DNA from: Chloroflexota bacterium
GTDB lineage: Bacteria; Chloroflexota; Dehalococcoidia; Bin125
Direction: 5' to 3'
Length of the DNA stretch: 64,000 nucleotides
NCBI GenBank assembly: GCA_009838915.1
Contig: VXQT01000013.1
Span: 441,161-505,160, forward strand
The notes below the pieces were generated by a model. It was given only the letters and a program-made list of their open reading frames with translations. It was not told where the DNA came from and made no database searches. This document shows positions 1 to 64,000 of this stretch, one piece after another. Positions within the stretch are counted from its first letter, which is position 1. Each line of letters starts with the position of its first letter. Made by a program: the position numbers and the translations under genes.

Positions 1-273
1 ATGCGGCAAGACCAGGCGCAAGTTCTCCCGCAGGCGTTGCGACGGGGTCGCCCAGATGATTACCTCGGCCGGCCGGCCTCGCATATCCGCGCGGAACACG
101 AGACCTTCTGGCAACGCGATACCAGGCAGTAACCGTCGATGCTCCCGTGCCGCCGCGAGCTCAGTTGCCTCGGCCTCGGTGCGGCACAGCACTTCCACGT
201 CGTGCCCCGCTCGATGAGCGCAGATCGCCAGCGTGCATCCCCACGACGTCGCGCCAACCACCATCACTCTCAC
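1..273 (-). CDS. gpsA: Glycerol-3-phosphate dehydrogenase [NAD(P)+], N-terminal part (cut by window edge)
   Basis: Makes sn-glycerol 3-phosphate from dihydroxyacetone phosphate in the cytoplasm, the first step to phospholipid. The 91 visible codons run off base 1. They begin VRVMVVGATSWGCTLA, the Rossmann dinucleotide loop of GpsA with its Trp-Gly pair. They continue with an Arg at the second strand end (LCRTEAEA), an H..LLPGIALPEGL segment and ATPSQRLRENL, matching the family's 'PSQ.LR' signature. The start is a GTG whose last two bases fall in the plsY stop (GTGA), so translation is probably coupled to plsY, the next enzyme class in the same pathway. The catalytic C-terminal domain lies outside the window. 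Confidence is good despite the truncation. Confidence 0.85.
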   Translation of the reverse strand, partial: MRVMVVGATSWGCTLAICAHRAGHDVEVLCRTEAEATELAAAREHRRLLPGIALPEGLVFRADMRGRPAEVIIWATPSQRLRENLRLVLPH

Positions 274-887
274 GGTTCGGACCTACCCATCGACAGCACT
301 CGTTCCGTACCTGACGCGATCCGCTCAACGTTGTCCCTGTGACCAATCAGCACTAGCGCCCATGTCCCAACGGCGAACACCGCATATGCGTCGGGCGCCC
401 CACCATAGACCGCCAGCAGCGACATGCCGACCGCTGCCGACGTCGCTCCGGTCAGCGAGGCCAACGACATCACCCGCACACGTAACAGGATGGGAATGCC
501 GGTCGCCAGCGCGAACAGCGCGCCCATCGGCATCACCGCGAGCACGCCGCCGAGCGCCGTCGCCGCGCCGCGTCCGCCGCGGAATCCGGCGAAGAGCGGC
601 AACTGGTGTCCAACCACCGCCGCCAGTCCGGCGACGACCTCGACTGTGGGACTGTCCCAGACTGCCATCACGATCAAAATCGGCGCCGCACCCTTGACGG
701 CGTCGAGGGCGAGCACAGTGACGGACCAGCGCAGGCCCAGGGCGCGGAACGTGTTGGTCGCGCCAGTGCGTCCGCTGCCTGAGGTGCGGATGTCCTCGCC
801 GCCGCGCCACATCCCAATCCAGAGCCCGGTGGGAATCGAGCCGAGGAGATAGCCGATGGCTCCGCCAACGATCCAGGCCTCAACCAC
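270..887 (-). CDS. plsY: Glycerol-3-phosphate acyltransferase PlsY
   Basis: Integral membrane acyltransferase that moves an acyl group from acyl-phosphate to glycerol 3-phosphate, making lysophosphatidate. From a GTG at 887 the product is 205 residues, the usual PlsY length. It shows the three conserved glycine-rich loops: GYLLGSIPTGLWIG near the N-terminus, SGRTGATNTFRALG, and the mid-protein GHQLPLFAGFRGGRGAATALGG, followed by a late GHRDN. About five hydrophobic segments are visible. The reading frame is open much further upstream, but that part lies inside der and has no family similarity, so the GTG start overlapping the der stop by 8 bases is preferred. The order der-plsY-gpsA is common in bacteria. 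Confidence 0.9.
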   Translation of the reverse strand: MVEAWIVGGAIGYLLGSIPTGLWIGMWRGGEDIRTSGSGRTGATNTFRALGLRWSVTVLALDAVKGAAPILIVMAVWDSPTVEVVAGLAAVVGHQLPLFAGFRGGRGAATALGGVLAVMPMGALFALATGIPILLRVRVMSLASLTGATSAAVGMSLLAVYGGAPDAYAVFAVGTWALVLIGHRDNVERIASGTERVLSMGRSEP

Positions 888-2289
888 TCGCTCTGCCTCC
901 GTTGTCGGCCTGCTCCGTGTCCCGGCCTCGCAACACGCAGCGTAGCGGCGTGCCTTCGAACCCGAACGTGCGCCGGATCCGGCCAAGCAGATAGCGCTCG
1001 TAGGAGAAGTGCACGCCCTCGGGATAGTTGACGAAGAAGGTAAAGGTCGGCGGCGCGGACCCGGTCTGCACGGCGTAGTAAAAGCGAACCCGCTTGCCGC
1101 GATGCGTGGACGGCGGCCGTTCCATCTGCGCCTGGCGCAGCATCGCATTGAGCCTCGGGGTCGGCACTTGCTGACGGCTCGCCTCGGCCACGTGCAATGC
1201 CGCCGCGACAACGCTGTCAACCGACCGTCCGGTCAACGCCGAGACCCAGACAATCGGCGCCCAACTGACAAACCGCGCGCGTCCGGCGAGCTGTCGTTCG
1301 CGGCTGTTTCGCAGACCCTCTTCCGCGTCGACCAGGTCTGACTTGTTCATCACGATCACGATCCCGGCGCCTTCGTCCATCGCCATGCCGAGCACGTGCA
1401 GGTCCTGAGAAGTCACACCCTCGTGCGCGTCGATCACGACGGCCGACACATCTGCTCGGCGGACTGCGGCGCCGGCTCGCCGCACCGAGGCCCGTTCGAT
1501 GCCCGGTGCGACCCGTCCCCGGCGGCGAATGCCCGCCGTATCGACCAGCGAAACGCGCTCGCCGCCGAAGCTGAGCATGGTGTCGACCGCATCCCGCGTC
1601 GTGCCGGGCACCTCGGACACGATCATCCGCTCGTCGCGCAGCAGCGCGTTGACCAGCGACGACTTGCCTACATTGGGTCGGCCAACGATCGCCAATCGGC
1701 AGGCGACATCCTCGATCTCTAGCGGCTCGGCGATCGCGAGGCTCTCGGTGACCCGATCGAGCAGGTCGTCGATCCAGCGGCCGTGATGCGCCGAGATCGC
1801 GACCGGCTCGCCCAGACCGAGCGAGAAGAACTGCGACGCCTCGGCGACCAGCGAGTCGTTGTCCGCCTTGTTGGCGCAGACGGTGACCGGCTGCGGCGCC
1901 TCGCGGAGCAGACGTGCGACATCATCGTCGGCGGGCAGCGTCCCCGCCTGGACATCGACTACGAGCACAATCGCATCCGCTTCCAACAGCGCCTGCTCCA
2001 CCTGTTCAGCAACCGAGTCGGCGAACGGACCGGTGAGCTGCTCGCCGAGCAGTCCCCCGGTGTCAATCACCGAGAAATGCTGTCCTCGCCACTCCGTCGT
2101 GGCGTAGTTCCGGTCCCGCGTCGTGCCCGGTTCGCCTCGTACGATGGCTTGTCGGCGGCGCACGAGTCGGTTGAACAGCGTCGATTTGCCCACGTTTGGT
2201 CTGCCAACAATCGCAACCGTCGGCAGCGCATTGCCCGGCAGGGCGCGCACCTCGACTTCAGGGGGCTGGCTATGCACGTCCTCACTCAT
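880..2289 (-). CDS. der: Ribosome-assembly GTPase Der (EngA)
   Basis: Double GTPase needed for maturation of the 50S ribosomal subunit. Two tandem G domains are clear. The first has GRPNVGKST, DTGG and NKAD; the second has GRPNVGKSS, DTAG and NKSD. They are followed by a KH-like C-terminal domain (MLRQAQMERPPSTHRGKR, then a segment ending in the Arg-rich tail). Length from the ATG at 2289 is 469 residues, slightly longer than usual because of the tail. An in-frame GTG at 2301 is an alternative start. The ATG overlaps the upstream YbbR-domain gene by 8 bases, and the end overlaps plsY, so the genes form one transcription unit. Confidence 0.95.
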   Translation of the reverse strand: MSEDVHSQPPEVEVRALPGNALPTVAIVGRPNVGKSTLFNRLVRRRQAIVRGEPGTTRDRNYATTEWRGQHFSVIDTGGLLGEQLTGPFADSVAEQVEQALLEADAIVLVVDVQAGTLPADDDVARLLREAPQPVTVCANKADNDSLVAEASQFFSLGLGEPVAISAHHGRWIDDLLDRVTESLAIAEPLEIEDVACRLAIVGRPNVGKSSLVNALLRDERMIVSEVPGTTRDAVDTMLSFGGERVSLVDTAGIRRRGRVAPGIERASVRRAGAAVRRADVSAVVIDAHEGVTSQDLHVLGMAMDEGAGIVIVMNKSDLVDAEEGLRNSRERQLAGRARFVSWAPIVWVSALTGRSVDSVVAAALHVAEASRQQVPTPRLNAMLRQAQMERPPSTHRGKRVRFYYAVQTGSAPPTFTFFVNYPEGVHFSYERYLLGRIRRTFGFEGTPLRCVLRGRDTEQADNGGRASG

Positions 2290-3550
2290 CGTCGGTCTCA
2301 CCCGCCTCCCCGTTGCCCGCAGTGTCGGTCTCCACGTTCGCTGGCTGGATCGGAGAGACCGTGATCAGTATGCGATCCGGGGTGATGTTCAGCATCTCAA
2401 TCTCGCTCGGCGGCTGCCACTCGAGCGCGATCAGGTGCCTGCCGGCTCCGAGATCCGAGATGTCGATCTCAAGTGGTCCCAACGGACCTTCGAGTTCAGA
2501 GAGGCTCGTGACCGGACCGTGGAGCGTCACCCGCGCCACGGGTGGATCGAGCGGAGACGTTTCGAGTCCGTCGCGCAGTCCAACCAGCCGAAGCGCAATC
2601 GGCAACTCGACAGTCGTCAGGACCGGTTCAATCGCGATCGTCACCTGGATCGACGCCTCCGTCTCGCCCGCGGGTACGACGCCATCGGCGAAGACCAGTC
2701 TCGCCTGCGTGGTCAGATTGGTAGTGCGGCCGCCGATCTGAATCGGCTCGGTGCTGACCTCGACCTCGTCATCCAGCACATCGAGCGAGACGAGGACCTC
2801 GACAGTGGTTGGCGCCGCGCTCACCGTGCGCACACGATATCCCTCCGCCGGCGTACCGATGACATCCGGCAGGATCGACGCTGTCTTACGGAACACTTCC
2901 TGCTCGATCGGTACGCGTACCTGCGCGAACCTGGGATTGATCAGCACCTGCGACACCGAGCCTCCCGCAGCCGTCCGAGCCTCAAGCGTGACGTCCCGCT
3001 CTACCGACGCTCTCGCGCCGCCCAAGTCCAGCCGTGCTACCACTGAATCGACCGCCTCCACTTCGGCTGCGATACCAGAAACCAGCGCAGTCTCGGGCCT
3101 GACCTCGGGAGTGCCCACTCGGAATCCCAGCGGCGGCAGATTCGACGGCTCTACCACGACGGGCACTTCGCGTTCGACGCTCTGTTGGAGGATCACAACC
3201 ACGGTCTCCGGCTGTACCGCGCGCACGCGCACTTCACCCTCGAGCCGGTCAACGCGAACCGGCAGGCTGTGCTGGCCGGCTACCCGGTTGCGCATCGAGA
3301 CCGTAGCGAGGAAGTGTTCCGGCCGCGCCGCCTCAACGTCCGCCTCGCGTCCAAACACGGTCACGGTGACCGGCAGAGGCTCGCTGACAACAACCAGGTC
3401 GGAACCCAGTTCGCGTACCTCCACCGGCAGACTGAAACCCAGGCGCGTCTCGATCTCGCGATTCTCCGTGTCGGCGATCACGAACCAGACGATCAACGCC
3501 AACACGATTACCGAGACCAGCAAGCTCGCCTCTTGCGCCGCGCGTCGCAC
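2282..3550 (-). CDS. YbbR-domain membrane-anchored protein (CdaR-like)
   Basis: A 422-residue protein with one N-terminal transmembrane helix (about residues 9-26, LLVSVIVLALIVWFVI) followed by an extracytoplasmic beta-rich region of several repeated YbbR-like units. Examples are PVEVRELGSDLVVVSEPLPVTVTVFG and similar stretches ending in P.TV.V or P..V.V. In Firmicutes the equivalent CdaR sits next to CdaA and modulates its cyclic-di-AMP synthesis. Here it starts with GTG at 3550, immediately after the cdaA TAA, with no intergenic base, supporting the same partnership. The C-terminus is acidic and ends inside der. Family assignment is firm; the regulatory role is inferred from the neighbour. 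Confidence 0.85.
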   Translation of the reverse strand: MRRAAQEASLLVSVIVLALIVWFVIADTENREIETRLGFSLPVEVRELGSDLVVVSEPLPVTVTVFGREADVEAARPEHFLATVSMRNRVAGQHSLPVRVDRLEGEVRVRAVQPETVVVILQQSVEREVPVVVEPSNLPPLGFRVGTPEVRPETALVSGIAAEVEAVDSVVARLDLGGARASVERDVTLEARTAAGGSVSQVLINPRFAQVRVPIEQEVFRKTASILPDVIGTPAEGYRVRTVSAAPTTVEVLVSLDVLDDEVEVSTEPIQIGGRTTNLTTQARLVFADGVVPAGETEASIQVTIAIEPVLTTVELPIALRLVGLRDGLETSPLDPPVARVTLHGPVTSLSELEGPLGPLEIDISDLGAGRHLIALEWQPPSEIEMLNITPDRILITVSPIQPANVETDTAGNGEAGETDDE

Positions 3551-4459
3551 TTAGGGCCCCGTTGCATCTCCGCCGGCGGTCGACGGAGTGCCGCTTTGTC
3601 GACCCCACACTCGGTCGAGCCAGCGCGCGCCCAACCGATCCCCCCAGCGCCGCGAGTGCAGGTGCCGGGACAGTGCGACTTCCAGCTCGGTCGCTGTCAA
3701 CGGGGCCGAGAGCTCTCCGCTCACCGCCAGTGAGACCCGTCCGTTCTCCTCCGACACCACCACCGCCACGGCGTCCGTCTCCTCGGTCACGGTCAATGCC
3801 GCACGGTGCCGCGTGCCCAGATGCGCACCGGCATGTCCGTTGGCCTGCCCGCGCACGCTGTACTCGCCTGCCGGGGTCGGGATAATCACCGCCGCGGCGA
3901 CGACCTCCGAGGGACGCAGCAGCACCGCGCCGTCGTGCAGCGGCGAGCCGCGCCAGAAGACGCTCTCCAGCAACTCAAGCGTTGGTTCCGCGCCCAGGCG
4001 GACGCCGCCGTCGGCCAACTCCTCAAGCCCGGTATCGCGCTCGAACACGAACAGCCCGCCGACCTGCTGCTGCGACAGTCGATGCACTACTGCCGCAATC
4101 ATCGGGATCAACGACCGATACGGCTGTCTCCTGCTGCCCCAGTGCTTCAGACCGCCGGCGCGGCCGACATGCTCGAACGCTCGCCGGAACTCCGGCTGAA
4201 AGACCAACAGCACCACGATCAATAGCACCGCCAGTGCGTTCTCCACGATCCAGTCCAGGACTATCGACTCGGTCAACCGACCGATTACCAGAATCGCGAG
4301 CACCACCAGCACCATGCCGCGAATCACCGACATCGCGGTCGTCCCGCGCAGCAGTCGCAATCCGGCGTAGAAGAACGCTGCGATCACCGTGATCTCGAGC
4401 GCGCTCGTCCAGCCAAAGTCGCCGAACGTCACCTGAATGTCGTTGACCAGCTCAGTCAC
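3551..4459 (-). CDS. cdaA: Diadenylate cyclase CdaA (DAC domain)
   Basis: Membrane-bound enzyme that condenses two ATP into cyclic di-AMP. Three hydrophobic helices occupy roughly residues 18-95 and end in the family's FQPEFRRAFEHVG. The DAC domain has the catalytic SPLHDGAVLL (DGA motif) and LGTRHRAAL (RHR motif). The segment between the two motifs (AGEYSVRGQANGHAGAH) looks several residues longer than in the Firmicutes enzymes I can recall. Length is 302 residues, within the family range. The gene heads the cdaA-ybbR-der-plsY-gpsA run. Function is well supported; the longer loop is an oddity of unknown meaning. Confidence 0.93.
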   Translation of the reverse strand: MTELVNDIQVTFGDFGWTSALEITVIAAFFYAGLRLLRGTTAMSVIRGMVLVVLAILVIGRLTESIVLDWIVENALAVLLIVVLLVFQPEFRRAFEHVGRAGGLKHWGSRRQPYRSLIPMIAAVVHRLSQQQVGGLFVFERDTGLEELADGGVRLGAEPTLELLESVFWRGSPLHDGAVLLRPSEVVAAAVIIPTPAGEYSVRGQANGHAGAHLGTRHRAALTVTEETDAVAVVVSEENGRVSLAVSGELSAPLTATELEVALSRHLHSRRWGDRLGARWLDRVWGRQSGTPSTAGGDATGP

Positions 4460-4537
4460 GACAGTCGCCTCGGATCCCTAGCCCGCCTGCAGCCCCGGTG
4501 TGTCGGTCGTCATGCTAGGCGACCGATCGGGCGCCGG

Positions 4538-5449
4538 TCAGCCAAACAACCAGGCCATCAGGGCCTGTTGGGCATGTAATCGATTCTCCGCCTGGTCGAG
4601 CACGATCGATTGCGGTCCATCCAGCACCTCGTCGCTGATCTCTTCGCCGCGGTGCGCCGGCAGACAGTGCATCACGTGTGCGTCGGGCGCGGCCTTGCCG
4701 ACCAGACTCAGATCGACCTGGTAGCCCGCAAATGCCTCGAGCCGCTGTTTCGCTTCAACCTCCTGGCCCATCGAGGTCCAGGTGTCCGTGTAGACCACGT
4801 CGGCGCCGAAGACCGCCGCCACCGGGTCGGATATCGCCGAAACGGAACCGCCCGACTCGCGCGCTCGCATCGTCGCTTCCGCAATGCTCGCCTCGTCAAG
4901 CTCGTAGCCCGCCGGTGAAGCGAGCCGGACATGCATGCCCTCGCCCGCAGCCGCTATTGTCAGCGAGCGCGAGACATTGTTGCCGTCACCGACATAGGCG
5001 AGACAGCGCCCTGCCGTGCCGCCGTGTTCGCGGATCGTCAGCACGTCGGCCAGGGCTTGGCAGGGGTGCTCCCAGTCGCTCAAGGCGTTGATCACCGGCA
5101 CCTTGGAGGAGGCCGCCAGTCGTTCGAGGATGCTCTGGTCGAATGTCCGGCAGACGATCAGATCGCAGTAGCGTCCGGCCACGCCGCCCACATCCTCGGG
5201 CGACTCCCGTTCCCCGATCCCGACCTCCGGGGGGGACAGATACAGCGGCCGACCGCCCAGGTTGCTGACCGCCAGCTCAAACGACACGCGGGTGCGCAAC
5301 GACGGCTTCTGGAAGATCAGCAGCGCAGTCTTGCCGTCCAGTTCCGAGCCGCGTGGCCCGCTGCGACGCTTCGATTCCAGCGCCAGATCCAGGACCGCGC
5401 CGATCTCCGAGACGGACAGGTCGCTCACGGTCAACACCGAACGAACCAT
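4538..5449 (-). CDS. argF: Ornithine carbamoyltransferase
   Basis: Transfers the carbamoyl group to L-ornithine to give citrulline in arginine synthesis; soluble, normally trimeric. The 303-residue product shows the carbamoyl-phosphate site [11 protein letters not shown] (Leu replaces the usual Thr of the STRTR loop), [15 protein letters not shown] (HPxQ), the SMG loop DTWTSMGQE and [11 protein letters not shown], whose Cys is diagnostic of the OTC branch. Acetyl- or succinylornithine carbamoyltransferases are possible alternatives but lack support here. The gene is monocistronic and divergent from comEA. A weak 7-bp inverted repeat at 4503-4526 lies just past its stop. Confidence 0.92.
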
Positions 5450-5567
5450 CTCTCATTCACCTCTCGAGTTCCACGGTACCGCCAGGCAATTCCGCGTGCT
5501 GTACGTTCTTCGTTTAATGTCGGTGGGATTGCCGCGGATCAGGATGCAGAGAGACGGCAAGCGAGTC

Positions 5568-5996
5568 ATGAGCGTCCTCTCCCGAATCCGTCCCCCCGCG
5601 CAAGCGACATCGCCGCGCCGGACCTGGCTGCTCGGCGGCGACAAGCCAAGATCGGCGTTGCTCACGGGTCTGCCCGTAATCGCGGCCCTGGTGTTCCTCC
5701 TTGTGGGCCTGGTGATGCTCGCGTCCGGGCTGTCCGATTCCAGCAGGCCGCCAGTCGTACAAGCGGACACATTGCCGACTGCCGCCATCCGCACGCTGAT
5801 CGACATCAACGCGGCCACGATCGCCGAGTTGGCTACGCTGCCCGGAGTTGGCGAACGCCGAGCGCGCGCCATTGTCGAACTGCGCGAACACCGGCCCTTC
5901 GACTCCCTCGCCGACCTCGTGCACCGCGGCGTGCTCGAACCGAACGAACTCCCCGCGCTCGCTGAGCTGATTGCGGCTTATGTCCGCGCCGATTAA
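5568..5996 (+). CDS. comEA: ComEA-like helix-hairpin-helix DNA-binding protein
   Basis: Membrane-anchored DNA receptor of the competence system. From the ATG at 5568 it has a basic N-terminus, one transmembrane helix (LPVIAALVFLLVGLVMLASG) and a short linker. It ends with a C-terminal helix-hairpin-helix domain, IDINAATIAELATLPGVGER followed by RARAIVELREHRPF, closely matching the ComEA (HhH)2 motif. In-frame ATGs at 5517 and 5544 are alternative starts; none has a strong Shine-Dalgarno. It overlaps comEC by 17 bases, the usual comEA-comEC pair. The SLBB domain found in some ComEA proteins is absent. Confidence 0.85.
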   Translation: MSVLSRIRPPAQATSPRRTWLLGGDKPRSALLTGLPVIAALVFLLVGLVMLASGLSDSSRPPVVQADTLPTAAIRTLIDINAATIAELATLPGVGERRARAIVELREHRPFDSLADLVHRGVLEPNELPALAELIAAYVRAD

Positions 5997-8511
5997 GTGG
6001 CCTGGACGGCTCGCCGCCTTCGCGAAGCTGCGGCCGATCTACTTGCCGCCAATACTCCTCTGGACAATCAGCTTCGTTGGCGGCGCCGCGCTGTCGCTCG
6101 CGACGGCAGGCCTTTGGATCGTTTCGCTGTCCGTGCTCTGCGCAACCGTGCTCTCCTTCTTCGTGACCTCCACCCGTAACACCACACCTCGAAACCGCAC
6201 GCTCCACGCCGCCCTCATCCTCTTCGCGCCGACGCTATTGGCAGTCGGATTCTGGCGCGCTGAATCGACCAAGTTCGAGCCCGATAGCCTCGCTCTGGCA
6301 GACCTCGGCGCACAGATCGTCCGTCTGGAAGGCACCGTGATCGAGGATCCGCAGTTCACTGCCGGCGGGATTCGAGTCCTGACCTCCGCCAGACAGCTCA
6401 CGCTCGGAGACGAACAACGCGCGCTCGATGAGCTAGTGCTGCTCCACGCGACTGAACCGCTGGACATCACGGTGGGCGATCGGATCAGCGCGCATGCAGT
6501 GCTCTCTCCAACCGCGCGGGCGACCGACGACTATCTTGCCTGGCTTGCCAAGCGGCGCATCGCCGCTTCAGGCCTGGCGACGCCGGGCAGCGTTCAGATC
6601 GAATCGCGCGGTGAGCTTCCCTGGTGGCAGCGGGTCGCAGCCGACGCGCGCTCCACGCTCAACGACCGCTTGAGCGAGGCCCTGCCTCCGCCCCTGTCGG
6701 CCATTGCCCAGGGAATGGTCACCGGCCGCCGCGACGCCATTGACTCCGACCTGCGCGGCACGCTGAACGACACCTCGCTCTCCCACCTGATTGTCATTTC
6801 GGGCAGCAACCTCACGTTACTCACAACCATCGTGATGGCCGCGAGCGCCTGGCTGCTTGGTCGTCGCTCGGCGGCGGCGTTGGCGATAGTCGCCGCGCTC
6901 GCCTACGGCACGCTCGTAGGACCCGATCCGCCGGTTCAGCGGGCAATGTGGATGGCGATCGTCTTCGCCGCTGCGCACCTGCTCGGTCGCGGCGCATCTG
7001 CGCTGTATGCCGTCACCGCAACAGCCGGTCTGATGATCGCGCTCGAGCCGCACATCCTGCTCGATCTCTCCTTCCAACTCACACTCGCCGGCACCCTGGG
7101 CATCGTCATCTTGATGCCGTCCCTGACCCATGACTTCCTCAGCGGACAGCGAGGACTTAGTGGTTCGCTACGCGACGCCGCACTGCTGACGATGGTCGCC
7201 AGCCTCGCCACGATGCCGCTGATCATCCTCAACTTCGAGCGGGCTGCATTGATCGGCATCCCCGCCAACTTGCTTGCCGCTCCGCTCTTCGCCTGGATGC
7301 TGCTCGGATCCGCCGCGACCGCGCTGATCGGACTGTTTTCCGAGTCCGCCGCATCGGTTGTCGCCTGGCCGCTCGCATGGCTGCCGCTGCGCTGGCTGGT
7401 CATCGTCGCTGAGAGCTTTTCCAGGCTCCCCGGCGCGGGCGTTCCGGTGATCGGCTTTGGCCATGTCCACCTTTTGCTGATCTACGGCGCCGTCCTCGTG
7501 GTGGCGTTGCGCCCGCACCGCGACCGCATCCGACGCTGGTATCGGCGTCCTCGTAGCAGCGGCCAATCGCGTCCGAACCCTTTGCATGCGGTCGGTCTTG
7601 ATCTGATTCCCAACCTGCGCGTCCACCTCTCGCGGGCGGCGCTGGGCGGAGCCATAGCCGCCGCGGCGGCCGCGATCTGGCTATCGGCTTGCGAAGCACC
7701 GTCGGATCAGTTGCAGGTGCACTTCATCGACGTCGGCCAGGGCGATTCCGCGCTGATCGTGACGCCGGACGGGCGCAACATCCTGATCGACGCGGGGAAC
7801 CAACCCGACGCCATCCGCTCCTCACTGCGACAACACCTACCCGCCAATACCCGCAGTATCGATCTGCTGATCGTCACGCATCCGCAGTCCGACCACGCTG
7901 AAGCGCTCTGGGCGATCACCGACTTCTACGAAATCAAACACGCGCTCGTGAACCCGCACTTCGAATCCACGGCGTTTGGACGCCGAATCCTCGACTTGCT
8001 GCACCGCGAGGGCACGGCTATTGAAGTGGCCGCAGCCGGTCAGCGAATCGCCTTCCCGGGCGAACCAGGCATTGCGCTGGACATCCTATGGCCGCCCGTA
8101 CGTGGTCTGTCCGAACTCCATTTGGGTGATCCGAACGCGACGTCGCTCGTGGTCCGCGCCCACTACCTGGATGCCGCCTTCCTGTTCGCCGGCGACATCA
8201 ATGCGGCGCAGGAGTTGGATCTCGTCCGCCAACCCTGTCCCGGCGCGGCACATGCCTGCAATCTGCGAGCCGACGTGCTGAAGGTCGCTCACCAGGGCAG
8301 CCGCTACTCCTCGACTTCGTTGTTCCTCGAGTCGGTCCGTCCGAGCATCGCCATCCTGAGCGCCGGCGCGAACAATCCGCACGGGCATCCGCATCAGTCC
8401 GTCGTACGCAACCTGCGGCGAATCGGTGCCGAGACCCTGCTCACCGCCGAGCACGGCGATATCAGCATCCTCACCGACGGGCGTCGCATCAGCGTCGAGA
8501 CGGAGCGGTAG
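5980..8511 (+). CDS. comEC: ComEC/Rec2 DNA-uptake channel
   Basis: Predicted inner-membrane channel that carries single-stranded DNA into the cytoplasm during natural transformation. About 843 residues from the ATG at 5980. It has an N-terminal helix-rich part with an OB-like soluble segment (around residues 95-200) and the central competence domain with many helices (containing HLIVISGSNLTLLT). The C-terminal metallo-beta-lactamase-like domain begins HFIDVGQGDSALIVTPDG and includes THPQSDHAEAL and a late KVAHQGSRYSS. The beta-lactamase motif reads HPQSDH rather than HxHxDH, as in other ComEC proteins. Overlap with comEA suggests co-translation. No other competence genes are in the window. 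Confidence 0.92.
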   Translation: MSAPIKWPGRLAAFAKLRPIYLPPILLWTISFVGGAALSLATAGLWIVSLSVLCATVLSFFVTSTRNTTPRNRTLHAALILFAPTLLAVGFWRAESTKFEPDSLALADLGAQIVRLEGTVIEDPQFTAGGIRVLTSARQLTLGDEQRALDELVLLHATEPLDITVGDRISAHAVLSPTARATDDYLAWLAKRRIAASGLATPGSVQIESRGELPWWQRVAADARSTLNDRLSEALPPPLSAIAQGMVTGRRDAIDSDLRGTLNDTSLSHLIVISGSNLTLLTTIVMAASAWLLGRRSAAALAIVAALAYGTLVGPDPPVQRAMWMAIVFAAAHLLGRGASALYAVTATAGLMIALEPHILLDLSFQLTLAGTLGIVILMPSLTHDFLSGQRGLSGSLRDAALLTMVASLATMPLIILNFERAALIGIPANLLAAPLFAWMLLGSAATALIGLFSESAASVVAWPLAWLPLRWLVIVAESFSRLPGAGVPVIGFGHVHLLLIYGAVLVVALRPHRDRIRRWYRRPRSSGQSRPNPLHAVGLDLIPNLRVHLSRAALGGAIAAAAAAIWLSACEAPSDQLQVHFIDVGQGDSALIVTPDGRNILIDAGNQPDAIRSSLRQHLPANTRSIDLLIVTHPQSDHAEALWAITDFYEIKHALVNPHFESTAFGRRILDLLHREGTAIEVAAAGQRIAFPGEPGIALDILWPPVRGLSELHLGDPNATSLVVRAHYLDAAFLFAGDINAAQELDLVRQPCPGAAHACNLRADVLKVAHQGSRYSSTSLFLESVRPSIAILSAGANNPHGHPHQSVVRNLRRIGAETLLTAEHGDISILTDGRRISVETER

Positions 8512-8554
8512 CGCTTCGATATCGTCAGTACTGCGGCCTGTTTCCGGGGCGCGT

Positions 8555-8641
8555 GCCGGGATGGCGGAATTGGCAGACGCGGCGGACTTAAAATCCGCTG
8601 GCCTCACGGCCGTGTGGGTTCGAGCCCCTCTCCCGGCACCA
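8555..8641 (+). tRNA. tRNA-Leu (anticodon TAA)
   Basis: A class II tRNA of 87 nt with encoded CCA. The acceptor arms GCCGGGA and TCCCGGC pair perfectly, followed by discriminator A and CCA. The anticodon stem GCGGA/TCCGC encloses CTTAAAA, giving anticodon TAA. There is a long variable arm (TGGCCTCACGGCCGT) and a T arm with GGTTCGAGCCC. It lies 43 bases after comEC. Confidence 0.96.
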
Positions 8642-8740
8642 GCGCAACGTGACCCCTCCGCGCTCACACAGCCGACACGAAGCACTAGACTGCGCTGCGC
8701 AGCGCCGCAACTCTGCGCCGCGCCCAGAAAGGACGCCCGA

Positions 8741-9826
8741 ATGAAAGCCGCTGTCTTCCACGGCCCCAACCAGGATCTGACCATCGAAGACGTTGACATT
8801 TCCAAGCCCGGCCCGAGGGAAGTGTTGGTCAAAACGGCCGCTTCGGGCGTCTGCCACTCCGACCTCCATTTTGTCGAAGGTCTCTACCCCTTCCAGGCCC
8901 CCGGCATCCTCGGACACGAGGCCGCCGGCATCGTCGAGGAAGCTGGCGACTTGGTCCAGCAGTTCAAGGCCGGCGACCACGTGATCATGTGCCTCTCGGT
9001 GTTCTGCGGCAACTGCTCCTACTGCCTCAGCGGCCGACCTAACCTCTGCCGCAGCCCTGAGACCCAGCGCCGGCCGGACGAGGATCCTCGCCTCTCCTGG
9101 AACGGCAATCCGGTCGCTCAGTTCGCCAATCTCTCCACGTATGCGGAGTACACCCTGGTGCACGAGAACGCGCTCGTCTACGTGGACGACGAGATGCCGC
9201 TGGACAAAGCCGCGCTGATCGGCTGCGGCGTGATGACCGGCGCAGGCGCGGCGATGAACACCGCCAAGGTGCACCACGGCAGCACGGTCGCCGTCTTCGG
9301 CGCAGGCGGCGTTGGACTGTCCGCAATCCAGGGTGCACGTATCGCGGGTGCGAAGCAGATCATCGCCGTCGACCTGCACGAGCACAAGCTCGCGCTGGCC
9401 CGCGAGCTCGGCGCGACCCACTCCGTCGACGCATCGACCGGCGACCCGGTGGCGCAGATTCGCGACATGACCGAGGGTGAGGGCGTTGACTTCACTTTCG
9501 AGGCGATCGGCCTCAAGAGCGTGGCCGAGCAGTGTTTCGCGGCGATCAAGCGCGGCGGCGTCGCCACGATCATCGGCATGGTGCCGCTCGGCCAGACGCT
9601 GGAAATTCCCGCGCACGAACTGCTCTCGGAGAAGGTCCTGCAGGGCTCGAGCATGGGCAGCAACCGCTTCCGCACCGACATGCCCAACCTGGTCGAGTAC
9701 TACCGCCAGGGCCGCCTGATGCTCGACGAGATGGTGACCCAGACCGCGCCGCTCGAGGACATCAACGAAGCCTTCCGAGCGATGAAGGCCGGCGAAGTCG
9801 CCCGGACCGTGCTCACGAGCTTCTAA
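8741..9826 (+). CDS. Zinc-dependent alcohol dehydrogenase (MDR superfamily)
   Basis: A 361-residue medium-chain dehydrogenase, predicted to oxidise an alcohol or reduce an aldehyde with NAD(P). Catalytic zinc ligands appear as CHSD (Cys38) and GHEAAG (His59, Glu60). The structural zinc lobe has Cys89, Cys92, Cys95 and Cys103 (CGNCSYCLSGRPNLC). The Rossmann motif is VFGAGGVGLSAIQGA. Overall it resembles the large group that includes class III/formaldehyde and NDMA-dependent alcohol dehydrogenases. The substrate cannot be fixed from sequence. The start is the ATG 8 bases after AGAAAGGA. A TAGACT box near 8690 is a possible -10. Confidence 0.88.
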   Translation: MKAAVFHGPNQDLTIEDVDISKPGPREVLVKTAASGVCHSDLHFVEGLYPFQAPGILGHEAAGIVEEAGDLVQQFKAGDHVIMCLSVFCGNCSYCLSGRPNLCRSPETQRRPDEDPRLSWNGNPVAQFANLSTYAEYTLVHENALVYVDDEMPLDKAALIGCGVMTGAGAAMNTAKVHHGSTVAVFGAGGVGLSAIQGARIAGAKQIIAVDLHEHKLALARELGATHSVDASTGDPVAQIRDMTEGEGVDFTFEAIGLKSVAEQCFAAIKRGGVATIIGMVPLGQTLEIPAHELLSEKVLQGSSMGSNRFRTDMPNLVEYYRQGRLMLDEMVTQTAPLEDINEAFRAMKAGEVARTVLTSF

Positions 9827-9846
9827 CCGCCAAGCTCCCCACTCTC

Positions 9847-9886
9847 TCCTCCCCCTCTCCCTCTGGGAGAGGGCCGGGGTGAGGGT
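9847..9886. repeat. Small intergenic palindromic element (CTCTCCC-TCT-GGGAGAG type)
   Basis: Between the alcohol dehydrogenase and tRNA-Ser, a pyrimidine-rich stretch leads into CTCTCCC TCT GGGAGAG, a 7-bp perfect hairpin, followed by GGCCGGGGTGAGGG. Sequences of this look are common as dispersed intergenic hairpins in many GC-rich genomes. Only one copy of this exact type is in the window, so a genome-wide repeat status is inferred. It could also serve as the dehydrogenase terminator. Confidence 0.45.
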
Positions 9887-9924
9887 CCCTACCGATGCGC
9901 AACCTTGATAGGCTCAACTCCTGC

Positions 9925-10014
9925 GGAGGGGTGGCCGAGCGGACGAAGGCGGCGGTCTTGAAAACCGTTAGGCGTGCAAGCGTCTCGGGGGTTCGAATCC
10001 CTCCCCCTCCGCCA
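9925..10014 (+). tRNA. tRNA-Ser (anticodon TGA)
   Basis: A class II tRNA of 90 nt with encoded CCA. GGAGGGG pairs with CCCCTCC, then discriminator G and CCA. The anticodon loop CTTGAAA gives TGA, which reads UCA. The long variable arm contains TAGGCGTGCAAGCGTCTC, and the T arm contains GGTTCGAATCC. It is not a tRNA-Sec: that would have anticodon TCA and an 8-bp acceptor stem. Confidence 0.96.
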
Positions 10015-10028
10015 GTAGCCGAATCACG

Positions 10029-10637
10029 TCAGACCTCGACGCCGGCGACACCGCGAGCAATGCCCAGCACCGCCTCCAAAGTCGTCCCAGGCGGCAACCC
10101 GCCGCCCGTGTGATGAGCTGCTACGCGCACGCTCAATTCGGACGGTGCAATCTCCACTTGCAGCGTGTGCGGCTCATTCAGGATCACGTTCACCAGACGC
10201 GCGATCCGGTCACTCGCCGACAACAACGCGGCCGCGTCCGAGGCTCCGGCCGCGGTCGCGTCCAGGGATCGCCAGGAAAACGAGCCTCGATCTTGAGGTT
10301 GCGCCAGCAGGGGCGTCGACCAGCCGGATGGCCATTCCGCAGGCAACGACGCTCTGTCCAGGGTCACGTGAATTCCGGTCACGGTGATCGTGCCCATGTG
10401 ACCCGCCGCCTCGCCGCCGATGCGCGAGGCCACGACATGACGCAGCGGCGCCGCCTCGTCGCCCAGTTCCACAACGGCGATCGCTCGAGTGCCGCGGGGC
10501 AGGCGCAGCGAACTCGCTATCGCCTCTGCATCCTCTGCCGGCCGACCACCCACTCGACGCTCAGTCAGCAGGGCGATCAGCGCGTCGGTCGACGCTGTGT
10601 CGGGGCCGCGCCGGAACAGCCGCCTGAAGATACTCAC
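10029..10637 (-). CDS. Hypothetical protein
   Basis: I do not recognise this 202-residue protein. It starts with GTG at 10637 (VSIFRRLFRRGPD), a basic amphipathic N-terminus without a signal peptide. The rest is a mixed alpha/beta soluble sequence, with a likely strand-rich middle (GTITVTGIHVTL) and a Gly/Pro-rich end. An in-frame TTG at 10649 is a less likely start. It is convergent with tRNA-Ser and divergent from the NIPSNAP-like gene. Coding is supported by the uninterrupted frame and base use like that of neighbours. No function is proposed. Confidence 0.6.
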   Translation of the reverse strand: MSIFRRLFRRGPDTASTDALIALLTERRVGGRPAEDAEAIASSLRLPRGTRAIAVVELGDEAAPLRHVVASRIGGEAAGHMGTITVTGIHVTLDRASLPAEWPSGWSTPLLAQPQDRGSFSWRSLDATAAGASDAAALLSASDRIARLVNVILNEPHTLQVEIAPSELSVRVAAHHTGGGLPPGTTLEAVLGIARGVAGVEV

Positions 10638-10690
10638 ATACCCTGCCAATCACTCTCGCGCACAAGGGTATCTCGCCAGGAGGCACACAC

Positions 10691-11089
10691 ATGTTGGTCG
10701 TCATGCGCAGGTTCTGGATTGAGAAGGGATCGTTCGAGGAGTTCGAACGGCTCAGCAAAGAAGAGATTTGGCCGCCGATCGAGGCCGCCGGCGCGCGCAT
10801 CCTGGGCATGTTCCGGGCTGATGAGCCGCATCCCAACGACGAAGTCACCGAGCCCTGCGACATGGTCGTTTTGCTGACCCAGTACACCGGCCGCGATCAC
10901 TGGCACGCCACCCGTGCGCGTGAGGACACCTGGCGCGGACCCGACGATGTGCGCGCCAAGCTCGCACAGGGCGGACGAGCCCGCCACGAACTCACGCTGG
11001 CAACCCACGCAACGTTCACCGAGCCAGTGCACGTGAAGATCGGCGGCCCTTTCTTCACCTGGAAGGAGGAACCGATGGGAGACGTGTAG
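10691..11089 (+). CDS. NIPSNAP/Dabb-like small protein
   Basis: A 132-residue protein beginning MLVVMRRFWIEKGSFEEFER, typical of the dimeric alpha-beta barrel NIPSNAP group: an initial strand, then a helix with a 'G.F.EF..L' pattern. It continues with an aromatic region (TQYTGRDHWHATR). Such proteins are often found beside catabolic oxidoreductases, but their reactions are mostly unknown. A strong AGGAGG lies 8 bases before the ATG. The 3' end overlaps the convergent methyltransferase gene by 35 bases. Family membership is probable rather than certain. Confidence 0.7.
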   Translation: MLVVMRRFWIEKGSFEEFERLSKEEIWPPIEAAGARILGMFRADEPHPNDEVTEPCDMVVLLTQYTGRDHWHATRAREDTWRGPDDVRAKLAQGGRARHELTLATHATFTEPVHVKIGGPFFTWKEEPMGDV

Positions 11090-11939
11090 TAGCCGCCTTC
11101 GTCGCCCGCAGGGAGAACATCAGCGGCAGACGGCGGTCCGGCTTTCCTTCAACATCGGGCAAACGCCAGACCCCTCGCTCCGTCTCAATCAGCCAGGGCA
11201 ATGCCGGATACACCGTCCAGTCCTGCTCATGCAGGAAGTCGAGCTGCAATCCTGCCTCCAGCACGGCGGTCACAATCTGGCCCAGGCCGTGATTCCACTC
11301 GTACGATTCCTGGTGCTCGAACGAGGCTGCCGGGTCGGCGTAATCGCCGTCGCCGCTCCAGTGCAGTGGTTGTTCGGTCTCGAAGTAGGGGTACCGCAGA
11401 GGCAACTCACCCACGGGTGCGTCGTCGTCGACCGAAAACGTGATTGGATGTACGTCCCGGAGGTACAACTGGCCGCCGTCCGTAAGGAATCCGGCGCAGA
11501 CCTTCGCCCAACCAGCGATGTCCGGCAACCAGCACAATGCCCCAATGTTCACGTAGACCAGATCGAACGTCCCCAGCCGGTCTCTCATGACCTCGGGCGA
11601 CGCGTACAACTCCGATTCAACGAACTCAGCGTTCAAGCCTGCCTGAGCGGCAATCTCGCGAGCGGTATCGACCGCTGACGGAGCGAAGTCGACCCCGACC
11701 ACTTCCGCGCCAAGGCGGGCCCACGACAGCGTGTCGAGGCCGAAGTGGCACTGAAGATGCAGCAGGGACTTGCCCGCCACGTCGCCGACCTCGTCCAGAT
11801 CGAGCGGCAACAGCGTCGACTCGCCCGCGAGGAAGCGATCGACACCGTAGAACTCCGACGCGGCATGCACGGCGACCGACTCGTCCCAGCGAGCGCGGTT
11901 CGCCTCTCGATACTGATCCGGAAGGTCAGGCGATGACAC
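11055..11939 (-). CDS. Class I SAM-dependent methyltransferase
   Basis: A 294-residue protein with a Rossmann methyltransferase core. Motif I is LLHLQCHFGLDTLSWARLGA, followed by EVVGVDFAPSAVDTAREIA with the acidic strand-2 end, and then FDLVYVNIGALCWLPD. The HLQCHFGLDTLSWARLGA block is common in small-molecule methyltransferases of this subgroup. The substrate is unknown. The frame is open upstream inside serS; a GTG at 11939 overlapping the serS stop by 14 bases gives the plausible start (VSSPDLPDQYREANR). It sits downstream of serS in the same operon, and its 3' end overlaps the NIPSNAP-like gene on the other strand. Confidence 0.82.
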   Translation of the reverse strand: MSSPDLPDQYREANRARWDESVAVHAASEFYGVDRFLAGESTLLPLDLDEVGDVAGKSLLHLQCHFGLDTLSWARLGAEVVGVDFAPSAVDTAREIAAQAGLNAEFVESELYASPEVMRDRLGTFDLVYVNIGALCWLPDIAGWAKVCAGFLTDGGQLYLRDVHPITFSVDDDAPVGELPLRYPYFETEQPLHWSGDGDYADPAASFEHQESYEWNHGLGQIVTAVLEAGLQLDFLHEQDWTVYPALPWLIETERGVWRLPDVEGKPDRRLPLMFSLRATKAATTRLPSVPPSR

Positions 11940-13188
11940 GCGAGCCCATCCGCGAGGCCAGGACCTCAGGCAACATGACCGAGCCGTCTTCCTGTTGACC
12001 ATTCTCCAGCAGCGCCGCGATCGTCCGCGGCAGCGCCAGTCCCGACCCGTTCAGCGTGTGTACGAATCGCGTGCCCTTGCCTGTCTCGGGCCGGTAGCGG
12101 ATGTTGGCCCGCCGTGCCTGGAAGTCGGTGCAGTTGGAGACGCTGGAGACCTCGAGCCACTCCTGCGCCCCCGGCGCCCAGATCTCGAGGTCGTACGACA
12201 CCGACGCATTGAAGCCGATGTCGCCGCTGCAGATCTGCAGCACCCGATACTCCAGCTCCAGCCCCTGTAGCAGCGACTCAGCCGATTCCAGCATCTCGTC
12301 CAGCGCCGAGGCTGATGTCTCCGGCGTCGTGAACTGGTACATCTCTACTTTCTCAAACTGGTGCACCCGCTTGATCCCGCGCACGTCCCGCCCGGCGCTG
12401 GTCTTCTCGCGGCGGAAACAGGGTGTGTGCGCCGCGTAGCGAATCGGAAGCTGGTCCTCCGAGAGGATCTCGTCGGCATGCATGTTGGTCAGCGGCACCT
12501 CGGCAGTGGGCACGAAGTAGTAGTCCTCTTCTTCGTCCCGATACAGGTTGTCGCGGAACTTGGGCAGTTGGCCCGACGCCCGCATCGCCTCCTGGCGCAC
12601 CATCGCCGGGACATAGCATTCTTCGTAGCCCGTCGCCCCATGGCAATCGAGAAACCAGCCGATCAGCGCGCGCTGCAGACGTGCGCCCGCCCCGCGCAGC
12701 GCGTACATGCGAGAGCCCGACATCGCCGCCGCCCGCTCGATGTCGATGATGCCCAGCGACTCGCCAAGCTCCCAGTGCGGCTTCGGTTCGAATTCAAAGG
12801 CCCGTCGAGCGCCCCAGCTTCTGACTTCGACATTCGCGTCTTCATCGTCGCCGTCCGGCGTCTCATCGCCCACGACGTTCGGGACTTCCGCCAACAGCAC
12901 GTTCAGGGACTCCTCGATGTCGCGAAGCCGCTCCTCCAGTTCGTCGATTCGCGAGGCTGACTCGCGCTGCGCCGCGATCAGCCGTTGCCGCTCCTCACTG
13001 TCCTTCGCCTTGCCGATAGCCCGGCCGGCGGTGTTCCTCGAGGCCCGCAACTCCTCCAGCTCGACCAGCACGCTTCGCCGCTGTTCGTCAACCGCAATTG
13101 CCTCGTCCAACGGCGCCTCAACCCGCCGTCGCTCGAGCGAGCGGCGAATCACGTCCGCTTGCTCGCGAATCATCTGCGCTGATATCAC
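11926..13188 (-). CDS. serS: Seryl-tRNA synthetase
   Basis: Charges tRNA-Ser with serine (and would also charge tRNA-Sec with serine where present). The 420-residue class II enzyme has the N-terminal long coiled-coil arm (about residues 30-105, rich in E/R/L heptads). The catalytic core shows VPTAEVPLTN, the motif 2 region PCFRREKTSAGRDVRGIKR, and motif 3 LNGSGLALPRTIAALLEN. It starts with GTG in a GTGA overlap with the upstream Nudix gene and is followed by a methyltransferase gene overlapping its stop. Function is certain. The link to selenocysteine in this window is only indirect. Confidence 0.97.
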   Translation of the reverse strand: MISAQMIREQADVIRRSLERRRVEAPLDEAIAVDEQRRSVLVELEELRASRNTAGRAIGKAKDSEERQRLIAAQRESASRIDELEERLRDIEESLNVLLAEVPNVVGDETPDGDDEDANVEVRSWGARRAFEFEPKPHWELGESLGIIDIERAAAMSGSRMYALRGAGARLQRALIGWFLDCHGATGYEECYVPAMVRQEAMRASGQLPKFRDNLYRDEEEDYYFVPTAEVPLTNMHADEILSEDQLPIRYAAHTPCFRREKTSAGRDVRGIKRVHQFEKVEMYQFTTPETSASALDEMLESAESLLQGLELEYRVLQICSGDIGFNASVSYDLEIWAPGAQEWLEVSSVSNCTDFQARRANIRYRPETGKGTRFVHTLNGSGLALPRTIAALLENGQQEDGSVMLPEVLASRMGSRVIA

Positions 13189-13706
13189 GCTGACTGCTCC
13201 TCGTGCTTCGCAATGTGATCGATCGCAGCCATTCCCAGCACACGCACATCTTCCGAGACATGCGCCGAAACACCCGCGAGCGTCATCGGCGCGTCATCCT
13301 CAAGCTCTTGCCTGCTCACCCAGCGCCAGGCCTCCGAGGGCGGTTCCGGACGCAGCTCGCGGATCGGCCGCGAGAAGTAGATCGAGTCGATGTGATGGTG
13401 CGCATCCTCGCTGCCGAACGAGCGAATCGGCTCCACCATGATCGTCGCCGGCGGCGCGACCTGGGGCGGGTCGTTGTAGCGAAACATCTCGGTCGTCGGC
13501 AAGATCTCGACCTCCAGGCCGGTCTCCTCCAGCGCCTCCCGTCGCGCGGCCTGCACCGGATCCTCGTTCGGCTCAACGTGCCCGCCGGGCGGCAGCCACA
13601 GACCAACTTTACGGTGCCAGTGCAACAGCGTCGCGCCGTCCATCGACACGAACGTCGTCACCGTGAAGTGTCGGATACCGCCCACGACGTTTACCGTATC
13701 GCACAT
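13185..13706 (-). CDS. Nudix hydrolase
   Basis: A 173-residue protein with a full Nudix box starting at GGHVEPNEDPVQAARREALE and continuing ETGLEVEI, so the metal-binding REx2EExG is present. The remainder fits a compact Nudix fold (MDGATLLHWHRKVGLWLPPG before the box). The substrate is unknown. The preferred ATG at 13706 has GGAG 9 bases upstream, inside the divergent PD40 gene. That ATG shares two bases with the plus-strand ATG of the neighbour (CATG). The stop overlaps the serS GTG. In-frame codons further upstream look like read-through of the opposite-strand gene. Confidence 0.85.
   Translation of the reverse strand: MCDTVNVVGGIRHFTVTTFVSMDGATLLHWHRKVGLWLPPGGHVEPNEDPVQAARREALEETGLEVEILPTTEMFRYNDPPQVAPPATIMVEPIRSFGSEDAHHHIDSIYFSRPIRELRPEPPSEAWRWVSRQELEDDAPMTLAGVSAHVSEDVRVLGMAAIDHIAKHEEQSA
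13692..13697 (+). promoter_or_regulatory. Probable leaderless -10 box (TACCGT)
   Basis: TACCGT fits the TANNNT -10 pattern and lies 7 bases before the ATG at 13705, which has no Shine-Dalgarno. This spacing is what is expected if transcription starts at the ATG itself. The same arrangement occurs before 14482, 16412 and 24432. Confidence 0.4.
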
Positions 13707-14457
13707 GGAACTGATCTCCGCCGAGAACGGCATGTCGCCGACCTGGTCGCCGGACGGCGAGCAGATCGCCTTCCTCAGCAACCGAGCTGAAGGCTGGGAT
13801 CTCTACACCATGCCCGCGACCGGCGGCGACGCCACTCGCCTGACCAGCGGCGCGACCGCGGACAATCCCGCCTGGTCGCCTGACGGCCGCTGGATCGCCG
13901 TCGAGCGCAATCATCGCATCGAGGCAATCCCGCCCGGCGGCGGCGAACCGGTTGTCCTGGCCCGGGACGCCGGTTATCCAACCTGGTCGCCGTCCGGTCA
14001 GCTCGCCTTCATCCGGGGCCGTGACCTTCACGTGCGCGAACCGGACGGCAGCGAGCGCCTCATCCTCCCCGACGCCGATCAGCCGCACTGGTCGGCGGAC
14101 GGCGAAACGATCGTGTTTGTTCGAGGCGGGATTTGGCAAGTGGACATTGGCAGCGGCAAGCTCCGGCAGCGGACCCGGAACCCTGCCGACGAGTCGCCCT
14201 GCATACAGTTCGACGGCGACATCGTCTTCATTCGCAATGCGCAACTGATGATCATCCACCAGTACGACTCGATGACCGACATCTCCTATCACCCCTCGCC
14301 GGCCGGAGCGCCGGCGGCGCACCCGCTGGAGATCGACACCGTTGCCTATCAACTTCACGACGGCGGCAACTGGGATATCGTCACCGCCTCGCTGGAGTAC
14401 GGGAACGTCCGCAAGCTCACCCGCGCCACCTGGACCTCGTGGAACGCGCGCGCCTGA
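13705..14457 (+). CDS. PD40/TolB-type beta-propeller protein
   Basis: A 250-residue cytoplasmic-looking protein with at least four PD40 repeats, each centred on a WSPDG-like motif: SPTWSPDGEQIAFLS, NPAWSPDGRWIAVER, YPTWSPSGQLAFI and QPHWSADGETIVFVR. This predicts a short beta-propeller like the C-terminal domain of TolB, but there is no signal peptide and no N-terminal TolB domain. The binding partner is unknown. The ATG overlaps the divergent Nudix ATG within CATG. There is no Shine-Dalgarno, and a TANNNT box 7 bases upstream suggests leaderless translation. Confidence 0.72.
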   Translation: MELISAENGMSPTWSPDGEQIAFLSNRAEGWDLYTMPATGGDATRLTSGATADNPAWSPDGRWIAVERNHRIEAIPPGGGEPVVLARDAGYPTWSPSGQLAFIRGRDLHVREPDGSERLILPDADQPHWSADGETIVFVRGGIWQVDIGSGKLRQRTRNPADESPCIQFDGDIVFIRNAQLMIIHQYDSMTDISYHPSPAGAPAAHPLEIDTVAYQLHDGGNWDIVTASLEYGNVRKLTRATWTSWNARA

Positions 14458-14469
14458 GCGCCGCTTCGG

Positions 14470-14475
14470 TATCGT
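14470..14475 (+). promoter_or_regulatory. Probable leaderless -10 box (TATCGT)
   Basis: TATCGT ends 6 bases before the ATG at 14482, which lacks a Shine-Dalgarno. It fits the leaderless pattern also seen at 13692, 16400 and 24420. Confidence 0.4.
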
Positions 14476-14481
14476 TGCAGC

Positions 14482-14955
14482 ATGTCCCACTTCCTCCTCC
14501 GCCAGGCCGCAAAGGTGATTGCCGGCTCGGCCGCGCCCCAGGTCGCCTCGCAGATCGCCCAGCGACTGACTACGCCGTCCACTCGCGACGAGGATCGCCG
14601 CCGATTCCTGATCTGGCTGGCAGGACCGTTCAAGCAATCCCAGCCCGAGGCGTACGAGCGTCTCTGGCCGCGCCTGCACGGCAACGACGACCACATCAAC
14701 GCGCTGACCGGCGTCTTCCTGGAGTTGCAGAGCGCCGGTCCGAGCGGGTTGAATCAGTGGTTCGCACAGCTCGCCGAGTCCGATCCGCAGCACTTCGACG
14801 AACTGATCGCGGAACTGTCGCCCACTCAGCCCGATCCGCAACAGATGATCAAACAAACCGCGAAGGAAGCGGAGAACACCCTGCGCGGCGCGGCCCGATT
14901 CCTGGGCCGCACCTACCGCAAGACCTCAGACGAAGCCCGCAAACGAAGGAGCTAG
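14482..14955 (+). CDS. Hypothetical protein
   Basis: I do not recognise this 157-residue protein. It is strongly helical, has no signal peptide (MSHFLLRQAAKVIAGSAAPQ), is rich in Q, E and R, and ends in a basic tail (TYRKTSDEARKRRS). Base use matches the neighbours. It is followed after 5 bases by the PPOX-fold gene, with which it probably shares a transcript. A TATCGT box 6 bases before the ATG suggests a leaderless start. Confidence 0.6.
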   Translation: MSHFLLRQAAKVIAGSAAPQVASQIAQRLTTPSTRDEDRRRFLIWLAGPFKQSQPEAYERLWPRLHGNDDHINALTGVFLELQSAGPSGLNQWFAQLAESDPQHFDELIAELSPTQPDPQQMIKQTAKEAENTLRGAARFLGRTYRKTSDEARKRRS

Positions 14956-14960
14956 CCGCA

Positions 14961-15455
14961 ATGCCGATGATCGACCACATCACCGACGAACAGGCCGACC
15001 TGATCCGCAACGCCAGGGTCTTCTTCGTCGCCTCTGCCGACCCGTCGATGGGCGACGGACCCAACGGCGAGGGCCCCGTCAACCTCTCGCCCAAGGGCGC
15101 AGCCGACCTCCAGGTCGTCGACCAGCACACCATCGCCTACTTCGACTACTCGGGCAGCGGCAACGAGACGGCGCGACACACCGCCGCCGGCGGTCCGATC
15201 ACGGTGATGGTCACCTCGTTCGACGAGGACGCCGCAATCGTCCGCCTCTATGGCACGGCAAAGTCGCTGCCCCTGGAGGAATCCGTGCTCGCCGACCAGG
15301 CCGAAGCCCTGCGCGCCGTGGAGATGCCCACGCCCGAGCGCCAGGTGATCGAAATCAGCGTCGACCGCACCCAGACCTCATGCGGCTACGGCGTCCCCCT
15401 CTACGAGTACAAGGGAGACCGCTCCCGAGACGAGCGCGGCCGGCGCTACAAGTAG
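14961..15455 (+). CDS. Pyridoxamine 5'-phosphate oxidase-fold protein
   Basis: A 164-residue protein of the PPOX split-barrel class, probably binding FMN or F420. The sequence IRNARVFFVASADPSMGDG followed by VNLSPKGAADLQVVD and an ADP-like 'DYSGSGNETARH' block is typical of the 'pyridoxamine 5'-phosphate oxidase family' subgroup with VNLSPKG. It is not vitamin B6 PdxH itself. A Shine-Dalgarno GAAGGAG lies about 9 bases before the ATG. Its TAG is immediately followed by the reverse-strand stop of an LLM oxidoreductase, another flavin/F420 family. Confidence 0.82.
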   Translation: MPMIDHITDEQADLIRNARVFFVASADPSMGDGPNGEGPVNLSPKGAADLQVVDQHTIAYFDYSGSGNETARHTAAGGPITVMVTSFDEDAAIVRLYGTAKSLPLEESVLADQAEALRAVEMPTPERQVIEISVDRTQTSCGYGVPLYEYKGDRSRDERGRRYK

Positions 15456-16292
15456 CTACGCGATCAGCTTCGCCAATCGATCCAGCTCCGGCACGACCTC
15501 GTCCGGCCCTGCGTGGGGCAGACCGAAGACCACGCGGTCCACGCCGATGCGCTCGTACTCGGGCAGCGCGTCCTCGATGGCGGGGAAGACGTTGATCGAG
15601 ATCTCGTCGAAGTCACGACCGGCCAGTTCGGCGCGCGACTTGATGTCCTGCATCGCTCGCTCGACGAAGCCGGGCGCAGGGATGTTTGGCAGCCAGCCGT
15701 CGCACCAGTCCACTACCCGCTGACGCGCCCACTTGCTGCCCGCGCCCATCAGGATCGGCGGATGCGGGTTCTGCACCGGCTTCGGGATTACGTGCGTGCG
15801 CGGGATGTCGACGAACTCGGAGTGGTACTCGGCGATCTCCTCCGACCACATCACTTTCATCGCCTCGATCCGCTGCTGAGTCACCTTCCAGCGATCCTTG
15901 AAGCTGACGCCGAGCGGCTCCATTTCCTCGGCCAGCCAGCCGGCGCCGATGCCGAACTCGAAGCGCCCGCCCGAGATGAAGTCGAGCGATGCGACCTGCT
16001 TGGCCAGCGCGATCGGCTCGTGCTCCGTGACCAGGCAGATGCTGGTGCCCAGCCGAATCTCCGAGGTCGCGCCCGCCGCCGCGCCCAGCGCCACGAACGG
16101 ATCGTGCAGGCGGTAATACTGCTCGGGCAGCGAACCGTCCTCCGAGCGCGGGAACGGCGTCTCCCGGTCGGCGGGCATGTGCACATGCTCCGGCACCCAG
16201 AAGGACTCGAAGCCGCGCTCCTCCGCCGCCGCCGCCAACGCTCCCGGATCCATCGCCATATCGGTCGCAAAGATCATCACGCCGTGCTTCAT
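15456..16292 (-). CDS. LLM-class F420/flavin-dependent oxidoreductase
   Basis: A 278-residue luciferase-like TIM-barrel enzyme. It begins MKHGVMIFATDMAMDPGAL and contains GFESFWVPEHVHMP, IRLGTSICLVTEHEP, then GGRFEFGIGAGWLAEEMEPLGV, a hallmark of the TIGR03619-type F420 group. The substrate is unknown; members act on small organic molecules as hydride transfer enzymes or monooxygenases. The GC-rich palindromic repeat lies upstream (16345-16393). It stands alone on its strand and abuts the PPOX gene tail to tail. Confidence 0.87.
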   Translation of the reverse strand: MKHGVMIFATDMAMDPGALAAAAEERGFESFWVPEHVHMPADRETPFPRSEDGSLPEQYYRLHDPFVALGAAAGATSEIRLGTSICLVTEHEPIALAKQVASLDFISGGRFEFGIGAGWLAEEMEPLGVSFKDRWKVTQQRIEAMKVMWSEEIAEYHSEFVDIPRTHVIPKPVQNPHPPILMGAGSKWARQRVVDWCDGWLPNIPAPGFVERAMQDIKSRAELAGRDFDEISINVFPAIEDALPEYERIGVDRVVFGLPHAGPDEVVPELDRLAKLIA

Positions 16293-16344
16293 CGTGCAGT
16301 CCTCTCTGGTGTTGACAGTTGATCAAGACCAGACTAAGACCTCT

Positions 16345-16393
16345 CTCCTCTCCCCCCGCTCCGCGGGGGGAGATTCCGAAGGCAGATGGGGGC
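16345..16393 (+). repeat. REP-like palindromic element, copy 1
   Basis: The palindrome TCTCCCCCCGC-TCC-GCGGGGGGAGA (16349-16373) is followed by a conserved flank TTCCGAAGGCAGATGGGGGC. The same core plus flank occurs at 21961-22005 (inverted) and 24353-24404. All three copies are intergenic, next to gene ends or starts. Confidence 0.8.
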
Positions 16394-16399
16394 ATCCCC

Positions 16400-16405
16400 T
16401 AGCCT
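16400..16405 (+). promoter_or_regulatory. Probable leaderless -10 box (TAGCCT)
   Basis: TAGCCT ends 6 bases before the ATG at 16412, with no Shine-Dalgarno in between. It lies just downstream of the REP-like element. Confidence 0.4.
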
Positions 16406-16411
16406 CGGACC

Positions 16412-17344
16412 ATGCAGCACGACATCCTCACAACTCCAACTCCGCCTGACCGCGTGCCGATGGTGCTCGACACCGACACCGCCAACGAGATTGACGATCA
16501 GTTTGCCGTCGTTCACGCCCTGCTCTCCCAGGATCGGTTGCAACTTGAAGCGATCTACGCCACGTTGTTCGCTCGCGAGGGCAATACCGCCGCCGAGGGC
16601 GTCGCTGAGTCCGAGGCCGAGATTCACCGACTGCTGGAGCGTCTCAGCGTCGATCCGGCAGGCCGAGTCCTGCGCGGCGCTGACCGCTTCCTCGCCGATG
16701 ATCAGCCGACAGTCGCTAACGCCGCCTCTGACGACCTGATCCGACGCGCCCTCGAACCGCGCGATGGCCGACTCTGGGTCGCCGCCATCGGCGCGCTGAC
16801 CAACATCGCCTCGGCCCTGAACGAAGCGCCTGAGATCGCCGAGCGCATCTGCATCGCCTGGCTCGGGGGACAGGCCCAACACGCCGTCGATGCCCGCGAG
16901 TTCAACCTCTACCAGGACCCGATCGCCGCGCGAGCCGTCTTTGACTCAGGCGCGCCGCTGGTCCACATCCCTTGCTACGGCGCAGCCTCGCACTTGCTCA
17001 CCTCCACCGCCGAGCTCGACGCCTACGTCCGCCCCCAGGGCGCAATCGGCGAGTACCTCGCCGACATCTTCCGCGACCACGATCCGCAGTTCCCGGGCCG
17101 CTCAAAGGAGATCTGGGACCTCTCCGCCACCGGCTTCCTGATCGACGACGACTGGGTTCCGAGGCGTAGCATCCAACGCCCCACACTCTCAGACGACATG
17201 CGCTGGATCTTGCAACCCGACGACGCCGCGCTGGCTCCATTCACCGAGGCGCACTACGTGCAACGCGATCCTATCTTCCACGACCTTTTCACCAAACTCG
17301 CCGAGTTCCACGCCGGCGAGCGGGAGGCGGGATTTGCTGTGTAG
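16412..17344 (+). CDS. Nucleoside hydrolase
   Basis: Predicted to cleave the N-glycosidic bond of ribonucleosides. A 310-residue protein starting with MVLDTDTANEIDDQFAVVHA: the calcium-binding Asp cluster is present, but the classical DTDxGxDD is extended by two residues (DTDTANEIDD), as in a recognised subset of the family. AAIGALTNIASAL and WLGGQ follow as in other members, and EFNLYQDPIAARAVF carries the conserved Asn and Asp. The nucleoside preference cannot be read. It is convergent with the UGSC partner gene, 5 bases apart. A TANNNT box 6 bases before the ATG implies a leaderless mRNA. Confidence 0.88.
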   Translation: MQHDILTTPTPPDRVPMVLDTDTANEIDDQFAVVHALLSQDRLQLEAIYATLFAREGNTAAEGVAESEAEIHRLLERLSVDPAGRVLRGADRFLADDQPTVANAASDDLIRRALEPRDGRLWVAAIGALTNIASALNEAPEIAERICIAWLGGQAQHAVDAREFNLYQDPIAARAVFDSGAPLVHIPCYGAASHLLTSTAELDAYVRPQGAIGEYLADIFRDHDPQFPGRSKEIWDLSATGFLIDDDWVPRRSIQRPTLSDDMRWILQPDDAALAPFTEAHYVQRDPIFHDLFTKLAEFHAGEREAGFAV

Positions 17345-17349
17345 GCGCC

Positions 17350-18417
17350 TCAGAGCGGAACGGTCACCGGGCGGGTCATTCCGCCGAAGGTGGGCATCCA
17401 GCACGAGTGCTTGCCCGGTCCGCCGGCGACGATGATGTGAATCTCATCTGGTTTGTCCGTGATCGGCAGCCATTCGTCGGGGTCGTGCGGATCGAGCACG
17501 CCGCCGGCCATGCGGATGTTGACGGACTCGAGGAACTCTTCGCTGAGCTTGCTCGCCGGATAGCGGGCGTGCTCCCAGAGGTACTCCTGCACCGCCTCAC
17601 GGGTCCAACCTTCCGATGCCACCGTCTCGGCGTGCTCGGGGCCGAATGCCAGCACCGGCTCGCCCTTGCCCAGGATGTTGTTCGATCCCGCCTGACCCAT
17701 CGCGCCCGCGACCGTTTGCAGGATGCCGGCCGCCGTGTTGCTGCCGTGATCCTGGATGTTGTGCGGACCCTCGCAGGCCCAGGTGGTGACGCAACTATCC
17801 TCGGCGTTGAGACCGCGGGTGGTCTGGAAGGGCGGCCAGGGCGACGCATCCTCGCGCTCGGTCGCGCAGAACGCGAACTTGGCCGGCGTGCCCTGCGTGG
17901 CGCGGTCGCCGCGACCGGGGGTCGCGCCGGCGACGTTGAGCTGGACCAGCCGGACAGCCCGGCCGATGGTCGCGTTCGACGGAAACGTCGGACCGAAGCA
18001 GCCCGAGCCTCCATGGATCCCGGCAGCCCGCGCCGCTGGTCCGGAGGCCAGCACGAACACCGCGCAGGGATGCGTGGTCGCGTTGATCCCGTCCAGGTTG
18101 AAGGGCGCCTGCGAGATCGCCTCGACGGCGGCCAGCACGACCGGAAACTGCTGCGGACGGCAGCCGGCCATCACCGCGTTGATCGCCACAGCCTCAACCG
18201 TCGCCTCGCCCTGGCCCGGTGACAGCACGCCCAACAGATCCAGCGGATCGCGCCCCACCAAGTCGATCATCGCCGCGACCCGTTCCGCCGTCGGCGGAAT
18301 CAGCGGCAGGCCGTCCGACCAGCCCCGCCGGATGCACTCCTGCGAGAACTCGAAAGCGTCTGACGGGAGCGTGAAGCGGTCGGCCTCCCGTCCGCGGGAG
18401 CCGGATGCGGACGTCAC
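17350..18417 (-). CDS. UGSC-associated conserved protein (unknown function)
   Basis: I do not recognise a named family in this 355-residue soluble protein. It has no signal peptide or helix bundle. Features include SDGLPLIPPTAERVAAMIDL near the N-terminus and a Gly/Asn-rich core (HGGSGCFGPTFPSNATIGRA and MGQAGSNNILGKGEPVLAFG). There is a Cys pair in SCVTTWACEG and a C-terminal strand-loop IHIIVAGGPGKHSCWMP. The GTG start lies in a GTGA overlap with the stop of the upstream UGSC selenoprotein, so the two are probably translated together at matched levels. The conserved Cys residues make it a candidate substrate or subunit of the selenoprotein; this is inference. Confidence 0.7.
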   Translation of the reverse strand: MTSASGSRGREADRFTLPSDAFEFSQECIRRGWSDGLPLIPPTAERVAAMIDLVGRDPLDLLGVLSPGQGEATVEAVAINAVMAGCRPQQFPVVLAAVEAISQAPFNLDGINATTHPCAVFVLASGPAARAAGIHGGSGCFGPTFPSNATIGRAVRLVQLNVAGATPGRGDRATQGTPAKFAFCATEREDASPWPPFQTTRGLNAEDSCVTTWACEGPHNIQDHGSNTAAGILQTVAGAMGQAGSNNILGKGEPVLAFGPEHAETVASEGWTREAVQEYLWEHARYPASKLSEEFLESVNIRMAGGVLDPHDPDEWLPITDKPDEIHIIVAGGPGKHSCWMPTFGGMTRPVTVPL

Positions 18418-18959
18418 GAGCCGTTGCCCTGACCCAGCAGCGCGGACTCCAGCCGATCGACCACTCCGTCATCGACGCGCGCGCGCACCCGATCCGGACG
18501 CAAACCGCCCAGCGGATGCGGGACGATCAGCCGGTCCAGATCCGGCAGACCGCGCTGCTCGGCTTCAAGCTGGAGCAAGTCGGTGAAGGCCGAGGTGCCG
18601 ACCGTCACGGTGGGGATTCCCATGTCTTCGAAGAGGACCGAGGCGTGGACACTCCACGTCGTGCAACTTCCTCAATCACAGCTGCCGATCAAGAGAAAGT
18701 CCGCCCCATTGCGCAGCTCATCAATCGTCGAGTCGGAGGGCGGCCCGCCTACGGGCTTGCTCCCCACGACCAGTTCCCCAAGTCGGTGGCGCTCGCCCAG
18801 CCGCTCGACCATGGTTTCCAGCAGCAGCCGAGCATTCGCCTTGCGGTTCTCGAGGATGCCGGGCCGGAGGCCGACCAGCGATGTCGGGCGAGGCGCCGCA
18901 GTCGCCTCATGGACGGCGACGTGGGCGAGGGGGCTGAGGACTTCGATAGTTTCCGGCAT
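18414..18959 (-). CDS. UGSC-family selenoprotein (in-frame TGA = Sec96)
   Basis: One 181-residue gene read through a TGA at 18674-18672. Upstream of the TGA the protein ends ELRNGADFLLIGSCD. Downstream, in the same frame, it continues GSCTTWSVHASVLFEDMGIP and then TVTVGTSAF...RLIVPHPLGGLRPDRVRAR. Reading TGA as selenocysteine gives D-U-GSCT, the signature for which the UGSC family is named; Cys replaces Sec in many relatives. Other pattern blocks, such as GLRPGILENRKANARLLLETM, also fit my memory of the family. The ATG at 18959 has GGAG 10 bases upstream. No Trp use of TGA is seen: TGG serves Trp and TGA ends many neighbours. The role is thought to be redox but is unproven. The stop overlaps the partner gene (GTGA). 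A nonsense mutation of a Cys codon is the alternative. Confidence 0.85.
18644..18674 (-). promoter_or_regulatory. Candidate bacterial SECIS element in UGSC mRNA
   Basis: Starting 13 nt after the TGA, CGTGGA-GTG-TCCACG (18658-18644) forms a perfect 6-bp hairpin. If the last A-T pair opens, the loop is AGUGU. Counting the U of UGA as 1, loop G and U fall at 23 and 24, the positions known to contact SelB in E. coli fdhF. The lower stem is weak and a bulged U17 is not evident. Confidence 0.55.
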
Positions 18960-19027
18960 GAAAAGGCTCCGCTCGTGACAGTCAGCACGGTATCTATATC
19001 AGGTTACTGATTCTCGCGGAACTCGCC

Positions 19028-20638
19028 CTACTCTTCGTCGGCTCGTGGATCGACCACGATTATCTCGGAGTAGCCAACGATCCTAGTTTCCTGGGCGTCC
19101 CCTCCCGGACACCGAGTCATGATTTCGACTCGCACGCGACCAGCGACTATTGGAGTGCCCTTGACCCTCATTCCGCTCTCTCCTGTCTGCACGTTCGAGA
19201 AACTCTGAAGCTTGAGTCCGTTCCATGTCCCGCCAGGATTGACGGTGAATCTCCCCCAGGGCCCGAGCTCTCTCAGATATGTCGTGCCGTCGGAGTAGGA
19301 TCTTTCGACGACACATCCTGGGATCTTGTTCGAGGTCACAACTACCTCATCACTCCTTAGTCTGTACGACTGTCCAATCTCCAATGTCACACTGAGGTGC
19401 AACTGCTCAGGCGGGATCTCCTCATAGTCCGATGCGGACTCGGGTGCCGGTTGAGTGAGAATCCTGTTCACTCTTCCTGTAAGTTCACTCTCCGGACTTA
19501 CGTGTGGAGGTATCCCTATCTCCACTCCGAATCTTTTGGCAAGAATCAGAGCGCCGGCTGTGTCGAACCCTGGCACGTACCGTTGCCAGAGCATCAACAA
19601 GGTCGCAGCAAATCTGGGTCCATAGCCGGACTCTGGGCCACTAACGACGCGTGCAATTCGATTCAACAGATTAGTGGCATCTTCGACGTGGATGAACGGC
19701 TCTCGTTGATCGGCGTAGGAGATACCCCACTCCTCGGCCTTTAGCTCAAGAACTGGACGGTCGTCCCGACCACGATACAAGTCATCGAATATGGCATCTG
19801 TTACGTCCTTCATGATTGCCCAGTAGGTCTCCTTGTCGGGGAGAGTGTCGTGCCTAGCTTGGGAAAAGGAGCTGGGGATGAACTCGAAGCGAACCCGATC
19901 TTCCCAGTCAGCCACCAGATAGTACAAGAGATTGTAGTTGTCTCCGGCGAGTGGCATTCTGATAGATAGTTGCGCGCCGCCGGGTGGGTCTGGATCTTCC
20001 AGGTCAGTGGTAATCCAGAGCCCCGGCCACCGAGCTGTTAGCCGAATGGAGCTTCCGATAGTCTTCCCTTCGTGCTTGCCCGCGGAGTCAAGGTTGATGT
20101 GATACCAGCCACCGTTTCCTGTGGCGATGAACTGCCGATTCACGACAAAGATAGTGAAGTCCGGCCTCAATACGCGTCGGCTGGTAAGTTGGGTTGGCTT
20201 CATCCCTCCGCATGATCGACCGGATCTCGTGGCAGCCAACGTTCCTCCTGCCAAGCCAATCACGTTGTCGCAACTGTCCATGAACACGACGCGGTCGTCA
20301 TACACGGTGATCTTTAGAACTCGTTCGACCTGGACACTGGTCTCCCAGTAGACAGCCCCATCGCCAGCCTCGATGAGCGCACCGCGTTCCAGGATCTTGC
20401 CAGGCAACGCGAGAATCTCGCCTCGCTCGGCGGCCGCGCTGAGGCAGTCAGTGAAGTCTTCCTGCGAGGAACTGCCGGGAATCCCCTCGAGATAGAAGTG
20501 CCACCAGACCGTGTCGTGGCACCAGGCAGGGACCGGCGATTGACCTGCGCCGGACGTGGAGGTCGACGCGAGCCCGGCAAACACGCCGAGAACTGCGACC
20601 GTCAGCAGGAACAGTCGGCGAACGGCTACAGGTTCCAT
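19028..20638 (-). CDS. Secreted orphan protein of lower GC content
   Basis: I do not recognise this 536-residue protein. It has a clear N-terminal signal peptide (RRLFLLTVAVLGVFAGLAST), so it is likely exported, and no further membrane helix. The mature part is rich in aromatic residues and strands, for example YHINLDSAGKHEGKTIG and PGGTWNGLKLQSFSNVQ, with scattered Cys that could form disulfides. Base composition differs visibly: a counted 60-base stretch (19441-19500) is about 52% GC against mid-60s around it. Rare codons such as AGA and ATA are frequent. It lies 26 bases after the Rdx gene and 68 before UGSC, so it may be a recent insertion into that operon. Confidence 0.65.
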   Translation of the reverse strand: MEPVAVRRLFLLTVAVLGVFAGLASTSTSGAGQSPVPAWCHDTVWWHFYLEGIPGSSSQEDFTDCLSAAAERGEILALPGKILERGALIEAGDGAVYWETSVQVERVLKITVYDDRVVFMDSCDNVIGLAGGTLAATRSGRSCGGMKPTQLTSRRVLRPDFTIFVVNRQFIATGNGGWYHINLDSAGKHEGKTIGSSIRLTARWPGLWITTDLEDPDPPGGAQLSIRMPLAGDNYNLLYYLVADWEDRVRFEFIPSSFSQARHDTLPDKETYWAIMKDVTDAIFDDLYRGRDDRPVLELKAEEWGISYADQREPFIHVEDATNLLNRIARVVSGPESGYGPRFAATLLMLWQRYVPGFDTAGALILAKRFGVEIGIPPHVSPESELTGRVNRILTQPAPESASDYEEIPPEQLHLSVTLEIGQSYRLRSDEVVVTSNKIPGCVVERSYSDGTTYLRELGPWGRFTVNPGGTWNGLKLQSFSNVQTGESGMRVKGTPIVAGRVRVEIMTRCPGGDAQETRIVGYSEIIVVDPRADEE

Positions 20639-20664
20639 CCGACGACCCCGCTGTCAATCGCGCC

Positions 20665-20916
20665 CTACTCGAGGTAGCCGTAGACGAGTTCCCGTAACTC
20701 ATCCATGTCGGGGAAGCGACCCATGGCGGCTTTGCTGAAGACGAGGTCTCCGTTCACCGACCACTCGAACAAGCCCTTGGTGTCGGGGATCAGCTTCACG
20801 TCCGAGACCAGGTGCTGGATGTCGGTCATCAACTCGCCCAGCATCCAGGACGTGCGCGGCCAGTAGCCGCAGTCGGCGCAGTAGACAACCTCGATCGCGA
20901 TCTGCTTGTCGGACAT
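20665..20916 (-). CDS. SelW/SelT/SelH-like Rdx family protein (Cys form)
   Basis: An 83-residue thioredoxin-like protein with the N-terminal strand IAIEVVYCADCGYWPRTSWM. The CxxC (Cys13, Cys16) lies where eukaryotic and some bacterial SelW proteins have CxxU. The centre VKLIPDTKGLFEWSVNGDLV and the end (MGRFPDMDELRELVYGYLE) match the short Rdx fold. It is expected to act in thiol redox or peroxide handling. It follows an LLM oxidoreductase by 5 bases, so it is likely co-transcribed and may act with it. The UGSC selenoprotein is about 1.7 kb further on the same strand. Confidence 0.85.
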   Translation of the reverse strand: MSDKQIAIEVVYCADCGYWPRTSWMLGELMTDIQHLVSDVKLIPDTKGLFEWSVNGDLVFSKAAMGRFPDMDELRELVYGYLE

Positions 20917-20921
20917 GGCGT

Positions 20922-21920
20922 TTAGCCGCCCAGGTACTGTTCCAGCCGCCGACCGACATCCACGGCGTCGCCCGAAGGCAACGGGATCATCTGCAAGTCG
21001 GCGCCGGCATCCGAGCGGGCCTGCAGCTGCTCGGGGACCGACTCAATCGGGCCGATCACCTGGATCTCGCGGACCATGCTCTCGGAGAACGCCATCAACG
21101 CGCCTTCCGAGTCGCGGTCGGCCCAGGCGGCGCGGGAGTCCTTGATCTCCGATTCGAAACCCGAGCGCGAGAGCATCTGCCAATAGAACGAGCCCATCCG
21201 GTTGGTGTAGTGGAAGAGCGGCTGGCGGGCGTTACGCCAGACCTTCTCGTCGTCGCCCTCGCCGGTCACGTAGACGTTGGTGAACGGCGCAATCGTGACC
21301 GAGTCCTCGGGCCGGTTGGCATCGCGCGAGGCGCCGGCGAGCTGGCGCTTGAGCGGCTCGAATCCGCGCTTCGGCCAGTGGATCGGATAGATGCCGTCCG
21401 CAATCTCTCCGGTCTGCTGGATAGAGCGCGGCGTGATCGCGGCGATCCAGACGGGCAGGTCCTCGCGCACCGGCTCGTAGCCCAGCAGGCGGAAGCCGCG
21501 CTGCAGCGTGTAGATTTCGCCCTCGTACTGCAGCCGCTGTCCACTGAGCAGCATCTTGATGATCTCGGTGTACTCGCGAATCCGCCGCAGCGGCCGGTCG
21601 AACTCGACGCCGTGGAAGCCCTCAATCACAAGGTTGCCAGATGACCCAAGTCCGCAGACCATGCGTCCTCCGGAGATCGTCTCGAGTGTGGCGAACTCCT
21701 GCGCAATGGCCGCGGGCGTCCGCGAAAACGTGTTCAGGATGCCGGTGCCGATCTGCATCTTCTCGGTGTTGGCCGCGATCACCGTCAGCCAGGGCAACAC
21801 TGAGTGCCCCCAGGCTTCGCCCGTGGAGACCATCTCGTAGCCCAGGTCCTCGGCGATCTTGATTTTCTCCAACGTGTCGCGCCAGTCGGCGCTGAATCCC
21901 GCCAGGATGCCTAGTCGCAT
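20922..21920 (-). CDS. LLM-class flavin/F420-dependent oxidoreductase
   Basis: A 332-residue luciferase-like protein: MRLGILAGFSADWRDTLEKI, GYEMVSTGEAWGHSVLPWLT, MQIGTGILNTFSRTPAAIAQ and GRMVCGLGSSGNLVIEGFHG. The last pattern is typical of the mer/SsuD-like group that uses F420 or FMN. The substrate is unknown. It is the second of two LLM genes in the window. The closest downstream partner is the Rdx protein. The REP-like copy at 21961-22005 lies upstream, between it and ridA. Confidence 0.87.
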   Translation of the reverse strand: MRLGILAGFSADWRDTLEKIKIAEDLGYEMVSTGEAWGHSVLPWLTVIAANTEKMQIGTGILNTFSRTPAAIAQEFATLETISGGRMVCGLGSSGNLVIEGFHGVEFDRPLRRIREYTEIIKMLLSGQRLQYEGEIYTLQRGFRLLGYEPVREDLPVWIAAITPRSIQQTGEIADGIYPIHWPKRGFEPLKRQLAGASRDANRPEDSVTIAPFTNVYVTGEGDDEKVWRNARQPLFHYTNRMGSFYWQMLSRSGFESEIKDSRAAWADRDSEGALMAFSESMVREIQVIGPIESVPEQLQARSDAGADLQMIPLPSGDAVDVGRRLEQYLGG

Positions 21921-21960
21921 GGTTGTTCCTCTCGATTCGTGTTAACGACGCCTGGTCGGC

Positions 21961-22005
21961 GCCCCCCTCTGCCTTCGGCATCTCCCCCCGCTCTGCGGGG
22001 GGAGA
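21961..22005 (-). repeat. REP-like palindromic element, copy 2 (inverted)
   Basis: Reads GCCCCCCTCTGCCTTCGGCA followed by TCTCCCCCCGC-TCT-GCGGGGGGAGA. On the minus strand this is the same palindrome then CCGAAGGCAGAGGGGGGC flank as copies 1 and 3. It sits between the LLM and RidA genes. Confidence 0.8.
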
Positions 22006-22016
22006 GCGAGCGCGGA

Positions 22017-22478
22017 CTACTCAATCTCGACGATCATCTCGATCTCGACCGCCATGCCGACCGGCAGTGATTGCATGCCGACCGCGGAGCGGGCGTGGCG
22101 GCCCGACTCGCCGAACAGTTCGACCAGCAGGTCGGAGGCGCCGTTGGCGACGCCGGGCTGATCGCCGAACTCGGGCGTGCAGTTGACCATGCAGAGCAGC
22201 TTGACGATCCGCGAGACGCGGTCGAGCGAACCGATCTCGGCCCGTAGCGAGCCCAGCAACTGGACCATGACCGCCCGCGCCGCCTGGTAGCCGGCGTCGA
22301 CATCGAGATCGGCGCCCAGCTTGCCGCGGATCAGTTGGCCGTCCTGGAACGGTCCGTGTCCCGAGAGGAACACCAGGTTGCCGGTCCGCACCGCCGGGAC
22401 ATAGTTCGCCAGCGGCGGATTCGTCGACAGGTCCAGTCCCATCTCCAACGCCTTCGCATCGGCGTTATGTGCAGACAT
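22017..22478 (-). CDS. RidA (YjgF/YER057c/UK114) family protein
   Basis: A 153-residue RidA-type protein, which in characterised members hydrolyses reactive enamine/imine intermediates. NYVPAVRTGNLVFLSGHGPF, ARAVMVQLLGSLRAEIGSLD with VSRIVKLLCMVNCTPEF, and the end HARSAVGMQSLPVGMAVEIE fit the family. The Arg of HARSAVGM corresponds to the substrate carboxylate ligand. GAAGGAG stands 7 bases before the ATG. It is probably in one operon with the LLM and Rdx genes downstream and VOC upstream, but the REP element interrupts the transcript between RidA and LLM. Confidence 0.9.
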   Translation of the reverse strand: MSAHNADAKALEMGLDLSTNPPLANYVPAVRTGNLVFLSGHGPFQDGQLIRGKLGADLDVDAGYQAARAVMVQLLGSLRAEIGSLDRVSRIVKLLCMVNCTPEFGDQPGVANGASDLLVELFGESGRHARSAVGMQSLPVGMAVEIEMIVEIE

Positions 22479-22515
22479 CGCACGCTCCTTCGATCACAGG
22501 TTGTCGGCAGTCAGG

Positions 22516-22920
22516 CTATCGCAGGCCGGCGTCGTCGCCCGGATAGGATCGCAACTCGATCTCGTTGCCATCCGGATCCACGATGTACAGGCCGTCCGCG
22601 TAACCCCGCGCGCCGTACAACTCGAAGTCGGGGTCGCGAACGATCTCAAACTCGTCCGACGAACGAGCCGCCGCCAGATCATCCGCCGAGACGACCATGC
22701 AGAAGTGATCCAGATTGCGCCGTTCGTGATCGACATCGCCCTCGATCAGGTCGATGATCGTCTCTGCGGAGACCCGCACTGAGGGAAAGGGGCACTCACC
22801 CGCTCGCCATTGCTCGACGCGCACGGGAGCGAGACCGAGACGCTCGGTGTACCAGCGCAGCGACCGTTCGACATCCGAGACCCGCAGAACGATGTGATCC
22901 AACGCCGTGATGCGTACCAT
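22516..22920 (-). CDS. VOC (glyoxalase/dioxygenase) family protein
   Basis: A 134-residue vicinal oxygen chelate protein: MVRITALDHIVLRVSDVERS, LRWYTERLGLAPVRVEQW, DHFCMVVSADDLAAA and GLYIVDPDGNEIELRSY. The metal ligands expected are His of DHIVL, His of LDHFCMV and Glu of GNEIELR. The reaction is not predictable from this. An AGGACGGG stands 5 bases before the ATG at 22920. A longer start at 22953 is possible but has no Shine-Dalgarno. Divergent from the MoaD-like gene, 31 bases away. Confidence 0.85.
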   Translation of the reverse strand: MVRITALDHIVLRVSDVERSLRWYTERLGLAPVRVEQWRAGECPFPSVRVSAETIIDLIEGDVDHERRNLDHFCMVVSADDLAAARSSDEFEIVRDPDFELYGARGYADGLYIVDPDGNEIELRSYPGDDAGLR

Positions 22921-22951
22921 GTTCCCGTCCTGTCGATGCGAGGTCGTCCCC

Positions 22952-23269
22952 ATGAGCGTAGAGATTCGGATGGCGAAGGGCTTGCGAGTTCACGTCGACG
23001 TTCCCGCCACCGTCAACGTAGATGGAGACAACGCCCGCGAGGCGGTCGATGCGCTCATCGTCGCCTTTCCCGAGCTGCAACGGTTCGTGCTCGACGACGC
23101 ACGGCGGCTCCGCCAACACGTCAACATCTACATCAACGACGCACTAATCGTCGACAGAACCGACCTCTCGGATACGCTCGCCAACGGCGATCGGTTGTAC
23201 ATCCTGCCCGCAGTCTCCGGCGGCGCGCTGCCGTACTCGACACCCGACTCTCCGACGAAATGGAGCTAG
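22952..23269 (+). CDS. MoaD/ThiS-like sulfur-carrier protein with C-terminal extension
   Basis: A 105-residue ubiquitin-fold protein: an N-terminal VHVDVPATVNVDGDNAREAV, LVINV-like NIYINDALIVDRTDLSDTLA, and DRLYILPAVSGG. The Gly-Gly, normally the extreme C-terminus of active MoaD/ThiS, is residues 90-91 and is followed by 14 more residues (ALPYSTPDSPTKWS). The tail would have to be removed to activate it as a sulfur carrier. The Shine-Dalgarno is CGAGG. The stop is followed at once by the BNR propeller gene, and the two are probably co-translated. No moaE, thiG or moeB is nearby, so its pathway is not determined. Confidence 0.82.
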   Translation: MSVEIRMAKGLRVHVDVPATVNVDGDNAREAVDALIVAFPELQRFVLDDARRLRQHVNIYINDALIVDRTDLSDTLANGDRLYILPAVSGGALPYSTPDSPTKWS

Positions 23270-23271
23270 AA

Positions 23272-24342
23272 ATGAGCGAGACCGGACTGTTGGTCAGCAC
23301 GCGCAAGGGACTGCTGCTCGGTCGCAGCAGCAAGGATCGCACGCAATGGGATTGGTCTGATCTTCAGCGTGGGGGCTGGATCGTCGACTACTCGATGCAC
23401 GACCCGCGCAGCGGCAAGGTCTGGTGCTCTGCCAGTCACTGGCAGTGGGGACCGAGACTGCACTACACCACCGACTGGGGCGAATCCTGGACCGAGGCAG
23501 GCACGCCCGCGTTCACCGACGGCGAGCGCTCGGTCGAGGCGATCTGGACCGTTGAACCGGGCGGCAAGCCCGGCCTCCTCTACGCCGGCATCATGCCCGG
23601 GGCGATGTTCGCCTCGGAAGACGACGGCGAATCCTGGCGCGAGATGACGTCACTCTCCCAGCATCCCGCGGCCGAGCATTGGGAGCCGGGCGCGGCCGGA
23701 CTCGTGATCCACCACATCTCCGTCGATCCCGACGATCCCAACCGCATCGTCACTGGCGGCTCGGCCACAGGCATCATGATCAGCTATGACGGCGGCGAGT
23801 CCTGGAGTGTCCGCAACGAAGGCATATTCAACGAGCACTTCCCCGCCGAGTTCCAACAGGGCGCACCGTGCGTCCACTCGCTGCTCGCCCACCCGCTACA
23901 GCGCGGACGCCTCTGGCAGCAGAATCACTTCGGACAGTATCGCTCCGACGACGACGGAGAGAGCTGGCACGTCGTCGGCGAGGATCTGCCCGGCGTCTTT
24001 GGATTCCCCACTGCCATCGACCCTCGCGACCCCGACGTCTGCTACTTCGTCCCGCACGACTCCGACCAGGCGCGCATGCCCTACAACGGCGCGCTCGCGG
24101 TCTACCGCACCCGCGACGCCGGCGAGTCCTGGGAACGGCTTGCCGACGGCCTGCCGCAGGAGGGCTTCTACCACACGGTCTACCGGCACGCCCTGGGACA
24201 GGACGCGGGCGATCCGCTGGGCCTGTACTTCGGCTCCAGCGGTGGGGAGCTCTACGGTTCCACCGACGCAGGCGAGCACTGGTCATTGATGCGCGAGCAC
24301 CTCGCCCCGATCACCGCCGTCCGCGCCTTCCCGCTGGACTAA
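23272..24342 (+). CDS. BNR/Asp-box repeat beta-propeller protein (sialidase-like)
   Basis: A 356-residue protein made of Asp-box repeats (S/T-x-D-x-G-x-x-W). At least six are seen: TTDWGESW, SEDDGESW, SYDGGESW, SDDDGESW, TRDAGESW and STDAGEHW. This predicts a propeller of the sialidase/VPS10 type, but sialidase catalytic residues are not evident, and no signal peptide is present. It follows the MoaD-like gene by 2 bases. I recall MoaD-type genes beside such propellers in other bacteria, but the function of the pair is not known. An ATG at 23260 is a possible earlier start. Confidence 0.82.
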   Translation: MSETGLLVSTRKGLLLGRSSKDRTQWDWSDLQRGGWIVDYSMHDPRSGKVWCSASHWQWGPRLHYTTDWGESWTEAGTPAFTDGERSVEAIWTVEPGGKPGLLYAGIMPGAMFASEDDGESWREMTSLSQHPAAEHWEPGAAGLVIHHISVDPDDPNRIVTGGSATGIMISYDGGESWSVRNEGIFNEHFPAEFQQGAPCVHSLLAHPLQRGRLWQQNHFGQYRSDDDGESWHVVGEDLPGVFGFPTAIDPRDPDVCYFVPHDSDQARMPYNGALAVYRTRDAGESWERLADGLPQEGFYHTVYRHALGQDAGDPLGLYFGSSGGELYGSTDAGEHWSLMREHLAPITAVRAFPLD

Positions 24343-24352
24343 CTCCGATCCG

Positions 24353-24404
24353 CTCTCCCCTCTCCCCCCGCCCTGCGGTGGGAGATGTCGTAGGCAGAGG
24401 GGCG
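24353..24404 (+). repeat. REP-like palindromic element, copy 3
   Basis: TCTCCCCCCGC-CCT-GCGGTGGGAGA (24361-24385), then TGTCGTAGGCAGAGGGGCGC, the same core and flank as copies 1 and 2 with a few changes. It lies between the BNR gene end and the DMT transporter start. Confidence 0.75.
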
Positions 24405-24419
24405 CGCTCGGTTCGGTCG

Positions 24420-24425
24420 TATCTT
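24420..24425 (+). promoter_or_regulatory. Probable leaderless -10 box (TATCTT)
   Basis: TATCTT ends 6 bases before the GTG start at 24432. CAGGGA is the only sequence between, too close to act as a Shine-Dalgarno. Confidence 0.35.
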
Positions 24426-24431
24426 CAGGGA

Positions 24432-25388
24432 GTGACCACTCAGCCTCCGGAAACGCAGCGCGCAGGCGATGCCGCCTCGCAGGAACTGCCCGAACTGCGC
24501 CGCCCGCTCACCCTGCGCGCAGGACTTTTCGCCTTCCTGCTGGTCCTCTTCTGGGGCGGACAGCCGGTCGCGATCAAGGCCGGGCTCGAGGAAGGCGTCG
24601 GCCCGCTCCGACTCAGCGCCATCCGCATGGCGCTCGGCGGCGCGGTCGTGCTGATCTACGCGGTCGTCACGCGCACGCGGATTCGGCCGTCCCGTGGGGA
24701 AGTGCGGCCGTTGCTCGGCCTCGGCGTCCTCTTCGTTGTCCAGACCTACCTGATGTACGCAGGCGGCGACCAGACCAGCTCCGGCCACGCCTCGGTGCTG
24801 ATCTTCTCCTTCCCGCTCTGGACCGCGGTACTCGGACACATCTTCATTCCCGGCGATCACATGTCGATCCGCCGCACGTTCGGCCTGCTGATCGCCTACG
24901 GGGGAGTCGTCGTCGTCTTCGTCGGCGGACTCAGCGCGCCCGGCGCGACGATCCACGGCGACCTGATGACCGCCAGCTCCGCCATGCTGCTCGCCTCACG
25001 CCAGATCTATCTCGCCCACTTCTCGCACAGCATTCACCCGGCGCGGCTGCTGCTCACTCAATCTGTCGCCGCCGTCGTCGTCTTTGGCATCCTCGGACTC
25101 ACCCTCGAATCGAGCGGACCGGTCTGGACCACCGATTTCGTCATCGCGCTTGTCCACCAGGGCATTGTGATCGGCGGGCTCGGCTTCATCGGCAATGTCT
25201 GGCTGATCCAGCGATACCTGCCTTCGCAGGTAGCGGCGACGATGCTCTTCGCTCCGATCTGCGGCGTGATCTTCAGTTGGTTGTTGTTGGGCGAGACGCT
25301 CGGCTACGAGGTCCTGGTCGGCGTCGCCCTGCTCGTCGGCGGCAGCGCCATCGTCCAACTCCGGCGCCAGCCCTCGCCGACCGCCTAG
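24432..25388 (+). CDS. DMT-family transporter (EamA-like)
   Basis: A 318-residue permease with ten predicted helices in two EamA repeats, the first at about residues 30-145 (FAFLLVLFWGGQPVAIKAG) and the second from about 165 on (TFGLLIAYGGVVVVFVGGLS). The motif pattern and length fit drug/metabolite exporters. The cargo is unknown. The start is GTG at 24432, just after a TANNNT box. The end overlaps the convergent PhyH gene by 4 bases. It could export an intermediate of the neighbouring catabolic enzymes, which is speculative. Confidence 0.85.
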   Translation: MTTQPPETQRAGDAASQELPELRRPLTLRAGLFAFLLVLFWGGQPVAIKAGLEEGVGPLRLSAIRMALGGAVVLIYAVVTRTRIRPSRGEVRPLLGLGVLFVVQTYLMYAGGDQTSSGHASVLIFSFPLWTAVLGHIFIPGDHMSIRRTFGLLIAYGGVVVVFVGGLSAPGATIHGDLMTASSAMLLASRQIYLAHFSHSIHPARLLLTQSVAAVVVFGILGLTLESSGPVWTTDFVIALVHQGIVIGGLGFIGNVWLIQRYLPSQVAATMLFAPICGVIFSWLLLGETLGYEVLVGVALLVGGSAIVQLRRQPSPTA

Positions 25389-26236
25389 TTCCAGTCGTCC
25401 AGACCCAGCAATTTACGACCCAACGGGGTTAGCTCGGCGGGCGGCGTCATCGCCTCCTTGGCTCGCGGATCGCCGGGGAACGCTCGGGGATTCTGGAAGG
25501 CAGGATGCGTCGACTTGCGCCAGGAGGCGATCCGCTGCTCGCGCAGCTCCTCGTTCGCCGGCTCGGCCGGAAACAGGCGCACATATTGCGCCAGCCGCGG
25601 CTTGTTCGACAGATTGCGGCTGTTGCCGTGCGGCAGCGCCGAGTGCCAGATGATGAAGTCGCCGGCGTTCGCCTCGATCTCAATCGGCGGACCGATCTGC
25701 TCGGGAAAGCGCTCGTGCAACTGCTGGTGGCGCAGGTCCTGGTCGGAGATTCCGGCAGAAATCTCGGCCGCCCGACGATGCACGCCGGGCACGCACTGAA
25801 AGCCGCCCTCGCCCTCGCGCGTATCGACCAGGTAGAGCACGCCCTGCACCAGGAACGGCGTCGGCGTTTCGCGCACGTCGATGTCCCAGTGCACCATCCC
25901 CTGGTGGTCGTACTCGGGATGGGACTCGTTCGGCGGCGGCTTCAGGTTGGCGCGATCGATGAAGACCCATAAGTCGTCGCGGCCGAACAGGTCGCGGAAC
26001 AACTCGTAGATGCGCGGACTCTGCCGCACGTCCCATAGCGCCTGGTGGTGATACATCTCCACCATGCCGGTCGGACGATGCGGCTCGCGATACCAGTCCG
26101 AGGACTGATCCCGATCGAATTCAAGGAAGTCCCAGATCGCATCGGTCACCGCTTCCACCTGCTTGCGCGGGATCAGTTGGTGAACGACGAGGTAGCCGTT
26201 CTGGTCAAAGAAGTCGCGGTCGGCGTCGGTCAGCAT
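25385..26236 (-). CDS. Phytanoyl-CoA dioxygenase (PhyH) family protein
   Basis: A 283-residue Fe(II)/2-oxoglutarate-dependent oxygenase. HxD is seen as MVHWDID (His116, Asp118), the distal His in ALPHGNSRN, and the 2-oxoglutarate-binding Arg likely in RLAQYVRLF. Phytanic acid is not necessarily the substrate; the family also acts on many small molecules. SAR202-like genomes are known for many copies of this family. The stop overlaps that of the DMT gene. Upstream on the same strand is the CMD gene, with 14 bases between. Confidence 0.88.
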   Translation of the reverse strand: MLTDADRDFFDQNGYLVVHQLIPRKQVEAVTDAIWDFLEFDRDQSSDWYREPHRPTGMVEMYHHQALWDVRQSPRIYELFRDLFGRDDLWVFIDRANLKPPPNESHPEYDHQGMVHWDIDVRETPTPFLVQGVLYLVDTREGEGGFQCVPGVHRRAAEISAGISDQDLRHQQLHERFPEQIGPPIEIEANAGDFIIWHSALPHGNSRNLSNKPRLAQYVRLFPAEPANEELREQRIASWRKSTHPAFQNPRAFPGDPRAKEAMTPPAELTPLGRKLLGLDDWN

Positions 26237-26250
26237 CGCGTCCTCCTGAG

Positions 26251-26850
26251 TCAGTCGTCGAACGGCGCGTCAACTCCGGGCGGCATCGCCACGTCGAACG
26301 TGTTCAAACCGATCGAGACCAGCGCGTAGTAGCCCATCACCGAGGCCACCTCGAACACGCCGCGTTCGCCGATCATGCCCTTCAGCGACTCATACGTCTC
26401 GTCCGAAACGCGCTGGTTCTCGATCAGCTCGCGTCCGAACTGGTAGACCGTCTGCTGCTGCTCGTCACCGAAGAACGGTTGCTCCCCGTCTCGAATCGCG
26501 TCGATAGCGCCCTCGGAGACGCCGGCGTTCCTGGCCAGCCGGGCGTGCGCCCAGAACTCGAAGTTGGCCCGCCAGTGACCGCCCATGGTGCAGATCGCCA
26601 CCTCCAGCAGATCGTTGGGCAGCGAAGTCTCGTAACGCACGGCAGCGCCCAGCTTCTGGATCGCGTCGCCCAGCACCGGCGACTGGAACAGCGCGTTGAA
26701 GGGGCCGATCAGCGCGCCGTCGGCGCCCGCCAGGCCGCCATGCTCGCGTTCGGGATTGCCTCGAGGACCGGTCGTGATGTTGTCCCACAGGACGCGCTGA
26801 TCGTCGTCCAGGGTGTTGAATGTCTGCGGCTCCAGTCGTGGCATGGTCAC
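26251..26850 (-). CDS. Carboxymuconolactone decarboxylase (CMD/AhpD-like) family protein
   Basis: A 199-residue helical protein. LPNDLLEVAICTMGGHWRAN and FEFWAHARLARNAGV match the CMD fold, with the FEFWAHA helix. The AhpD CxxC dithiol is absent (a single Cys in ICTMGGHW), so a peroxidase-reductase role like that of AhpD is unlikely. Starts with ATG at 26850 overlapping the end of the CoA-transferase gene by 4 bases, so it is part of that operon and likely works in the same catabolic route. Confidence 0.82.
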   Translation of the reverse strand: MTMPRLEPQTFNTLDDDQRVLWDNITTGPRGNPEREHGGLAGADGALIGPFNALFQSPVLGDAIQKLGAAVRYETSLPNDLLEVAICTMGGHWRANFEFWAHARLARNAGVSEGAIDAIRDGEQPFFGDEQQQTVYQFGRELIENQRVSDETYESLKGMIGERGVFEVASVMGYYALVSIGLNTFDVAMPPGVDAPFDD

Positions 26851-29444
26851 TCCTCCGAATCTGGTGCGGTTGTCTTCAATCGCCTCGCATGCGCCGGCAG
26901 CAGTTCGTCCGGATACTCACTGCCAATCAGCCCCTGAGCTTCCAACGTGGACAGCTGCGCCTCCGAGTATCCCAGCAAGTCGCGATAGATCTCTCGATTG
27001 TGCTCGCCCAACTTGGGCGGCGGCGTCCGCAACCGGTTTGGTGTCCGCTCCATTGTGAATGTCAGTCCCGGATATCGATGCGTTCCGACACCGTCGACCG
27101 TCATCTGCTCGAAGAATCCCACCTCTCGCAAGTGGCGGTCGGAGAGCGCATCGAACGGATCGTTCAACGGCGCGGCGCAGATGCCCGCTTCCTGCAGCTT
27201 GTGGAACAGGTCTTCCTTATGCCAGATTTCGGTCTCGCGCCCGATCAGCCGGTCGAGTACGTCGGAGTTGAACTTGCGCGCCTCGGCGTTGGAAAATCGC
27301 GCGTCCATCGGCGCGTGGGCCAGCTCCGACTGCACCGAGGCTTCCCCCGGTCCGGTAGCCAGCGCATCGCACAGCGTGACGAAGTCCGCATCGGAGCCGA
27401 CGTCAATGGCGATCCACTGGTCGTCGCCGCGGCACGGATAGACTCCGTACGGCGCACGGATCGCGTGGCTGTTGGCCTGCGGCGGCGGATTGACACCGTT
27501 CATTGAGTACTCGAACAAGTACTCCGCCAGCGTAGGGATAAACCCCTCGTTGAGCGGCATCTCGATCATCTGGCCTTCGCCAGTCTGTTCCCGATGCCGC
27601 AGCGCCATCAGCACCGCAACGGCCCCCTGCACGCCGGACAACCCGTCGCTGGCCAGCGTCTCGCCGATGCCCTCGGGACCGCGGTCGGGGTACCCGCGCA
27701 GGTACGTGTGCGCCACCATCGCTTCGACGTGCAGGCCAAAGGCGCGATAGCCGGAGTACGGCCCTTCGAGACCGAATGCAGGCATGCGCAGCATGATCAG
27801 GCGCGGGTTCACCTCGCGCAGCGTCTCCCAGCCGATGCCGGCCTTGTCGATCGTGGCCGGCACGTTGTTTTCGACCAGCACGTCGCACTGCGCGATCAGC
27901 TTGAGGAAGGCCTCCTTGCCCTCAGGCGACATGATGTCGCAAGTCATCGAGCGCTTGTTTCGTGCATGCGAGTTGAATGAGGCGTTGCGGTTCCAGGGCT
28001 CTTCGCCCGGCTCCGCGTCGGGATACTGCGGCTGCACGCCGATCGCCGCGCCGCGCAACATCGCCTCGCGCGTCTGCACATTGTCGGCGCCCCGTGTGTA
28101 TGGCTGCATCCGATTGACCGGCTCCACGTTGATCACGTCCGCGCCCCACTCGGCGAGCAGTTGCGTCACGTGCGGGCCGGCCCAGACCACCGTCACCGCC
28201 GCGACGCGGATGCCGTCAAGCGGCAAGTGCAGTGAACTGCTCGGACCCGCGGGCAACGGATGCCGCAGGTCCTCCAGCGGATCGGGCGGGGTCAGATCGA
28301 GCACGACCCGCGAGTGCTCTCCCAGCCTGGGCGAACGCTTGGGCCGCGGAGGATGCGACTCGCTCAGGCGGAACGGAAATCCGGGATAGGGCAGCGGATT
28401 GCCGTGCCAATGGGTGATCTCATGCCACCAATCGCGCGAGGCGAGCTGCGGATCTTCGAGCACGTCGGCGACCGTCATCACTGCCCCGGCCAACAGCCCC
28501 GCCGACTGAGCCGAAGCAACTGCGTCGACCTTGTTAAGTCCGGCCAAGTGAGCCTCAACTGCCTCATCCACCCGCGCGCCGAACCCGGAGCCTGGACGTG
28601 GACCGGCGAGATAGTCAGGATCCTCCAGCAAGTCCTCGCGGCCCACCCAGCGCATTAGCCGCGGCATCCGATTGCCGGCGCCCACAATGTTCACAAACCC
28701 GTCGGCGCAGGGATACATGCCGAACCCCACCAGTCGCCGGGTTGGCAGCGCTCGCCCCGGCGAGACGCCGCTGTACTCGGCCGCCACCAGTTGGATCGTG
28801 CGCCGATCGCGGCAGCCGACCTGGCAGCGATAGACCGAGATGTCCACCCAGTCGCCCGCCTGCTGATCGCGCTCCACTCGTTTCAGCGCCAGCAGAATCG
28901 CGAACGCCGCGGTCGCTCCAGCGTGATAGCTCGCATAGTGCCCCGCTACCTTGATCGGCTCGCGATCGGCGGCGCCGGTCGCGTGCAACGGTCCGCCGAT
29001 CGCTTGCATCGTGATCTCAGAGCCTCGATACAGGCGATATGGCCCTGTCTGTCCGTACGGCGTGATCGAGCACATGACTAGCTTCGGATTAATCGCATGT
29101 AGCGCGTCCCAGCCCCATCCCGCCGCTTCTGCATCGCCGGGACGCAGGTCTTCAATGACCACGTCGACGATTTGCGCTAGTCGCCGCACCGTCGCTGCAC
29201 CGTCGTCCGTGTGCGGATCGAGCACAATCGACTGCTTGTTCGTGTTCAAGTGCATGAACAGGCCGGAGGCTTCGATGTCGGGCTCGTGATTGGCAAACGG
29301 ACCCGAATGCCGCGCCGGATCTCCGCCCCGAGGCTCCGCCTTGATCACGCGCGCGCCGTAGTCGGCGAGCAGCTTCGTCGCATACGGCCCCGCCACCCCG
29401 TTGGTCAGGTCGAGGACAACGAGCCCTTCCAGCGGTCCGACCAT
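26847..29444 (-). CDS. Fused tandem class III CoA-transferase (CaiB/BaiF family)
   Basis: An 865-residue protein of two CaiB/BaiF domains in series. Domain 1 (about residues 1-390) begins LEGLVVLDLTNGVAGPYATK; domain 2 (about 410 to the end) begins LDGIRVAAVTVVWAGPHVTQ. In domain 2 the catalytic Asp region is ETLASDGLSGVQGAVAVLMA. In domain 1 the equivalent stretch reads VAGHYASYHAGATAAFAILL, where I align the Asp to Ser. Thus perhaps only domain 2 transfers CoA. Class III enzymes move CoA between acids. The partner CMD, PhyH and acyl-CoA dehydrogenase-like genes suggest acid activation and oxidation. Start ATG at 29444; an upstream ATG at 29498 is less likely. Confidence 0.87.
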   Translation of the reverse strand: MVGPLEGLVVLDLTNGVAGPYATKLLADYGARVIKAEPRGGDPARHSGPFANHEPDIEASGLFMHLNTNKQSIVLDPHTDDGAATVRRLAQIVDVVIEDLRPGDAEAAGWGWDALHAINPKLVMCSITPYGQTGPYRLYRGSEITMQAIGGPLHATGAADREPIKVAGHYASYHAGATAAFAILLALKRVERDQQAGDWVDISVYRCQVGCRDRRTIQLVAAEYSGVSPGRALPTRRLVGFGMYPCADGFVNIVGAGNRMPRLMRWVGREDLLEDPDYLAGPRPGSGFGARVDEAVEAHLAGLNKVDAVASAQSAGLLAGAVMTVADVLEDPQLASRDWWHEITHWHGNPLPYPGFPFRLSESHPPRPKRSPRLGEHSRVVLDLTPPDPLEDLRHPLPAGPSSSLHLPLDGIRVAAVTVVWAGPHVTQLLAEWGADVINVEPVNRMQPYTRGADNVQTREAMLRGAAIGVQPQYPDAEPGEEPWNRNASFNSHARNKRSMTCDIMSPEGKEAFLKLIAQCDVLVENNVPATIDKAGIGWETLREVNPRLIMLRMPAFGLEGPYSGYRAFGLHVEAMVAHTYLRGYPDRGPEGIGETLASDGLSGVQGAVAVLMALRHREQTGEGQMIEMPLNEGFIPTLAEYLFEYSMNGVNPPPQANSHAIRAPYGVYPCRGDDQWIAIDVGSDADFVTLCDALATGPGEASVQSELAHAPMDARFSNAEARKFNSDVLDRLIGRETEIWHKEDLFHKLQEAGICAAPLNDPFDALSDRHLREVGFFEQMTVDGVGTHRYPGLTFTMERTPNRLRTPPPKLGEHNREIYRDLLGYSEAQLSTLEAQGLIGSEYPDELLPAHARRLKTTAPDSEE

Positions 29445-29576
29445 GGCAATCCCCGACAACAACAAGGCGCCCCGACAGGCCAGGACGGCTGAAGGCATGC
29501 TAAGTCACATTCGCGGATACGCTGAAATGGCACAGACAGAGACAGACAGAGATCGCTGCAGTTTGTCCCAACGACG

Positions 29577-30737
29577 CTAACGAACGCGACGCGGCGGCAA
29601 TCCCAGCAGCGGACGCGCCCCGGCGTCGAAGTTCCACTCCAGCGCCGCTCCGTGTTGTCGGGCTGTCTGCAAGTCACGCCAACGTCGCTCCAGCGTCCAA
29701 CTGCGCCGCGCGGCCTTGGTCCCGCCCGCCTTGAACAATCGCTCGACTGCTCCGACACAGGAGTGGACCGCGTAGACATTGGCCAACCGGCAGTGGCCCA
29801 GGGACTCGAGGCTTGCCTCGCCTCGTTCCACCATCGGCCAGGCGCGATTCCACGAGATCTGCACCAGCGCCCGCGCCGCTGAGACTTCGGCCTGCGCGCG
29901 GGCGTACGCCAGCCGGAAGGGCTCACGATCTCGCAGTGGAGACGTATCGCCGGTCGTCGATTCCGACGCCCATCCGGCCAGGTCATCCAGCGCGCCCTGC
30001 GCCGTGCCGACGGCGTGTCCCGCGTTCGCGATCCAGGCGACCAAGGATCGATCAGGAACGCGCCACTGTGGACCTTCGGCGCAGGCCGGCTCCAGCGCGG
30101 CCCAGGTGTGCGCATGCTGAACGAAGGCGTCCTCCACCTCCCAGTCATGACTACCGGTGCCACGCAGACCCATCGCGTCCCAGGTCTCGATCACCCGTCC
30201 CGCCCGTTGCGGAAACAGCGCGAAGCGGACCTGATCCTCGAAATCCATGAACGTCGCCACGATGTGCGTCGCATGCTCCACGCCGCTGACGAAGTTCAAC
30301 CGACCGCTGAGCCGGTATCCGGCTTCGTCCGGCTGGGCGATGGTCATCACCCGCGACGAACCCACGATCCGGCAGCTCGGGCCACCCGGCTCCTCGCCGC
30401 CGATCATCTGGCTCAGGATCGAGTTGGGCAAGTACGAGGCCAGCAATGAGACTTCGGTCGAGATCATCACGACCCAGGCGAGCGATGCGTCGGCATGAGC
30501 CAGCGCCTCGATGACGTGAAAGACGACTAGCGGATGCGCCTGCTCGCCGTGGCTGCGCGTGGGAATGTTCAGCCGAAAGAGACCGCGCTCAGTCAACGCC
30601 TCGATCAGGTGCGGCGGAATCGTCCCGCCCGCTTCGATCTCGTCCGCGCACTTGCGGATCGCCGGCTGCAACTCACGCGCCGCAAGGACGAGCGGATGTT
30701 CCTCATAGACGGCAAAGGGATGCGCCGGTTCGGACAT
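29577..30737 (-). CDS. Acyl-CoA dehydrogenase-fold flavoprotein (monooxygenase-like)
   Basis: A 386-residue protein with the three-domain acyl-CoA dehydrogenase fold: the N-terminal helices (ELQPAIRKCADEIEAGG, IEALTERGLFRLNIPTR), the middle beta domain (GYRLSGRLNFVSGVEHATH), and a C-terminal helical bundle (IANAGHAVGTAQGALDDLAG). GLRGTGSHDWEVEDAFV is like the flavin-dependent HsaA/HpaB-type group. The catalytic Glu of dehydrogenases is not obvious, so a two-component monooxygenase is possible. It is upstream of the CoA-transferase, separated by 132 bases that include a short (CAGACAGAGA)2 repeat. Divergent from an aminotransferase. Confidence 0.8.
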   Translation of the reverse strand: MSEPAHPFAVYEEHPLVLAARELQPAIRKCADEIEAGGTIPPHLIEALTERGLFRLNIPTRSHGEQAHPLVVFHVIEALAHADASLAWVVMISTEVSLLASYLPNSILSQMIGGEEPGGPSCRIVGSSRVMTIAQPDEAGYRLSGRLNFVSGVEHATHIVATFMDFEDQVRFALFPQRAGRVIETWDAMGLRGTGSHDWEVEDAFVQHAHTWAALEPACAEGPQWRVPDRSLVAWIANAGHAVGTAQGALDDLAGWASESTTGDTSPLRDREPFRLAYARAQAEVSAARALVQISWNRAWPMVERGEASLESLGHCRLANVYAVHSCVGAVERLFKAGGTKAARRSWTLERRWRDLQTARQHGAALEWNFDAGARPLLGLPPRRVR

Positions 30738-30814
30738 GGATGCAGGCTAAAGGGACGCGCCTAGACTGAGCCGCAGCACCACTCCACACACACCACCACG
30801 GGATGAGAACCGCC

Positions 30815-32059
30815 ATGACGACCGCACGCTCCCGAACCGCCGACGCCGCGTTGCGCGAACGCGCCCGCGCCGTGATTCCGAATGGTATGTACGGCCACCA
30901 GAGCGCGACCTACCTGCCAGACAACTTCCCACAGTTCTTCGCCCGCGGCGAAGGATCGCACCTCTGGGACGTCGACGGCAACGAGTACATCGACTATCTC
31001 TGCGCCTACGGACCGATACTGCTCGGCTACCGGCACCCGGCCGTCGACCAGGCCGCCGCTGGCGCGCAGGACAACGGCGACTGCTTCAATGGCCCTTCGG
31101 ACAAGATGGTCGAACTGGCAGAGCTGCTGGTTGAGATCACGCCTTGGGCCGACTGGGCCTGGATGGCCAAGAACGGCACCGACGCGACGGTCTTCGCCGC
31201 ATCGCTCTCGCGCAACGCCACCGGCCGCCAGACCATTCTGCGCGCGCGCGGCGCCTACCACGGCGCCTCGCCGACCTGGATCAGCGGCGGCGACATGGCG
31301 CTCCAGGCCAACGGCACCATCGAGTACGAGTACAACGACCTCGGCTCCGTGCGGACCGCAGTTGAGACGGCCGACGGCGACGCGGCCGCGATTATCGTCT
31401 CCGCGTTCAAACACGATGTCGGCTACGACCAGGAACTGCCGACGGTTGAGTTCGCCCGCGGCGTGCGCGAACTGTGCGACGCCAACGGCATCGTGCTGAT
31501 CCTCGACGATGTGCGCGGCGGCTTCCGTATCGATATGGCCGGAAGCTGGGCCCCGCTCGGCGTCGACCCGGATCTCAGCGCCTACTGCAAGGCGATCGGC
31601 AATGGTCACCCAATCTCGGCGCTGATGGGTCGGGAGAGTCTGACCGAGGCGGTTGCGAGCACGTTCGGCACCGGCTCCTACTGGTTCACCGGCGCGCCGA
31701 TGGCCGCCGCCCAGGCGACAATCGAAACAATGCTGGAGACCGATGGCATCGCCCACCTGGATCGGATCGGCAGCGCCCTCCGATCAGGCTGGCAGCGAGC
31801 CGCCGACTCGCATGGCGTGGGTGTTCGCCAGACCGGTCCCGTTTCGATCCCGCTGATGCTCTTCGACGGCGACGACATGTCTACTCGCGACGTGCCCCGC
31901 GCATACCGCTTCTCGAGCGAGCTCGCTGAACGGGGCGTCTACCTCCACCCCGTCCACAACGGCTTCCTCTCTACCGCAATCAGTGAAGAGGACATCGCCC
32001 ACACCCTGGAAGCTTCCGATGAAGCCTTTGCCGTCGTCGCATCGGAGTTTCCCGCCTAG
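30815..32059 (+). CDS. Class III aminotransferase / glutamate-1-semialdehyde aminomutase-like
   Basis: A 414-residue PLP enzyme. It starts ALRERARAVIPNGMYGHQSA, like the HemL group. DVDGNEYIDYLCAYGPILLG and HPAV follow, with NGTDATVFAASLSRNATGR. The PLP cluster is ILILDDVRGGF with the Lys in YCKAIGNGHPISALMG (Lys259 from the ATG at 30815). HemL itself is less likely: the active site is divergent and there is no heme gene here, so it more likely acts on a catabolic amine or amino acid. An ATG at 30803 is the alternative start; GGGATGAG precedes 30815. The stop overlaps the convergent MFS gene by 4 bases. Confidence 0.82.
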   Translation: MTTARSRTADAALRERARAVIPNGMYGHQSATYLPDNFPQFFARGEGSHLWDVDGNEYIDYLCAYGPILLGYRHPAVDQAAAGAQDNGDCFNGPSDKMVELAELLVEITPWADWAWMAKNGTDATVFAASLSRNATGRQTILRARGAYHGASPTWISGGDMALQANGTIEYEYNDLGSVRTAVETADGDAAAIIVSAFKHDVGYDQELPTVEFARGVRELCDANGIVLILDDVRGGFRIDMAGSWAPLGVDPDLSAYCKAIGNGHPISALMGRESLTEAVASTFGTGSYWFTGAPMAAAQATIETMLETDGIAHLDRIGSALRSGWQRAADSHGVGVRQTGPVSIPLMLFDGDDMSTRDVPRAYRFSSELAERGVYLHPVHNGFLSTAISEEDIAHTLEASDEAFAVVASEFPA

Positions 32060-33948
32060 CGCGTACCGTTCTTGGCCGAGACCAGCGAGATCGCCAGACC
32101 CACGCCCGCCCCGATCATCGCGCCCGCGATCATCACCCGGCGTACGCTCGGTCGCTCGAAGGCGGCGGCAGCTTGCATTCGCTCGGGTTCAGCCCTCCCG
32201 CTGACCTGGCTCCGCAGCCGCAGATCGTGCAACTCCAGAAGCGCAGTTCGCCCGTTTCCTGCCGTACGAGACTTCGGCTCCAGGATCGGAAACTCGATCA
32301 CCCTCGGCTGCTCCGAGACCGAGATTGAAGCCGGATCCGACGGCTGATCCGGGCGCTCGACGTTTACGGCCGCAGGCAAGTTGCCGCTGCGCAGTGGAAT
32401 CTCTCGCAATCGCAGGATCGCCAGCACGGCGATGAACACGATCGCCGCCGCCAGAAGGAAGTTGTCCGTGATCGCCGTCGCCACGGCCGTCTGCACTTGC
32501 GGCTCTGCCACGGCCCAGAGCGCGGGACCGAGATCCTGCAGCAATGAGTCGCGGAAAATCGGATCGACCAGCTTCTCCGGCTCGATCACCTCAACCAGTT
32601 CCGGAGTCAACCGCTCCATCAGCCCATTCGCCAGCCGCGCATTGAACAACGCGCCGACGACACCAATCCCGATCACACCGCCCACTTGTTGGAAGAATTG
32701 ACTGAAGGCCGAGACGATGCCCAGGAACTTCTGGGGAGCCGCATTCTGCGACGCAATCGACATCACCGGCATCATCAGCCCCATGCCGATCCCGAACATG
32801 AACATCCGGCCGAGGACGCCGGGAATCGTCGTCTCGCGCGTCATCGTCGAGAGCAGCAACATCGAGCCGAACATCATCAGCGAACCGGTCACGGCCAGGT
32901 ACTTGTAGCGACCCGTCCGCGACATGATCTGACCCGACACGATCGATCCCGTGACCGAAACCAGGATCATTGGTCCCATCACCAGGCCCGCCGTCGCCGC
33001 ATCGACCCCGATCCCCACCTGCAGATAGAACTGCAGGTAGACAAACACGCCCATCATCCCGACGCCGATGAAGAAGTTGACCACGGCCGCCGTCGCGATG
33101 GTCTGAATCTTGAACAACTGCAACGGCACTATCGGCTGTTCCGCCCGCTGCTCGACCCGGATGAAGATCAACAGTCCAATCGCGGAGACAACAAAGAGCC
33201 CCAGCGTTTGCGGCGCAAACCAACCCCACTGCGAGGCCAGGCTCAGGGCCACCATCGCCGGGATCAGCGTGACCGACAACGTGACTACGCCGACCGCGTC
33301 GATCTTGAACTCCCGCTTGGGAGGCCGCAGCCAGGGCATCTTGAACGCCACGACGCTCAGCACCACGGGTCCCAGGAACAGCATGATCCAGAAGACCCAG
33401 CGCCAGTTCAGCGCTTCGGTCAACACGCCGCCCAGCGGAGCGCCGATCAAACTGCTGAGTGCAAACACGCCGCCGAACAGACCGATGAACCGGCCGCGCT
33501 CGGCCGGCGCATACAGATCGCCAACCACCGAGAACGTCGCCGTCATCAGGATTGCCGCGCCCACGCCCTGCACGGCCCGGAACGCGATCAGCTCATAGAT
33601 GCCCGGCGCAAACCCGCACAACGCCGAGCCGATCAGGAAGACCGTCATGCCTGTCAGCAACACCGGCTTGCGCCCGAAGGTGTCGCTCAGCGTGCCCGCA
33701 ATCGGGATCGTCACGACCTGGGCCATGATGAACGACTGCACCAGCCACGGGTACAGCTCCAGGCCGCCCAGATCGGAGACGATCTGTGGCATCGCGGGGC
33801 TAACCACGCTCTGCTCGAGCGCGGCCATAAACATGCCCAGCATCGCGCCGATGATGATCAGCCGCTTGGTCCGAACCGGCAGGTCAATGCCCAGCGGCCG
33901 CTGCTCGTCAGCGGTCGGGGACTCCGCCGTGGATTGCCGCAATGCCAT
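32056..33948 (-). CDS. MFS transporter, DHA2 family (EmrB/QacA-type)
   Basis: A 630-residue permease with about 14 predicted helices. Helix 1 includes MLGMFMAALEQSVVSPAMPQ, the DHA2-type motif with one acidic residue. The motif A-like GTLSDTFGRKPVLLTGMTVF and motif C-like GAPLGGVLTEALNWRWVFWI follow. The last about 100 residues are hydrophilic (SVSEQPRVIEFPILEPKSRT) and then a final helix (MIAGAMIGAGVGLAISLVS), a longer tail than usual. A drug or metabolite efflux role is typical, but the substrate is unknown. It is flanked by the aminotransferase and amidohydrolase. Confidence 0.88.
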   Translation of the reverse strand: MALRQSTAESPTADEQRPLGIDLPVRTKRLIIIGAMLGMFMAALEQSVVSPAMPQIVSDLGGLELYPWLVQSFIMAQVVTIPIAGTLSDTFGRKPVLLTGMTVFLIGSALCGFAPGIYELIAFRAVQGVGAAILMTATFSVVGDLYAPAERGRFIGLFGGVFALSSLIGAPLGGVLTEALNWRWVFWIMLFLGPVVLSVVAFKMPWLRPPKREFKIDAVGVVTLSVTLIPAMVALSLASQWGWFAPQTLGLFVVSAIGLLIFIRVEQRAEQPIVPLQLFKIQTIATAAVVNFFIGVGMMGVFVYLQFYLQVGIGVDAATAGLVMGPMILVSVTGSIVSGQIMSRTGRYKYLAVTGSLMMFGSMLLLSTMTRETTIPGVLGRMFMFGIGMGLMMPVMSIASQNAAPQKFLGIVSAFSQFFQQVGGVIGIGVVGALFNARLANGLMERLTPELVEVIEPEKLVDPIFRDSLLQDLGPALWAVAEPQVQTAVATAITDNFLLAAAIVFIAVLAILRLREIPLRSGNLPAAVNVERPDQPSDPASISVSEQPRVIEFPILEPKSRTAGNGRTALLELHDLRLRSQVSGRAEPERMQAAAAFERPSVRRVMIAGAMIGAGVGLAISLVSAKNGTR

Positions 33949-34083
33949 GCAGACGTTGTTTCGAGTGCGCGAACTAACTGCAGCCTACGCAGGCTCCAGA
34001 CCTCATTCAATGCCACACTCCGCCGTCCGCCAGTGCTAACCTGATGACACTTCCAATCTCGCCGGCGAAAGGGACTTGTTGCG

Positions 34084-35265
34084 ATGGCTGAGATGATCTG
34101 CGACCGAATCAAGGTGATCGACTCCGACACCCACGTTTCCGAACCGGAGACGTTGTGGACGGACCGCATCTCGACCAGAAAGTGGGGCGATCTCGTCCCC
34201 CATGTGATCTTCGACCCCGAGATCAACGAGGACCGCTGGGTCATGGGCGGTAAGAAATTCATGCCCACGGCCGGCGCCGCGATGGCCGGCTGGAAGTCGC
34301 CGCCGCCCAACCACCCGCCCAGCCTGAAGGAAGCCGACCACGGCTCCTGGGAAATCCGCGAGCGTCTGCAGCGCATGGACGAGTACGGCATGTACGCCCA
34401 GGTCGTCTACCCCAACGTGGGCGGCTTCGGCTCCGGCAACTTCCTGCAGCTCACCGACGACGAACTGCGCCTCGACTGCGTCCGCGCCTACAACGACTTC
34501 CTGGTCGAGTGGACCTCGGTCGAACCGTCGCGCTTTATCCCGATCATGGCCATGCCGTTCTGGGACGTGCAAGCCTGCGTCGACGAGATGCAGCGCGCCT
34601 ACGACCGCGGCCACAAGGGCGTGCTGATGACCAACCAGCCCGACACCTTCGGCCTGCCCCGCATCACTGACCAGCACTGGGACCCGCTCTGGCACCAGGC
34701 ACAGGACATGGGCCTGTCCGTCAACTTCCACATCGGCTCCGGCGACCTCACCCAGGTCCGCGACGCGAACGTCGACAACGGGCGCCAGGCCGCCTACGCC
34801 AAGATCACGGTCAAGCTCTTCCTCGACAACTCCAACGCCATCCTCGACATCATTCTCGGGGGCATGTGCCACCGCTTCCCCGACCTCAAGTTCGTCTCGG
34901 TCGAGTCGGGCGTCGGCTGGATCCCCTACCTGCTCGAAGCGATGGACTGGCAGTGGAAGAACTCGGGCTGCCACGAAGAGCACCCTGAGATGGACCTGCT
35001 GCCCTCCGAGTACTTCCGCCGCCAGTGCTACGGCTGCTTCTGGTTCGAGGAAGATTCGGTGATCAAGGCGATCGAGCAGTTCGGCTCCGAGAACTTCATG
35101 TTCGAGACCGACTTCCCGCACCCGACCTCGATGTCGCCGGGACCGAACAGCATCGCCCGCAACCCCAAGCAGCACGTCGAGGAAGTCCTCAGCGTCCTGC
35201 CCGAGGAAGACCTCCTCAACGTCCTCCAGCGCAACGCCGCCAAGGTCTACGACTTCCAGGTCTAG
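34084..35265 (+). CDS. Amidohydrolase-superfamily metal-dependent hydrolase (ACMSD-like)
   Basis: A 393-residue protein with the amidohydrolase_2 pattern: DSDTHVSEPETLW (the first metal motif in DxH form), GLSVNFHIGSGD with the next His, and the C-terminal FMFETDFPHPTSM with the conserved Asp. The domain is that of ACMSD/gamma-resorcylate decarboxylase-like enzymes, which decarboxylate or hydrolyse. The substrate is not known. A TAACCT box near 34038 and AAAGGGA near 34069 support the start at 34084. It is followed by a terminator hairpin, so it is transcribed alone. Many copies of this family occur in marine Chloroflexota. Confidence 0.88.
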   Translation: MAEMICDRIKVIDSDTHVSEPETLWTDRISTRKWGDLVPHVIFDPEINEDRWVMGGKKFMPTAGAAMAGWKSPPPNHPPSLKEADHGSWEIRERLQRMDEYGMYAQVVYPNVGGFGSGNFLQLTDDELRLDCVRAYNDFLVEWTSVEPSRFIPIMAMPFWDVQACVDEMQRAYDRGHKGVLMTNQPDTFGLPRITDQHWDPLWHQAQDMGLSVNFHIGSGDLTQVRDANVDNGRQAAYAKITVKLFLDNSNAILDIILGGMCHRFPDLKFVSVESGVGWIPYLLEAMDWQWKNSGCHEEHPEMDLLPSEYFRRQCYGCFWFEEDSVIKAIEQFGSENFMFETDFPHPTSMSPGPNSIARNPKQHVEEVLSVLPEEDLLNVLQRNAAKVYDFQV

Positions 35266-35289
35266 ACCCCCACGGCATTCGCACCACCC

Positions 35290-35318
35290 CGCGCCGGGCC
35301 CCTCAAGGGTCCGGCGCG
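35290..35318 (+). terminator. Terminator-like hairpin after amidohydrolase
   Basis: CGCGCCGG-GCCC-CTCAA-GGGT-CCGGCGCG forms a 12-bp stem with one G-U pair and a 5-nt loop 25 bases after the amidohydrolase stop. The T run is weak (TCTGCGTCT). Confidence 0.7.
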
Positions 35319-35411
35319 TCTGCGTCTAAGCCCCAATCGCGCCAACCGCTACACTGCGCGCAGACCAAATCCACCGGGCGCGTGGGCGCCTCAGAGAGAG
35401 GAAACTGAACG

Positions 35412-36716
35412 ATGGAAATGCAGAATGTCGTCATCGTTGACGGCGCTCGTTCCGCCTTCACTCGCGGCGGACGCGGCGCATTCACGGCGACCCGGATGGA
35501 CGCCGTCGGCGTCCAGGTGCTCCAGGAACTCCTGAGCCGCTACCCCCAGCTCTCCCCGCACGACATCGAGGATGTCGGCATGGGCTGCGTCGGCGGCGTG
35601 GCCGAACTCGCCGGCATCGGCGCCAACCACATCGTGCGCCTCGCCGGACTGCCCGAGTCCGTCTGCACCTTCGACTCCAACCGCCAGTGCGGCTCCTCGA
35701 TGGAGACCATGCACCGCGTGGCCCAGGAGATCATGGTCGGCGCAATTGACGTCGGCATCGCGCTCGGCGTCGAGCGGATGGGCCGCCAGCTCGGCGGCGG
35801 CGGCGGCGCGGAACCGAACCGGATCACCGAGTTCAACCAGGACCGCCACCAGATGACCGAGTCGCAGCGCAACCTCGCGCCCGACCACGGCCTCGACTTC
35901 TCCGTTCCGATCCCCGACGAGATCCTCGACTCCTCGCCCGTCTGCTCGATGCTGCAGACGGCCCAGAACGTCGCCGAGATGTACGACATCTCGCGCGAGA
36001 CGCTGGACGAGTTCGCGGTCGAGTCGCACCGCAAGTACGGCGAAGCGCTGGCCTCAGGCTTCTACGAGGGCGAAATCGTCCCGATCGAGGTCGAGCGACC
36101 GGTCTTCGACGAGGAAGGCAACCTGCTGCTCGACGAGCGCGGCGAGCGAGCCGTCGTCTCGGTCGACGAGGGCTACCGCCCGGGCACAAACTTCGAGGGC
36201 CTCAGCGGCCTGCGCACCGTGCGCGGCACCGTCTCGCACACGCAGAGCGAGATCCGCATCACCGCCGGCAACTCCTGCCCGACCAACGACGGCTTCACCG
36301 CCGCGTTGCTGATGAGCGAGCGCAAGGCGGACGAGCTCGGCCTCGAGCCGCTGGCCCGCATCGCCGGCTTCGGCGTCGGCGGCGTCAAGCCGCAGGTCAT
36401 GGGCCTCGGCCCGATCCCGGCGACCCGCAAGGCGCTGGCCCACGCAGGAATCGACGCCTCCGAGATCGACCGCGTCGAGTTCAACGAAGCTTTTGCCGCC
36501 CAAGTCATTCCCTCCGTCAAAGAGCTCGGCATCGAGATGGACAAGGTGAACGTCAACGGCGGTTCGCTGGCCATCGGTCACCCACTGGGCGCCACCGGTA
36601 CTCGCCTGGTCACTACCGTTGCCCGCGAGCTCAAGCGCTCCGGGACTCAGTACGGCCTGGCCACCCAGTGCATCGGTGCCGGCATGGGCATCAGCACGAT
36701 CATCGAGGCTGTCTAG
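35412..36716 (+). CDS. Acetyl-CoA acetyltransferase (thiolase)
   Basis: A 434-residue thiolase joining or cleaving acyl-CoA units. It begins NVVIVDGARSAFTRGGRGAF. The nucleophile Cys93 is in FDSNRQCGSSMETM. Towards the C-terminus are NEAFAAQVIP, GHPLGATGTR with the His, and TQCIGAGMGIS with the second active Cys. This is a typical biosynthetic/degradative thiolase, somewhat longer than the usual 390-400 residues by an insert around 210-245 (ERPVFDEEGNLLLDERGERA). It may complete beta-oxidation of products from the neighbouring CoA-transferase set. It has its own terminator downstream. Confidence 0.93.
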   Translation: MEMQNVVIVDGARSAFTRGGRGAFTATRMDAVGVQVLQELLSRYPQLSPHDIEDVGMGCVGGVAELAGIGANHIVRLAGLPESVCTFDSNRQCGSSMETMHRVAQEIMVGAIDVGIALGVERMGRQLGGGGGAEPNRITEFNQDRHQMTESQRNLAPDHGLDFSVPIPDEILDSSPVCSMLQTAQNVAEMYDISRETLDEFAVESHRKYGEALASGFYEGEIVPIEVERPVFDEEGNLLLDERGERAVVSVDEGYRPGTNFEGLSGLRTVRGTVSHTQSEIRITAGNSCPTNDGFTAALLMSERKADELGLEPLARIAGFGVGGVKPQVMGLGPIPATRKALAHAGIDASEIDRVEFNEAFAAQVIPSVKELGIEMDKVNVNGGSLAIGHPLGATGTRLVTTVARELKRSGTQYGLATQCIGAGMGISTIIEAV

Positions 36717-36751
36717 CGCCGACCAGGCGTCCGGACAGCTTCAACAGGTAC

Positions 36752-36780
36752 GAGGGCACGGGGTAAACCCGTGCCCTCTT
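36752..36780 (+). terminator. Rho-independent terminator after thiolase
   Basis: GAGGGCACGGG-GTAAA-CCCGTGCCCTC forms a perfect 11-bp stem with a 5-nt loop, followed by TT, 36 bases after the thiolase stop. Confidence 0.85.
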
Positions 36781-36806
36781 GCATCTCATTGACGCACCTC
36801 TAGCCT
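36779..36806 (+). promoter_or_regulatory. Promoter of the first periplasmic-binding-protein gene
   Basis: TTGCAT (36779-36784) and TAGCCT (36801-36806) are separated by 16 bases, and GGAAGG precedes the ATG at 36843. The -35 overlaps the tail of the thiolase terminator. Confidence 0.5.
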
Positions 36807-36842
36807 GTGCGTGACTAAACACATCAATCGGAAGGCACCAGC

Positions 36843-38108
36843 ATGCTCCGGAACAAATGGCGATTGATCAGCTTGGCGCTCTTGGGAGTAATCGGGATCA
36901 TCGCGGGCGCGGTCTACGCCACGTCCGACGGTGAGACCGAAGTCCGAGTCGCGACGATGCGTCACGACGACGGCCGCGTAGAGGTCGCCGTCCAACAACG
37001 CGACGCCTACGGCGGCTGGGGAGAACGACAGCTTCCCACAGCGCGGTTCCTGCCGCCCGGCGTCACCGGCGAGTGGCGTGTGTCGTCCCCAGTGGGCGTC
37101 AGCGCTCCTGGGGCAACAGATGGCATGACCGATCCTGCGATGACCGGCGACGCGCCGGCCGAGCTGTACTGCATCGTCCACCACGGATCGGACAATGACC
37201 CATTCTGGAGCAACTTCAATCTCGTCGCCCGGCAAAACGCACTCGAACTCGGTCTCACCAACGTGGAGATCAGCGGTGAACCAAATGTCGCCGACCAGGC
37301 GGCCGCAGTCATGGATTGCGTCGATCGTGGTGCGCTCGGCATCGCCTCGTCGATTCCCGACTTGGACGGACTACGCGGCGCGCTTCACGCCGCACGGGGC
37401 AGCGGCGCATTCCTCGTGACCTTCAACTCCGGCTCTGAGTTCGCCGGACGTGTCGGTTCATCCGTCCACTACGGACTCGACGACCGAGCCGCAGGCGTCA
37501 TCGCCGGACGCAACTTCAACGACGCGGGCTTGACCGGCGCGGTCCTCTGCGTGGTGCATGAACCGGTCAACGTCGGACTGGAAGACCGTTGCGAGGGACT
37601 GGAGAGCGAGTACAACGGCTCGGTGGTCCAGCTCCCGATTCCGGTCGGCAGCCTGACTGACCCCATCGCCGCGGGAACTGAGATTGGTGGCGCATTGATG
37701 GAGCACCAGGCCGAGGGCATCCTGGTGCTGAACGCAGAACTGATCAATGCGGCGATTGGCACAGTGCGGCAGCTCCAGAGCGACGCCAAAGTGGGAGCAA
37801 TCGGACGTTCCGACGCTTCGCTGGTTCTTGTCTACGAAGGTCACATGCTGTTCGCCATCGACGACGGCGGGTTGCCGCAGGCGAGCCACGTGATGCTGGC
37901 GATGAAGAACGTGGACTCCAGCCCCAGCATCCGAGCGATGCTCGCGCTGACCGCCACGCAGGCCGCCGAGACCACGGTCATGCTGATCAGCCCCACCGTG
38001 CTCAACCAGGCCTACATCGACAACCTGCCCGAGGGCTGGCAGCAAGGCCTCTGCGCCCTGGCGATGCAAATCGCCCCCGACCAGGTGCCTTCCTTCTGCA
38101 ATCAATAG
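36843..38108 (+). CDS. Periplasmic-binding-protein-like protein with N-terminal RFLPP domain (paralogue 1)
   Basis: A 421-residue exported or anchored protein. The N-terminal helix (ISLALLGVIGIIAGAVYAT) is a signal peptide or anchor without a lipobox Cys. Then a short about 50-residue unit (VRVATMRHDDGRVEVAVQQR through ARFLPP) precedes a Peripla_BP_4 (sugar-type) domain: YCIVHHGSDNDPFWSNFN, a hinge-like FLVTFNSGS and GLDDRAAGVIAGRNF. The ligand is unknown. The paralogue at 46058 has the same architecture. No ABC permease or ATPase lies beside it. Followed by a strong hairpin terminator, it is monocistronic. Confidence 0.85.
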   Translation: MLRNKWRLISLALLGVIGIIAGAVYATSDGETEVRVATMRHDDGRVEVAVQQRDAYGGWGERQLPTARFLPPGVTGEWRVSSPVGVSAPGATDGMTDPAMTGDAPAELYCIVHHGSDNDPFWSNFNLVARQNALELGLTNVEISGEPNVADQAAAVMDCVDRGALGIASSIPDLDGLRGALHAARGSGAFLVTFNSGSEFAGRVGSSVHYGLDDRAAGVIAGRNFNDAGLTGAVLCVVHEPVNVGLEDRCEGLESEYNGSVVQLPIPVGSLTDPIAAGTEIGGALMEHQAEGILVLNAELINAAIGTVRQLQSDAKVGAIGRSDASLVLVYEGHMLFAIDDGGLPQASHVMLAMKNVDSSPSIRAMLALTATQAAETTVMLISPTVLNQAYIDNLPEGWQQGLCALAMQIAPDQVPSFCNQ

Positions 38109-38130
38109 GCATTGACAGTCGCAACACGCC

Positions 38131-38161
38131 AGAAGGGGCGGGCCTCCGGCCCGCCCCTTCT
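38131..38161 (+). terminator. Terminator hairpin after binding-protein gene
   Basis: AGAAGGGGCGGGCC-TCC-GGCCCGCCCCTTCT is a perfect 14-bp stem with a 3-nt loop 22 bases after the stop. The tail lacks a clear T run. Confidence 0.8.
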
Positions 38162-38265
38162 GCATGACCGTTGATGATCGGTGTTGGAACCAGTCAACAC
38201 CCAGCCTCGCAGACTGTCTGTTGAACCTAGAATGCAAAGGAACCCACGTTGAGGAGCGCATCACC

Positions 38266-40254
38266 ATGGTCACCGAGACACGACCCGCGACGCCGGTTGG
38301 CGTCAGCCATCCGCTTGACCCACTGACCCCGGAGGAGATCTCCGCCGCATCCCAGATCGCCGCGGGGTATGAGCCGCGCGACGGCTGGCGATTCCCCCTG
38401 GTCGCCCTTGAGGAGCCGGCCAAGGATATCGTCCGCGGGTTCTCCAACGGCGACGCTATTGCGCGGCTGGCGCTAGTACTGCTGCACGACATCACGACGG
38501 GCGACTCAGTAGAGTGCGTGGTCGACCTGGGCTCGGAGTCGGTGGCGCGTTGGACTCCGTTGGTCGGCCACCAACCGTTTCCGTTGATGGAAGAGTTCGG
38601 TCGCGCCATCGAAGCGGTCAAGTCGGACGACCGCTGGCTGGCGGCGATGAAGAAGCGCGGCTACTCCGACGAGCAGATCGAGCTGATCCAGGTCGACCCC
38701 TGGCCGGGAGGCAACTTCGGCACCGCCTGGGAAAACGAGCACCGCACGCTGAAGGCAATCTCCTACCTGCGCGACTCGGAGCAGTCGAACGGCTACGGCC
38801 GGCCAATCGAACACGTGATGGCGGTCGTTGACCTGGTTGAGAACCGGGTGCTCGACGTTGTCGACGAGCCCGGTCCGCCCGCGCCCGACACGTCGCTCGA
38901 TTACCGCTACAACGACATCGCGCCGCGCGAGGATCTGAAGACTCTCGACATTGTCCAGCCCGACGGGGTTTCCTTCACGCTCGACGGCCACCTGCTCTCC
39001 TGGCAGAAGTGGCAGATGCGCGTCTCGCTGCATCCGCGCGAGGGCCTGGTCCTGCACCAGATCGCCTACAACGACGACGGTGAGCTGCGCCCGATCTGCT
39101 ACCGCGCCTCGATGACCGAGATGGTCGTGCCCTACGGCGACCCCTCGCCAACGCAGTACTTCAAGAACGCGTTCGATTCAGGCGAGGTCGGCGGATTGGG
39201 CCGCCTGAGCAACTCGCTGGAACTGGGCTGCGACTGCCTGGGCGAGATCGTCTACCTCGACGGTCACGTGACCAACGAGTTCGGCGGCTCGCGCACGATC
39301 AACAACGCCGTCTGCATCCACGAGGAAGACTTCGGCATCAACTGGAAACACACCCGAACCGAGAACGACATCCCGGTCTCCGAGGTGCGCCGCACGCGGC
39401 GGTTAGTCGTTTCCGCCATCGCGACGGTCGGCAACTACGACTACGGCTTCTATTGGATGTTCTACCCGGACGGCTCCTGGGAGCAGGAAGTCAAGGCGAC
39501 CGGCATCGTGCAGACGATCGCCGCCAATCCCGACGACCCGCAGATCACGCGTCACATGATCGCACCCGGCCTTGCCGCGCCCATCCACCAGCACTTCCTC
39601 TGCTTCCGCATGGACATGGAGGTCGACGGCGGCAGTAACACCGTCTTCCAGGTCGACACCGTGCCGCTGCCCGCAGGGCCGGACAATCCGCACAACAACG
39701 CGTTCACGGCGGTCGCCAGGCCGATGATCAGCGAGTCCGAAGTCGAAGGGGTAGTCAACGCGGCATCCGCGCGCCACTGGCGGATCGCAAACACAAACAA
39801 GGTCAATCAGGTCGGACATGCGCCAGCCTACTTGCTGGTTCCAGGCGAGACGGTCGCGATGATGGCCGGCCCTGACGCGGCAGTGCGCGGTCGCGCGGGC
39901 TTCACCCAGAAACAGCTCTGGGTGACGCCGTACAACGACTCAGAGTTCTATCCCGCCGGCGACTATCCAAACCAGAGTCAGCCCGGCGAGGGGATTCCGG
40001 CCTGGACCGCTGCCGATCGCGAGATCGCGGACGAGGACCTTGTGCTCTGGTACACGGTTGGGATGAATCACATCGTCGTGCCCGAGGACTGGCCGGTCGC
40101 GCCGGTGCATCGCAGCGGATTCAAGCTGCGGCCCTCCGGCTTCTTCAGCCACAACCCGGCGCTCGATCTGCCCGAGGCCGACCACTGCGGCCACGACATG
40201 GATCATGAGGGCCACGACCACTCGAACCACGTCAGCCACAACGGCCATAGCTAG
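38266..40254 (+). CDS. Copper-containing primary-amine oxidase, copy 1
   Basis: Oxidises a primary amine to an aldehyde with NH3 and H2O2. 662 residues. The TPQ consensus is ATVGNYDYG, with Tyr391 expected to become topaquinone. The first copper His pair is in HQHFLCFRMDMEVDG and the third His in TVGMNHIVVPEDWPV. The catalytic base Asp is in FKNAFDSGEVG. It has no signal peptide, so it is cytoplasmic like some actinobacterial enzymes. A His-rich tail (HCGHDMDHEGHDHSNHVSHN) is notable and could bind copper. A Shine-Dalgarno GAGGAG precedes the ATG at 38266. Copy 2 follows after 8 bases. Confidence 0.93.
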   Translation: MVTETRPATPVGVSHPLDPLTPEEISAASQIAAGYEPRDGWRFPLVALEEPAKDIVRGFSNGDAIARLALVLLHDITTGDSVECVVDLGSESVARWTPLVGHQPFPLMEEFGRAIEAVKSDDRWLAAMKKRGYSDEQIELIQVDPWPGGNFGTAWENEHRTLKAISYLRDSEQSNGYGRPIEHVMAVVDLVENRVLDVVDEPGPPAPDTSLDYRYNDIAPREDLKTLDIVQPDGVSFTLDGHLLSWQKWQMRVSLHPREGLVLHQIAYNDDGELRPICYRASMTEMVVPYGDPSPTQYFKNAFDSGEVGGLGRLSNSLELGCDCLGEIVYLDGHVTNEFGGSRTINNAVCIHEEDFGINWKHTRTENDIPVSEVRRTRRLVVSAIATVGNYDYGFYWMFYPDGSWEQEVKATGIVQTIAANPDDPQITRHMIAPGLAAPIHQHFLCFRMDMEVDGGSNTVFQVDTVPLPAGPDNPHNNAFTAVARPMISESEVEGVVNAASARHWRIANTNKVNQVGHAPAYLLVPGETVAMMAGPDAAVRGRAGFTQKQLWVTPYNDSEFYPAGDYPNQSQPGEGIPAWTAADREIADEDLVLWYTVGMNHIVVPEDWPVAPVHRSGFKLRPSGFFSHNPALDLPEADHCGHDMDHEGHDHSNHVSHNGHS

Positions 40255-40262
40255 GTTCGTCA

Positions 40263-42221
40263 GTGGTCACCCAGGCCACGCCGCGGACTCATCCGCTCGA
40301 TCCACTGTCGGCGGATGAGATTGTCCGCGCCTCCTCGATCATCAGCGAGCAGTTCGGCTCGCCTGAGTCGTTGCGATTTCTGCTGGTCGCCGCGCTCGAA
40401 CCAGCGAAGGGCGTCTCGGAGGCGCCACGCGCCGCGGAGGCGATCTGCATCAACATCGATTCGGGCCTGACGACCGAGGCCGTCGTGGACCTCGATGCAG
40501 GTGCGGTCACCTCGATAACCGAACTTCCAGGTGTCCAGCCTCCGGCATTGTTCGAGGAGTACGAACGAGCCGAAGCAGCGATCCGCGCCGACGCAGGTTG
40601 GCGCACCGCGATGAGCCTTCGCGGTCTCAATGACCAGCAGATCGACCTGTCCTTCATCCACCTCTGGCCGACCGGCAACTTCGGCTCCAGGTGGGAGACG
40701 GAGCACCGCATCCTCAAGGGCATCGTCTACCTGCGAGACGAACCAGACGACAACGCCTATGGGCGGCCGGTCGAAGGCTTAATCGCCGTCGTCGACCTCG
40801 CCGCTAATCGCGTGCTGGAAGTGATCGATGCCCCCTCGCCGGTTCCGCCCGTGACGTCGCTGCGCTTCGACCACGATCACGGCGGGCCGCACCGCGAAGA
40901 TCTGAAACCGCTCGACATCATCCAGTCCGAAGGTCCGTCCTTCACGCTCGAGGGGCATCTCTTGCGCTGGCAACAGTGGCAAATGCGCGTCTCGCTACAT
41001 CCGCGTGAGGGTTTGGTCCTGCACCAGATCGGCTACGAGGACAACGGACAACTGCGCCCGATCTGCTATCGCGCGTCCCTGGCAGAGATGGTCGTGCCCT
41101 ACGGCGACGCGTCCGTAGGTCACTACTTCAAGAACGCCTTCGACTCAGGTGAGTGCGGGATCGGGCGGCTTGTCAACTCGTTGGAACTCGGCTGCGACTG
41201 CCTCGGTGAGATTACCTACCTCGACGGCGTCGTCACAGATGAGCGAGGCGGGGCCCGCACGATTAAGAATGCCATCTGCATTCACGAGGAAGATGTCGGA
41301 CTGCTCTGGAAGCACACCTATCGTCATCCCGACGAACGCGGCTCGCAATCCTGGCTGCGGCGATCCCGCCGACTCGTGATATCGACGATCGCAACGGTCG
41401 ACAACTACGACTACGGCTTCTACTGGTACTTCTACCAGGACGGCGCGTGGGAGCACGAGGTCAAGGCGACGGGGATCGTGCAGACAATGGCGATTGAGGA
41501 TGACGATCCGCAAGTCACGCGTCACAAGATCGGCCAACGGTTGGCGGGTGTGCACCATCAGCATTTCCTCAGCTACCGGCTGGACATGGAGGTTGACGGT
41601 CGGCAAAACACGGTCTTCGAAGTCGACACCGTGCCGCTGCCGCTCGGTCCTGAGAATCCGTACCACAACGCGTTCACCGCGCAGGCGACGCCGATCGCCG
41701 ACGAGTCTCTGAGCGGACGCGAGGTCAACGCGTCGGCGGGGCGACACTGGCGGATCGCGAATGACTCCGTCCGCAACCCGCTCGGCGAGCCGCCGGCCTA
41801 TGTGCTCACTCCCGGCGCGACGGTCTCGATGATGGCAGATGAGCAGTCAATCATCGCTCAGCGAGCTGCGTTCGCGCGCAAGCAACTCTGGGTGACGGCC
41901 TACGACTTTGCTCAGCGATATCCAGCCGGTGACTATCCGGCGCAGAGCGAGCCTGGCCTCGGGATACCCGAGTGGATCGACAGCAATCGATCCTTGGAAC
42001 AGGCCGATGTCGTGCTCTGGTACACCGTAGGAATGAACCACCTCGTGCGACCGGAAGACTGGCCAGTCATGCCGGTCCAACGTGCAGGGTTCAGCCTGAA
42101 GCCGTGGGGGTTCTTCGACCGCAATCCGGGCCTCGACGTACCTCAACCCGATCATTGCGAACACGACATCGAGCGCCGAACTGACCTTCAGGCGCATCAT
42201 CCGCACAACAGTCACAGCTAG
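40263..42221 (+). CDS. Copper-containing primary-amine oxidase, copy 2
   Basis: A 652-residue paralogue of copy 1, strongly similar over its full length. TPQ site TVDNYDYG (Tyr382), copper His pair HHQHFLSYRLDMEVDG, third His TVGMNHLVRPEDWPV. The catalytic Asp is in FKNAFDSGECG. The start is GTG (VVTQATPRTHPL) with no clear Shine-Dalgarno, so translation is probably coupled to copy 1. The His-rich tail is shorter (HCEHDIERRTD...HHPHNSHS). A tandem duplication is the simple explanation; divergence suggests different amine substrates. Confidence 0.92.
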   Translation: MVTQATPRTHPLDPLSADEIVRASSIISEQFGSPESLRFLLVAALEPAKGVSEAPRAAEAICINIDSGLTTEAVVDLDAGAVTSITELPGVQPPALFEEYERAEAAIRADAGWRTAMSLRGLNDQQIDLSFIHLWPTGNFGSRWETEHRILKGIVYLRDEPDDNAYGRPVEGLIAVVDLAANRVLEVIDAPSPVPPVTSLRFDHDHGGPHREDLKPLDIIQSEGPSFTLEGHLLRWQQWQMRVSLHPREGLVLHQIGYEDNGQLRPICYRASLAEMVVPYGDASVGHYFKNAFDSGECGIGRLVNSLELGCDCLGEITYLDGVVTDERGGARTIKNAICIHEEDVGLLWKHTYRHPDERGSQSWLRRSRRLVISTIATVDNYDYGFYWYFYQDGAWEHEVKATGIVQTMAIEDDDPQVTRHKIGQRLAGVHHQHFLSYRLDMEVDGRQNTVFEVDTVPLPLGPENPYHNAFTAQATPIADESLSGREVNASAGRHWRIANDSVRNPLGEPPAYVLTPGATVSMMADEQSIIAQRAAFARKQLWVTAYDFAQRYPAGDYPAQSEPGLGIPEWIDSNRSLEQADVVLWYTVGMNHLVRPEDWPVMPVQRAGFSLKPWGFFDRNPGLDVPQPDHCEHDIERRTDLQAHHPHNSHS

Positions 42222-42316
42222 GAATCGATGACCAACCCAGTGGAGACCCCGGCTTCGAAATCAGGCATAGTGGATGTAGTGGCGTCCGGCGGGTTGACTG
42301 ATTGCGAGGTTCGGCA

Positions 42317-43588
42317 ATGGTCACAGGTGCTTCGGTCATGAACGGTCTCGACGCCTTTGAAGAGCTGGAGTCGGAGGTTCGCTCCTATGTACGCGGCTGG
42401 CCGACGGTGTTCGACCGAGCCTACGGCGCGAAGCTCTGGGACGAGAACGGCCGCGAATATCTCGACTTCTTCTCAGGCGCCGGCGGCCTCAACTACGGTC
42501 ACAACCACGATGCAATGATCGGCGCCCTGGTCCGTTACCTGCAGTCGCAGGGAGTGCTGCACTCGCTCGACATGGCGACCACCGCCAAGCGAGACTTCCT
42601 CGAGCGCTTCCACGAAGTCATCCTCAAGCCGCGCGGTTTGTCCTACAGAGTCATGTTTCCCGGACCGACCGGAACCAACGCCGTCGAAGCGTCGCTCAAG
42701 CTCGCGCGCAAGGTGACCGGCCGAGCGGACATCGTTTCCTTTAGCAATGCATTCCACGGGATGACCCTCGGTTCCCTCGCGCTGAGCGGCAACGTGGTCA
42801 AGCGCGAGTCCGCGGGCATCCCGCTGGAACACCAGCGCACGGCGCCGTTCGACGGAGAACTCGGCGAGAGCGTAGATACGATCGCAGTGCTCGATGCGAT
42901 GCTGGCCGAAGAAGGCGCCTCAGTCGCCGGCGTCATTGTCGAGACCATACAGGGTGAAGGCGGACTGCACACGGCGAGCTTCGACTGGCTGCAGCGCCTC
43001 GCCGAGTGCTGCAAGCGGCACGGATGTTTGCTGATCGTTGACGACATCCAGGCAGGCTGCGGACGATCGGGGAGTTTCTTCTCATTCGAACCTGCCGGGA
43101 TCGAACCCGACATCATCTGTCTCTCGAAGTCGATCTCGGGCAGCGGCCTACCGATGGCGCTTACGTTGATCCGGCCTGAACTCGACATCTGGGGCCCCGG
43201 CGAGCACAACGGCACCTTCCGCGGCAACAACGCCGCGTTCGTGACGGCCACGGAGGCGTTGAGATTCTGGCGCGACGAGTCATTGGCTGAACAGGTATGT
43301 CGTAAGTCAGACATCGTCAGGGCGGAGCTGGATTCGATTGCATCTCAGCACGAGGCGATGCGAGCAACGGTGCGCGGCCGAGGCTTACTGATCGGTCTGC
43401 ACACGCCGATCGACGGGCTGGCGTCGGGTGTCGCGCGAGCGGCATTCGAGCGCGGGCTGTTGATCGAGACTTCAGGCGGCGCCGCGTCCGACGTGATCAA
43501 ACTGATGCCGCCGCTGACGATCGAGGACGAGCAACTCGAGCGCGGCCTCGCGATCTTGCGCGACAGCGTCGAGGTGTGCGCGCCCTGA
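42317..43588 (+). CDS. Class III aminotransferase, EctB-like (diaminobutyrate-2-oxoglutarate type)
   Basis: A 423-residue PLP enzyme whose N-terminus (AFEELESEVRSYVRGWPTVF) and DENGREYLDFFSGAGGLNYG closely follow EctB, the L-2,4-diaminobutyrate aminotransferase of ectoine synthesis. FPGPTGTNAVEASLKLARKV and VDDIQAGCGRSGSFFSFEPA are also EctB-like, and the PLP Lys is in LSKSISGSG. No ectA or ectC is in the window, so it may instead act on diaminobutyrate or an omega-amine from catabolism. GAGG lies 8 bases before the ATG. It is downstream of the two amine oxidases. Its stop abuts the convergent penicillin-acylase-type gene. Confidence 0.85.
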   Translation: MVTGASVMNGLDAFEELESEVRSYVRGWPTVFDRAYGAKLWDENGREYLDFFSGAGGLNYGHNHDAMIGALVRYLQSQGVLHSLDMATTAKRDFLERFHEVILKPRGLSYRVMFPGPTGTNAVEASLKLARKVTGRADIVSFSNAFHGMTLGSLALSGNVVKRESAGIPLEHQRTAPFDGELGESVDTIAVLDAMLAEEGASVAGVIVETIQGEGGLHTASFDWLQRLAECCKRHGCLLIVDDIQAGCGRSGSFFSFEPAGIEPDIICLSKSISGSGLPMALTLIRPELDIWGPGEHNGTFRGNNAAFVTATEALRFWRDESLAEQVCRKSDIVRAELDSIASQHEAMRATVRGRGLLIGLHTPIDGLASGVARAAFERGLLIETSGGAASDVIKLMPPLTIEDEQLERGLAILRDSVEVCAP

Positions 43589-45850
43589 TCACAAGGCAGG
43601 CGTCAGCGTCAAGCTGCCCTCGCTGTTGGCCTCGATGTCGTCCCACTCGATGTAGAGCGGGAAGTACTCCATCTCAAGCCACTTCTCCATGTGATCGCTG
43701 TAGTGCGGGCTGTCCGGTCGGCCGGAGTTACCGGGCGGGAGCACGATTCGCGCGCCGTTCAAGCTGGAGAGATCGAAGATCTGTCGGTAGCTCACGCCGT
43801 GGTCGGCGGGTTGATGCACAAGTCCGGTCGCATTGTTCGGGGTATTGCCGTCGCCGCCCTTGGCGAAGTCGCCGACGTTGAATCGCGCCGCGCGCTCGGG
43901 ATCGCGGCCCAGATTGTGCCGCCAGGTGACCGAGTGCGCGTCTCCGTATCGCCACTTCGCACGATCCGCGCCGTAGCGCTCCGCCAGCGTCTCGCCGGCC
44001 GCGACGAGCGACTCCCCGATCACGTCGTCCCAGGACACCCCTTCGGACAGCATCAACGAACTATCCGTTCGCAGCTGCTCGTGCAGGATGCGCAGCTCGT
44101 CGGCGGAGCCTTCCGGTAGCCGGGCAGGCGCGTCGAAGTAGGGACGGACCGTGCGGCCGATGATCTGCTGACAGAGTTCCTGGTAGAGCAATCCGGCTGT
44201 TGAATCGATAGCCAGGTGACCGTCCCAGTTGGCCAGCATCGACTTGAGATCAGCGGCCTCGCCGTCGACATCAGCGCTCGAGACGCGCTGCGCGATGAAG
44301 CGGGCGTGAATGCTGGTCTGGTCCGACTGGATTTGCGGCATATCTTCCGGCAACCAGTCGTCGCGCCCCTGCAGCAGCTCGCGCAATCGGTCGGCCCGAT
44401 ACGGCGTCTGGCTGAAGGTCAGGTAGTAGGGATAGTCGGGCGTCGTGGTGCGATTGTTGGCCGTGATGATCACGCCCCTATCGGGATTCAGATCATGCGG
44501 CAGCTCGTCCGCAGGCACATCGCCCTGCCACTCGTGCTCGCCGTCCCAGCCGCTGACCGGCGTCAGTTTCGCGTCACGGACCGGCACACGGCCGGTGTAT
44601 TGGTAGCCGATGTTGCCTCGCTGGTCGGCAAAGCAGTAGTTGCCCGAGATCGAGTCGTAGCGCTGGAATCCCGTCCGCGCGTCGTGGATGTTGTCGGACG
44701 TGAATATCGGAAGCATGCCGTCGAAGTCATGACAGGGATCAGAAAGCCCGAACTTCGCCGTCAGCACCTCGTCGTCGGTCTCAGGATCACCTTGCACGAC
44801 AGGACCGTGCCTCGTCGACCAGACGGTTTGCGTCACCGGTTCCTCGCCGCGAATCTCAATCACCTCGTCGCGGCGTTGTAGCGGCTCCACGCCGTCAAGC
44901 CACTTCGCGCCAGGACCCGTGCCGTTGCGCTCGATCCGCTCGCGATAGACATCCCAACGGTCGCCTTGGGCGTGAGTCATCGTCCAGGCGATCTGCGTGT
45001 TGTGGCCGTAGTAGACCGGACCCGGGTAGCCGGGGTTGCAGGGACCGGCGACGAGGAACTCCGGGCACTGCATGTGCATCAGGTACCACTGCGGAGGCAC
45101 GCTGAAGGCGAGGTGCGGGTCGCCCACGACCAGCGGCTTGCCGCTGGCCGTGTGCTCGCCGTCAATCACCCAGCAGTTGGAGCCGTCCAGACTGCCCCTC
45201 CGGGTACCCGGCTCTGCTTCGAGGTCGGCCAGGGCGTCGGCGAAGGCGTGCCGTCCATTCGCCCACGACGAACCGGCCGGCGCAATCAGCGCGCCGTCCG
45301 CCGGCACGTCGGGGATCAGCGCCTGCAGCGCGTCAATGCCGAGCCGGGCAGCCACCTCGGCGTTGCCGATCTTGGTCGACCACTGCAGATTGGCCGAGAC
45401 CATCTTGAGAATCGCCAGCGAGTCGACCGGCGACCAGGGCTGCATCTCGTGCTCCAGCAGCGCGAACTCGACGGGCGCGGGACCGACCGCGATGGCGGCA
45501 TTGATGCCATCGGCGTAGGCCTGCAGGATCAGCCGCGCGTCGTCGGACTGATCCTCCCACTCGAGCGCAGCGTCGCGGCCGAATCCCAGCGTGCGGTTCA
45601 TCCTGTCGATACGGAGCAGTCCCTTGTTCAACAGCGACGCTGCGCGCCCATGCGCCATGTGGCGGTAGAGCTCGATCTGCCAGCCTCGCTCCTGGCCCAT
45701 GCAGTACCCCTGCGCAAAGAACGCGTCGCGTGCCGAGGACGTCTGCGCATGAGGCACGCCCCAGCGATCCCAGATGATCCGAATCGGGGCATCCGGTCCC
45801 TCCACCTCGAGCGTTCCGTCGGTCTGGTGCAGGCTGACTTGTTCGTCCAT
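43589..45850 (-). CDS. Penicillin-acylase-type N-terminal nucleophile amidohydrolase
   Basis: A 753-residue Ntn hydrolase related to penicillin acylase and other N-acyl amide hydrolases. The precursor would be cut before Ser224 (DGSNCWVIDGEHTASGKPLV), giving an alpha chain and a beta chain with N-terminal Ser. The usual GSNxW context is retained, and later YYGHNTQIAWTMTHA and FANNRT-like ITANNRTTTP with the conserved Asn support the fold. There is no signal peptide, unlike classical periplasmic acylases. Acyl-amide or acyl-homoserine lactone substrates are possible. Convergent, stop against stop, with the EctB-like gene. Confidence 0.88.
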   Translation of the reverse strand: MDEQVSLHQTDGTLEVEGPDAPIRIIWDRWGVPHAQTSSARDAFFAQGYCMGQERGWQIELYRHMAHGRAASLLNKGLLRIDRMNRTLGFGRDAALEWEDQSDDARLILQAYADGINAAIAVGPAPVEFALLEHEMQPWSPVDSLAILKMVSANLQWSTKIGNAEVAARLGIDALQALIPDVPADGALIAPAGSSWANGRHAFADALADLEAEPGTRRGSLDGSNCWVIDGEHTASGKPLVVGDPHLAFSVPPQWYLMHMQCPEFLVAGPCNPGYPGPVYYGHNTQIAWTMTHAQGDRWDVYRERIERNGTGPGAKWLDGVEPLQRRDEVIEIRGEEPVTQTVWSTRHGPVVQGDPETDDEVLTAKFGLSDPCHDFDGMLPIFTSDNIHDARTGFQRYDSISGNYCFADQRGNIGYQYTGRVPVRDAKLTPVSGWDGEHEWQGDVPADELPHDLNPDRGVIITANNRTTTPDYPYYLTFSQTPYRADRLRELLQGRDDWLPEDMPQIQSDQTSIHARFIAQRVSSADVDGEAADLKSMLANWDGHLAIDSTAGLLYQELCQQIIGRTVRPYFDAPARLPEGSADELRILHEQLRTDSSLMLSEGVSWDDVIGESLVAAGETLAERYGADRAKWRYGDAHSVTWRHNLGRDPERAARFNVGDFAKGGDGNTPNNATGLVHQPADHGVSYRQIFDLSSLNGARIVLPPGNSGRPDSPHYSDHMEKWLEMEYFPLYIEWDDIEANSEGSLTLTPAL

Positions 45851-46057
45851 GGCGGGCTCTCCTCTTCAACGTCTGGCACGTGTCAACGCTCCAGTCGAAA
45901 TGGTAGAGCGCAAGCTCGTTCGGCTTGCTTCCCTAGCGCCCTCGGCGGCAGCTCTGTCCGTACAAGGCCAGCGCGTCGCCACCGTTATGTCTAGAAGCTG
46001 GTGAGCAGATATGCTCGGCTGCAATGTGCAATTGCTTCCCAAGTGAGAGGACTTTAG

Positions 46058-47329
46058 ATGAGACGCTTTTCTAAATCACCTGTGTTGCTGTTAGTCGCAG
46101 GAATGGTTCTTGGCGCTATCGCGCTGGGAATCGTACAGGCCGCCACGAGCGTCACGAGTGATGTTCGCATTGGCGCGCGGCTGCTCGACGACGGCCGAGT
46201 CGAGGTCGGGCTGCAACAGCAACAGGACGGCGAGTGGGTCAGCCTGGAGCCGCCGTCCAGCCGGTTCCTCCCACCGACCGCTACGCGCGGCGAGTGGCAC
46301 TACAGCAACGAAATCGCGGTCACTGGCGTCACACAGGATGAGGCCACCGTCGTGATCGTGCGTCGACCTCCAGTGATGTGTGTGCTTGGTCACGCCTATC
46401 CCGCAGACGACCGCTTCTGGCAATGGACCCTGGCCACTTCCCGCGTGGTCGGCATCCAGTACGGCATCGACTTGCGCCTCTACGCAGCGAGCGACAGCGA
46501 CGACCACGCAGCGGACCTCCGCGACTGCATCGCCTCCGAACCAATCGCCATTGCCACCTCCTTGCCCTACGCCGAGGACCTGGCAGAGCCGCTGGCAGAG
46601 GCGCGTGAGGCCGGGATCCTCGTCGTTACTTTCAACTCCGGCGCCGACGACGCCGATAGCGTCAACTCGCTGCTGCACATTGGGCTGGATGACTACAACG
46701 GAGGCGTCCAGGCGGGCGCTGAGCTCAACGAAGCCGGCGTAACCGGCACCGTGCTCTGCGTCATTCACGAGACCGACAACGTCGGACTGCGTCAGCGTTG
46801 CGAAGGGCTCGAAGCCGGCTACGCGGGCGAGGTGGAGGAGATGTTCGTCGACCTGCTCGGGCCGACGGAGTTGGAAGAGGTTCAAGGCCACCTGGCTAAC
46901 CGGATCGCAGCCGGTGACATCGGCGGAATCGTCACCCTGAATCACGACACGGGCACAGCGGCGTTGGCTGCGGTCGCCGAGGCCGAAGCCGAGATCGCAC
47001 TGGCAAGCTTCGGTTTCAGCGACACCCTGGCCGCCGCGGTGCGTGACGGCGACATGCTCTTCCTGGTCTGGGACCACCCGGTCATCCAGGGCTACCTGGC
47101 GGTCTCGGCCATGGCCATGGCCTTCACGCTGGAACTGAGCGATCTCAACTCAGGGGTCTTCCTCAACGGCGCGAAGATCCTGATCGAGCCGACGCTCGCC
47201 GACCAGGAACGCGCCGCCGAACTGCAGTCGATGTTCCGGTTCGCCGATCGCCTGCGGGGCGCGGCGGATTCGGCGACTGACGCTGATGACTCATCGGCAT
47301 CGCCCGCTGGCGGCGAGGAGAGCCCATAG
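46058..47329 (+). CDS. Periplasmic-binding-protein-like protein with N-terminal RFLPP domain (paralogue 2)
   Basis: A 423-residue protein with the same layout as 36843-38108: a hydrophobic N-terminal helix (PVLLLVAGMVLGAIALGIVQ), then RIGARLLDDGRVEVGLQQQQ ending in SRFLPP, then a Peripla_BP_4-like part (MCVLGHAYPADDRFWQWTLA and GLDDYNGGVQAGAELNEAGV). The C-terminus ends in a Ser/Asp/Ala-rich disordered tail. A GAGAGGA lies 6 bases before the ATG. No transport genes are adjacent. It might be a sensor or a binding partner instead of an ABC component. The terminator hairpin follows closely. Confidence 0.83.
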   Translation: MRRFSKSPVLLLVAGMVLGAIALGIVQAATSVTSDVRIGARLLDDGRVEVGLQQQQDGEWVSLEPPSSRFLPPTATRGEWHYSNEIAVTGVTQDEATVVIVRRPPVMCVLGHAYPADDRFWQWTLATSRVVGIQYGIDLRLYAASDSDDHAADLRDCIASEPIAIATSLPYAEDLAEPLAEAREAGILVVTFNSGADDADSVNSLLHIGLDDYNGGVQAGAELNEAGVTGTVLCVIHETDNVGLRQRCEGLEAGYAGEVEEMFVDLLGPTELEEVQGHLANRIAAGDIGGIVTLNHDTGTAALAAVAEAEAEIALASFGFSDTLAAAVRDGDMLFLVWDHPVIQGYLAVSAMAMAFTLELSDLNSGVFLNGAKILIEPTLADQERAAELQSMFRFADRLRGAADSATDADDSSASPAGGEESP

Positions 47330-47366
47330 GTCGTCGACATTGACCTGGACAACAGCGATGCGACAG

Positions 47367-47395
47367 GCGCGGCTGGTCAGCTTGATCAGCCGCGC
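47367..47395 (+). terminator. Terminator-like hairpin after binding-protein gene 2
   Basis: GCGCGGCTGGTCA-GCT-TGATCAGCCGCGC forms a 13-bp stem with one G-U pair and a 3-nt loop, 37 bases after the stop. Confidence 0.65.
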
Positions 47396-47454
47396 TATGC
47401 GTCTGAGACTGTGGCCTGTCCTACGCGATTTCTGAGCGGAGAGAGCGTCTCGGC

Positions 47455-48453
47455 ATGCGCTACATCATCTATGGTGCCGGAGGAATCGGCGGTGGAATCG
47501 GCGCACTGCTCACGCGCGCCGGTTGCGATGTCATGCTGATCGCTCGCGGCGACCATCTCACCGCGATGCGAGAGCAGGGCCTGCGCGTCCGCCAACCCGG
47601 CCGGAGTGAAGCGATCAAGGTGCAGACTGCATTGCACCCCAGCGAAGTCGAGTTCCGCGACGGCGATGTCGTCGTCCTGACTATGAAGGGCCAGGACACC
47701 GCTGCTGCGCTCGACGATCTCGAACGCAGCGCCGGGCCGGAGATCCCTGTGGTTTGCGGACAAAACGGCGTCGCCAATGAGCGGGCGGTTGCTCGCAGAT
47801 TCCTCAACGTCTACGGGATGCTTGTCGTGATGCCTGCCACCTTCCTGGTGCCGGGAGAGATCGCGCTGTTCGGAGGGCCGAAGCCCGGACTGTTGGACAG
47901 TGGACGATTTCCGAACGGCGTTGACGAGACCGTTACTCAGCTCTGCAGCGACCTCGAGGCGGCCGGTTTCAATGCCCAACCGGACCCGAACGTGATGCGG
48001 CTCAAGTACGGCAAGCTGCTCGACAACCTGGGAAACGCAGTGGGGGCGCTCTGCGGCGAAGAAGCCTTGCGCGCCGGCGACGACGAGGTGCGCGCCTTTA
48101 TGCGCAGAATGCGTGAAGAAGCGGTCGCCTGCTACAAGGCGGCAGGTATCGAACACGCCTCACGCCGGGAAATCGGGGAGCGCCGGGCGGCGACCTTCAC
48201 GGCCGGCGAGATTCCGGGCGTCGAGCGCGGCGGCAGCTCGACCTGGCAATCGTTTCGCCGTGGTCGACCGGGCATCGAGACCGACTGGCTGAATGGCGAG
48301 ATCACCCTCCTCGGACTCGAACACGCAGTACCGACACCAGCAAATCGCGCCTTGCAATTGATGGCCAAGCGAGCATTGCGAGCCGGTCTGCGCGACGGGG
48401 CGGTACCGCTCAAAGAGGTTCTGGGGCTTGAGGCTGAGCTGGCAGCGACGTAG
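47455..48453 (+). CDS. Ketopantoate reductase-family protein (PanE/ApbA-like)
   Basis: A 332-residue NADP-dependent 2-dehydropantoate 2-reductase family member. The Rossmann start is MRYIIYGAGGIGGGIGALLT, followed by a Lys in MKGQDT, CGQNGVANERAV with the Asn, and MRLKYGKLLDNLGNAVGAL with the catalytic Lys. SSTWQSFRRGRPGIETDWLN with the Asn/Glu-rich part fits the family. A true PanE is possible, but no pan genes are beside it, so the substrate may be another 2-oxo acid. A sub-family with GxGGIGG is widespread in catabolic clusters. Confidence 0.85.
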   Translation: MRYIIYGAGGIGGGIGALLTRAGCDVMLIARGDHLTAMREQGLRVRQPGRSEAIKVQTALHPSEVEFRDGDVVVLTMKGQDTAAALDDLERSAGPEIPVVCGQNGVANERAVARRFLNVYGMLVVMPATFLVPGEIALFGGPKPGLLDSGRFPNGVDETVTQLCSDLEAAGFNAQPDPNVMRLKYGKLLDNLGNAVGALCGEEALRAGDDEVRAFMRRMREEAVACYKAAGIEHASRREIGERRAATFTAGEIPGVERGGSSTWQSFRRGRPGIETDWLNGEITLLGLEHAVPTPANRALQLMAKRALRAGLRDGAVPLKEVLGLEAELAAT

Positions 48454-48464
48454 ATACTCGCCGT

Positions 48465-48956
48465 TCAGCCGGCCAGCCCCTCTACGACTCGCGCATTGGG
48501 TAGTCGCGCGAGATCGTCCGCCTTGACACCGATCTTGAGCGATCGACTGCCGCCGCCCAGCCACATCAACTCATCTCCGGCGATGCGCGAGTCGATCAGG
48601 ATGGGAATCTCCGGCGGCAGGTCGAAGGGTGTCACTCCACCTGAGAGCATGCCGGTTACGACTTCCGTCTCCTCGAACGAAGCGAATGAACACTTGCGCA
48701 CGCCCATCTCCTTGCGCACCGTGCGGTTGACATCGAGCCGTGTGTTGGCCAACGCGAGGCAGGCTGCGTACTGCTTCGGCTCCTTCTTCGAGGCGACAAG
48801 GATTGTGTTGACCGAGGATTCGGGAGCGATGCCGAACACTTCGCAGAAGATCGCAGTGTCGGCCTGGTCGGGTCGGCAGTCGATGGTCTCGTAGGGGATC
48901 TCCGCCTCGGCGAGAAATCCGCGCACCCGGGATTCGATCTGTTCCGCAGCTTCCAT
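48465..48956 (-). CDS. YbaK/EbsC-type aminoacyl-tRNA deacylase
   Basis: A 163-residue protein related to YbaK/ProX, which removes mischarged amino acids from tRNA. VNTILVASKKEPKQYAACLA holds the catalytic Lys region, followed by GMLSGGVTPFDLPPEIPILI and LMWLGGGSRSLKIGVKADDL, the GGG.S.. block conserved in the family. The exact tRNA is not known. The ATG at 48956 is preferred over the upstream one at 48986, because the longer N-terminus falls on the inverted repeat region. Divergent from the peptide SBP gene. Confidence 0.83.
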   Translation of the reverse strand: MEAAEQIESRVRGFLAEAEIPYETIDCRPDQADTAIFCEVFGIAPESSVNTILVASKKEPKQYAACLALANTRLDVNRTVRKEMGVRKCSFASFEETEVVTGMLSGGVTPFDLPPEIPILIDSRIAGDELMWLGGGSRSLKIGVKADDLARLPNARVVEGLAG

Positions 48957-48969
48957 GTGATCGCTCCTA

Positions 48970-48985
48970 TGCAAACGGGTTTGCA
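48970..48985. promoter_or_regulatory. Inverted repeat (possible operator) between divergent genes
   Basis: TGCAAA-CGGG-TTTGCA, a 6-bp-arm inverted repeat, lies between ybaK and the SBP gene. A TATATT/TAATAT AT-rich segment (about 48992-48998) beside it is the likely -10 of one or both. No matching regulator is in the window. Confidence 0.35.
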
Positions 48986-49072
48986 AGGCGCTATATTACG
49001 CGAATCTGAACCAGAACCGGATCGGGGCAAGCCCGCGTACAGATGGGCGAGACACACGCGAGGAGCGAGACC

Positions 49073-51040
49073 ATGTCAGAACGCAACTACTGGAAGCGAA
49101 TGCAGCGCAAGCGGCTCAGCCGCAGATCGCTGATCTCTGCATCCGCGCGTGCCGGCGTCGGCGCGGCGGGCTTGGCTTTGGTCGGCTGTGGCGACGACGA
49201 TGACGATCAGCAGGCAGCCGCGCAGGTCCAGCAGGCTGCACAAGCCGACCAGGAACAGGTGCAGGCCCAGCAGCAAGCCCAGCAAGTCGCCACGCAGCAG
49301 GCCCAGACCCAGGAAGAGGCGATGGAAGAGCAGGCCGTCGCGCTGCTCCCCGGTCAGTTGACCGCCGAGGAAGAGGCGATGTCGCTGACCGCCGAGCAGG
49401 AGTGGCGGCTGCGCTACCACTGGTCGAAGTTGCAGAACTTGCCCGGTCAGGCCGACGGCCCGAAGCACGGCGGCACCTGGCGACTCGCGCACGCTGCGCC
49501 CGCGAACTGGAACGTGTTGGGACCGAACGCCAGCCTCATGGCCGCCTTCGCGCCCATGTTCTATAGCCAGCTCGTGGTCTTCCCGATGGACGACTACGCC
49601 AACGCGCACTACTACGTCAACGAGGGCGACCTTGCTGCCGGCTGGGAAGTTCCCGAGCCGACGACCGTGGTGTTCCAACTCCAGGACGGCATCACCTGGC
49701 AGAACAAGCCGCCGGTCAACGGGCGCGCGATGACCGCCGAGGATGTCAAGATCGCCTATGACGCGCTGCGCGAAGAGGGCCGCGTACAGGCTTCGTCGTA
49801 CACCGCGGTGAACAGCATCGACTACGACAACGCCAGCAACAACGTTCGCTTCAACCTCGCCGAGCCCGCGGCCTATCTGCTCAACAACATGATGAACCCG
49901 TTCCACACCGTCGTGGCGCCGGAGTTCGTCGAAGAGCCGAGCCTGCTCGACCTGGCCGAGAACACGGTCGGCACCGGCCCCTTCCAACTCGACAGCGCGA
50001 CAACCGGCTCCGAGTGGCGCGGCAGCAAACACCCTGAGTACCACAAGCTGGACCCGCGAACCGGGCTGCAGCTGCCGTACATCGACAACATTCACGGTCT
50101 CGACTTCGTCGGCCAGCGAGAGTCCGAGTGGGCAGCCTGGGAGACCGGCGAGACCGACTGGATCCGGCTGCAGGACATCACCGAGTACGACCGCGCCATC
50201 GAGCAGCATCCCGAGATGGTCGTCCAGGTCACGGCGCCGCCTCCCGGCTGGCAGCCGCACATGACCTTCAAGGACCTGACGGCAGAGCCGTTCAACGACC
50301 CGCGCGTGCGCCAGGCGCTCTCGCTGGGCATGGATCGCGACGAACAGGCCGCAGGCGTCTACTACGGCCTCGCCGCTGGCGGCTACGGCCAGAACTGGAC
50401 CTTCTTCAAGGACGAGAGCTCGCCCTGGGGCTTCCGCGAGTGGCCCTGGACCTTCGAAGAGCTTGGCGACTTCCACGTCTTCAATGCCGCCGAAGGCAAG
50501 AAACTGCTCGATGCCGCCGGTTACAACGAGGACAACCCGCTGTCCTTCCAGGCCGCATTCCACACGGTGCCCGGCTTCTACCTCGACCACTTCCTCCTGG
50601 TCGTCGACCAGTGGAACCGCAACCTCGGCGCCAACGTGACGCACGAGCAAATCGAGTGGGAGTCCTGGCTCGCCCTGCTGTTCACGAAGGAGTACAGCGG
50701 CACGCTGTTCACCTGGCTGGTTGGCAGTGAGATGGACGCCGACGGTCTCGCCTACGGTCGGATGCACTCCGAAAGCCCGGGGAACATCTACGGGATCAAC
50801 GATCCGGATGTTGACCAGTGGGCGGTCGAGCAGCGGCAGGAGCTCGATGTCGAGAAGCGCTCCGAGATTCTCGAGAAGATTCGCGTTCGCGAGCTCGAGA
50901 ACATGTGGCGCATCTTCTGCGTCAACCCGTACCGCATGGCCGCGCGTCGCGAGTACCTGTTCGGTCAGATGGACACGTACAACGCATGGAACCCCGGCTG
51001 GGGCGCGACCAACACCGAGCGCATCTGGAAGAACCTCTAG
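49073..51040 (+). CDS. Peptide-type ABC transporter substrate-binding protein (SBP family 5)
   Basis: A 655-residue exported lipoprotein. The signal combines a twin-arginine motif (RRSLISASA) with a lipobox ending at Cys39 (LALVGC), so a Tat-exported lipoprotein is likely. Residues about 41-100 are a Gln/Glu/Ala-rich spacer, with runs like QQAAAQVQQAAQADQEQVQA. The SBP_5 domain starts near residue 130 and includes PTTVVFQLQDGITWQNKPPV and RVRQALSLGMDRDEQAAG. The ligand is a peptide or other small organic compound. A Shine-Dalgarno GAGGAG lies 8 bases before the ATG. A hairpin follows before the permease genes. Confidence 0.9.
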   Translation: MSERNYWKRMQRKRLSRRSLISASARAGVGAAGLALVGCGDDDDDQQAAAQVQQAAQADQEQVQAQQQAQQVATQQAQTQEEAMEEQAVALLPGQLTAEEEAMSLTAEQEWRLRYHWSKLQNLPGQADGPKHGGTWRLAHAAPANWNVLGPNASLMAAFAPMFYSQLVVFPMDDYANAHYYVNEGDLAAGWEVPEPTTVVFQLQDGITWQNKPPVNGRAMTAEDVKIAYDALREEGRVQASSYTAVNSIDYDNASNNVRFNLAEPAAYLLNNMMNPFHTVVAPEFVEEPSLLDLAENTVGTGPFQLDSATTGSEWRGSKHPEYHKLDPRTGLQLPYIDNIHGLDFVGQRESEWAAWETGETDWIRLQDITEYDRAIEQHPEMVVQVTAPPPGWQPHMTFKDLTAEPFNDPRVRQALSLGMDRDEQAAGVYYGLAAGGYGQNWTFFKDESSPWGFREWPWTFEELGDFHVFNAAEGKKLLDAAGYNEDNPLSFQAAFHTVPGFYLDHFLLVVDQWNRNLGANVTHEQIEWESWLALLFTKEYSGTLFTWLVGSEMDADGLAYGRMHSESPGNIYGINDPDVDQWAVEQRQELDVEKRSEILEKIRVRELENMWRIFCVNPYRMAARREYLFGQMDTYNAWNPGWGATNTERIWKNL

Positions 51041-51050
51041 ATTCGCCAAC

Positions 51051-51093
51051 CCGCCCGCTCACGCTCGCCCGCCAGGGCGGCCTGAGCGGGCGG
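51051..51093 (+). terminator. Stem-loop between SBP and permease genes (attenuator-like)
   Basis: CCGCCCGCTCA pairs with TGAGCGGGCGG (11 bp), with an inner GCCC/GGGC helix. There is no T run. It probably lowers permease expression relative to the binding protein, a common pattern. Confidence 0.5.
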
Positions 51094-51124
51094 TCTATGG
51101 ACTGGGTTAGTCGCGGAGGATGCG

Positions 51125-52087
51125 ATGACCGGCTACATCATCCGCCGGATTATCGGAGCGCTGTTCGTGCTCCTGATGTTGTCGTTCATCGTGTTCATGC
51201 TGGTGAACTCGGTGCCCGGCAACACACTCACGCGGTTGCTCAACCAGAGTCCGCAGGGCGCGAACCTGACCCCGGCGCAGATCGAGCAGTATGAGATCGA
51301 TCTCGGTCTCGACAAGCCGGTCCTCGAGCGTTACGGCAACTGGCTCTGGGACGCCTTCAACGGCGATCTGGGCAAGTCCTTCGCCACCAGTTTGCCGGTA
51401 TGGGGTGAGATTCAGGACCGTTTGCCGCGCAGCGTCCAGCTAGTGATCATGGCGACGCTCATTTCGTCGCTGTTAGCGATACCGATTGGAGTGTTCTCTG
51501 CCATCCGGCAGGGCGGAGCGGGCGACTACATCTCGAGGATCTTTGCGATCCTTGGTCTTGCGGTACCCAATTTCTTCCTCGCCGTCCTGGTTGTCACGTT
51601 TGCCGCCGCGTGGCTCAACGTCTCGCTCTCCACGATCGATCCGCCTTATATCTGGGACGGAGTTGTGCACAATCTGGAAGGCCTCATCGCGCCCTCCCTG
51701 GTGCTGTCGGCATCGCTGATGGCGACCGTGATGAGGATGCAGCGCTCGACGGTGCTGGAAGTTGTCAACGAAGACTACGTGCGTACGGCCCGAGCCAAGG
51801 GTCTCGCCGAGCGGGCGATCATCATGCGGCACGTGATTCGCAACTCGCTGATTCCCGTGATCACGATCTTCGCCAACCAGTTCGCCTTCCTGATCAGCGG
51901 GGCAGTCATCGTAGAGTTCATTTTCCGTATCGACGGCATCGGCGCGCTTGCCGTCCGCGCGATTCGGCAGGTGGACTTCACCCTGGTGCTCGGCATTTCA
52001 CTCGTCGTCGGTTTCGGCGTCGTGTTCATCAACATCCTGGTCGACCTGAGCTACGCCTGGCTTGATCCCCGGATCCGGTACTCCTAG
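51125..52087 (+). CDS. ABC transporter permease, DppB-like
   Basis: A 320-residue inner membrane permease of the peptide/nickel family. Six helices are visible, the first in IIGALFVLLMLSFIVFMLV. The EAA-type loop is EDYVRTARAKGLAERAIIMR, which contacts the ATPase. The DppB-like N-terminal region with PGNTLTRLLNQ is typical. It is followed after 20 bases by the second permease. There is no ATPase gene next to this set. Confidence 0.92.
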   Translation: MTGYIIRRIIGALFVLLMLSFIVFMLVNSVPGNTLTRLLNQSPQGANLTPAQIEQYEIDLGLDKPVLERYGNWLWDAFNGDLGKSFATSLPVWGEIQDRLPRSVQLVIMATLISSLLAIPIGVFSAIRQGGAGDYISRIFAILGLAVPNFFLAVLVVTFAAAWLNVSLSTIDPPYIWDGVVHNLEGLIAPSLVLSASLMATVMRMQRSTVLEVVNEDYVRTARAKGLAERAIIMRHVIRNSLIPVITIFANQFAFLISGAVIVEFIFRIDGIGALAVRAIRQVDFTLVLGISLVVGFGVVFINILVDLSYAWLDPRIRYS

Positions 52088-52107
52088 GTCAACGGAGCAG
52101 AGCTGAG

Positions 52108-53064
52108 ATGTCCACAATCACCGAAGCTGCAGAAACTGCCGTTGTCGACCTACGCGGCGAGTCCCCGTCCTGGTGGAAGACCTGGCGTCGACACGCCAGG
52201 AACAAGCCGCTCGGCGCAATTGGCGCCGCATTCATCTTCGTTCTGATCGTCGCCGCGATCTTCGGCCAGGACATCAACATCGGCGGCAGCACGATCATTC
52301 CCGGCTTCTCGCCATATCCGGCGAGCGAAACCAACATCATCAACAAACTGGGAGCGCCAACCTTCCCCGAGCACATCGCCGGCACCGACTCGCTGGGTCG
52401 CGATATGTTCAGCCGGATCATCTATGGCGCCCGCCCGGCAATCGTGATCGGCATCGTGGCGACTGGATTGGGAATTCTGGGCGGAATGGTCATCGGCATG
52501 ATTTCCGCCTACGCGGGCGGCGTGACCGACTTGCTGCTTCAACGCATCTCCGACGCGTTCCAGGCCCTGCCGCCGCTGCTGCTGATGATGACACTGGTGA
52601 CAGTGCTGACTCCCAGCATGACCACAGTGATCCTGGTGATTGTGATCTTCTTGATACCTGGGACTCAACGTGTCGTGCGGGGTACTGTGTTCTCCACGCT
52701 CGAGAACACTTACATCGAGGCTGCCCGCACGATTGGCGCGGGACCAGGACGGATCATCACTCGGCACATCCTGCCCAACATCATGGCGCCGATCCTGGTG
52801 ATTGCATCGGTCACGATCGGCGGCACGATTTTGGCCGAAGCGGCCCTCTCGTTCTTGGGGCTGGGCGCCAACTCGGCGGAGAACCCGACCTGGGGATTCA
52901 TCCTGTTTGAAGCAACACAACGCGGCAACCTGGACCGTTGGCCCTGGCTCGCGTTGACGCCCGGCGCCGCGATCACATTGATCGTGCTGGCCTTCAATCT
53001 GCTCGGCGACGCGTTGCGCGATGTGCTCGACCCGCGATTGCGGGGAACCGGGGCCGGCGCCTGA
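52108..53064 (+). CDS. ABC transporter permease, DppC-like
   Basis: A 318-residue partner permease with the OppC-type N-terminal tail (HARNKPLGAIGAAFIFVLIV) and helices around 35-60 and 105-300. GTDSLGRDMFSRIIYGARPA is the typical DppC block. The EAA-like loop NTYIEAARTIGAGPGRIITR precedes the last helices. With SBP and DppB it makes an importer missing its two ATPases in this window. The next gene is on the other strand, after a terminator, so an ATPase must come from elsewhere. Confidence 0.92.
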   Translation: MSTITEAAETAVVDLRGESPSWWKTWRRHARNKPLGAIGAAFIFVLIVAAIFGQDINIGGSTIIPGFSPYPASETNIINKLGAPTFPEHIAGTDSLGRDMFSRIIYGARPAIVIGIVATGLGILGGMVIGMISAYAGGVTDLLLQRISDAFQALPPLLLMMTLVTVLTPSMTTVILVIVIFLIPGTQRVVRGTVFSTLENTYIEAARTIGAGPGRIITRHILPNIMAPILVIASVTIGGTILAEAALSFLGLGANSAENPTWGFILFEATQRGNLDRWPWLALTPGAAITLIVLAFNLLGDALRDVLDPRLRGTGAGA

Positions 53065-53161
53065 CCCTCTCGAACTCTCGGGAACCTTTTTGACCCTGCC
53101 GTCGTCTTGTATGACGGAGGGTCAGTGAGGTCAGACGGTAGAACTGTCACCCCGCCCGCCC

Positions 53162-53188
53162 GCCGATGTCCGCACCTGAGACATCGGC
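53162..53188. other. Perfect 9-bp hairpin in intergenic region
   Basis: GCCGATGTC-CGCACCTGA-GACATCGGC is a perfect stem with a 9-nt loop between the DppC-like gene and the convergent sdhE. It is probably part of bidirectional termination, or an operator; the sequence does not decide. Confidence 0.4.
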
Positions 53189-53225
53189 AACCTCTCCGAC
53201 TGGCCGCCCCTCCAACTGCCTGTGT

Positions 53226-53261
53226 AGCGCCCCCGATCGGTCCACCGGTCGGGGGCGCTTC
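53226..53261. terminator. Bidirectional terminator between convergent ABC and sdh operons
   Basis: AGCGCCCCCGA pairs with TCGGGGGCGCT (11 bp), with TTCT after. It is suitably placed 162 bases past the DppC stop and about 20 bases from the sdhE stop. Confidence 0.75.
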
Positions 53262-53281
53262 TCCTGCCGCTGAACAGTCGA

Positions 53282-54160
53282 CTACGCGCCGATCTTGTTG
53301 AGCAGGCGGTTGGTGTCGACCACATGGCGAGTGAGTCCGAGCGTCTCCGGTTCGAGGCCCATGGCCAGTCCCAGGAGTTGGGGCACGTGGAGGATCGGCA
53401 GATTGAGGTTGCGGTCAATCACCTTGGCAGCGTCGGGCTGCTGCGCGTCGAGGTTGAGATGGCAGAGCGGGCATGGCGTGACCAGCGCGTCCGCTCCCTT
53501 GGACTGCGCCTCGTCGAGATGCGTGCCGGCCATCGTCAGTGAATTCTTCTTGTTCATCGTCAGGATCGGGAAGCCGCAGCACTTGGTCATGCCGTCGTAG
53601 GTGACCGACGTTGCGCCGAGGATCTCGATCAACTGCTCCAGGCTATTGCGCCGCGTGGGGTTCGCGTCGAAGTCCAGCGTGCGCTCGGGCCGGACGATGT
53701 AGCAACCGTAGAAGGGGCCAAGATTCAGCTCCTCCAGCGGCTTCTTGATCAGAGAGTTGATCTTGTCGATGCCAACATCCTCCAGCAGGATCCAGAGCAG
53801 ATGGCGCGGGTCGGCGGTGCCTCGGTATTCGAGCCCCTCGGGCGCGAGATGGTGGTTGATGCGGATGCGGTAGTCGACATCGCGGAACTTCTCGGCCGCG
53901 AGACGGTGGACGCCGACGCAGGTGGAACAGATATCCATGAGCGGCAGGTCCATCTGCTCCGACATCGCCATTGTGCGGGCGTTGAGCACGTCCTGGAGGT
54001 AGGGTTCGCCGTCGGAGATGATGCCGGCGCCCGTGCAGGCGGCGGCTTCGAGCTCGACCAGGTCCATGCCCAGGTGTTCGGCAACGGCGAGAGTCGAAGT
54101 GTAGAGCTCAGGCGCCGCGCCTCGCGCCACGCAACCAGGCCAGAATGCGTACTTGCTCAT
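53282..54160 (-). CDS. sdhE: Succinate dehydrogenase subunit E-like, HdrB-type (CCG domain) membrane subunit
   Basis: A 292-residue protein with two cysteine-rich CCG-type units. The first is Cys10 with Cys42 (ACTGAG, where the family often has CCGAG) and Cys78/Cys81 (CSTC). The second has GCYIVRP, TKCCGFPI and CPLC. It is homologous to HdrB of heterodisulfide reductase and to SdhE/MfrE of class E succinate:quinone oxidoreductases. There are no haem or hydrophobic helices as in SdhC/D. It is predicted to bind the complex to the membrane by amphipathic helices and pass electrons to quinone. It is the last gene of sdhA-sdhB-sdhE, in that order. Confidence 0.87.
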   Translation of the reverse strand: MSKYAFWPGCVARGAAPELYTSTLAVAEHLGMDLVELEAAACTGAGIISDGEPYLQDVLNARTMAMSEQMDLPLMDICSTCVGVHRLAAEKFRDVDYRIRINHHLAPEGLEYRGTADPRHLLWILLEDVGIDKINSLIKKPLEELNLGPFYGCYIVRPERTLDFDANPTRRNSLEQLIEILGATSVTYDGMTKCCGFPILTMNKKNSLTMAGTHLDEAQSKGADALVTPCPLCHLNLDAQQPDAAKVIDRNLNLPILHVPQLLGLAMGLEPETLGLTRHVVDTNRLLNKIGA

Positions 54161-54210
54161 CGTGTCACCGTCTTCCGCTTTCCCCGTGGCGTGAATATGA
54201 CTGCGTGGAC

Positions 54211-55266
54211 CTAGTGGCCGCCAAGCGCGGTCTCGAACTCTGCGCCGAAGGCGTCGGCGTCCACGCTGTGATGGTGCTTCTCGGCCTCGACCTCTTCAAA
54301 AATACGCTCGATCTGCTCTCGGCCTTCGGCGTTCGCGCCGTGCCGCTGTGCGATGGTCAGCAGCTTGCGCGACTTCAGCAGCCGGATCGCGCCCGGCGTG
54401 TAGTCCATCATCTCCTTGTGCGCATCGATGTTGCCGGTTAGCAGGCGTCCAATGCCGACCGACTGGATAGGCAGCATCATTTCGTCGAGTCGACCGCGCT
54501 TGCGCACGCCGGAAGTGAATCCCTTGTGATGGCGCACGCCGTGGTTGTTCGTGTGGCCGGCCTCAATCGCCATCGTGCGCAACTCCATGATCGCGTCCAT
54601 CGGCAAGACGTCCTTGGGGCAGGCCTGGACGCACATGTAGCAGCGGGTGCAGTCCCAGATGCCGCCCTGCTCCTCGGAGAGGAACTTGAGCCGCTCCTCG
54701 CGCTTGGCGTCGCGGCTGTCCATGACGAAGCGATAGGCCTTGGCCAGCGCCGCCGGACCGAGAAAGTTCTCGTCCACCGCCGCAACGGTGCAATCTGAGT
54801 AGCAGGCGCCGCAGTGGATGCAGGTCGAGGCGTGCGACCAGTGGTCGAACTCGTCGACCTTCTGGCGGTACTCGCGCTCGGGCGGATCCTGATCCTCGTA
54901 CGGTTCCAGCCAGGTTTCGGCGCGCTCGAACTGGTGCAGGAACTTCTCGACGTCGACGACGAGGTCCTTGACCACGTGCTGGTTGCCCTGCGGACCGACG
55001 CGGATGGGGTCGCCGCGCTCGGCGGCGGCATCAACCTGGGTCTGGCAAGAGAGCATCGACTGTCCATTGACCTTCATCGCGCAGGAGCCGCAGATCGCGT
55101 GGCGGCAGGACATGCGGAATGAGAGCGTGCCGTCCTGCTCCCACTTGATCGCGTTGAGGCTGTCGAGCACCGTCTGACCGGGCTGTACATCGACGTTGAA
55201 CGACTCCTCGTAGGACTCGTCCGTGTCGGGGTTGTAGCGCTGAATGATGAATTCCTGCTGGGCCAT
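54211..55266 (-). CDS. sdhB: Succinate dehydrogenase iron-sulfur subunit (class E)
   Basis: A 351-residue electron-transfer subunit. The [2Fe-2S] site is SCRHAICGSCAM with Cys54, 59, 62 and Cys74. The [4Fe-4S] site is CIHCGACYSDC (149-159). In place of the usual [3Fe-4S] motif there is CTRCYMCVQACP (Cys206, 209, 212, 216), a second CxxCxxCxxxCP, suggesting a further [4Fe-4S] cluster, as in Sulfolobus-type enzymes. The C-terminal extension of over 100 residues is longer than in classical SdhB. The true start is ATG at 55266 (MAQQEFIIQRYN); the open frame upstream belongs to another strand's shadow. Confidence 0.93.
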   Translation of the reverse strand: MAQQEFIIQRYNPDTDESYEESFNVDVQPGQTVLDSLNAIKWEQDGTLSFRMSCRHAICGSCAMKVNGQSMLSCQTQVDAAAERGDPIRVGPQGNQHVVKDLVVDVEKFLHQFERAETWLEPYEDQDPPEREYRQKVDEFDHWSHASTCIHCGACYSDCTVAAVDENFLGPAALAKAYRFVMDSRDAKREERLKFLSEEQGGIWDCTRCYMCVQACPKDVLPMDAIMELRTMAIEAGHTNNHGVRHHKGFTSGVRKRGRLDEMMLPIQSVGIGRLLTGNIDAHKEMMDYTPGAIRLLKSRKLLTIAQRHGANAEGREQIERIFEEVEAEKHHHSVDADAFGAEFETALGGH

Positions 55267-55312
55267 GAGTCTGCGCCTGTTCGTTGCTCTGGATGCGCGC
55301 GGCTGGGGGTAG

Positions 55313-57052
55313 TCAGTAGGTTCGCTCCTGGAGCGGGAACGGCTCGCGGAACTTGGGCTCCATGTTGACCTCGCAGTACTCGAGGCGCGGGCCGTCCTCG
55401 CCCTCCTGCGGCCGATAGGCGAGCGTGTGGCGGTGCCAGTTCTCGTCGTCGCGATCGGGGAAGTCGCGGCGAGCGTGACCGCCGCGGGACTCCTGGCGCG
55501 CGATTGCACCGGTCGTGATGACTTCGGAGTACTCCAGCATGTGACCGAGCTCAATCGCGTCGAGCAAGTCAGTGTTGAAGGTCGAGCCGTGGTCGTCAAT
55601 GGCCACGTGCCTAAATCGTTCCTGGTAGTCCTTGACTTCCGAGAGGCACTCGCGCAGCTCGGCGTCGTCGCGGAAGACGCCGCACTTGTCCATCATCGTG
55701 TCACGCAACTCGGCGCGGATCTGGCCGACCTTCTCCGACCCGGTAGCGGTGAGGAAGTGGTCGACCTCGCCGATCGCGTTGGCCATGTCGCCCTCGTCGA
55801 TGCTGGTCGGTTCGAGGTCATGTACGACATCAAGAATGCCGCGTCCGGCGCGGCGGCCCATGACCACTGCTTCGAGCAGCGAGTTGGTGCCGAGACGGTT
55901 TGCGCCGTGGACTGAAACGCAGGAAGCCTCACCGGCGGCGAAGAAGCCGGTGATCTCCGGTGCGCCGTCCTGATTCTTGATCCGTACCTGTCCGTTGATG
56001 TCGCAGGGAATGCCGCCCATCGAATAGTGAGCAGTCGGCTGGATCGGGACCGGCGCTTCGAGCGGGTCGATGCCGGCGAAGTCGCGCGCGAGATGCAGCA
56101 CCGAGGGCAACGCATAGCGGATGCGCTCTTCGCCGATCGGCCTCAAGTCCATGAAGACCGAGTCGCGTAGGTCGGTCACGCCGCGTCCTGCTTCGATTTC
56201 GGACTGTTCGGCACGGGCGACAATGTCGCGCGGGGCGAGCTCCATGCGGCCGGACGCGTAATTCTCCATGAAGCGGAAGCCGTCGGAGTTGACGATGTGC
56301 GCGCCCTCGCCGCGCGCGGCCTCGGAGAGCAGGATGCCGGAGCCCTGGAGGCCGGTCGGGTGGAACTGGACGAACTCCATATCCTCCAGCGGGATGCCGG
56401 CGCGGTAGGCCATGACCACGCCGTCGCCGGTCGAGGCGAAGGCGTTGGTCGTGACGCGAAAGGCGCGGCCATAGCCGCCGGTGCCGAACATCACCGCCTT
56501 GGCGGAAATGGCTTCGATCTGGCCGGAGAGAATGTCGTAAGCGACGAGACCCTGGCAGACATTGTCCTTGACCACGAGGTCGAGCGCGTACCACTCGGAG
56601 TAGACCTTGACTCCGCGTCGAAGCAACTGCTCGAAGAGCACGGTGAGTACGGCGTGTCCGGTGCGGTCGGCGGCGTAGCAGGCGCGCGGCGCGGTGTGAC
56701 CACCGAAGCGCCGCTGGGCGACACGCCCTTCATCGTCCCGAGAGAAGGCGCAGCCCATGTGCTCGAGCTCGAATATGTTCTCGGGGCCCTCGCGAGTCAG
56801 CACTTCGGCGGCGTCCTGGTCGACGAGGTAGTCGCCGCCTTTGACGGTGTCGAACATGTGCAGGTCCCAGGAGTCCTCGGCGGAGTTGCCGAGGGAGGCG
56901 GCGATGCCACCCTGCGCGGCTCCCGAGTGCGAGCGCAGCGGGTGAACTTTCGAGAGAATTGCCACGTCGAGCGTGGGGTCGCTCGAGACTTCCAACGCGG
57001 CGCGCATGCCCGCCAGACCCGAGCCGACAATCAGTACATCGTGCTGCAACAT
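55313..57052 (-). CDS. sdhA: Succinate dehydrogenase flavoprotein subunit
   Basis: A 579-residue FAD protein that oxidises succinate to fumarate (or the reverse). The dinucleotide fold is [19 protein letters not shown], the covalent FAD His is His42 ([14 protein letters not shown]), and [13 protein letters not shown] carries the substrate His. PTAHYSMGG and [17 protein letters not shown] are family signatures. GGGAG lies about 9 bases before the ATG at 57052. A longer frame upstream lacks similarity. It is the first gene of the sdhABE operon, lying 80 bases after a Nudix gene. Confidence 0.95.
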
Positions 57053-57132
57053 CGTGCTGTCTCCCGCTCCAGATTGCCTGCCCAGTGTCGCACCAATCGC
57101 CATTGCGCGGTAGTCGTGAGGGGGGCGTACGC

Positions 57133-57726
57133 CTACTCCTGGCCGCGATAGTGCCGCACGATCTTGCGACCCAGGGGTCCGACCGCTTCGAGCGCCAGGT
57201 ACTGGATCAGGATCACCGACTTGGCATCGATGACCTCCCCCGCTTCCACCAGGTCGATCGCCTCGCCAAGCGGTTTCCACTCGACGATCAGTTCTTCGTC
57301 TTCATCGGCTTCCAGGGGAGACTCGACGCAGTCCCGGGCGATGAATCCGTGTAGGAACTCGTCGGCGAAGCCGGGCGCGACGAAGAAGCCTCGCGCGTAG
57401 TCGAGCCGGGCGGGATCGAGCCCGACCTCTTCGCGAAGCTCTCGCCTCGCGGTCTGCTCGGGGCTCTCGCCCGGATCGACGCGTCCGGCGGGCAGTTCCA
57501 GGAGCGGGCGGCCCGTCGGATGCCTCCACTGGCGGACGAAGGCGATGTCGCCGTTGTCGCGGATTGCGAGAATGACGACGGCGTCGGGATGCTCAACGAC
57601 CTCCCGTTGCGTACGCCGCCCGTCGGCCATCGCCACCTCGTCGACGCGGACGCTGATTCTTCTGCCTTCGAAGACCCGTTGAGAGGAAAGCACGGTCTCA
57701 ATCAACGAGTCCGGCGGTTCGCTCAT
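57133..57726 (-). CDS. Nudix hydrolase, ADP-ribose pyrophosphatase-like
   Basis: A 197-residue Nudix protein. The pattern [40 protein letters not shown] and the Nudix box [19 protein letters not shown] are typical of ADP-ribose diphosphatase. It hydrolyses ADP-ribose or related nucleotides, giving AMP. Start ATG at 57726 overlaps the GNAT stop (ATGA), so it is in the clpP-recN transcription block's later part. An open frame further upstream is not part of the family. Confidence 0.87.
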
Positions 57727-58316
57727 CCGTCGATCCTGTCGCGGAGGTCGATGGTGACAGCAATCTCGTCGCAGGCGTTGTACTTCGGACAACGGAAGCA
57801 CTCGTTCCAGACCTTGCGCGGGAAGGCAGAGACGCCTGAGATGCGGAAGCCAAGTCGCTCGAAGAAGGCGGGCGTCGTCGTAAGTGCGAACACCGTCTTG
57901 AGGCCGAGGCCGACTGCCTCCTCGAGGCAGGCGTCGACGACGATACGGCCCAGTCCGCGACCCTGCGTGCCGGGATCGACAACCAGCGATTTGATTTCGG
58001 CCAGGTCGCGCCACTCGACGTGCAGCGCGCCGGCGGCGAGCAGTTTGCGGCCACCCGGGTCGCGAACCACGACAAAGTCGCGGATCGTCTCGTAAATCTC
58101 GCCCTCGGTGCGGGGCAGCACGTCGCCGGTCGTCTCAAACCAGTACTGGATCAGGCGGTGAATCTCCGGAGCGTCGCCGATCAGCGCCCGTTCGGCCGCC
58201 AGTGGCTCGTCGACGGCGACGTCGTCGCCCTGCTTGCGTTCTTCGAGCGCATGGACTTCTGAGGCCCGCTGGCGGATGGTCGCGGCCGGCGAGGGCCCGA
58301 TGGTCTCTGAGGTCAT
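57723..58316 (-). CDS. GNAT acetyltransferase, short ArgA-like (N-acetylglutamate synthase type)
   Basis: A 197-residue acetyltransferase. The acetyl-CoA site is VVDPGTQGRGLGRIVVDACL. The C-terminal KTVFALTTTPAFFERLGFRI and RKVWNECFRCPKYNACDEIA resemble the short actinobacterial-type ArgA group, with a Cys cluster (C..C....C) that recurs in such proteins. It would feed arginine synthesis, and argF is present elsewhere in the window, but proof is lacking. The N-terminal about 40 residues look extended. Overlaps recN by 4 bases (ATGA). Confidence 0.8.
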   Translation of the reverse strand: MTSETIGPSPAATIRQRASEVHALEERKQGDDVAVDEPLAAERALIGDAPEIHRLIQYWFETTGDVLPRTEGEIYETIRDFVVVRDPGGRKLLAAGALHVEWRDLAEIKSLVVDPGTQGRGLGRIVVDACLEEAVGLGLKTVFALTTTPAFFERLGFRISGVSAFPRKVWNECFRCPKYNACDEIAVTIDLRDRIDG

Positions 58317-60028
58317 GAGGCGACCGACGCGTGCAGCAGATCGACGGCGCTGGCTCGATTGGCCTCGCTGACACCGCCGAGCATTTCGGCTAGTTCAATC
58401 ACACGTTCCTGCTCGGACAACACGCGCACTTCAACGGCGGTGCCGTTGGCGTCCGAGGACTTGGCAACGGTGACGTGCCGCTCGGCTTGGGCGGCCACCT
58501 GCGGTAGATGCGTGATACACACGACCTGGCTGCACTCTCCCAGGCGAGCCAGCCGCTCGCCGATCATCCCGCCGCTGCGTCCGCCGAGTCCGACATCGAC
58601 TTCATCAAACACCATCAGCGGAACCACATCACTTTCGCCCATTACGGCCTTGATTGCCAGTGTCAGTCTCGCCGTTTCGCCACCCGATGCAACTCGCTGC
58701 ATCAGACGCAGAGGCGCGTCGGGATTGAAGGAGACCATGAGCTGGACCCGATCGATGCCCGTCTGATCAAATCCTACGCCGACCCCGTCGATTCGCAGCA
58801 CTCGTCCTTCTGCTGATGCAGGAATCCGAGCAATCTCGAACTCAATCCTTGCATCGGTTAAGCGCAGCAACTCGCACTCGGCTGCGACGGCAGCTTCCAG
58901 GCGCATTGCCGCAGCCTGTCGCTGTGTGCTGAGCTCAGCAGCGGCGTCGACGAAGTCGGCTTCAAGTTGGTTCGCCTCTGCGGCGAGCGTCTCGCGATCA
59001 GCGGAGTCCTGCTCCAGTCCGTTCGCTTCCTCCTCGGCCTGCTCGCCGTAGGCGATCACTTCCTCGATCGTGTCGCCCCAACGACGCTTCATCTCGTTAA
59101 TCAGCGCAATCCGCGCCTCGACCGACTCGAGTCGTGCGGGATCGAGGTCAATTTCGTCAGCATACGAGCGCAACGAGCGGACCGCCTCGGCAACCTGTTC
59201 AGCCGCGTCCTCGACGGCTCGCGCGATCGGTGCCGCAGTGTCGTCGAGCGCGGCAAGATCGCGAACAGCGGCCAGGGCGTCGCTGAGCGTGTCGCTCTCC
59301 AGGGCATTGCGCGCGGTCTGAGCATCGGAAGCGAGCGCCTGCGCGTTGACAAGCCGCCGGTGCTGCGCCGCCAGTTCCGCGTCCTCACCTACGGCGAGCC
59401 CTGCGGCAACAATTTCCTGCGCTTCGTGCCGCAACAGTGCGATCCGCCGGGCGCGCTCTCGACCCTGCAGATTCAGATCGGTGATGCGCTGATCGAGCAG
59501 CCTGAGCTTGCGCGCCATGGCGGAGACGGCGTCGCGTTGGTGTTCCACGCCGGCATAGCGGTCCAGCAGGGCGAGCTGCTCCTTTGGTCGCAACAGGGAG
59601 AGATGCTCCCGCTGCCCATGAATGTCGGCGAGGATTGGCGAAAGCTCGCGCAACAGCGATGTAGTGGCTGCGCGATCGTTGACACGCAGCCGCCCGCCCA
59701 GCCGCCGGCTGCCGTGCTGCGGTCGCGCGACGCTGCGGCGGACGATCAGTTCGTCCTCAAAGGGAATGCCGGCATCGTCGAGCGCCCGCGCGACGCGGTG
59801 TCGCGCGGCGGCGTCGGAGAGATCGAAGATCGCTTCCACCTCCGCCAATTCGGCTCCTGGTCGGATCATCTCCGCATCGGCCGGAGCGCCGAGCGCGAAC
59901 GCGAGCGCATCAATCAGCACACTCTTCCCCGCTCCGGTCTCGCCCGTAATGACGGTGAAGCCGCCGCCGAGTTCGAGGTCGACTCGTTCGGCCAGCGCAA
60001 AGTCACGCAACTGCAGACCGGTCAGCAC
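58313..60028 (-). CDS. recN: DNA repair protein RecN
   Basis: SMC-like ATPase in double-strand-break repair. 571 residues. Walker A is ITGETGAGKSVLIDALAFAL; the ABC signature is VASGGETARLTLAIKAVM; Walker B is VPLMVFDEVDVGLGGRSGGM. Between them are long coiled coils (roughly residues 150-360, rich in E, R, A and L). The D loop and H loop (CITHLPQVAAQA) complete the ATPase. It lies downstream of nadK with a gap of 129 bases, a usual tlyA-nadK-recN order. Confidence 0.95.
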   Translation of the reverse strand: MLTGLQLRDFALAERVDLELGGGFTVITGETGAGKSVLIDALAFALGAPADAEMIRPGAELAEVEAIFDLSDAAARHRVARALDDAGIPFEDELIVRRSVARPQHGSRRLGGRLRVNDRAATTSLLRELSPILADIHGQREHLSLLRPKEQLALLDRYAGVEHQRDAVSAMARKLRLLDQRITDLNLQGRERARRIALLRHEAQEIVAAGLAVGEDAELAAQHRRLVNAQALASDAQTARNALESDTLSDALAAVRDLAALDDTAAPIARAVEDAAEQVAEAVRSLRSYADEIDLDPARLESVEARIALINEMKRRWGDTIEEVIAYGEQAEEEANGLEQDSADRETLAAEANQLEADFVDAAAELSTQRQAAAMRLEAAVAAECELLRLTDARIEFEIARIPASAEGRVLRIDGVGVGFDQTGIDRVQLMVSFNPDAPLRLMQRVASGGETARLTLAIKAVMGESDVVPLMVFDEVDVGLGGRSGGMIGERLARLGECSQVVCITHLPQVAAQAERHVTVAKSSDANGTAVEVRVLSEQERVIELAEMLGGVSEANRASAVDLLHASVAS

Positions 60029-60157
60029 CGTTCGGCTCCTTCGACTCCATCACGACGAAGCGCGTCGAACCGACACTTCGCGCGTATGTTCATAATAGCG
60101 GTGCGCCGGTGAGGTCGCCGGTGCGCGGACGCGCGACCTCGCGAAGCTGACGGCGAT

Positions 60158-61075
60158 TTATGACGGGTCGGCGCTGGTCGCGTCAAAGGCCTCGACGCCG
60201 GTGCGGGACACGGCCTCCACTCGCCGCTCGTCCAGCCAGGCGAGCCGCCGTCCGAGCTGGGCGAAGAATGATTGCTCGCCGAATCGCACCAGCCGAGCCA
60301 GCGACTCGCTGAGCCGAATCACTGCGCCTCCGCCCGGTTGCAGCGCGTAAGGCCGCTGACCGTCAACAGAGAGCGAACCCGGATGTTCGCGGCCCAGGCG
60401 CAGTTCGATTTGCGCATCCGAGGGCAGCACCATCGGCGCTGCCTGGGCAAGATGCGGGGCGACCGGGGTCAACACGACGCTGCGCGCCTGCGGGTGAAGA
60501 ATCGGACCGCCGGCAGAGAGGGAGTAGCCGGTGCTGCCGGTCGCCGAGGCGACCACGACCGCGTCGGCACGCACGACGCCGACCAGGTCGTCATTGACCC
60601 AGACCGCGATGTAGGCGGGCTGGCCGAGACTGCCACGGCCGATCATGACATCATTCAGCGCCGACAGCGTGCCGGGCGTTTCGCCAGTGACGCCGATCGG
60701 CGTCGCTTCCAGCATCGAGCGGTCTTCGACGGTGAAGTCCCCTTGCATGAGGCGGGGAATGTGCGCGTCGAGCTGCTCGGGGACCAACTCCGTGAGGAAC
60801 GCCTGTCGGCCGAGGTCCACGCCAAGGATCAGGCAACCGTGTCCTGCGCTGGCCCGAGCAGCGCGCAGGATGGTGCCGTCGCCGCCGAGGCAGATCAGCA
60901 AGTCGGTGTCGGGCAAGCGCTCAACCGAGCGCTCCGGATCCCAGGGCATCGAGGTCCATGCGTCGCAGCCCTGACCGCGCAGACGCTCGGCCAGCTCGTC
61001 GGCGGCGCCGCGCGCCTCGTCAAGTCGCGGATGGTAGTAGATGCCGACTGTACGAATCTCGGTCATGTTGCTCAC
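60158..61075 (-). CDS. nadK: NAD kinase
   Basis: Phosphorylates NAD to NADP in the cytoplasm. 305 residues. LICLGGDGTILRAAR is the GGDGT motif, followed by ALNDVMIGRGSLGQ (Asn-Asp) and VVASATGSTGYSLSAGGPIL, the tight loop conserved in NadK. Start either GTG at 61075, in a GTGA overlap with the tlyA stop, or ATG at 61066. I keep the GTG because this overlap form recurs in the window. A short C-terminal extension (about 25 residues) goes beyond the usual end. Confidence 0.94.
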   Translation of the reverse strand: MSNMTEIRTVGIYYHPRLDEARGAADELAERLRGQGCDAWTSMPWDPERSVERLPDTDLLICLGGDGTILRAARASAGHGCLILGVDLGRQAFLTELVPEQLDAHIPRLMQGDFTVEDRSMLEATPIGVTGETPGTLSALNDVMIGRGSLGQPAYIAVWVNDDLVGVVRADAVVVASATGSTGYSLSAGGPILHPQARSVVLTPVAPHLAQAAPMVLPSDAQIELRLGREHPGSLSVDGQRPYALQPGGGAVIRLSESLARLVRFGEQSFFAQLGRRLAWLDERRVEAVSRTGVEAFDATSADPS

Positions 61076-61823
61076 GGGCTACGCAACCAGACGAACCACT
61101 CGCGATTACCGGCCGGACCGACGAGCGGCGACCTGAGCACGCCGCCGACTCGCCACTGATTCTCAACCGCCCAGGAGATTACGCCGCCAACTGCGCGACC
61201 CTGTGCCAGGCGGTCGCGGACGACGCCGCGGTCGTCGACATCCTCGGGCGGCGCTTCGAACTGCGGCTTGACCAGCGCGACGACATCGCGTCCTGGCCCA
61301 AGCAGACGTTGCACACAGGGCAACACCTGGCACAGCCCGATGAAAGAGACATCGATCACGGCGAGGTTGGGACGCTCGGGCAGACTGTCGAGCTCGCAGA
61401 TGTGTGTGCGTTCCAGCGATGTCACTCTGGCGTCGCGGCGTAGCGTCTCGGCGAGTTGTCCATAGCCGACATCGACGGCGTAGACGTGTTCCGCGCCGCA
61501 CTGGAGCAGGACATCAGTAAATCCCCCGGTCGACGCGCCGACGTCGAGGCAGACTGCGTCGGCGATTGCGATCGGCCAGGCGTCCAGTGCGGCCGAGAGC
61601 TTCTCACCACCCCGCGATGCGAACGGGCGAGCGACTCGCACGGTTAGCCGCGCGTCGCAGGCGATCTGTTGGCCGGCCTGGGTGTAGCGACGATCGTCGC
61701 CGTGCACGCGGCCGGCCAGGATCAGCGCTCGGGCGGTCGCAAGGTCGGGAACCTCGCCTCGCTGGACCAGGAGTTGGTCAAGCCGCGCTCGGCGCGGGGC
61801 TGCGGCGGCGCGGGAGCGGGACA

Positions 61824-61824
<1 letters not shown>
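61072..61824 (-). CDS. tlyA: TlyA-family rRNA 2'-O-methyltransferase
   Basis: A 250-residue protein: an N-terminal S4-like RNA-binding part (RLDQLLVQRGEVPDLATARA), then an FtsJ-like methyltransferase. PFASRGGEKLSAALDAW is the hallmark before motif I, DAVCLDVGASTGGFTDVLLQ. DVSFIGLCQVLPCVQ and ALVKPQFEAPPEDV are typical. It methylates rRNA 2'-O of cytidine in the characterised members. The start ATG at 61824 overlaps the clpX stop as TGATG. nadK follows with a 4-base overlap. Confidence 0.92.
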
Positions 61825-63155
<1,331 letters not shown>

Positions 63156-63243
63156 CAGGCACTGCCTCTCTGCTGACTGGGACCGCCCCGCTGACGGAGT
63201 GTGTCTTTGTGCGGAACGCCGGCGAGGCCGGCTTGCTCAGATG

Positions 63244-63900
63244 CTACGCGCCTGCGGCCGCGGCTGCATCCCCGGCGACCTCGCTTGAGAGTACCGAGTC
63301 GACCAGGCCGTACTCCTGCGCCTGCTCGGCGTCGAGATAGAAGTCGCGGTCGGTGTCGGCCGCGATCCGATCGAGCGGCTGGCCGGTGTGCTGGGCCAGG
63401 ATGTTGCGGATCGTCTCATTGTTTCGCAGGATTTCTCGCGCCGCGATCTCAATGTCGGACGCCTGGCCGCGAGCTCCGCCAAGGGCCTGGTGCATGTGGA
63501 TCGTCGCGTGCGGCAGCGCGAATCGCTTGCCCGCTGCTCCTGCAGAGAGCAACACCGTGCCCATCGAGGCTGACATGCCCACGCAGATCGTCGAGACGTC
63601 CGCCTTGATCAACTGCATCGTGTCGTAGATCGCAAGGCCGGCAGTGATTACGCCGCCCGGCGAGTTGACGTAGAGCTGAATGTCGCGGTCCGGGTCCTCG
63701 CGGTCGAGATAGAGCAATTGAGCGACGATCACGTTGGCGATCTGGTCGTCGATCGGCGTGCCCAGGAAAATGATCCGTTCGCGCAGCAGCAGCGAGTAGA
63801 TGTCGTAGGCGCGTTCGCCGCGATTGGTCGTCTCGACGACCATCGGGATGATGTCGCTGGGACGGGAGATGTTCTGGTTCAAGTGGTGGCTCAGGGTCAT
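63244..63900 (-). CDS. clpP: ATP-dependent Clp protease proteolytic subunit
   Basis: Serine peptidase of the Clp complex. 218 residues with a short propeptide-like N-terminus. The catalytic Ser112 is in [12 protein letters not shown], His137 in [11 protein letters not shown], and the Asp at DTDRD (182-186). [14 protein letters not shown] and [17 protein letters not shown] fit. The ATG at 63900 is preferred because GAAGGAGG is 6 bases upstream. It is followed by clpX. The C-terminus is Ala-rich. Confidence 0.97.
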
Positions 63901-63920
63901 GGAGCCCTCCTTCGCGGATT

Positions 63921-63926
63921 CAGTGT
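63921..63926 (-). promoter_or_regulatory. Possible -10 box of the clpP operon (TACACT)
   Basis: On the minus strand TACACT lies about 20 bases upstream of the clpP ATG, before the Shine-Dalgarno GAAGGAGG. It fits the TANNNT form. The -35 is unclear. Confidence 0.3.
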
Positions 63927-64000
63927 ATGCGCGTTTGGACATCGCGCGATTACTTGGCAGACACCAACTGACAGAACGCGCTGGCATATCGGCTGGCGTT

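Follow-up and report, generated by a model that had tools for sequence, protein, structure and literature searches.

The window, i.e. the whole stretch of 64,000 nucleotides that was analysed, contains a UGSC-family selenoprotein gene within a cluster of minus-strand genes. The features are listed below.

17350..18417, minus strand: partner gene of an unnamed family, 355 aa; the GTG start overlaps the UGSC stop (GTGA); neighbour or fusion partner of UGSC
18414..18959, minus strand: UGSC-family selenoprotein gene, 181 aa, selenocysteine (Sec) at residue 96, stop TGA at 18414-18416; based on the PF24696 match and orthologues
18644..18658, minus strand: SECIS-like hairpin, 6 bp stem (18653-18658 with 18644-18649), loop GUG (18650-18652); based on covariation
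18672..18674, minus strand: TGA predicted to be read as selenocysteine (U96); TGA in all aligned homologues, genomic tRNA-Sec(TCA), SelA, SelB and SelD
19028..20638, minus strand: 536-aa ORF of a family without a name, between Rdx and UGSC
20665..20916, minus strand: Rdx / SelT-SelW-SelH-like protein with CADC (Cys form); PF10262, 63.8 bits, and synteny
20922..21920, minus strand: LLM-class (F420/FMN) oxidoreductase, PF00296; upstream, conserved in the cluster
22017..22478, minus strand: Rid-family (YjgF) protein, PF14588/PF01042; conserved in the cluster

The reading frame of the UGSC gene runs on the minus strand from the ATG at 18959 through the TGA at 18672-18674 to a same-frame stop at 18414-18416. 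A standard gene caller yields two ORFs, and the coordinates of the two adjacent same-frame ORFs split by a TGA, from which the original prediction had started, were reproduced. The read-through product of 181 residues is ...ADFLLIGSCD-U-GSCTTWSVHASVLFEDMGIPTVTVGTSAFTDLL...LDRLIVPHPLGG..., with the TGA as residue 96 in the context ...LLIGSCD-U-GSCTTWSVH.... All residues quoted in that prediction are present; SCD stands between LLIG and the TGA. Over their entire length, read-through orthologues in 13 genomes of this genus share 88-93% identity, and all have the TGA at the same place. Since a single Pfam profile spans the TGA at 143 bits and these orthologues carry the same TGA, the continuity of the frame is not due to chance.

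The Pfam search assigns the product to PF24696 (UGSC) with 143.1 bits against a cut-off of 25, and residues 6-165 align in one stretch with positions 1-162 of the 172 profile positions. The score for NCBIfam NF041046 is 108.6 bits and thus below the equivalog cut-off of 125, so the gene is assigned to the wider Pfam family only and not to the narrower equivalog. In an alignment of 35 members the motif U/C-G-S-C with its preceding Asp is conserved along with Lys68, Phe125 and Pro149, all of which are found in the window protein. Most paralogues possess a third Cys (UGSCxxC), which is Trp in the clade of the window protein. UGSC-containing selenoproteins were named in 2008 by Zhang and Gladyshev as a major family of the GOS data (PMC2398784). 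The locus comes from the genome of an uncultured member of the Dehalococcoidia and is an ordinary case of this previously named selenoprotein family. The UGSC-family reading of the original prediction is retained, for a family already on record (PF24696, NF041046; PMC2398784). What is added here to the known family is the link to GrdB, the partner gene and a covarying SECIS element. Two more UGSC paralogues are encoded in the same genome (L026, G000:C12:31596-32102; L046, G000:C28:180560-181066). At the latter locus and at those of its orthologues, two or three partner genes flank one UGSC gene.

The genome is equipped for selenocysteine decoding. A tRNA-Sec with the anticodon TCA scores 70.8 bits (above cut-off), SelA and SelD are matched by their profiles with 528 and 350 bits, respectively, and SelB is present. 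The SelD gene (L009, G000:C24:22895-23836) matches across an in-frame TGA of its own and SelD is probably a selenoprotein as well, judging by its sequence. UGSC genes are found in all 20 genomes of the GTDB family, and 59 of the 60 matches have exactly one TGA; the single match without TGA is a 65-residue fragment outside the motif. Across the phylum, the family occurs in 42 of 400 genomes, nearly always with one TGA. In the similarity-based alignment, every homologue has TGA as its Sec codon. A DNA pattern containing the TGA located UGSC loci in Proteobacteria, Actinomycetota, Acidobacteriota, Myxococcota, Bacillota, Chloroflexota and others (at least 118 loci), and all 118 among the matches listed carry a match to the UGSC profile. 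As this pattern required TGA, the proportions of Sec and Cys forms are not measurable from it. A viral scan with a pattern coding for Cys, which TGA forms are unable to match, found no relative.

Two distant homologues have lost both Sec and the motif. One reads ACWGTS at this place (L113) and the other, a fused protein, reads GDTRSG (L109, 6238-8043); the partner is kept in both, as a neighbour or as a fused domain. UGSC-motif selenoproteins have also been reported from Geodermatophilaceae, in which tRNA-Sec has the anticodon CUA and Sec is encoded by TAG (PMC5330540).

A hairpin follows the TGA, and its loop begins 20 nt past the UGA. With the T of the TGA as base 1, bases 17-22 pair with bases 26-31 and the loop begins with GU. 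The stem is located in the codons of residues 101-106, and the local fold has an energy of -7.6 kcal/mol. Simple folding of the region is not above shuffled sequences (z -0.28 for 39 nt, -1.68 for 21 nt). Folding energy is hence not decisive and the case for a SECIS element is based on covariation. The pair 21-27 joins two third codon positions: base 21 ends a Cys (TGC) or Trp (TGG) codon, and base 27 ends the codon two positions on. In all 100 sequences with Val at this second codon, base 27 complements base 21 (TGC-GTG, TGG-GTC), whereas shuffles averaged 58 and never exceeded 76. The genome-scan pattern left bases 21 and 27 partly constrained or free (B and N) and fixed bases 19, 20, 28, 29 and 31, so that the pairs 19-29 and 20-28 are no evidence in those loci. 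Independently of the pattern, a covariation score of 0.405 was obtained from 20 divergent Chloroflexota sequences (slid partners at most 0.095; shuffles 0 of 500). Bacterial SECIS elements are described as having a small apical loop with G (PMC1088965). The hairpin corresponds to this description, being a stem-loop just past the UGA with a G in its small apical loop. An Rfam search of 18200-19200 gave no match.

If the TGA were a true stop, the two ORFs seen by the standard gene caller would be short fragments of a decayed gene or the product of an assembly error. This explanation has practically no chance of being correct. Dozens of genomes whose frames are intact have the TGA at this very position, the orthologues are 88-93% identical over the full read-through, the hairpin covaries and the complete Sec machinery is present. 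The conservation of the TGA already refutes it. Many independent genomes carry this TGA, which excludes an assembly error for TGC or TGT, and neither of the other two refuting conditions named in the original prediction applies: the Sec machinery is not missing and no close homologue has another sense codon in place of TGA. The PF24696 match, the conserved TGA and the machinery support its claim of a UGSC-family selenoprotein. Comparative sequence analysis thus strongly supports the reading that tRNA-Sec, SelA, SelB and SelD insert selenocysteine at the TGA at 18672-18674, guided by the hairpin.

The UGSC gene is one half of a conserved pair, a two-gene unit which the original prediction, correct as to the identity of UGSC, had missed. 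In most Chloroflexota loci a homologue of the partner adjoins UGSC. Of the 118 loci among the matches listed, which come from many phyla, 102 have the partner no more than 1.5 kb from UGSC. Outside these 102, the partner of one locus (L167) is 1.8 kb off, and the sequence of nearly all others breaks off near UGSC at one end or both; L240 is a true exception. Both genes are also found in the cultivated bacteria Neobacillus bataviensis and Sheuella amnicola. In many Chloroflexota the two are naturally fused to proteins of ~550-610 residues with the Sec domain at the N-terminus. The predicted fold of one natural fusion (L111) is confident over both domains (pLDDT 90.9, pTM 0.92). A fold search with the fusion gave matches mainly to the UGSC domain, so that the partner domain was barely probed. 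Taken together, the split and fused forms indicate that the two proteins act as one enzyme. Two Cys residues of the partner, Cys86 and Cys184, recur in 28 of 31 homologues. Searched alone or as 31 homologues, the partner showed no meaningful match to Pfam, NCBIfam or PDB sequences.

The cluster order in the genus is glyoxalase-like, Rid, LLM oxidoreductase, Rdx, UGSC and partner. Past the partner there is a nucleoside hydrolase in divergent orientation, followed by a second LLM protein. In five relatives (L051, L053, L059, L060 and L062), ~30 bp separate Rdx from the downstream UGSC gene; Rdx is a candidate reductant of UGSC, as we infer. Several relatives thus have Rdx directly adjoining UGSC, with no 536-aa ORF between them. 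Among the relatives examined, only one (L063) has a copy of this ORF (19028-20638) at the same place, with 52% identity; the ORF matches neither Pfam nor NCBIfam. Rdx beside UGSC was seen in the lineage of the window only; elsewhere the neighbours are a CoA transferase, a cyclase or a transporter. A CoA transferase of family III adjoins UGSC in Neobacillus bataviensis (L185) and in a SAR116 bacterium (L160). The neighbouring genes in other phyla suit a role in the catabolism of small organic compounds and name no substrate. The SAR116 locus (SAR116 cluster bacterium AG-325-I21) is a compact selenium cluster, with SelA, SelB, a PrdB-like gene, CoA transferase III and UGSC with its partner within 8 kb.

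The AlphaFold2 model of UGSC, calculated from the 35-sequence alignment, has a pLDDT of 94. Strands and helices alternate in a flavodoxin-like beta-alpha order, and U96 is positioned at the start of the helix that follows strand 88-94. Among the matches listed, the PDB fold neighbours are of flavodoxin, response-regulator (CheY) and Rossmann types (Z up to 10.3, 127 aligned residues, r.m.s. deviation 2.8), an arrangement that is common, so the fold match alone shows no function. The model argues against the thioredoxin-like fold proposed for UGSC in 2008 (PMC2398784). No thioredoxin fold is among the listed fold matches, although absence from the list is no proof. The UGSC sequence itself has no meaningful match in the PDB.

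Profile comparison connects UGSC to GrdB. The GrdB profile was built from eight Chloroflexota GrdB proteins with their own active-site TGA read through. In hhalign it aligns with UGSC over 84 columns, Sec on Sec, with scores of 68.4-68.8 and a pairwise E-value of 1.9e-10. As this E-value refers to a one-pair comparison, shuffles are the better yardstick: 200 column-shuffled UGSC profiles reached at most 22.5 and the reversed profile 22.7. With the eleven motif-flanking columns masked the score is still 40.5, and the 35-sequence UGSC alignment by itself scores 65.1. On the sequence level, these comparisons establish homology between UGSC and the Sec domain of GrdB/PrdB, which relates UGSC distantly to the selenium subunit of glycine reductase. 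A comparison with the PrdB-like proteins of the genus alone gave no clear link. The link is clear only with full GrdB through its TGA, since the Pfam GRDB model stops before Sec, and this may be why it has gone unseen in Pfam. The full GRDB domain (PF07355) has no match on UGSC at E-values up to 10, which makes UGSC a related domain only. No statement of a link between UGSC and GrdB was found in our literature search.

GrdB genes of other Chloroflexota (L255-L262) have an in-frame TGA in a varying motif (UGTC, UGTG, UGSC or UGSG), and PF07355 stops just before Sec. The genome of the window also encodes GrdB/PrdB-type proteins (L133, 1423-2661 on G000:C38; G000:C22:228619-228975). The first of these has its own in-frame TGA (TPV-U-PFCTR) and is likely another selenoprotein.

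From the conserved read-through, the covarying hairpin, the homology to GrdB and the constant partner, a GrdB-type mechanism can be outlined, in which the attack and the Cys-based re-reduction are our inference. UGSC, by its model a flavodoxin-like alpha/beta domain, would work as GrdB does. A small organic substrate, held jointly with the partner protein encoded downstream, would be attacked by the selenolate of U96, which sits where the helix behind the central strand begins. The selenoenzyme would be left oxidised, probably as a U96-C99 selenenylsulfide, and a thioredoxin-type protein, for instance the neighbouring Rdx, could restore the reduced state. As a whole, this explanation (Sec translation, GrdB-like attack with the partner and Cys-based re-reduction) has in our judgement an even chance of being right. 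We are equally divided on the broader proposal that UGSC and its unnamed partner constitute a widespread two-component selenoenzyme of the GrdB/PrdB superfamily, acting on a small-molecule substrate in many free-living bacteria. In such an enzyme a new subunit would bind the substrate instead of the pyruvoyl subunit GrdE/PrdA.

Two other functions were considered. In line with the proposal of 2008, UGSC could be a thioredoxin-like general thiol oxidoreductase that acts as a disulfide reductase or peroxidase, with the partner as its protein substrate or redox partner. The conserved Cys86 and Cys184 of the partner and the nearby CxxC protein Rdx would fit such an activity, but the high-confidence predicted fold is a flavodoxin-like parallel alpha/beta fold and sequence profiles connect UGSC to GrdB instead, which makes this function unlikely. 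Quite improbable is a role of the selenoprotein in binding or transfer of a metal, metalloid or thiol compound in place of redox catalysis or C-X cleavage. U and C of UGSC could form a soft-metal site together with the third Cys of most paralogues, but this residue is Trp in the clade of the window protein, and the neighbourhoods examined contain no metal-resistance genes.

UGSC is among the commonest selenoproteins of ocean and fresh water, and our literature search returned no function for it. Its placement in the GrdB superfamily and the constant partner allow the former 'unknown redox protein' to be tested as a two-component enzyme, for which the overlapping partner is a natural co-expression target.

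The window gene shares the domain, the U-G-S-C motif, the in-frame TGA and the downstream hairpin with the UGSC family described from the GOS data (PMC2398784). Its clade has UGSCTTW where most members have UGSCTTC, i.e. Trp replaces the third Cys. Figure S1A of that report depicts a conserved domain, 'Unknown_1', fused to UGSC in the GOS data, just as the partner is fused here. 'Unknown_1' is likely identical with this partner.

In the GrdB/PrdB proteins (PF07355) of glycine, sarcosine, betaine and D-proline reductases, the strand-Sec-helix-strand core is common with UGSC, and the GIP and HPxG stretches align with Sec on Sec. The shared part comprises ~85 residues, whereas the long N-terminal part covered by PF07355 is missing from UGSC. 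Cys99 is invariant in UGSC but missing from some GrdB proteins (L256, L257, L261 and L262); a selenenylsulfide step therefore need not be common to both. The pyruvoyl partner subunit of GrdB is GrdE (PF09338), to which the partner of UGSC is unrelated at the sensitivity used: the partner family has no PF09338 match and no profile similarity to GrdE, with an hhalign score of 19.2 against up to 23.6 in shuffles. A GrdB-like mechanism in UGSC would thus need a different substrate-binding partner.
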